Below, one piece after another: positions 1 to 24,942 of a stretch of 24,942 nucleotides of DNA. Numbering within the stretch: the first letter of the stretch is position 1; the number at the start of each line of letters is the position of its first letter. Source of the stretch: a virus. The notes beneath the pieces were generated by a model. The model was not told the DNA's origin. It searched no databases and saw only the letters and a program-made list of their open reading frames with translations. Location: positions 1 to 24,942 of IMG/VR virus record IMGVR_UViG_3300046450_001536; one strand, given 5' to 3'. A program made the position numbers and the translations under genes.

Positions 1-153
1 TATTGAAGATGAAGCATTTTCAAAAAAGAGAACCGTATCAGTATTGGATTCATCGTTGTAATTATTTAGATTTTTTATCAATGAGAAAGCTAGATGACTA
101 GCGGTAAGTTCATTAACTAAAAAACCAACTTGTTTATTTTTTTGAGTCGGCAT
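1..153 (-). CDS. Unknown protein, N-terminal part, cut by window edge
   Basis: An ATG at 153-151 opens a frame that runs without a stop to base 1, giving 51 residues (starting MPTQKNKQVGFLVNEL). The start overlaps the end of the upstream SDR gene by 20 bases, matching the overlap style of the rest of the cluster. An AAAGG element lies about 11 bases upstream. The visible part has a beta-strand-like segment (VGFLVNEL), a helix (ASHLAFSLIKNL) and a second strand (TVLFFEN), as at the start of a Rossmann or GT-B fold. By position it probably belongs to the sugar block and may be another glycosyltransferase, but too little is present to say. Confidence 0.6.
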   Translation of the reverse strand, partial: MPTQKNKQVGFLVNELTASHLAFSLIKNLNNYNDESNTDTVLFFENASSSI

Positions 154-1084
154 GTTTTTTGTGGCCTTTATACCATTCTACCGTTTTCTTTATTCCTTCT
201 TTTACTTCTATTGGGGTTAGTGTAATATACTCACCCATTCTGGTAGTATCCAGAAGCTTTTTCATTTGTCCGTCAGGTTTATCAGTATTCCAGTTAACTT
301 CTCCATTAAACCCTGTTGCACTAACGATATACTCGACAAGTTCTTTTATTGATATATCTTTTCCTGTTCCAATATTAAGAGGCTGTGTCGAATCATCATA
401 TTTTTGCAAAGCCTGAACGATTGATTCTGCGGCATCCTCTACATACATGAATTCCCTCATGGGGTCGCCTGTTCCCCAACATTCTACAGATGTTCTGTCT
501 TCTAAAGCTTCTACAAATTTTCTTATTAAAGCACCAACAACTTTAGTTCTAATTAAATTAAACGTATCATTTGGGCCATATAGATTTGTAACGCAAACAG
601 TAACCGCATTCAGTTCGTATTGGTCGTTATACGCCTCTGCTGCCGTTTGAAGGGTTCTTTTAGCAATACCATGCGCTCTAATTGTCTTATTTGGAAGACC
701 TTCCCAAAACGTGTCTTCTTTTAGAACCTCCATTCCTGTGTCTGGATAAGCACAAGATGTCATTATTGAGAGAATCTTCTTGACTCTCATGTATTGACAA
801 GCGTAATGTATATTCAAGCCCATTATGGTATTTGAATAGAGTATATCCGCTGGGTACATTCTATTGAATTCAATTCCTCCATTATATCCTGCGGCATGTA
901 TGCAGTAATCAGGCTTGCAAGCAGTCATAAACTGTATAATAGCTTCAAGATTATGAAGATTGACTTCTTCGCTTTTTAGAGGTATTGGTATTCCTCCCTT
1001 TTCTTCTATCTTTTTGCAGATAGCTAGACCGAGGAAACCTTGACCCCCAGTTACGAGAATCTTCTTATTTTTTATATCTATCAT
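134..1084 (-). CDS. GDP-L-fucose synthase-like SDR with altered active site
   Basis: An extended short-chain dehydrogenase of 316 residues, close to the usual length of GDP-L-fucose synthase (WcaG/Fcl), which epimerises and reduces GDP-4-keto-6-deoxymannose. The NAD(P)-binding GGQGFLG is at 13-19. Family hallmarks are clear: SCAYP at 110-114 (Ser110 and Cys111 matching Ser107 and Cys109 of the E. coli enzyme), NLYGPND at 167-173, REFMYVED further on, and KPDG before the C-terminal substrate region. However, the catalytic Tyr of YxxxK is His138 (Lys142 is kept), and the residue matching catalytic His179 is Lys181. The fold is secure; the exact reaction is not. The ATG overlaps the previous SDR stop by 4 bases. 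It acts in the cytoplasm on nucleotide sugars. Confidence 0.85.
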   Translation of the reverse strand: MIDIKNKKILVTGGQGFLGLAICKKIEEKGGIPIPLKSEEVNLHNLEAIIQFMTACKPDYCIHAAGYNGGIEFNRMYPADILYSNTIMGLNIHYACQYMRVKKILSIMTSCAYPDTGMEVLKEDTFWEGLPNKTIRAHGIAKRTLQTAAEAYNDQYELNAVTVCVTNLYGPNDTFNLIRTKVVGALIRKFVEALEDRTSVECWGTGDPMREFMYVEDAAESIVQALQKYDDSTQPLNIGTGKDISIKELVEYIVSATGFNGEVNWNTDKPDGQMKKLLDTTRMGEYITLTPIEVKEGIKKTVEWYKGHKKHADSKK

Positions 1085-2016
1085 GAGTATTGATGTCTTA
1101 TCTGCAAAATTGGAGAAACCTTAATTAATTCATCTATTCCTGTTTCCATGTCCACGTCGCACTTAAACCCTTCGGCTTCTAGCTTATTATAACTAACTTC
1201 ATAGTCTCTTTGGTCACCATCTTTTCCAATTTCCTCGTAATGCACAAAACATCCTGTTTGTTCTTTTATATATTCAGCTAACTCTCTTTTGGTCCAATTA
1301 AGATGATTAGCTCCACAGTTGTATACTTTATGCTTCCATCTGCCCATATTCTTTACACCCATAGTAAAAGCTTTTGCCATATCTCTTACATGAATAAAAG
1401 TGCGACGAAAATCTGCCTGAAAAATAGTTAATATCTTGCTTGTCATAGCCTGATAAACAAAATCGTTTACAAGTAGGTTCACCCGCATTGATGGGCTGAC
1501 ACCAAACCCCGTGGCAAAACGAAAGGAAACAGTGTTCTCTTCGTCGGAAATCATTCCCTCTGCAACGCGCTTATTTATGCCGTACTGCGACACAGCGTTC
1601 AACGGGGACTCTTCGGTGCATATGCCCTCTACCTTGCCGTAGACGCTGCCTGTGGACGCGTAAACGAGAGGTATCGTCTTGGAGTAATTGTTTCTTGCGT
1701 CGATAACGTTCTTGGTTCCTTGAACATTGACAATCTCTGCCAAAGACGGCTGAGCCGCGCAGCTTGGAAACCCTACAATTGCCGCCAAATGTACGATTGC
1801 ATCACATCCTTTGACAGCTTCGTTCATCTGTTCCGCAACTGTTACATCTGCGTATGCAAATTCAAAATTTGGGTTTATTGCCAAGGAGATAATTCCGTCA
1901 CACTGACCTTTGTTAAAATTATCAACACATTTGACCTGATAACCTTCATCTAGAAGATACCTACAAAGAACATTGCCAACATAACCTCCGCCGCCAGTAA
2001 CTAATACTTTAACCAT
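1081..2016 (-). CDS. NAD-dependent epimerase/dehydratase (SDR)
   Basis: An extended SDR of 311 residues. It has an N-terminal Rossmann motif GGGGYVG (8-14), an acidic residue after beta-2 (Asp32, favouring NAD), HLAA at 77-80, the active-site strand ASTGSVYG (120-127) and the catalytic pair Tyr145 and Lys149 in YGINK. The active site therefore looks intact, unlike the next gene. Enzymes of this type interconvert nucleotide sugars as UDP-glucose 4-epimerase-like or 4,6-dehydratase-like proteins; the substrate cannot be read from the sequence. The ATG has an AAGGA element 5 bases upstream and overlaps the preceding SDR by 8 bases, so it is the middle gene of a three-SDR run. Confidence 0.88.
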   Translation of the reverse strand: MVKVLVTGGGGYVGNVLCRYLLDEGYQVKCVDNFNKGQCDGIISLAINPNFEFAYADVTVAEQMNEAVKGCDAIVHLAAIVGFPSCAAQPSLAEIVNVQGTKNVIDARNNYSKTIPLVYASTGSVYGKVEGICTEESPLNAVSQYGINKRVAEGMISDEENTVSFRFATGFGVSPSMRVNLLVNDFVYQAMTSKILTIFQADFRRTFIHVRDMAKAFTMGVKNMGRWKHKVYNCGANHLNWTKRELAEYIKEQTGCFVHYEEIGKDGDQRDYEVSYNKLEAEGFKCDVDMETGIDELIKVSPILQIRHQYS

Positions 2017-2947
2017 TAGTTTCCTTTTCTAATATTTCTTGAACAGATTTAATTATAGATTGTTTTGAATTGTGTTTATTTTGCCACCCTATTGATTTTA
2101 ACTTGCTATTCAAAGCACTTATCAATTTATTATCGCCACTCCAATTTGCTTCATCTCCTAGCCAAGTTATGTCTTTCTCTATACCCATCCCGAACATAAC
2201 AGCTTTTGCAACTTGTTCTATATTTATTAGGTCATTAGGCATTACATTGTAGTATTTGTCTACATCTTCTTTTAAAGCTAGTAATACCAAAGCGTCTGTG
2301 ACATCATCTATATGGCAGTAGGGTTTAGTAGAACCCGGACAATTACCTAAAGCTTCTAAAACAGGATTATTTTTAATTTTTCTAATAAAATCATAAACAA
2401 CCCCATGGGTAAGACCACGCCCAACAGTAGCACACATGCGAGCCGACACGCCTTTAATTGCTCCAGTGCTTGTGTAGTAGTTTAAGATACTCTCAGAGGC
2501 TCTTTTGGTCATGCCGTATATAGATGTTGGTTCTGTTTTATCTTCTTCTATATACAAATCACCCCAATCGCCATATACAATTACTGATGATGCGAGAACC
2601 ACTTTAGCGCCTTTTGGCGCCCATTGACAGATTTTCTGCGTGCTTAAGATATTGTCCTGAATAATATTGAATGGATCATTACCTTTCATCTTAACGGTGG
2701 CTTTACTAGCTAAGTGAAATACACAAGAAGGCTCATGACGACTGTAGATAAATTTTAAGCAAGAAAAATCAGGTTCTGTAATATCTGAAAAACCCAGATC
2801 GCATCTGTAGTGCCTATCCGAATATGGAGACTTAAAGTGTTTACGGCTAACGGTTATTACTTCTCCAAAAGCACTTCTGTATTTAGAAAGCTTTTTTATT
2901 AGATGTCTTCCGATAAAACCATTTGCGCCAGTAATTAAAACAGTCAT
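2009..2947 (-). CDS. NAD-dependent epimerase/dehydratase (SDR)
   Basis: An extended SDR of 312 residues. The nucleotide-binding motif GANGFIG is at 7-13, FHLAS at 77-81, the Ser-bearing strand LASSVIVYG at 118-126 with Ser121 as probable catalytic residue, and Tyr144/Lys148 in YGMTK. The catalytic set is complete. The C-terminal third holds the variable substrate domain, including a PYCHIDDV segment typical of nucleotide-sugar epimerases. It is likely a UDP- or GDP-sugar 4-epimerase or 4,6-dehydratase relative, but the substrate is unknown. Its ATG overlaps the CgeB-like gene stop in a TAATG junction, so translation is probably coupled. It is distinct from its two SDR neighbours, so the three are not a recent duplication. 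Confidence 0.87.
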   Translation of the reverse strand: MTVLITGANGFIGRHLIKKLSKYRSAFGEVITVSRKHFKSPYSDRHYRCDLGFSDITEPDFSCLKFIYSRHEPSCVFHLASKATVKMKGNDPFNIIQDNILSTQKICQWAPKGAKVVLASSVIVYGDWGDLYIEEDKTEPTSIYGMTKRASESILNYYTSTGAIKGVSARMCATVGRGLTHGVVYDFIRKIKNNPVLEALGNCPGSTKPYCHIDDVTDALVLLALKEDVDKYYNVMPNDLINIEQVAKAVMFGMGIEKDITWLGDEANWSGDNKLISALNSKLKSIGWQNKHNSKQSIIKSVQEILEKETNG

Positions 2948-3996
2948 TATTCTACCTCAAAAAAATTATTCTTGACTTCAAGACACCTCTTTGCTTCGGA
3001 TTCCCATTCTATATTATCTAGTATAGTAGATACTCTGTCAAAGTATGTATGATTTTTCACTACGGATTCATAACCTGTCTTCATGTGTTTAAGTCGTTCG
3101 TCTGGGTTTTTTATATAAAAGTCGGCCAACTGTTTAAACTCTTCTGGCGTCCTTGCAAATATAATTTCACCATTAGTAAAAACATCGTTTGCCATAGACT
3201 CTACATAATCTGAGATGCAAAACCCTCCAGACATCAGAATCTTAAAAGGTCTTTCAATTATGTCATAACCAAAGTCTTGTGAATGAGGCTCACTAATATT
3301 TGGGGAGATAGTAGCAGAAGCAAACAAAGCTCCTACATTTTCAGGCATTATAGTTCCTAAGTATTGAGTAACTGGCCAGCTTGATGTTCCAAATATCTTT
3401 ATGTTATAATCGCCAACAGGATGACAAAGATTAATAAGGTACTTGTCTAAGTTTATAGCTTTGTAAGGCCAGTACCCTCCAACGAATCCAATGTCACATT
3501 TTAATTCGTTTGCTGGAGGTCGAAGATAGAAGTCAAAGATGTCTGCCCCATGTATTAGAGAAATAGGCTTAATTCCTATCTCGTTCCATTTGTTATGCGT
3601 GACTTTCATCCATTTTTCATGATAGTGATTATGAACGAAATCTGGTTTTCCCGTTTCTGTTTTAAGTTTTTCCATTAGCCATTTCTCTTTGTCTTGAGCG
3701 ACTAATATTGGATACTTTTTAAGATCTATATCTTTTTGCATATCCCCCCAGTCGGAGGCACGCATGACTACTTTCATATGAGGTCTTTGCTTGATGCATT
3801 TTATCAAGGCTTCATTTATGTGATATGTCTGACCCATAAATAAGTCAGGCTCAAATTCGTCGAAAGCATCAAACGCGGGCTTTTGGTCTTTATGCCATAG
3901 TGCTACTTCGTACCCCATAGCTCTAAAAACTTTAGCCCAAGACATTCTTATATAATAATGCGCGTGGGGACCATCACTTGAGATAAGGATTTTCAT
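2947..3996 (-). CDS. CgeB-like GT-B glycosyltransferase
   Basis: A 349-residue protein with two Rossmann-like halves of the GT-B fold. The N-terminal half starts MKILISSDGP. The C-terminal half starts near CDIGFVGGYWPYK (167-179). The segment ERPFKILMSGGFCISDY at 248-264 is the donor-site signature of the CgeB / Glyco_trans_1_2 group, which otherwise carries E-F-ILACGGF-L-DY-like sequence. The family transfers sugars from activated donors; the acceptor is not known. The ATG sits inside the end of a 53-residue gene (23-base overlap), and the stop forms a TAATG junction with the next SDR. Function in surface glycan or virion glycosylation is inferred from the surrounding sugar genes. Confidence 0.78.
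   Translation of the reverse strand: MKILISSDGPHAHYYIRMSWAKVFRAMGYEVALWHKDQKPAFDAFDEFEPDLFMGQTYHINEALIKCIKQRPHMKVVMRASDWGDMQKDIDLKKYPILVAQDKEKWLMEKLKTETGKPDFVHNHYHEKWMKVTHNKWNEIGIKPISLIHGADIFDFYLRPPANELKCDIGFVGGYWPYKAINLDKYLINLCHPVGDYNIKIFGTSSWPVTQYLGTIMPENVGALFASATISPNISEPHSQDFGYDIIERPFKILMSGGFCISDYVESMANDVFTNGEIIFARTPEEFKQLADFYIKNPDERLKHMKTGYESVVKNHTYFDRVSTILDNIEWESEAKRCLEVKNNFFEVE
3013..3041 (-). promoter_or_regulatory. Weak candidate internal promoter before SDR genes
   Basis: Reading the minus strand, an exact TTGACA (3041-3036) is followed after 17 bases by GATAAT (3018-3013), which differs from TATAAT only at the first position. It lies inside the end of the CgeB-like gene, about 65 bases before the ATG of the first SDR gene. 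The G at the normally conserved first -10 position and the location in coding AT-rich DNA weaken it, so it may be chance. Confidence 0.2.
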
Positions 3997-4135
3997 ATTG
4001 TTCTATCGCTTCCTGAACTTCGCCTTGTGTATCAAATGGCCCTAGTTTTATTTTAACTTTTCCGTCTAGATAATACCAAGCGTACCATTTGTAATCATTG
4101 TTTATATATGCCCAATAAGTTGCATGATTTGTCAT
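3974..4135 (-). CDS. Small protein of 53 residues, unknown function
   Basis: A short frame fills the 138-base space between the nucleotidyltransferase and the CgeB-like gene. The ATG at 4135-4133 forms a TAATG junction with the upstream stop, and the TGA at 3976-3974 lies 23 bases inside the next gene. The product is rich in Trp and Tyr in its first half (WYAWYYLDGK) and then has KIKLGPFDTQGEVQEAI, an amphipathic helix after a GPF turn. Small phage proteins with a W/Y-rich strand pair followed by a GPF-T-EA helix are familiar, but I know no function. The exact junction fit at both ends supports it being a real gene. Confidence 0.68.
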   Translation of the reverse strand: MTNHATYWAYINNDYKWYAWYYLDGKVKIKLGPFDTQGEVQEAIEQYENPYLK

Positions 4136-4839
4136 TATAGGTCTTTCAAAGAATCTACTTCTTTTATAATCATTCTCTTAGGTTCTATGGCGGATATATT
4201 TATACCAGTCTCAATCATCATGTTAAATATTTCAAAAGGGTACAATCTAGACTTTTTCTTGTCTGAACATAGCTTCTTCAGCATGTCAAAAGCCTCTCCT
4301 TCAAAATATCCTATTTGTGACCATTTTTTTTCTAAACCGTATGCAAACATGGTAACTTTTTCTTTTACAATGGTCGCTCCAACTTCGTCATCTTTAAATC
4401 TAGATTTGGAATCAATTATTACACATGTTCCGTTTTTTTCTATGCCTCTTATAGAATAGACGTTAAATATCAAATCTCCATAAACAAGCAATAGATTTTT
4501 ATTAGCTGACGCATTTATCCCAAGCCTTATGCTTTCAACTATACTTGTTTCTTCGAAGTTTGGATTTTCTACTATCCTTACGTAATGAGGGAGTGAATTT
4601 ATTACTTTGTTTGACTCAAACCCTGCCACTACTATTATGTCTGAGTTAGGATACTCTCTTTTTATATTGGATATGGTTTTTTCTAAAATCGTTTCTTTTT
4701 GGTTTGCTTGTAGAAGACACTTTGGTCCATACGACTTCATTCTGTGTCCCATGCCAGCGACTGGTATAATCACAGTAATTTTATGATCTTTTGATCCATC
4801 AGGTTTGTTATTTTTTACGGTAGTTGTAAATCTATCCAT
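4135..4839 (-). CDS. Sugar or choline-phosphate nucleotidyltransferase (NTP_transferase fold)
   Basis: A 234-residue protein with the N-terminal nucleotidyltransferase signature: PVAGMGHRM at 26-34 followed by PKCLL at 39-43, the G-rich loop and conserved Lys that bind NTP. VYGDLIF at 119-125 carries the metal-binding Asp122. The C-terminal EVDSLKDL resembles the closing EID-P-DL of the family. Such enzymes join a sugar-1-phosphate or phosphocholine to NMP, making the activated donor for glycosyltransferases; small size and motif spacing resemble LicC/GlmU-N-like members. The ATG overlaps the GT2 stop by 8 bases, with AAAGGA just upstream. About 18 polar residues precede the domain. It probably supplies donors to the nearby transferases. 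Confidence 0.78.
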   Translation of the reverse strand: MDRFTTTVKNNKPDGSKDHKITVIIPVAGMGHRMKSYGPKCLLQANQKETILEKTISNIKREYPNSDIIVVAGFESNKVINSLPHYVRIVENPNFEETSIVESIRLGINASANKNLLLVYGDLIFNVYSIRGIEKNGTCVIIDSKSRFKDDEVGATIVKEKVTMFAYGLEKKWSQIGYFEGEAFDMLKKLCSDKKKSRLYPFEIFNMMIETGINISAIEPKRMIIKEVDSLKDL

Positions 4840-5617
4840 TTGTCCTTTGTTGCATTTTCTCCATGACTCTCATCCAGTTTTTTTGCCAAACCTCTTGGTT
4901 TACTATAAATGATGAGTTGTCGCCAGTTACTCTTACTTTTGTTAAAGACTTAGGAACGTGAGCTATAATATATTTTTCGCTAATTCTCATCCATAAATCA
5001 TAATCCTCACAAGTTCTCATTGTTTCGTCGTAATAGCCAGTATCTTCTAAAACGTCCTGAAGGGCATCTTTTAAAATCAACGCTCCGCTATGAACAATAC
5101 ATTCTTGAACTAATCTTCTTCTGCTGTATGGCTCTTTAAACTCTCTAATGGTCTTTCCGGTTTCGGTACTGATGGTATCATAATCTCCGTAGACTACCCC
5201 TATCATGCCTTCACCTTTTGCAAATAAGTCAGTGCAAGAACTAATTTTGTTTTCATACATTTCGTCATCAGAGTCTAGTATTGCATAAACATCAGTATCT
5301 TCTAACGTGTAATTTATACCAATATTTCTAGCTGAACTTGGGCCTCCATTTTTTGACTTTATAGCAATAATACTTGTTCTTTCAAATCTTCCTATATTTT
5401 TGGAAGTTAAAACGATCCCTTCTTCTATCTTGTCTTCTTTTGGGTTTTTGAGATACGAAGTTATAATATCCCAAGACTCATCTTCGGAACCGTCATCTAC
5501 TATACACACAGTAAGAGGACCGGAGAAATCTTGGTTTACAGCACTTTCTATACAGCGGTCTATATAGTTTTCATCGTTGTAATTTGCTATTAAGATAGTT
5601 ACTGAAGGTAGGTTCAT
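4832..5617 (-). CDS. Family 2 glycosyltransferase (GT-A fold)
   Basis: A 261-residue protein with a textbook GT2 pattern: SVTILIANYND at the start, VDDGSED at 40-46 (nucleotide-binding Asp41/Asp42), GGPSSARNIG at 91-100, the metal-binding DSDDEM at 115-120 and CEDYDLWMRI at 203-212 with the probable catalytic Glu204/Asp205. All key residues are present, so it is likely active. It would transfer one sugar from a nucleotide donor to a glycan or other acceptor in the cytoplasm; no membrane segment is visible. The ATG overlaps the upstream stop as ATGA. It is the most canonical transferase of the cluster. Confidence 0.9.
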   Translation of the reverse strand: MNLPSVTILIANYNDENYIDRCIESAVNQDFSGPLTVCIVDDGSEDESWDIITSYLKNPKEDKIEEGIVLTSKNIGRFERTSIIAIKSKNGGPSSARNIGINYTLEDTDVYAILDSDDEMYENKISSCTDLFAKGEGMIGVVYGDYDTISTETGKTIREFKEPYSRRRLVQECIVHSGALILKDALQDVLEDTGYYDETMRTCEDYDLWMRISEKYIIAHVPKSLTKVRVTGDNSSFIVNQEVWQKNWMRVMEKMQQRTNG

Positions 5618-6423
5618 TTCAACTCTTCCCAGCTAAAGATCATTTGAGTATCATTTTCGTCATATTCTAAGCCTTCTTTAATTTTTATCTCAAGAGGTGC
5701 GCCTTTATTTCCGTATAAGAATTTGTGCATCATTGTTTGCGCCGTGATACCATTAATGCTATCAATTGGTTTTATATAACAAACCATTTTATCTTCTTTA
5801 TTAACAGCTTCATCTATTTTAGATATCCAATTTTCTGGTATGTCATAACCCAATTCAAAAACAGAGTAATGACCACTTTTAATTTCTTTAAATGCCTCAT
5901 CAATTATTAAAAGATCGTTTTCTAAAATTTTGGGATCTGCTATACTTTGGGCTTTTATTCCCAATCCTGTTAACTCGGCTATTTCTTTTGCTTTTAAAAT
6001 AAATTCAATATAGTTTACATCTGACGACGTAATAACAAACAGCACTCGTGTTGGTCTTATTTTTTGGTTTTGTATACTCTCAATAGTTTTATCGAAGCCT
6101 GAAATATCATCTCGCACAATAATGACTAAGGATAGATTTAACTCGTTTTCTTTTTCCGCAACAGCTTGTAAATCTTTTCCCCGATTGGCCGTTTTCCACA
6201 AATCGTCCCTAAACCATTTGCATAAACCTTGAATTCTATAATGCTCTTGGCCATCTTCTTCTCGCGTAAGCTCAACCTTTTCCTCTGAAATCCTGTTAGG
6301 ATAATCAAAGTCGCATTGTTTGGGCAAAGTTTCAAATATACAACTTTTACAACTGGTTTCTATTTGTTGGTCTGTAGCATTTTCTTCGTGGTCTAAATCT
6401 AAATCGGTGTTGTCTTTTTTCAT
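5614..6423 (-). CDS. Cys4-domain protein with degenerate GT-A-like domain
   Basis: A 269-residue two-part protein. Residues 1-80 hold four cysteines (C25-x2-C28-x8-C37, then C68 in GLCKWFR) with a Trp after each end, the layout of a small metal-binding domain (zinc or Fe-S, not decidable). From residue 97, LSLVIIVRDDISGFDKTIES resembles the start of a GT2 domain, and ENDLLIIDEAF could be a remnant of the central strand, but no DxD is convincing. It could be a glycosyltransferase-like partner or non-catalytic scaffold. The ATG overlaps the upstream methyltransferase as ATGA, and the stop overlaps the GT2 ATG the same way. The function is unknown. Confidence 0.6.
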   Translation of the reverse strand: MKKDNTDLDLDHEENATDQQIETSCKSCIFETLPKQCDFDYPNRISEEKVELTREEDGQEHYRIQGLCKWFRDDLWKTANRGKDLQAVAEKENELNLSLVIIVRDDISGFDKTIESIQNQKIRPTRVLFVITSSDVNYIEFILKAKEIAELTGLGIKAQSIADPKILENDLLIIDEAFKEIKSGHYSVFELGYDIPENWISKIDEAVNKEDKMVCYIKPIDSINGITAQTMMHKFLYGNKGAPLEIKIKEGLEYDENDTQMIFSWEELK

Positions 6424-6884
6424 GGTCTCGTAGCTCCAATTGTAGCTTTTAAGCCGTCTAGTGTTTTTTTAGTTACTGTTAAACCCCTCGCTTGAAAAAA
6501 CATAGAAATTTCTTCTAGGGTCGTGTGGCTAAGTCGTATGTCCCAAGGCGCAGAAAAAGTCCCATGAACTATTTGATTAAATTCATCGTCATCAATCTTG
6601 CCTCTGTAGTAAGCTTTGACTATCTGTCTTGTGTCATAGAATGATACGAATATTTTTCCGCCATGCCTAAGTTTTCCAATCCAGTGGTCTAAAAGGGGGT
6701 AGACTTCTTCTCTGTGAACGAAGTCTATTACTTCTTCCGCTAGAATTTCTGAACACTCTGCGTCGTCAGCTACTAAATCTAGATTTCTTAAATCTGCTTG
6801 CAAGTCATCAAATTGGCTTACTGGGTCTATATTTATATAGCCATTAATTTTTTGTTCAGATCCAACTGTAATTCTTAATTTCAT
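6420..6884 (-). CDS. Degenerate class I methyltransferase-like protein
   Basis: I choose the ATG at 6884-6882 (154 residues), one base after the GT4 stop, with AGAGG five bases upstream. A longer frame to a TTG at 6968 would overlap the GT gene and add nothing recognisable. The pattern is that of small SAM methyltransferases in glycan clusters: LRITVGSE, GYINIDP at 15-21, DLQADLRNL at 27-35, then KLRHGGKIFVSF at 71-82, which matches the LKPGG-L strand. The first glycine-rich SAM loop is reduced to VGSE, so SAM binding is in doubt. It could methylate a sugar or be a non-catalytic relative. It lies between a GT4 enzyme and the Cys4 protein. Confidence 0.55.
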   Translation of the reverse strand: MKLRITVGSEQKINGYINIDPVSQFDDLQADLRNLDLVADDAECSEILAEEVIDFVHREEVYPLLDHWIGKLRHGGKIFVSFYDTRQIVKAYYRGKIDDDEFNQIVHGTFSAPWDIRLSHTTLEEISMFFQARGLTVTKKTLDGLKATIGATRP

Positions 6885-6885
6885 A

Positions 6886-7899
6886 TTAACCTCTAAATGG
6901 TATGCCCGCAGCAAGTCTAAGGGCTTTATCCCAGTTTGAAACAAACCTGCCCATAGAATAGTTTTCAACTATAGTTTTTCTAGCGTTGTTTCCGATTTCT
7001 TCACACATTGCTTCATCATTTAATAGATCCACCAAGTGTTGCTTCATTTCATTTTCATCATTGGTTATAAAGCCATTGACGCCATGCTCTATCACTTCAG
7101 GAATCATGCATGTATCAGTAGATACTACTGCGCATCCACAAGACATGGCTTCCATTAAAGCTGTTGGAACTGGAGATATCGTTGAAGTATTCAAAAATAT
7201 CTTACTGTTTTGGTAGGTGGCGACAAGCTCTTCGGTTGAGGCAGCCGGTTGAGATAAACCCGGAGTGTCGCCAACCACCTTGTGTGGTAAACCTTCAATC
7301 ACTCTTTGCCATATGTTAAAACCACAGCACCAATCTCTATTTATCCAATCATTTACAACGGATAAAATGTCGTCATCTTTTTCTATGTCAGCAGGGCAAA
7401 ATAGATCTGTGTCGATACCATGTGTAATTACGGCAGTGTCCTTTTTATCTTCCCATCCCCATTCGTCTATACTAAAAGCCGATATAAAGATATTGATGTC
7501 CCCTCTCATATTTTGAACTGTATTCATAATATTTTCATCCCACTCTGGAACAGGTAGGGTATGCTCTAAGCTAACAAGAGGCAGATGAAACACAGAAGAA
7601 AGCTCTAAGGCTTTTTGAAATTGTCCGAACTTGTTTTGAGAAAGAACTAGGTCAAAATCAACATGAGTTGGAAGTTGTGCATTTGCCATCTCAGGATTTA
7701 ACAAAGTGTAATTCACTGGAAGAGGAGCGTATGTTTCATTCCAGTCTTTTATACCTTCTGCTCTATAGGCATAAAAATTATGTCCAGTTTTTGCTAATCC
7801 CGTTTCGTACCTCTCGTGTGTAGGAAAAGTTAAGATATTTAATTTTTCGTCTGGCTTTCTTGTAGAAGCTCTTAATATAGAAGACATTACATTAGGCAT
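6886..7899 (-). CDS. GT4-like glycosyltransferase (GT-B fold)
   Basis: A 337-residue protein. The C-terminal donor-binding domain shows ITHGIDTDLFCP (158-169), the usual HGvD---F pattern of GT4 enzymes, and PVPTALMEAMSCGCAVV (243-259) with Glu250 as the second acidic residue of the donor site. VIEHGVNGF (269-277) matches the following EvI-hG-nG strand. The N-terminal half is less conserved, as usual for the acceptor side. AAGGAG seven bases before the ATG and an 8-base overlap with the previous GT4 gene support the start. The first acidic residue of the EX7E motif is not evident (PVP replaces it), so activity is likely but not certain. Confidence 0.82.
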   Translation of the reverse strand: MPNVMSSILRASTRKPDEKLNILTFPTHERYETGLAKTGHNFYAYRAEGIKDWNETYAPLPVNYTLLNPEMANAQLPTHVDFDLVLSQNKFGQFQKALELSSVFHLPLVSLEHTLPVPEWDENIMNTVQNMRGDINIFISAFSIDEWGWEDKKDTAVITHGIDTDLFCPADIEKDDDILSVVNDWINRDWCCGFNIWQRVIEGLPHKVVGDTPGLSQPAASTEELVATYQNSKIFLNTSTISPVPTALMEAMSCGCAVVSTDTCMIPEVIEHGVNGFITNDENEMKQHLVDLLNDEAMCEEIGNNARKTIVENYSMGRFVSNWDKALRLAAGIPFRG

Positions 7900-9004
7900 C
7901 TATAGTCTCCTTCATTAAATTGCCAATCTTTTCATAAGAATACTCATAGGCCTGTTTTAACCCGTTTGACTTCATTTTTTTTAAGTCTTCTGAGTTTTCA
8001 TACACATGTCTCATTACTTCTCTGAGTCCATTTATATCAATAGAACACCAGTTTTCATTTGGGGTGAACAGATTTGGAAGAGTATCCATCATGCCATAAA
8101 CTGGTTCCATTCTTCCTTCAATTAAAAAACCTGCTTGTTCTATAAAGTCAGACATTCCTCCTATGTTCGTACAGATAGGAATGTTTCCAAAACCCATAGC
8201 ATCAAAAGCAGGAATACACCAAGCTTCTCCATAGCTAGGCATTACAAAACAATCACAAGAATTATGTAGTCTATATAGCTCAAGTTCTGTGGTGTAGTCT
8301 GTAACTATTAAGTCTTCTTTATATTTGTCTATACTGTCAAATTTTTTAATCTTAGTTTTAACAGTATTGCACATATCTCTAACGCTCAACGCTAACTTCT
8401 CAGGCTCTACGTCATGCCTGTTAGTTTTTATTAAGAGAGATACTGGTTCTTCTGGCTCAAACTCAGTGTGAAAAGCTCTTATAAAAGCTTCTATGTTTTT
8501 TCTTTTGTTCCAGTCTGCAATCGTATAGAAAACAAACGAATCTTTGGCCGACGGAAAGTCTATCTTATCGTAGGTTCTCTCAAACTTTGAAAAGTCTGTT
8601 GCATGAGGAATTACTTTTATCGGTACAGTAACTCCGCTATCGACTGAGACGTGTGCCATTTGGTTATTTATGACCCACGCTTCGTCCATCATGTTTATTC
8701 TTCTAGCCCAGTCAGAGTCGATGAAGTTGCTAGTCTCAGTCGCGTACAGGGCTATATTTTTTTTAAACGCACTGCTGTATTCCATAAAATGAGGCAGTGT
8801 GTGTTGTATGCATACATCACAAGATTCAGAGCTTTTATTTTCTAGCTCAATTATTCTACTAGGTAATTCTACCTGTTTGTTGTTGAGCTTAATCGCTCTG
8901 GGGACAACATCTACACCGGCAGCGTCTAGTGACAATATATAGTCAATCGCTGCATTTCCCCAACCAGTGCCGTCTCTATAGCAGCCTACATAAAGAACTT
9001 TCAT
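7892..9004 (-). CDS. GT4-like glycosyltransferase (GT-B fold)
   Basis: The frame could extend to a TTG at 9052, but ATG at 9004 fits best: it gives the natural GT-B start MKVLYVGCYR and an ATGA overlap with the upstream gene. The product has 370 residues. VIPHATDFSKF (131-141) and ADWNKRKN (163-170, with the phosphate-binding Lys/Arg) mark the second Rossmann domain. SYGEAWCIPAFDAMGFG (257-273) is the donor motif, but EX7E reads Glu260-x7-Asp268, a conservative change. NIGGMSDFI follows as expected. A retaining transferase using a nucleotide sugar is likely; substrate unknown. It is one of three consecutive GT4-type genes that differ clearly from one another. Confidence 0.85.
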   Translation of the reverse strand: MKVLYVGCYRDGTGWGNAAIDYILSLDAAGVDVVPRAIKLNNKQVELPSRIIELENKSSESCDVCIQHTLPHFMEYSSAFKKNIALYATETSNFIDSDWARRINMMDEAWVINNQMAHVSVDSGVTVPIKVIPHATDFSKFERTYDKIDFPSAKDSFVFYTIADWNKRKNIEAFIRAFHTEFEPEEPVSLLIKTNRHDVEPEKLALSVRDMCNTVKTKIKKFDSIDKYKEDLIVTDYTTELELYRLHNSCDCFVMPSYGEAWCIPAFDAMGFGNIPICTNIGGMSDFIEQAGFLIEGRMEPVYGMMDTLPNLFTPNENWCSIDINGLREVMRHVYENSEDLKKMKSNGLKQAYEYSYEKIGNLMKETIDA

Positions 9005-10638
9005 TTTACGTATTCTTTTCTCTTTTTTTCCCAAAAATTCTTTAATTCGCAAAGCTCGGCTATCATATCATACGCTTTTTCTCTATCGAACGGCTCGTAT
9101 AAAGGCTTAAGAAATTTGAACGAATCTTCATTAAGATAAGCATCGCCCATTCCATTAATAAACATTTGATAGTTTAAATCTCTTATTAATCTAGACTCGA
9201 AATAAGTGTTAAGCTTTTCTGGCTCTCCTAGAACTTCTGCTATAAGCCATCTAGCATATTCTGAGTTTGTCATATTGTCAGTATTTACTTTTTTAGGATT
9301 GTGTATCCTAGAGGGCGACATCCATGTTTCCTCCATGGATTTAACTTCTACTGAATCAAAATAGTTTTCCCACTTTTTAGCTGTTTTGTCCCATTGGTAA
9401 TACTTCTCAAAATTTAACCTTGTGTTCTTTGAGAGTGTATCTCTTTCGCTTTTTTGCATTTTAAAAAACTTTTGAATTTGTTTTGCTGTGTCTTCATTGT
9501 CTGGAACTGCTCTATTACACCCTGTCTCTAATTCGTTATAGAGAGCCTTTGGCTTTAGAGGTGTTCCTCCCAGCTTTCTAATTACACTACTCATTGCAGA
9601 GTAATCAACACTCATTACCGGAATTCCACAAGCCGCAGCTTCTACTTGAGGAAGACCAAATCCTTCACTGTTAGAATACTGTATGTACAAGTCAAAAACA
9701 TTCATGACCTTAGAAAGGTATTCATATGAAACACCTCTTTGGACATTTGAGAACGACGCGGAAAATCTTCCACAGTTTGAACATTTTGCTCTTGCGTCAG
9801 AAAAGAAGGTGGGAAAACTATGTCCACATTCACCACAAGAGTATGTAAACAATACCTTGTTGGCTATTTTGTATTGATTTAATAGCTTTGGTATATCCCA
9901 TCCCAAATCTGGATAACTAGTATGACAATACAGATAGGCATTTTTTTCACCGCTAGATTGAAGGAACTTGCTAAAGGACTCAAACAGGTCGGGAAATAGT
10001 TTACGCCTTTGGTTCCTCATTACGGTTCCAACAATTTTTGAATCTGGGTCAATCCCCATAGACTCTTTATGCGCTCTCTTGTCTTCAACAGGCGCATAAA
10101 CTTCATTGGCAGAAGGTGGCGCTGAGCCTAAACAGTTTATACTACCGTTTGATTCTTTTCTTAATACCTCTGCTCCCCAGTCTGAATACGCAAATGCAGC
10201 ATCGGCGCTAGAAAAGGTTGATAACCATTGTTCATTTTGAGGGTTTGCATCTACTGTTGGCATGATTACCCAATTAAAGAAAGGTCTAAATGGAGACCTT
10301 TCTTGGTATTCAAACATCCAAAAATCTCTGATGTCGCAGACTATGTCTGGCAAAAAGCTTAACAGTACTGATTCAAATTTCCACGCTCCAAACTGATTAC
10401 TTGGACTTGAATCATATTTTTCTTGATCTCTTTCGTTGTCTTTAGCTGGTAAATTGCCAAAGAAATGCCAAGGTATATCAGCCCTTTTTGGGTCTACATC
10501 AGATCCGTAACTAGCAAATTCTGCTAATTCGTATTTTCCTGTAGAATGCAGTCTCTTCATTACTTCTCTGAGGTATGTTGCATAACCAGTATGTAAATAC
10601 GTAGCCTCTCCGCAAAATAGTATTCTTTTTTTTCTCAT
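9001..10638 (-). CDS. GT4-like glycosyltransferase with internal zinc ribbon
   Basis: At 545 residues this is longer than a usual GT4 enzyme (about 350-420). The N-terminal half begins with KKRILFCGEATYLHTGYA, an acceptor-side Rossmann with a glycine loop. The donor half has GTVMRNQRRKLF (204-215) with basic phosphate-binding residues and SEGFGLPQVEAAACGIPV (324-341), with a complete EX7E (Glu325, Glu333). Between them is C268-x2-C271-x14-C286-x2-C289, a zinc ribbon inserted between the Rossmann strands before VSYEYLSKVMNVFDL. A helical, charged tail of about 120 residues follows the GT domain. The ATG overlaps the sigma stop as ATGA. The ribbon may bind a protein or nucleic acid acceptor; that is speculation. 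Confidence 0.86.
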   Translation of the reverse strand: MRKKRILFCGEATYLHTGYATYLREVMKRLHSTGKYELAEFASYGSDVDPKRADIPWHFFGNLPAKDNERDQEKYDSSPSNQFGAWKFESVLLSFLPDIVCDIRDFWMFEYQERSPFRPFFNWVIMPTVDANPQNEQWLSTFSSADAAFAYSDWGAEVLRKESNGSINCLGSAPPSANEVYAPVEDKRAHKESMGIDPDSKIVGTVMRNQRRKLFPDLFESFSKFLQSSGEKNAYLYCHTSYPDLGWDIPKLLNQYKIANKVLFTYSCGECGHSFPTFFSDARAKCSNCGRFSASFSNVQRGVSYEYLSKVMNVFDLYIQYSNSEGFGLPQVEAAACGIPVMSVDYSAMSSVIRKLGGTPLKPKALYNELETGCNRAVPDNEDTAKQIQKFFKMQKSERDTLSKNTRLNFEKYYQWDKTAKKWENYFDSVEVKSMEETWMSPSRIHNPKKVNTDNMTNSEYARWLIAEVLGEPEKLNTYFESRLIRDLNYQMFINGMGDAYLNEDSFKFLKPLYEPFDREKAYDMIAELCELKNFWEKKRKEYVK

Positions 10639-11237
10639 GAATTTACATCTCTCAACATTTGTATTATGAGACTTATTTTGTCAGACACTTCATTTTTTGT
10701 ATTTAAGGTATACTCAGAAATTTCTTTATTAGTATATCCTTGAAGTCTTAGCTTAATTATGAACTTATACTCTTCAGGAAAAGATTCTGGAAGATAGTCA
10801 AGTATAGATTCTTTTGTATTATATCGGAATTGTATTTCAAATTCCTCAATTTTATTTGTTGCGCTTAGCCTGTTTAGTTTCTTCTTAAGTTTATGTATTT
10901 CGTTTTTTATGCATATAGACGCATAAGTGCTAAACTTAGATTTTTCTTCTACATAAGTCCTTATAGACTTTAGCAATCCAATGAGACCAGCCTGTATGTA
11001 GTCTTCAAAGTTAGAATCATCTAAAAAATAAAGAGCTTGAGAAACAACCAGTCCGTAATGTTTACGGATTAGCGCATCTTCGGTAAGCTCTTTTTGTTTA
11101 GACGTGTCTTGACTAGTCTTTAACTGTTTGCTGTTCTTTTGTTGCGTTAAAGAATTTGAATTCTGTGACTCTGAATTTTGTTGAATATCTTTTTTGACCA
11201 CTTTTATCAACCCAAGAGTTGTTTCTAGCAGAGGCAA
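10635..11237 (-). CDS. Sigma-70-family RNA polymerase sigma factor, start uncertain
   Basis: The recognisable protein has sigma region 2 at about residues 55-120: LIRKHYGLVVSQA, then DDSNFEDYIQAGLIGLLKSI (core-binding) and KFSTYASICIKNEIHKL (-10 recognition helix). Region 4 at about 150-198 includes EEYKFIIKLRLQGYTNKEISEY and a degenerate helix-turn-helix. Phage sigmas of this kind redirect host RNA polymerase to phage promoters. No in-frame ATG precedes region 2. The only usual starts are TTG at 11237 or 11210 and GTG at 11201, all inside ssb and without a clear ribosome site; the coordinates give the longest option. The Q/N/S/K-rich first 50 residues overlap ssb in another frame and may not all be translated. 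Confidence 0.75.
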   Translation of the reverse strand: MPLLETTLGLIKVVKKDIQQNSESQNSNSLTQQKNSKQLKTSQDTSKQKELTEDALIRKHYGLVVSQALYFLDDSNFEDYIQAGLIGLLKSIRTYVEEKSKFSTYASICIKNEIHKLKKKLNRLSATNKIEEFEIQFRYNTKESILDYLPESFPEEYKFIIKLRLQGYTNKEISEYTLNTKNEVSDKISLIIQMLRDVNS

Positions 11238-11469
11238 CTAAATCAATTACGCTTCCTTTGGAGCAGTGACGGCTAATAGTTTCTCCGCCAGAGTCCCAAG
11301 CCTCAAAATCGAAGAAGTTTACGGTCTTCTTCTTTTCTCCATTTTTTTCTTTTCTATATTCGGTAATAGCCAAGGTAAAAGTGCAGAGGTTTGTGTGTTC
11401 AAATTCTACAATTTTTGGATTGTCTACTAGTTTCCCAATAAATCTACAATAGTTTGAAATCGTATTCAT
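11113..11469 (-). CDS. ssb: Single-stranded DNA-binding protein
   Basis: A 118-residue OB-fold SSB. Strand patterns fit bacterial SSB: NYCRFIGKLVDNPKI at 6-20, CTFTLAITEYRK at 29-40, VNFFDFEAWDSGGETISRH at 50-68 (the W-x--E strand and helix), KGSVIDLVASARNNSWVD at 71-88 and the last strand KFRVTEFKFFN at 98-108. It coats single-stranded DNA at the fork and during recombination. The end KEQQTVKD lacks the long linker and acidic DDDIPF-like tip through which bacterial SSBs recruit partners. It is the first gene after the promoter at 11505-11533, with GAGG nine bases before its ATG. Its last part overlaps the possible sigma start region. Confidence 0.88.
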   Translation of the reverse strand: MNTISNYCRFIGKLVDNPKIVEFEHTNLCTFTLAITEYRKEKNGEKKKTVNFFDFEAWDSGGETISRHCSKGSVIDLVASARNNSWVDKSGQKRYSTKFRVTEFKFFNATKEQQTVKD

Positions 11470-11487
11470 TCAATAGTGCCTCATGTT

Positions 11488-11500
11488 TAATACTGTATTA
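11488..11500. promoter_or_regulatory. 13-base palindrome, operator candidate at ssb promoter
   Basis: TAATAC and GTATTA face each other around one central base. The element starts four bases after the -10 box (11505-11510) and covers the expected transcription start near 11498. A dimeric regulator bound here would block initiation. Arms of only six AT-rich bases mean chance cannot be ruled out, but it sits in the only sizeable non-coding gap of the window. Confidence 0.42.
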
Positions 11501-11504
11501 GTAA

Positions 11505-11533
11505 GTTATAGTCTCGGTTTAAAAAAATGTCAA
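11505..11533 (-). promoter_or_regulatory. Sigma-70 type promoter for ssb, sigma and sugar genes
   Basis: On the minus strand an exact -35 box TTGACA (11533-11528) is followed by a 17-base spacer, beginning with seven T, and a -10 box TATAAC (11510-11505), five of six consensus bases. The stop codon of the polymerase C-half gene (TGA, 11532-11530) lies inside the -35 box. Transcription should begin near 11498, giving a leader of about 30 bases before the ssb ATG at 11469. It is in the only intergenic space above 25 bases and should be read by the host housekeeping polymerase, suggesting early or constitutive expression of the left half of the window. Confidence 0.75.
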
Positions 11534-13122
11534 CTTAACTCGATCACTTCATTTAGTATGAAGCCATCATCTAGTTGATATCGCTTCTTTTTTGAATCTT
11601 GGCCAATCATAATAATGTTGTTTCCTTCGTATAAGATATTTTTATAAGACAACCACTGATCATTAAAAACCGTAACGGTATCCATAGTGCCTGTAGTGTC
11701 TTCTACACATAAGAAAGCCATCTCTAATCCTATAGACTTACCCTTTTTAACGACGTATTTTTTTACTTCGCTTACGGTGACAGCCATCTTAATGTTCCCT
11801 CTTTTACCATCAATAAATTCTTTAATGGTCGTGTTTGCTAAACTTATGTCATGTGCTTCGATTCTTGAATACGTGAGTGCTATTCCTAGATAATTTTCCT
11901 CTGTTCTGATTACCCATTCTGAATCATCCTTGAGTGAATAAGACGGCTTTTCACACTGTTTCACTAAGTCAGCCATTATCTGAGATCTCTTAGAGTTAAA
12001 AGCTGCTCCTCCATCCTTTTTAACGGGAATCATAACTTTAAGAAGGCTTGTTAAATTGTCATGGTCTTCAAAGTTCTCTTCTGCCCATTCGGCTTCTTTA
12101 ATGGTGATGTTTGACCAAGTATCAAATTCGTCTAACATCTGCTGTCTAGTTTCCGGAAGACCTGAAAAGAAACCTATTGATATAAGAGCAGTCAGCATTC
12201 TTGAGTTGATTTTTTGAGACGCAATAATCAGAAATTCATACCAACTGGTTTCGCAAAGGCTCTTTCCTAAAGTTTGTTCAAGAAACATTACAGCATCCCT
12301 AAACTTATCAACTTGCCTCATTCCAACAGATTTTATATCAATTAAACCGAAGTGTATTTGGTTATCAATTATGTCGGTCTTAGTGTTTAACGACTTTATT
12401 GATGGTGGACTAATATGTATATCTAAATTTTTTGCATCATTTACCAGTTCTCTTACCTCTCGTTGAGGATCTGGTTTCCCAGACGAGTGTATTAAGTAGT
12501 TGCAATAGAACTCAAGAGGAAAATGGAATTTAGCGTAAGCACTCCAGTATGCACATATTGCGTAAGACACAGCATGTGATTTATTAAAAGCGTAACGACT
12601 AGATTTTTCAATCCAGCTAAAGATTTCTTCAGCTTCTTCTGTAGTGATAATACCTTTTTCAGAAGATCCTTTTAAGAAGTCTTGTTTTACTTTGGCCATA
12701 AGGTCTGCCTTTTTCTTACCAATGGCTTTACGTAAGTTGTCGGCTTCTTGAAGATTAAAACCAGCTAACTGCTGAGCAATCTGCATAGACTGCTCTTGAT
12801 AAACAAGAACTCCTTGAGTCCCTTTTAGAATTGGCTCAAGAGAGGGGTGAAGATAAGTTATTTCTTCTACCCCATTCTTTCTATCAACATAATGCTGAGT
12901 CATTGATTTGCCATCTACGATAGCTTTCAATGTTCCCGGCCTAATAATAGATATTAGAGCAGACAACTCTTCAATGTTTCTTGGTTGAACTCTCTTGGCC
13001 CAAGACTTTCCTAGATTACTTTCTAGTTGAAAAACACCTTTAGTTTTTCCAGAACATATAAGTTCCCAAGCATCTTCATTATCAAATTTAAGTTCAAGTG
13101 GTTCAAATGTGTAAGTTTCCAT
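11530..13122 (-). CDS. dnaE: DNA polymerase III alpha, C-terminal half (fingers, HhH, OB)
   Basis: A 530-residue second half of a family C (DnaE type) replicative polymerase. ATG at 13122 is preferred (AAAAGG nine bases upstream) over a TTG at 13158. It opens METYTFEPLELKF, matching the linker after the palm, then has VFQLES at 30-35, RPG at 61-63, VYQEQSMQIAQ at 107-117, RKAIGKKK at 131-138 and AFNKSHAVSYA at 178-188, all fingers-domain signatures. A helix-hairpin-helix (FGLIDIKSVGMRQ, about 258-270) and an OB fold (about 438-529) follow. The protein ends right after the OB fold: the tau-binding domain of E. coli DnaE is absent and no QxxLF-like clamp motif is obvious. It has no catalytic Asp and must pair with the 13994-15907 product. 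Confidence 0.92.
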   Translation of the reverse strand: METYTFEPLELKFDNEDAWELICSGKTKGVFQLESNLGKSWAKRVQPRNIEELSALISIIRPGTLKAIVDGKSMTQHYVDRKNGVEEITYLHPSLEPILKGTQGVLVYQEQSMQIAQQLAGFNLQEADNLRKAIGKKKADLMAKVKQDFLKGSSEKGIITTEEAEEIFSWIEKSSRYAFNKSHAVSYAICAYWSAYAKFHFPLEFYCNYLIHSSGKPDPQREVRELVNDAKNLDIHISPPSIKSLNTKTDIIDNQIHFGLIDIKSVGMRQVDKFRDAVMFLEQTLGKSLCETSWYEFLIIASQKINSRMLTALISIGFFSGLPETRQQMLDEFDTWSNITIKEAEWAEENFEDHDNLTSLLKVMIPVKKDGGAAFNSKRSQIMADLVKQCEKPSYSLKDDSEWVIRTEENYLGIALTYSRIEAHDISLANTTIKEFIDGKRGNIKMAVTVSEVKKYVVKKGKSIGLEMAFLCVEDTTGTMDTVTVFNDQWLSYKNILYEGNNIIMIGQDSKKKRYQLDDGFILNEVIELS

Positions 13123-13783
13123 CAGCAAAAGCCTTTTCAAATTTAATCTTAGGCGCAATTCTTCTATGCAGTTTCATAAAGCCAATCATTAAATTAGCTG
13201 TATCTTTAACGTCTTGTAATGCATCGTGAGCATTTTCTTTACTTATTCCAAATAAATCTCTCATTGAGTCCATACTTAGAGATTTTACGTCTGCGTTATT
13301 TTCCATCCACATCCATACGTTATCCATCACATCAATTCTATGGATTTTATTAAAGAGAGCCTGCTTGCCTGTTTTTTTATCAACAGGTCCATACAGTTCA
13401 CACATTCGCTGCACGATGGGCATGTCAAACCCAACAATGTTATAACCGGCGGCCATAGGTGCAAAATAAGGAGTGCCTTTCCAGTTGTATTTATTTACGT
13501 AGTTCGTAAACTTTTTCCAAACGGTTCTTTCAGATGGAGCCTTTGCAATTTCTTCTCTGGTTTTACCATTAACCGCCAGAGCTTCGTCTTCAATAGGATC
13601 TAAACCCATTTTGATAGCTTCCTCGTCATCTAATGGACGAATCAAACTTTCAAAGTAACCGTCCGGCTGAACAGTTAATTTTCTCCCATGTATTGCCACT
13701 GCCGCAATTTGTATGGGTTGAGTTTTCTCAGGGTTTCTAGAGCCAGTTTCAAAGTCGAAGACGATAATGTCTTTATAGTTCAT
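13103..13783 (-). CDS. DEDDh 3'-5' exonuclease (DnaQ/epsilon-like)
   Basis: A 226-residue exonuclease. The four motifs are present: VFDFETGS with Asp10 and Glu12, IVGFD with Asp120, and HDALQDVKDT with His186 and Asp191, giving the DEDDh class. HDALQDV is the ExoIII motif of DnaQ and the proofreading epsilon subunit. A long insert (about residues 35-100) carries ETG-like and EEIAKAPSE segments seen in DnaQ relatives. It removes nucleotides from 3' ends. Because it lies between the two halves of the replicative polymerase and overlaps both neighbours (4 bases with the 73-residue gene, 20 with the C-half), a proofreading role in a three-part polymerase is the natural inference. The C-terminal tail AFADGNLHI is not obviously a clamp motif. 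Confidence 0.9.
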   Translation of the reverse strand: MNYKDIIVFDFETGSRNPEKTQPIQIAAVAIHGRKLTVQPDGYFESLIRPLDDEEAIKMGLDPIEDEALAVNGKTREEIAKAPSERTVWKKFTNYVNKYNWKGTPYFAPMAAGYNIVGFDMPIVQRMCELYGPVDKKTGKQALFNKIHRIDVMDNVWMWMENNADVKSLSMDSMRDLFGISKENAHDALQDVKDTANLMIGFMKLHRRIAPKIKFEKAFADGNLHI

Positions 13784-14001
13784 CTTATTTTCCTTTTAAT
13801 ATCAAAAAATTTGTTTAATGCTTCATCAATATTCTCATACAGTTTACTGAAAAAATGTGAGTGAACTTGATATCTAATCTTTTTATGCATTAAGGGGTAA
13901 AAGTCATTGATTCTGCAAATTGTTAAACCTTTGTAGTCAACTGACCTGCCAGACAATATTTTATCCTTTACGTTTTGCGTGTAGCTAGTCTTACTATTCA
14001 T
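13780..14001 (-). CDS. 73-residue unknown protein between polymerase halves
   Basis: A small basic protein. Residues 22-36 (DYKGLTICRINDFYP) look like a beta hairpin; residues 44-70 contain a helix rich in Lys and aromatic residues (FFSKLYENIDEALNKF, then DIKRKI). There is no homing-endonuclease or intein motif. The ATG has a strong AAAGGAG four bases upstream and overlaps the stop of the polymerase N-half by 8 bases; its own stop overlaps the exonuclease as ATGA. The position suggests a role with the split polymerase, such as bridging its parts, or it may simply be a passenger. I do not recognise a family. Confidence 0.72.
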   Translation of the reverse strand: MNSKTSYTQNVKDKILSGRSVDYKGLTICRINDFYPLMHKKIRYQVHSHFFSKLYENIDEALNKFFDIKRKIR

Positions 14002-15907
14002 GTCGCTCCTTTAGTTGGTCTCTAATGCCCATCATTTTATCCATTAAAGAAATACCTAATATATCAAACTTAACATGACCCATTGCTTCTAGGTCGTTCA
14101 TTTCCATTCCGGCTATCTTTTCGGAGCCTCTTTTGTCTCGCACCATGGGGCAAACTTCATTTAAATCGTGAGACGATATAACGACACCTGCCGCATGCTT
14201 TCCTTGAGATTTAAAAGTCCCTTCAATTCTCATAGCCTGATTGAAAAGATTAGCGTAGTCACCTTCAAGAGTGCCTTCATCATTTAATCTACAATAACCT
14301 CTAAGAGTTTCTGGCTGATTCATTAGAGTCCATTTAATCACAGATGGATTATCCATTTCTGCTAACTGATCTGAAACCTCATGCTCATGAGGAAGACTCT
14401 TTGTTATGGCATTCATTTCATCAAAACCACAAGCTTCGTTCATTCTCAGAACTTCTTTGATAGCTCCTCTACCTTGCAACCTTCCAAACGTTACCATTTG
14501 GCCTACCTTTTCAGTTCCGTATTTGTCACGTATATAATCTATTGTTTCATCTCTTTTATTGGCTGGAACATCTATATCGACATCTGGTAAGGAAGCATAA
14601 CCTTCAGTATTTCTACCGGCGTTATAAAATCTTTCAAACAGTAATCCATATTCAATGGGATCAACTTGAGTTACACCTATTAAGTATGATACTAAACATC
14701 CAGCAGCAGAGCCTCTTCCCGGTCCGGGAATATGATTGCGTTTAATTACACTATTAACTATATCTCTGACTATTAGGAAGTATCCTGCTAGGTTAGCACC
14801 ACTTATTACATCTAGCTCTTTTTTGATCCGGTCTGTGTAAATTTGTTTTGCTTGTTCGGTATTAACTTTTCCTGTTGGAGCAAGTCTATTCTTCCATCCT
14901 TCTCTACACAGCTGTCTTAAATATTGATCTTCAGAATGTTCTTTTGGGCATTTAAATTTTGGAAGCATTGGCTTGCCAAGTATGTCGTAGTCTTCACACA
15001 TGCTGGCTATAAGCATTGCGTTTTCTATTTCTTCCGGCGTGTTGACGTTTTGTATTTCTTCTAAGGATGGTATGTGAAAGTTGTTAGACTTAAAAAATCC
15101 AGAGAATGGTGAATCTCCCGTTTCTCTAAGTTTCTTCTTTATTTTAGGAAGGGTTGTTTTAAGAGCAGAGCATAGCAGTAACAGTTGGTCGTCTGCATCC
15201 TTCTTTTCTGGATAGTGAGAATCTGCCGTAGCTACAGTCCGGAAGTTGTATTTTTTTGCTATATATCTTAAACCTTGAACTACCAGCTTGGCCGCTGGAG
15301 AATTTTCTTGATCAATAGCCTGTATTTCAATGAAGAAGTTCTCCCTTCCAAATATAGCCCTGTATTCGTTGGCCACTTTTAATGCTTCGTTTACCCAGTC
15401 TGGATGTATATACCTTTTCGCTTCTTCTTCTGTTTTAGCGTTGTATCCTGATTTTGGATCTGCAAATATTGCATCAGCCAAGTCGCTTCCAAGATGCCCG
15501 CTAAAAGATATTAAATTACCATCAGCAAACGGGTTTAATGTTGCAAGATCAAGTCTTGGTTTGTAATAATAGTTTTCTTCGTTGTTGCTCTTGGAAACAG
15601 CTTGGATTAGATTATCCCAACCTTTTCTATTTTTGGCAAGTACGCATAGATGACTAAGGCTTCTATTTTCGTCAGATTTTATTTCACAATCTTGCTGGCT
15701 TAGGTAAAACTCGCACCCCAAAATAGGCTTGATATTTTTTTCTTTCATTGCCTGCGTAAAGGCCACGGCTCCTGATATAGTCCCGTGGTCTGTCAGGGCG
15801 CAAGAAGTGTAACCCAAGTTAGAACATCGCTCAGCGACCTGTGAGGGCTTACTGAGGCCGTCTAGGAGACTGTAATGGGTGTGCAGGTGTAAAGGTGTCC
15901 AATTCAT
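13994..15907 (-). CDS. dnaE: DNA polymerase III alpha, N-terminal half (PHP and palm)
   Basis: A 637-residue first half of a DnaE-type polymerase. The PHP domain opens with HLHTHYSLLDG (His7, His9), then LTDHG at 39-43, GCEFYL at 64-69 with Glu66, SGHLGS at 136-141 and TADSHY at 227-232. These metal ligands look intact, unlike the degenerate PHP of E. coli. The palm carries GPGRGSAAG at 395-403, PDVDID at 441-446 (Asp442 and Asp444, matching E. coli Asp401 and Asp403) and HVKFDILG at 611-618 with the third Asp, Asp615. The protein stops about 20 residues later, at the palm-fingers linker. The ATG joins the FkbM stop as TAATG. It needs the 11530-13122 product to form a working polymerase. Confidence 0.94.
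   Translation of the reverse strand: MNWTPLHLHTHYSLLDGLSKPSQVAERCSNLGYTSCALTDHGTISGAVAFTQAMKEKNIKPILGCEFYLSQQDCEIKSDENRSLSHLCVLAKNRKGWDNLIQAVSKSNNEENYYYKPRLDLATLNPFADGNLISFSGHLGSDLADAIFADPKSGYNAKTEEEAKRYIHPDWVNEALKVANEYRAIFGRENFFIEIQAIDQENSPAAKLVVQGLRYIAKKYNFRTVATADSHYPEKKDADDQLLLLCSALKTTLPKIKKKLRETGDSPFSGFFKSNNFHIPSLEEIQNVNTPEEIENAMLIASMCEDYDILGKPMLPKFKCPKEHSEDQYLRQLCREGWKNRLAPTGKVNTEQAKQIYTDRIKKELDVISGANLAGYFLIVRDIVNSVIKRNHIPGPGRGSAAGCLVSYLIGVTQVDPIEYGLLFERFYNAGRNTEGYASLPDVDIDVPANKRDETIDYIRDKYGTEKVGQMVTFGRLQGRGAIKEVLRMNEACGFDEMNAITKSLPHEHEVSDQLAEMDNPSVIKWTLMNQPETLRGYCRLNDEGTLEGDYANLFNQAMRIEGTFKSQGKHAAGVVISSHDLNEVCPMVRDKRGSEKIAGMEMNDLEAMGHVKFDILGISLMDKMMGIRDQLKERHE
14006..14012 (-). promoter_or_regulatory. 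Strong ribosome binding site of the 73-residue gene
   Basis: AAAGGAG ends four bases before the ATG at 14001 and lies inside the last codons of the polymerase N-half. This well-placed site, with stop TAG at 13996-13994, shows that the polymerase reading frame ends on purpose here and that a separate gene begins, rather than a frameshift breaking one polymerase gene. Confidence 0.7.
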
Positions 15908-16605
15908 TATATTTTCCGAAAAATTGCGTCTTGACCAATATCTTGAGCGTATCTATAACCATTTGCAATCAAATGTTCTGTTATAGGATCTCTAGTATGC
16001 GGCCTTACTTCAATACAGATTATTTTAAATTCATATTTGTCAAAAGGGAAGTTTTTGATTACTTCATATTCAGCTCCTTCAATATCAATATCTAAAAATT
16101 CTATTAGCTTTGGCGCATCATGCCTTTCTAATATATCTAAAAGGGTTGTAGTTTCTAGTTCTACATATTCCCCCTCAAGTTTTTCTTCGTAGCCTTCGTC
16201 AAGATGTTCAACAATTCCGCCTCCTCCCAAGTGAGCATGCCAGTTTATTACCTTTTTGCCTTGGGCTTCCTCGCGTTCTTTACCTCGTTTGAATTCCTCA
16301 TATCTTTCAGCGTAGTTATGTATGAAATATTTCTTTTTTGTTTTTTCTCCATACACCAAAGAGTTGTCGATAATACAACTTCTGTGTTCTAAAAGAGCCT
16401 CTTGGTGAACGGGGCTAGGCTCAACACACAAACCTTTCCATCCAGCTTTTTCTAATGCGTAGGTATTGCTTCCGTCTTTTCCATCATGAGCGCCAATATC
16501 TACAAAATAACCACTGTCGCCAAGAATATAATAAACGTATAAGTCTTGACCATTAGAAGATCTTTTAGGGTGACCTTTGATATTTCCCTTTATTTCTTGA
16601 TTCAT
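15907..16605 (-). CDS. FkbM-family SAM-dependent methyltransferase
   Basis: A 232-residue protein with the FkbM pattern. The SAM-binding loop FVDIGAHDGKDG is at 34-45, the acidic end of beta-2 is Glu62-Pro63 in GLCVEPSP, and the second signature FLDIDIEGAEYEVI spans 170-183, followed by CIEVRPHT. The family mostly O-methylates sugars, lipids or polyketides. Here it is set among replication genes, overlapping the RecB-like nuclease by 4 bases (ATGA) and the polymerase N-half by 1 (TAATG). A role with the distant sugar block is possible, or methylation of a nucleic acid or nucleotide; the sequence does not decide. An insert at 88-146, rich in Lys and Glu, enlarges the lid region. Confidence 0.83.
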   Translation of the reverse strand: MNQEIKGNIKGHPKRSSNGQDLYVYYILGDSGYFVDIGAHDGKDGSNTYALEKAGWKGLCVEPSPVHQEALLEHRSCIIDNSLVYGEKTKKKYFIHNYAERYEEFKRGKEREEAQGKKVINWHAHLGGGGIVEHLDEGYEEKLEGEYVELETTTLLDILERHDAPKLIEFLDIDIEGAEYEVIKNFPFDKYEFKIICIEVRPHTRDPITEHLIANGYRYAQDIGQDAIFRKI

Positions 16606-17627
16606 TTTTTGTCTTTTTCCTCTGAATCTACTAACCTACCACCACCATCTCCGTAGGTAGTAATTTTGTCAATAACCCCATACTCTTCAACGACCGCATT
16701 TACGCCTTTTTCTACGAGTTCATCTCGTATGTGTTGACAGACGCTTTTTCCAGAGTCTTCATACTCTTCGCTAAACTTGCAAAGCTTTTGACATTTCCAA
16801 TGTTTGTGTTCATTAGAAAGAAGTCTGGGGTTTTGAATGTCTCTGATCTGTTCAAATTTTTTGCGTAGTATCTCTTCCGCTTTTTTGTAATCGTCTTCAT
16901 CAAATACAAAAGAAAACAAACCACCAGCATTAATGTAATATATGCTTACTGAGAATTCACGATCAGGATACATGTTTTTAAGGGCATAATAATACAATAA
17001 TAACTGAGTATCGTTTTGCAGTTTACTGTATGTCTTTTCTTCGCCTGTTGCCCAGTCTAGCCTCTTCCCTGTTTTGTAATCTAGTATCTCATAATACTCT
17101 TCGTTTTGTTTAAGTATTAAGTCAACCGTTCCCTTGATTGATAAATACCCTTCAATAGTTTTTCCACCAAGGTCGTATGAATACTTAGCCCATGGTTTCT
17201 TAATTTCGAAGTCGAAAAACAATTCCGTAGCAACCACATCTTGGTTTCTAGGGTCTAGCACTCCACCTTCATAAGCCACTGCTTTTTCGGCCCATGACAA
17301 ACATTTTCTTTTATCTGCTTGGGTTATATTAACTTCTGGAAAAGCAGAGCTATAATATTCAAAAGCGATATCATTGAGCAATTCAAGATCATCGCATTCT
17401 TCTAAGGTAAGAGTTCTTCCTGTTTCTTCGTCTTCTACCACGTCAAGTCCATTAAGAATAGCAACCTTCTTGTCTCCAAGGGTCTGCATTACCTTATGAG
17501 TTATTGTCCCCATTAAGGCTTTCTTGTTAGTCTTATCTTTGAAAGAGAGATTGTACTGCAAAAAATACTTTTGTTGACAAAACTCTAATGTTCCAAGACT
17601 ACTGCTTCTGTGGTAACAAACTATCAT
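16602..17627 (-). CDS. RecB/AddB/Cas4-like PD-(D/E)XK nuclease with Fe-S cysteines
   Basis: A 341-residue nuclease. In order: Cys17 in LEFCQQKYFLQY, His44 in GTITHKVM, Asp169 in GTVDLI, Asp183-x-Lys185 in EILDYKTGK (preceded by Glu180) and Gln208-Tyr213 in TQLLLYYYAL. This is the full motif set of the RecB nuclease domain. Cys279, Cys283 and Cys297 lie near the C-terminus; with Cys17 they form the four-cysteine arrangement that holds a 4Fe-4S cluster in AddB and Cas4. It probably degrades or trims DNA ends, supporting recombination by the RecA-like protein. The ATG overlaps the upstream nuclease by 29 bases; no clear ribosome site is seen. There are no other CRISPR-associated genes nearby. 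Confidence 0.85.
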   Translation of the reverse strand: MIVCYHRSSSLGTLEFCQQKYFLQYNLSFKDKTNKKALMGTITHKVMQTLGDKKVAILNGLDVVEDEETGRTLTLEECDDLELLNDIAFEYYSSAFPEVNITQADKRKCLSWAEKAVAYEGGVLDPRNQDVVATELFFDFEIKKPWAKYSYDLGGKTIEGYLSIKGTVDLILKQNEEYYEILDYKTGKRLDWATGEEKTYSKLQNDTQLLLYYYALKNMYPDREFSVSIYYINAGGLFSFVFDEDDYKKAEEILRKKFEQIRDIQNPRLLSNEHKHWKCQKLCKFSEEYEDSGKSVCQHIRDELVEKGVNAVVEEYGVIDKITTYGDGGGRLVDSEEKDKK

Positions 17628-18171
17628 CTAATGGATCTATTTCCGATATGGGCAGGTTATACATATCTACGTGTGTTTTAAAACCGTTTCGTTTATCAAT
17701 GTCGCCTTGTTCCCAAAGCGATGCTCTAGAAAAAAAGTCTTCAGGCTTAGCCTGTCCTAATATACAAATACTTTTGATACCATAATAGCAACGCCTGCCG
17801 TTAGCCATTTTCATATCTTCGAATTCAATACTAACAAAAATGTACAAGTCTGGTCTTTGATGAACGCTGGTCTTAGCGACCGACACATCAAAATAATCTT
17901 TTGGATATACAGTTCTTCGTTTTGTTTTTATTTCTATTTTGCGACTATCTTTAGCTGTGATATCATAGTCATACTTACCAGATCCTTTGTTACAGCTAGT
18001 TATCTTTGCCTCAATATAAGACGCAACAGCTTCTTCTCCTAAATAACCGGCGACATTACCGCCACCTTTTAATATCGAGTTTCTTATCTCGCCAAGTTTT
18101 TTTGCTTTAGCCCTAGCGCGATCTATCATGTTTCCATCCCACGGGATGCTTATGATTTTGTCGTTAGCCAT
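17599..18171 (-). CDS. PD-(D/E)XK endonuclease-like protein
   Basis: A 190-residue protein using the ATG at 18171, which has a perfect AAAGGAG five bases upstream; a GTG two codons earlier would sit on top of that site. The core reads GEEAVASYIE (45-54), KYDYDI (66-71, Asp68/Asp70) and KIEIKTKRR (78-86, Glu80-x-Lys82). This is the helix, D, and ExK arrangement of restriction-like nucleases. A following strand, DLYIFVSIEF, also fits the fold. It may act on branched or damaged DNA during replication, or on host DNA; no specificity domain is recognisable. It overlaps the dNMP kinase by 22 bases and the RecB-like gene by 29. Confidence 0.7.
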   Translation of the reverse strand: MANDKIISIPWDGNMIDRARAKAKKLGEIRNSILKGGGNVAGYLGEEAVASYIEAKITSCNKGSGKYDYDITAKDSRKIEIKTKRRTVYPKDYFDVSVAKTSVHQRPDLYIFVSIEFEDMKMANGRRCYYGIKSICILGQAKPEDFFSRASLWEQGDIDKRNGFKTHVDMYNLPISEIDPLDDSLLPQKQ

Positions 18172-18911
18172 CCCCACTCCTTTAAAACTTCCATGAGCGC
18201 AGTGTTTGTTTCGTGAATACCCTTTTCACTGTTGTCTAGCACGTAGTCAAACATGGCATCTTTTTCGTCCAGAGATATCTCGCTTGAGTGACTATCTTCA
18301 AAAGGCTTTCTAGTTAGTCTAATTACTTTACCACCAGCTTTTTGTATAGCTTCTACTTCATTAGGAAATCTAACATCAGGAACAATCGCAAATTCAGTTC
18401 CGCTGGACAAAACCCTGTCTAAACAAGAGCTTGTCCAAATATCCGACTTTATCCCTCTGCAAATATCAGTTCCAAAATGTTGCAAAAATTCTCTAGCTGT
18501 CATAAATTCAGAGGCGTTAACAACTCCGGTAGTGTCTGCCCATTTAATCTTTGTTAGACTATTCTTGTCTTCATCACTTCCGTAGCATTGAGCATGCTCT
18601 AAACCAAATAGATTAGTAGCAATAATCTTTAACGGGGCTGCAAAACTAAAAGATCTAACATGAGGCCATACAATCTGCGAAGCATATTCCAAAAACTCTT
18701 CATCCATTCTTTCAATATCAAGAACGCCTAAGCCTTCTATCTCGTTGCCTTGTTCGTCCATCTGAATAGCATCTATCAACAAAGATCCATCTTCATCCAT
18801 GAAGAACTTTTTAATAACATCATTAAACCTTAACTGATAGCCATGAATAAATTTGCAGCATGTTGTTTTGCCGCTTTGCTTTGCTCCAGAAAATCCTAAT
18901 ATCTTAGTCAT
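18150..18911 (-). CDS. Deoxynucleoside monophosphate kinase
   Basis: A P-loop kinase of 253 residues from ATG 18911 (a TTG at 18926 is the other option). The Walker A GAKQSGKTT is at 9-17. FGLEHAQCYG followed by REFLQHFGTDICRG is characteristic of phage dNMP kinases of the T4 gene 1 group, as is IVPDVRFPNEVEAI, the Asp-Arg-Phe substrate segment, then VIRLTRKP and DSHSSE. These enzymes phosphorylate dNMPs, including ones with modified bases in some phages, to make dNTP precursors for replication. The ATG overlaps the primase stop by 8 bases. Nothing in the sequence tells which dNMPs are used. Confidence 0.86.
   Translation of the reverse strand: MTKILGFSGAKQSGKTTCCKFIHGYQLRFNDVIKKFFMDEDGSLLIDAIQMDEQGNEIEGLGVLDIERMDEEFLEYASQIVWPHVRSFSFAAPLKIIATNLFGLEHAQCYGSDEDKNSLTKIKWADTTGVVNASEFMTAREFLQHFGTDICRGIKSDIWTSSCLDRVLSSGTEFAIVPDVRFPNEVEAIQKAGGKVIRLTRKPFEDSHSSEISLDEKDAMFDYVLDNSEKGIHETNTALMEVLKEWGWLTTKS
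18177..18183 (-). promoter_or_regulatory. Ribosome binding site fixing the PD-(D/E)XK gene start
   Basis: AAAGGAG lies five bases before the ATG at 18171 and within the dNMP kinase gene. It covers the alternative GTG at 18177, which therefore cannot be the preferred start. Confidence 0.7.
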
Positions 18912-20010
18912 TGTACAATCTCTCAATTTGAGGCTTTATCTTTGCTTGTATTTCTTGAGCAGACATTTCTCCAACGTCCTTTGACTCAATCATTATATCC
19001 GCTACTGCGAGTTTACCCACACATTTTTTCCTAATAGATATTCTAGCCTTTTGTCCAGCCTTATCGTTATCTGATATTAAGGCAATCTTCTTAGCTCCGG
19101 AGGTTTCTAGAATCCTTAATTGTGTATCAGTAATACTACAGCCAAACATTCCAACAGAGTTTTTTATTCCAGCCTCCCAAAGCCTCCATACATCACTCTG
19201 TCCCTCAACTAAGACTACAACACCTGCTTCTTCTATATGTGATTTTGCAAGATGATAACCATAAAGCCAAGCGCCAGAATAGAATTTTTTAGAGAATCTC
19301 CATTTTGGTTGTTTATATTTAGAATAATCCTCAGAAGGCCACCTTCCAAGATAGCCGACCATAATTTCTCCATCATCATCATAAACAGGAACTATTATTC
19401 TTTGCCTCATAGCCCCTTTAGGATTACGAGACAGGCCTACGTCAAAAGCTTCTAAAACTTCTTCACTATAACCCCTATCTACAAAGTATTTAGCAGGTCT
19501 AGTAAGAGATTTGCGAACTTTTTCTTTTGCAGAACCAAGTTTTTTGTTTTGCTCTCTTCTTTCAAAGTTTCTTTCCGTGTTAGACATGCTATTTTTTGTG
19601 AAGTCTATTTTGGAAGAACCTTTTGTTAAGTCTTCAAAATTTGTTTCGACAAGATTCATAGCGAAGGAAATTGCTTCACCAAAAGGTACATTGTCTTTTC
19701 CGTATTTATTAGCCAATAAGGTTCTTATAAGCCCTATTGGATTATTTACATGCTTCTTTTTGCCAGTAAGTTTATCTATTTCTTCTTCACAATGTTCAGT
19801 CCAGCATGTCCACATTCCTAAATAGTCGTTGTCTCGATCTATGGTCATACTCCATCCTTTTAGAGAATCTCCTCCATGAACAGGGCATGGGCAAGTAACG
19901 GAATCATCAGAGACCTCCACTTCAATTCCAAAATGAGCAAGGACAGGCACTATATTCAACGCAATTTTGTCGGAAAGAAATTTCAATTCTTTTCCAGATA
20001 GCTTTTTCAA
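18904..20010 (-). CDS. dnaG: DnaG-like primase (zinc and TOPRIM domains)
   Basis: A 368-residue primase, shorter than bacterial DnaG because it lacks a C-terminal helicase-interaction domain of usual size. The N-terminal zinc site is CPCPVHGGDS at 40-49 (Cys42, His45) with Cys69 and Cys74 in TCWTEHC. GAMRQRIIVPVYDDDGE (200-216) is the RNA polymerase basic motif. The TOPRIM has Glu270 in VLVEGQSD and Asp315/Asp317 in ISDNDKAG. It makes RNA primers for the fork. The start is TTG at 20010, overlapping the helicase TGA as TTGA, with GGAG eight bases upstream; the first internal Met (55) would destroy the zinc site, so the TTG start is nearly forced. Confidence 0.9.
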   Translation of the reverse strand: MKKLSGKELKFLSDKIALNIVPVLAHFGIEVEVSDDSVTCPCPVHGGDSLKGWSMTIDRDNDYLGMWTCWTEHCEEEIDKLTGKKKHVNNPIGLIRTLLANKYGKDNVPFGEAISFAMNLVETNFEDLTKGSSKIDFTKNSMSNTERNFERREQNKKLGSAKEKVRKSLTRPAKYFVDRGYSEEVLEAFDVGLSRNPKGAMRQRIIVPVYDDDGEIMVGYLGRWPSEDYSKYKQPKWRFSKKFYSGAWLYGYHLAKSHIEEAGVVVLVEGQSDVWRLWEAGIKNSVGMFGCSITDTQLRILETSGAKKIALISDNDKAGQKARISIRKKCVGKLAVADIMIESKDVGEMSAQEIQAKIKPQIERLYND

Positions 20011-21494
20011 AATGGTTTCTCCGGATCAATATCTTCTTCAACTACAAAACCTTCTTCGTTATTATCAACTTCGTTATCAAAGCCTTCTTTATGACGCTTA
20101 TTTTCTAATAAATATTCTGATTTAGTAAAGCCTTCATCTATTCTTCCGTATGCGCCATTTAGATTCATATTAATATAATCAAAGTCATCAGAAAGACCTC
20201 CACCATGACGAGCTAACAACGGAACTAGCTTGCTGTTGCCGCTTTCTCCTGCGTCTTCTGCTAATTCTTCTTCAGACTTCCTCTTAAAAAGAGTGAGACT
20301 ACTACAGTAAAATGACAATCTGTCAGAGCCACTAATCACATCTTCGGATTCGCGAGTTATACCATCTCGGTTTAATTGAACAAAAGATAAACAGGGTACT
20401 TTCTCTTTAATCGCAAAATTAACCAGCTGCTGCATTTGATAACCAATAGCTTGAAACTCTTGCATCTTGTCCATTTGGGATGAACTCGTCAACTTAAGGT
20501 AGTCGTAAATTACTAAGCACGGATTACTAATACCGTTTTCGTCATAACCAACGTCTCTTTTTAACCATCTTCTCATTATCGAAAGCGTTTCATCAAAGCT
20601 AGTTCCTGCAATAGTGATGTATTTATAAGGTAGGGTTTTCAGGGTTTCAACACCCTGCTTAATTCTTTCTTGTGAGCCGTTAGATTTTCCAAATTGACCA
20701 GTAGAAATATCATTGATAGGAATGTCGCAGACGTTAGCTAACAGGCGATGGATATGATCTTCTCTAGACATTTCTGTATCAAGCATTAGAACTGGTATCC
20801 CAAGCTTTCCAGCGACATGCAAAGCAACACTATCAGCAAATAAGCTTTTTCCAGCCTTAGCTCTGGCGCCGATTAAATCAATATTACCTCTTCTTAATCC
20901 ACCTCCAATGGATTTATCGAATCTGGGAAATCCCGTACTTATACCCATCATTTCTTTAGGATTGTCTATTAATAGTTGAACGTATTCATCAATATTTTCC
21001 CCGATGTCTTCAGGATCGTTTTCAACTCGTCCTTCTAGATTGTTGGAAAAGTCAAAAAACGGAGCCTCTCCAATACTTATTATTTCACTTATTGTTTCGT
21101 CGCCAGTAATTTCTCTGATATTAGATTTTATCTGAGAGGCGGTTCTGTCTACCTGTCTTGCAATGTCCATTTTGACAAGGCTTAAGGCTTGGTGTTTTAT
21201 GTTCTCTCGTTTTATGTTTATGGCAGACAGCCGTTTGTAGTAATCTTTAGGCACTCGCTCCATGAATACGGAGTCTAGATTGATTGCCTTGGCTGCTCCA
21301 TAAAGAGTGGGTAAATCAACCACATCTGAGTCTTCAAATAGCTTCTTAAGACAACTCCATGTGATTTGATTTTCTTCTAATGTAAATGAATCCTCATGTA
21401 TAGATCCATCAACATCAACAAAAGCATTCTTTCCATACTGGATTAATCCGGCTAGGACTGCTTTCTCTGCAACCGTATTAGTCAATTCCGACAT
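20007..21494 (-). CDS. dnaB: DnaB-like replicative DNA helicase
   Basis: A 495-residue hexameric-helicase subunit from ATG 21494 (a TTG two codons earlier has a closer AAGGA and cannot be excluded). The N-terminal 110 residues have the helical DnaB-N character (AEKAVLAGLIQYG). After a linker comes the RecA-like motor: GARAKAGKS (209-217, Walker A), LDTEMS (238-243, with catalytic Glu), LVIYDYLKL (327-335, Walker B) and SFVQLNRDG (370-378, the DNA-binding H3 region). Thr/Arg-finger and loop segments such as SGSDRLSFYCS follow. The C-terminal 40 residues are highly acidic. It unwinds DNA at the fork with the coupled downstream primase. Confidence 0.93.
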   Translation of the reverse strand: MSELTNTVAEKAVLAGLIQYGKNAFVDVDGSIHEDSFTLEENQITWSCLKKLFEDSDVVDLPTLYGAAKAINLDSVFMERVPKDYYKRLSAINIKRENIKHQALSLVKMDIARQVDRTASQIKSNIREITGDETISEIISIGEAPFFDFSNNLEGRVENDPEDIGENIDEYVQLLIDNPKEMMGISTGFPRFDKSIGGGLRRGNIDLIGARAKAGKSLFADSVALHVAGKLGIPVLMLDTEMSREDHIHRLLANVCDIPINDISTGQFGKSNGSQERIKQGVETLKTLPYKYITIAGTSFDETLSIMRRWLKRDVGYDENGISNPCLVIYDYLKLTSSSQMDKMQEFQAIGYQMQQLVNFAIKEKVPCLSFVQLNRDGITRESEDVISGSDRLSFYCSSLTLFKRKSEEELAEDAGESGNSKLVPLLARHGGGLSDDFDYINMNLNGAYGRIDEGFTKSEYLLENKRHKEGFDNEVDNNEEGFVVEEDIDPEKPF

Positions 21495-21515
21495 GTACAA
21501 ATTATTCCTTGTTTA

Positions 21516-21950
21516 TCAACCTACGCATCTACTGCAACGATGGTAACTACCTGTTTTATAAGCTGGGTTTACCTCTTCTTTGCTTCCGCAGGAATTGCAA
21601 ATTACTTCAACCATCTGTATTGGTTTTCTTCGGGGGGTTAAGCTGATTTCTGGCGTTTTAAACTCTTCCCCTTTTGATTCTAAACCATCGTCTACAAATT
21701 GATTCTCTCCAACCTGTATTGCTTCTTTTCTTCCGCCTTTTCCGACAGTAGCATTGTCTCTTTTTACTGTAAAGTCTAAGTCCGACGACCGCACCGGCAC
21801 TTGTGATTGCACTTCTTCAGCTTCTCTTGGGGTTGTGTCGTTTGTTTTGTTTGGCCTGACTTCTTCCCCCGTAAGAAGAGTATACCCCTGAATAACTTTT
21901 TCAAGATCATTTTCTAGTATCCCGTTTTTGATTAGTTCTAAAGGCGACAT
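21516..21950 (-). CDS. Zinc-ribbon protein of unknown function
   Basis: A 144-residue protein in three parts: an N-terminal helical stretch (SPLELIKNGILENDLEKVIQ), a long polar, probably unfolded middle (about 30-108, rich in Glu, Lys, Thr), and a C-terminal zinc ribbon with Cys118-x2-Cys121 and Cys139-x2-Cys142. Such ribbon-tailed proteins are common among phage genes near replication operons; the function is unknown. AGGA lies six bases before the ATG, which is three bases after the preceding stop. Possible roles are DNA or RNA binding or helicase loading, since it directly precedes the helicase gene, but nothing proves this. Confidence 0.75.
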   Translation of the reverse strand: MSPLELIKNGILENDLEKVIQGYTLLTGEEVRPNKTNDTTPREAEEVQSQVPVRSSDLDFTVKRDNATVGKGGRKEAIQVGENQFVDDGLESKGEEFKTPEISLTPRRKPIQMVEVICNSCGSKEEVNPAYKTGSYHRCSRCVG

Positions 21951-21953
21951 AAA

Positions 21954-22433
21954 TTATCCTCTGTTATATTTTCTTCTGCTTAATTCTATTAGGGTGTCGG
22001 CTTGCTTTCTAATGTCCCTAATTGTTTCTGAGCAAGAGGTGACTATACCGTCTACAACTCTCTTGACTCTCCAGACTTTTTGAATAAAGTCATCTTCTCT
22101 AATGACTAAATTAACTTTAACTTCCCATTTTGTATACTTATCGAAGTTATGAGACTTTGAAGACACTGCATGGTTTATGCATTCTTCACACCATTTAGAT
22201 TTAGCAGACTGTCTGTTATATTCTTTTTGTAGATAGTTGCAATATCCATATAAGACATATGCTTTCTCGCAGCATTCTTCTGAGGTAAAGGACTTCAATT
22301 CAAAACTAGACAGGTTGATAAGTTTTTCAACCTCTGGGTTTGGCTCTACAGAAGAAATGTTGGATGTGTAACTGTCCAAAATATCTATAAACTCGTCTAG
22401 TTTATCTATTGATAATAGATTGTCTCCAGTCAT
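21954..22433 (-). CDS. Candidate UvsY-like recombination mediator
   Basis: A 159-residue, mostly helical protein with no catalytic motif. The second half runs CCEKAYVLYGYCNYLQKEYNRQ (a long helix), then KVNLVIREDDFIQKVWRVKRVV and IVTSCSETIRDIRKQADTLIEL. From memory this resembles the end of T4 UvsY: a K-x-L strand, an acidic DxD-like turn, then a helix with a Cys-Ser pair followed by an I-D/R-I repeat. UvsY helps the recombinase displace SSB. The gene lies two genes after the RecA-like recombinase, as a mediator might. The similarity is by eye and weak. AGGA is seven bases before the ATG; overlap with the nuclease is 32 bases. Otherwise unknown. Confidence 0.45.
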   Translation of the reverse strand: MTGDNLLSIDKLDEFIDILDSYTSNISSVEPNPEVEKLINLSSFELKSFTSEECCEKAYVLYGYCNYLQKEYNRQSAKSKWCEECINHAVSSKSHNFDKYTKWEVKVNLVIREDDFIQKVWRVKRVVDGIVTSCSETIRDIRKQADTLIELSRRKYNRG

Positions 22434-22824
22434 CTTCTTTTCCTAAATAACTTAATGCAATAAGTTGTATATCGTTTTTTTTAAACCAATTAGCTTTATC
22501 TCGATCTCTAGCTTTTGATTTTCGAAAGCCCTGCCTGTCTCCATGAAAATGAGCAACAAATTCAAAATGTTGCCGCCCTTGAACTTCTATTGCTAACGAA
22601 TGAGATGGTATAAAAAAATCAACATATAAAGTAGACTTTCTTGACGGCTTATGAGATCCCGGCAGTGGAACTTCTTCAAGGATTGTATCATAAGTAAACT
22701 GCTCACGGAGTAACTTTCTTGCTAAAATATGCAAATTACTTCGAGGTCTTTTTTGATCTCCGGAAACTATACATTTTGAGAGCTTCCACGGACGTTCTCG
22801 GCCATCAAAACCAATGGCCTTCAA
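22402..22824 (-). CDS. Vsr-like / DUF559-like endonuclease-fold protein
   Basis: A small nuclease-fold protein of 140 residues from TTG 22824; the frame is open to another TTG at 22863 (153 residues) without a ribosome site. The core reads YVDFFIPSHSLAIEVQGRQHFEF: Asp and Glu-x-Gln form the D-ExQ version of the PD-(D/E)XK centre found in Vsr and DUF559 proteins. Then FRKSKARDRDKANWFKKNDIQLIALSY gives the conserved DR-K--W---N-I-LI helix and strand. It likely nicks DNA at mismatches or branches, or is a resolvase-like partner of the recombinase. The TTG overlaps the RecA stop as TTGA with AAAGGA nine bases before. Confidence 0.72.
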   Translation of the reverse strand: MKAIGFDGRERPWKLSKCIVSGDQKRPRSNLHILARKLLREQFTYDTILEEVPLPGSHKPSRKSTLYVDFFIPSHSLAIEVQGRQHFEFVAHFHGDRQGFRKSKARDRDKANWFKKNDIQLIALSYLGKEDDWRQSIINR

Positions 22825-23888
22825 GACAACATTTCCTTTAATGAATTTTGCAAAACTGGCCAAAGTTCATTCTTATCAAGAAAATCTTTAAGTCTTTGTT
22901 GTCCTTGGAACTTAACAAACTTGATAATTTTTTCTTCGTCTTCTTGGTCGATCTCTTCAGACTCTAAAAGCTTTTTGATTGGTTTAGTATTATCAACTAA
23001 AAAATGACAAGTGTACCAAGCGCCAGCGGCTGAAATCAAATCAAAATCATTTGCCTGATCAAACAACTCTTGTTTGTAATCAATACCTATTCCATACCTA
23101 AGCCATCCAATAGCTTCAGCTCCAACAAAACCACCAAGAGCAGAAGTGACTACTTTCCAATGCATAGCTTGACCAATCTGACGGCCATCATTCTTTTCTT
23201 TCCATGCTTGAGTCCAAGAAATTTCTAATATTGTATCTGCTTGATAACGAACCTTTACGCCTCCGTCGGCAACTTTCTTCTTGCCCATGCCTCCAGTATT
23301 TGCAATGAAGTGAGTAATCATAATAATGATAGCTCTTTGTTTAGGAACTACACTACTCATTTTCTTGCAGAAGTTAGATAGAATCCTTGGAACTCCGGGC
23401 CTATAATCCCCACGCACTTCTTCGTCTAAGTCTCGCTGTGCTATTAAACTAGATATTGAGTCAATAATAACTACACAATTAGGATGTGCTTTTACTAACT
23501 TTTCCACAGCCCCAAGATATTGTTCGGCGCTTAGTGTCTCATTGTCAGCTTGAACAACAGTTATTTTGTCTGCTTTTAAACCTTCAACACCTTCAAAGTT
23601 TTTGACACTTAGTCTACCTTCTACATTAATATAAAATATAGGTCTTTCGCCGTATTCTTTTTTTTGACAGTTTGCTGCGAATTGTAAAGCTGTGGTTGTT
23701 TTCCCAGACTTTGGGTCTCCGATCATCTGAACCCAAGTACCTTCTCGAAATCCTCCACCAAGAGCATAGTCAAGGGATGGACTCACAGGTATAACCTTCA
23801 TGTTTTGTAATTCTTCAAATACTTCAGCTCCATTAACTAGTATATTTCCATATTTTTTAGTAATGGTTTTTAGTGTTGCATCACTCAT
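22821..23888 (-). CDS. recA: RecA-like recombinase
   Basis: A 355-residue strand-exchange ATPase. GDPKSGKTT at 57-65 is Walker A, Glu90 in NVEG is the probable catalytic glutamate, VVIIDS at 139-144 is Walker B, and MITHFI at 190-195 matches the Gln/His-sensing strand. The L1 and L2 DNA-binding loops follow (about 157-167 and 197-208, with GGMGKKK). The C-terminal part, including GAEAIGWLRYGIGID and AGAWYT, follows the bacterial RecA layout more than T4 UvsX. It forms filaments on single-stranded DNA for recombination and repair. AAGGA is eight bases upstream of the ATG, which overlaps the previous stop by 8 bases. Confidence 0.92.
   Translation of the reverse strand: MSDATLKTITKKYGNILVNGAEVFEELQNMKVIPVSPSLDYALGGGFREGTWVQMIGDPKSGKTTTALQFAANCQKKEYGERPIFYINVEGRLSVKNFEGVEGLKADKITVVQADNETLSAEQYLGAVEKLVKAHPNCVVIIDSISSLIAQRDLDEEVRGDYRPGVPRILSNFCKKMSSVVPKQRAIIIMITHFIANTGGMGKKKVADGGVKVRYQADTILEISWTQAWKEKNDGRQIGQAMHWKVVTSALGGFVGAEAIGWLRYGIGIDYKQELFDQANDFDLISAAGAWYTCHFLVDNTKPIKKLLESEEIDQEDEEKIIKFVKFQGQQRLKDFLDKNELWPVLQNSLKEMLS
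22834..22839 (-). promoter_or_regulatory. Ribosome binding site deciding the nuclease TTG start
   Basis: AAAGGA lies inside the last codons of the recombinase gene, nine bases before a TTG at 22824-22822 that overlaps the recombinase TGA. The longer TTG at 22863 has no such element, so the shorter product is more likely. Confidence 0.6.
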
Positions 23889-24306
23889 TTTCTAAATCCT
23901 TAAGTCTAGATAGTTTACCCTTTTTGCCAAAAGGCTTTCTTGGTTTTTCCAAAGTGTTGTCTTTGTATTCTACTTCTTTTATTTCTCTACTGTCTACCTT
24001 ATCGAGTTTTCTTTGTTCGTTCTGAATTACTGGATCAAGAAACTTCACTCGTAGAGAGTATATGCTTTTGCCTTTATAAGAATTTAAGGCGTTGATGATA
24101 GCTTTATCGCTATACTTTTTAAGTAACTTGTAAGCTTGCGTTACTTGGCTTTTAAACTTCTTTTTCCATGACTCAGTATTCCAAAGAGCGTAAGCTGGTC
24201 TACCAACTCTTTTTTTTTCGGCTTCTCTTAGACAAACCATTTCAGCAATATACTGAGCAGCATTACATTCTTGTCCCGTTGTTTTGTGCTTGTAATTTTT
24301 CGTCAT
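23881..24306 (-). CDS. Basic protein of unknown function
   Basis: A 141-residue, strongly basic protein. It begins with KHKTTGQECNAAQYIAEM, where a conserved-looking Cys and a helix lead into REAEKKR, then GRPAYALWN, a Trp-rich WKKKFKSQ helix and a long Lys-rich tail. It looks largely helical and may bind nucleic acid, but I recognise no family. AAAGG lies about eight bases before the ATG. It overlaps the upstream gene by 44 bases and the RecA-like gene by 8 bases, so it is translated in the same chain. A link to recombination is suggested only by position. Confidence 0.7.
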   Translation of the reverse strand: MTKNYKHKTTGQECNAAQYIAEMVCLREAEKKRVGRPAYALWNTESWKKKFKSQVTQAYKLLKKYSDKAIINALNSYKGKSIYSLRVKFLDPVIQNEQRKLDKVDSREIKEVEYKDNTLEKPRKPFGKKGKLSRLKDLENE

Positions 24307-24748
24307 TCAATGCGCCTTTTTTAGTAATCAAACATTCATGAGAAGCCTCGTAAGGATCTCTTTCTTCAAACCTTTCTGGAATTAACTCAGGAAGTCTCCA
24401 AGTTCTTACGTGAAGTTTTTCATCTTCAAGATGACCTATATTAAACGTATGAACTGTTAAGTCTTGAAACAATAAGGCTCCAGCACCTTTACAAAAAAAG
24501 TATCCATCATGCCCAGATCCAACATCTTCTACATGGGATCGGTTTCTGACTTGGATACTTTCTATGTATAAGTCATTCTCTTCACAATACTGCTTCATTC
24601 TTAGCCAAGCACTTTCGGGCTGCACGTTAGGTCTTCCGTCGTCTTGATAGACCGTTTCACCGTTGGACAGTTTGGCTATCCATATTGGATTAGAATCTGC
24701 GTATTGGTTTATGTAACTGTCAAATTCTTTAGATAGAAATATACTCAT
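24263..24748 (-). CDS. Unknown phage protein
   Basis: A 161-residue protein with no recognised domain. Its first half contains WIAKLSNGETVYQDD, a beta-rich stretch, and the middle holds DGYFFCKGAGALLFQDLTV and LEDEKLHVRTWRLPELIPE, a second set of strands. The tail is polar. The ATG at 24748 follows the preceding stop in a TAATG junction, and no clear ribosome site is present, so it probably depends on coupling. The pattern of a beta-sandwich-like domain followed by WRLPEL is one I have seen in phage hypothetical proteins but cannot tie to a role. Confidence 0.7.
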   Translation of the reverse strand: MSIFLSKEFDSYINQYADSNPIWIAKLSNGETVYQDDGRPNVQPESAWLRMKQYCEENDLYIESIQVRNRSHVEDVGSGHDGYFFCKGAGALLFQDLTVHTFNIGHLEDEKLHVRTWRLPELIPERFEERDPYEASHECLITKKGALNDEKLQAQNNGTRM

Positions 24749-24942
24749 TATTTTTTAATAGTATGTATAGAATTTTGATGTCTATCATTTTGAGATATTC
24801 TGGAGCTTCTAGTTTCGTCGCTTAACTCAGAAGCCGCAGAAGTCATAACGGTAACACCTCTACCTTTTTTTTGACCCATTAGGTCTGTAATGTTTGGATC
24901 TTTAGACTTTGCTTCCGAAACATCAGTATTTGGAGGAAGCGT
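24748..24942 (-). CDS. C-terminal end of an unknown protein, cut by window edge
   Basis: From the right edge a frame stays open for 64 codons to TAA at 24750-24748, which overlaps the next ATG (TAATG). The visible residues are polar and poor in hydrophobic strings: TDVSEAKSKDPNITDLMG, then GRGVTVMTSAASELSDETRS and a basic end HTIKK. This looks like an unstructured or helical tail rather than a folded domain. The function cannot be assigned. The start lies beyond the window. Confidence 0.6.
   Translation of the reverse strand, partial: TLPPNTDVSEAKSKDPNITDLMGQKKGRGVTVMTSAASELSDETRSSRISQNDRHQNSIHTIKK

Follow-up and report, generated by a model that had tools for sequence, protein, structure and literature searches.

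The window analysed here is a 24,942-base virus record whose main genes all lie on the minus strand (Table 1). A sequence-only reading had claimed that a DnaE-type polymerase is split in it into two genes, each with its own stop and start, around a 73-residue gene and a DEDDh exonuclease, and that a ribosome site opens the inserted gene. The open reading frames and profile matches bore this out, and a ribosome-site-like sequence precedes both p73 (AAAGGAGCGACATG) and the exonuclease gene (AAAAGGAAAATAAGATG). Neighbouring genes overlap throughout, the N-half stop and the p73 start by 8 nt, p73 and the exonuclease gene by 4 nt, and the exonuclease gene and the C half by 20 nt. When compared with the phage DNA polymerase profile PHROG 405, the N half covered positions 42–618 and the C half 623–1075, so that only a few profile positions separate the two sides of the break. 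Two independent contigs of ∼100% identity carry the same arrangement, one completely (L024), the other up to the contig end inside the exonuclease gene (L001).

Table 1. Genes of the split DnaE locus and its downstream neighbours
Feature	Position	Strand	Basis
N half of DnaE: PHP, thumb, palm	13994..15907	-	Pfam PF02811, PF07733; Thermus DnaE alignment
p73, 73-aa protein	13780..14001	-	ORF list; found also in relatives
DEDDh (DnaQ-like) exonuclease	13103..13783	-	PF00929 (RNase_T), PHROG 192; motif residues invariant
C half of DnaE: fingers, HhH, OB fold	11530..13122	-	PF17657, PF14579; AlphaFold model
SSB, next gene, syntenic in relatives	11113..11469	-	PF00436
Sigma-70-like factor, syntenic in most relatives	10635..11237	-	PF04542

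The N half (637 aa) begins with a PHP domain (residues 6–196, E 3e-38) and ends with DNA_pol3_alpha (residues 328–618), which it matched across the whole profile (1–260/260). It aligned with residues 7–627 of Thermus DnaE, its three Asp (D442, D444 and D615) falling on PDIDTD and KMDFLG, whose Asp we take, from established knowledge of the structure, to be the catalytic positions. Pfam and this alignment thus agree with the PHP, palm and Asp assignments made from the sequence, and the stop, placed there about 20 residues past Asp615, is 22 residues past it by our count. The C half starts with an ATG and is 530 aa long, with matches to DNA_pol3_finger (20–166/166) and HHH_6. Predicted alone with AlphaFold (pLDDT 88.8, pTM 0.81), it aligned with residues 579–1074 of E. 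coli DnaE and 608–1099 of M. tuberculosis DnaE1, and matched the structures 4jom (Z 21.2; 4.0 Å, 325 residues) and 7pu7 (Z 20.8; 4.5 Å, 457 residues); its start at E. coli residue 579 is consistent with the claim that it begins at the palm/fingers linker. Linker length was counted as the residues between KxDxLG, the third of the catalytic motifs, and FQLES in the fingers. The window has a tail of 19 residues on the N half and a head of 28 on the C half, against 43–57 residues in intact outgroups; since tail plus head equals the linker of an intact enzyme, nothing was lost at the break, where the earlier claim had been that almost nothing is missing. As far as sequence and structural model can tell, the two halves meet the description of the PHP, palm, fingers, HhH and OB parts of one DnaE1-type family C polymerase, with polymerase activity being inferred.

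We searched IMG/VR with the N half, the C half, the exonuclease and alignments, an approach that favours close relatives. These searches gave ∼170 non-redundant loci in which the two halves occupy separate frames on either side of the exonuclease gene. The initial picture of a single unusual locus was therefore too narrow: the split marks out a large clade, and the break recurs in phiT1, a phage in culture. Across 148 complete sets, mean identity was 58% for the N half (minimum 40%) and 51% for the C half (minimum 33%), and the palm PDxDxD motif and the third Asp were retained in 148/148. Seven sets missed the strict motif around the third Asp, all of them conservative variants, and the fingers motifs stay conserved alongside the palm. 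Values of dN/dS, calculated against the relative L004, were 0.037 for N, 0.051 for p73 and 0.048 for C. Distances in N and C were correlated (r = 0.90), although co-inheritance alone would likewise give a high value. On each of 14 large contigs (100–163 kb), the palm gene and the fingers gene each occurred exactly once. Neither PolA nor PolB (PF00136) was detected on these 14 contigs; as their completeness is unstated, a second polymerase elsewhere is not strictly excluded. A search of 16 records for a beta clamp (PF00712) was likewise negative, which leaves processivity unexplained. Given ∼170 loci, retained catalytic residues and dN/dS of ∼0.04–0.05, the split is, on this comparative evidence, no artefact; it is real, widespread and very probably functional, with activity again inferred. 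Members of the family were also observed on two MAG contigs, SAR202 and Flavobacteriales, which may be mis-binned phage.

The exonuclease residues D10, E12, D120, H186 and D191 (motifs DxE, NxxxFD and HxxxxD) were invariant in 11 aligned members. p73 was recognisable in 117 of the ∼170 split loci and could not be convincingly assigned to a known family, its matches being weak (best Pfam E 0.0022, in 3 of 13 members; PHROG E 0.03). The spacing between N and C, and the cargo in it, varies across relatives from overlap to >6 kb. Between N and the exonuclease gene, and between the latter and C, we found methyltransferase, PD-(D/E)XK-like, uracil-DNA-glycosylase-like and sugar-metabolism genes, all named by eye. 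EndoVII/HNH-like genes, likewise named by eye, lie within the break of 14 relatives, and no homing endonuclease was found in the break of the window.

A continuous DnaE in a related genome had been put forward as an observation that would refute the split. Such a frame does exist: in L193 (158.5 kb) the gene order is p73–exonuclease–DnaE, with palm and fingers in a single frame, and L218, which comes from a different sample, shows 100% identity to it at the junction. In a tree of concatenated N and C, however, starred branches place L193 among the split lineages, and grouping the split rows without it cost 52 log-likelihood units (AU p = 0.003, LG+G4), albeit under simple phylogenetic models. 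L193 is thus rejected as the ancestral intact form, and the would-be refutation strengthens the reading. The fused linker has 36 residues, close to the 38–40 of tail plus head in its split neighbours and shorter than that of every intact outgroup measured. Because of this linker length and the nested position, L193 is best read, from its sequence, as a natural re-fusion. In its structural model the chain crosses the junction with the usual DnaE architecture (2hpi, Z 39.1, 3.7 Å over 724 residues), with modest confidence in the palm/fingers region (about 50–80). A fusion in one relative of proteins that are separate elsewhere is a classic sign that they share a complex, and we regard the re-fusion as the strongest evidence that N and C make up a single enzyme.

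The simplest reading of the origin is one old fission in the clade ancestor, which is inferred. In L193, p73 and the exonuclease gene precede DnaE, whereas in the other members they sit within the break. For this reason, insertion, tandem duplication with reciprocal loss and relocation of one half are equally plausible. The break may later have taken in further genes, among them the HNH/EndoVII-like endonucleases.

Alternatively, the halves might work independently: the N half would serve as a PHP nuclease or nucleotidyltransferase module, and the C half would bind DNA, possibly at the replicase of the host. Each half is indeed made up of whole domains, and the C half folds alone. Against separate functions, the fingers motifs are conserved together with the palm, L193 re-fused both in normal geometry, and no other phage DNA polymerase was detected on the large contigs; furthermore, the catalytic Asp triad is not known to polymerise in the absence of fingers. 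We therefore think it improbable that the halves have separate roles.

It is also conceivable that an intron, a split intein or a frameshift rejoins the halves, after transcription or translation, into a continuous DnaE. DnaE genes of other phages are interrupted by such elements, an intron being suggested in phage KKP_3916 and a split intein occupying a second site in some relatives of the window. In five of the latter (L193, L249, L262, L287 and L232) the C half carries a split intein (SFNK|C...N|SH), accompanied by a free-standing Vsr-like endonuclease gene; both were identified by eye from motifs. At the break itself, no intein blocks were seen in the N tail DKMMGIRDQLKERHE or the C head METYTFEPLELKFDNED, as the sequence-only reading had noted, and the inteins of the relatives are easily visible. 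An intron in the break was ruled out: a search of positions 11400–16000 returned no Rfam match at E ≤ 1, group I/II cores included, and all four genes overlap, leaving no space for one. Programmed frameshifting from the exonuclease gene into C was rejected as well, with exo/C spacing ranging from overlap to >2 kb among relatives, and the N to C spacing and cargo likewise exclude a conserved frameshift. Rejoining thus has very little left in its favour. Cyanobacterial DnaE, too, is encoded by two genes and is healed by split-intein protein trans-splicing. The claimed difference from that system held: the window has no Int-N or Int-C, the cyanobacterial break (FNKSHS) is ∼180 residues later, and FNKSH is uninterrupted within the C half (residues 179–183). 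The split intein of the relatives, by comparison, is only ∼4 residues away from the cyanobacterial site.

That the halves are decaying DnaE remnants in a phage replicated by the host polymerase is strongly disfavoured and scarcely credible, because the low dN/dS in both halves, the complete retention of catalytic residues, the presence of both halves in all those loci and the single copy of each on every large contig outweigh the facts that the window is only a fragment and that reliance on host replicases is common among phages.

We consider it highly probable that the separate N and C halves assemble non-covalently into one working polymerase, whose binding, polymerisation and proofreading are inferred. 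The original proposal of assembly without splicing is supported by the boundaries, the domains, the linker, the signs of purifying selection, the number of loci and the lack of detected introns, inteins at the break or another polymerase, whereas binding and activity remain inferences. In such a mechanism, the four genes would form one phage replication operon, in which overlapping starts and stops would couple translation and deliver N, p73, exonuclease and C in one place. The N half, with PHP, thumb, palm and three metal-binding Asp, and the C half would be separately translated polymerase subunits that dock through the palm/fingers surface, intramolecular in ordinary DnaE, to rebuild the active site, and the exonuclease made between them may proofread for them. 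A more far-reaching version, which we offer only tentatively and hold to be possible rather than probable, is an obligate multi-subunit C-family replicase in which palm, fingers and DEDDh exonuclease subunits, perhaps with p73, assemble co-translationally from the coupled operon, the fission being old, stable and reversible and the fingers subunit being trans-spliced from two genes in some members. If true, one polymerase would overcome the fragmentation of its genes by non-covalent assembly and splicing together.

Almost every bacterial chromosome is replicated by a C-family polymerase, and these enzymes are, to our knowledge, known as one unbroken chain across palm and fingers. The clade supplies natural pairs of presumably interacting fragments, suggests that the covalent palm/fingers linkage is dispensable, and could serve as a source of split replicases ready for reconstitution and engineering. 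A natural before/after comparison is available in the one lineage that re-fused, and laboratory experiments are within reach because phiT1, which shares the break, is in culture.

In Rossellomorea phage phiT1 (gp20/gp19/gp18, PV767480), the break in DnaE also lies in this linker between palm and fingers, at E. coli 574|576, and holds a 49-aa gene but no exonuclease; identity is ∼31%. Neither an independent nor a shared origin of the phiT1 split could be shown (tree support 51/90, placement unresolved). Interruptions that look unlike this one were observed between PHP and palm in the DnaE of some actinophages, and around endonuclease genes in KKP_3916 and RQ1, the latter suggesting introns. In the literature on split phage DnaE, most subscription journals being outside our coverage, we found only a minimal form: group 2.2 jumbo phages have, besides PolB, a 'minimal' Pol III alpha in two proteins that are presumed to make up the enzyme together (PMC7824862). 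That form is a catalytic core only, encoded by distant genes, whereas the polymerase of the window is full length with PHP and lies in one operon, and its relatives have no detected PolB or PolA. Within the same coverage, we found no earlier account of a phage clade whose only detectable polymerase is a full-length DnaE divided between palm and fingers.

Split phage replication enzymes (PolB, PolA and NrdA) are already known. OM43 phages MEP401 and MEP402 have a split PolA, for which the authors suggest an intron (PMC10580990); there, as here, a polymerase lies in two ORFs around a small unknown ORF, in their case PolA in a marine phage. In Aeromonas phage 25, the gp43A and gp43B halves of the split PolB co-purify and have polymerase activity; NrdA of phage Aeh1, likewise split, is functional (PMC2988022). 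These two are the closest proven precedents for non-covalent assembly: as in gp43A/B of the T4-like phages 25 and 44RR and in Aeh1 NrdA, each an essential replication enzyme, the halves in the window are adjacent and separately translated, without splicing. Those cases belong to other enzyme families, have a homing endonuclease or an untranslated insert in the break and are confined to few phages, whereas the window has a C-family enzyme with a putative proofreading exonuclease in the break, an arrangement that extends through a whole deep clade.

In relatives of the window, where inteins and endonucleases were named by eye from their motifs and inserted genes likewise by eye, the C half of the polymerase, which carries the fingers, can itself be interrupted. 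Five loci, among them L193 with its re-fused palm and fingers, share a split intein whose Int-N and Int-C are separated by a free-standing Vsr-like endonuclease gene (fractured-gene type). In the other four, the polymerase is therefore encoded in three genes. Apparent cis inteins also occur in the C half.

Coordinates of inteins, inserted genes and two further genes of the window
Feature	Locus	Position	Site or context
Split intein in DnaE	L193	10300-11700	SFNK|C...N|SH
Split intein in DnaE	L249	12030-13320	SFNK|C...N|SH
Split intein in DnaE	L262	4110-5400	SFNK|C...N|SH
Split intein in DnaE	L287	11220-12510	SFNK|C...N|SH
Split intein in DnaE	L232	11790-13060	SFNK|C...N|SH
Apparent cis intein, HNH-like motif	L232	10660-11420	C half, fingers motif RPG|C
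Apparent cis intein, HNH-like motif	L236	10490-11280	C half, fingers motif RPG|C
Small EndoVII/HNH-like gene	L107	7590-7997	Exonuclease-C half junction
Small EndoVII/HNH-like gene	L213	10275-10658	Exonuclease-C half junction
FkbM-type methyltransferase	Window	15907-16605	Directly upstream of N half
Small protein	Window	22402-22863	Overlaps end of RecA-like gene; resembles HNH/homing endonuclease PHROG families (nuclease part)

The junction between the DEDDh exonuclease gene and the C half is a repeated site of small EndoVII/HNH-like genes (L107 and 13 further loci). In L078 and L085, an insertion of ∼6 kb inside the polymerase break, between the 73-residue gene and the exonuclease, carries metabolic genes that resemble those for aldehyde dehydrogenase, aminotransferase and nucleotide-sugar dehydrogenase. 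In the N half, the stretch matching residues ∼113–229, the C-terminal part of PHP, is absent in frame from a large part of the clade (L055, L089–L135 and most of L219–L291). Matches to the window's methyltransferase were confined to its closest relatives, L001, L006 and L024. One clade member, L213, lies on a 152 kb contig (VFHP01000007.1) binned with a SAR202 MAG, possibly a host hint or else mis-binning.

In several named phages, DnaE is interrupted in what look like other ways. Four ORFs of Alicyclobacillus phage KKP_3916 (OQ846916), annotated as hypothetical, together carry DnaE, with LAGLIDADG-like and Vsr-like ORFs in between; these interruptions are probably unannotated introns. In Staphylococcus phage RQ1 (PV344601), DnaE flanks a LAGLIDADG-like endonuclease gene on both sides, the catalytic DxD being the point of the break (E. 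coli 401|403). Two-gene DnaEs are found in the actinophages Leopard (82/84), NarutoRun (56/57) and MontyDev (74/76), where gp74 of MontyDev is annotated as a sliding clamp yet matches the DnaE N terminus. The actinophage split lies between PHP and palm (E. coli ∼270|317). One KKP_3916 break (E. coli 558/584) is close to the same palm/fingers linker as in the split clade. The cyanobacterial DnaE intein site is ∼4 residues from that of the five split inteins.
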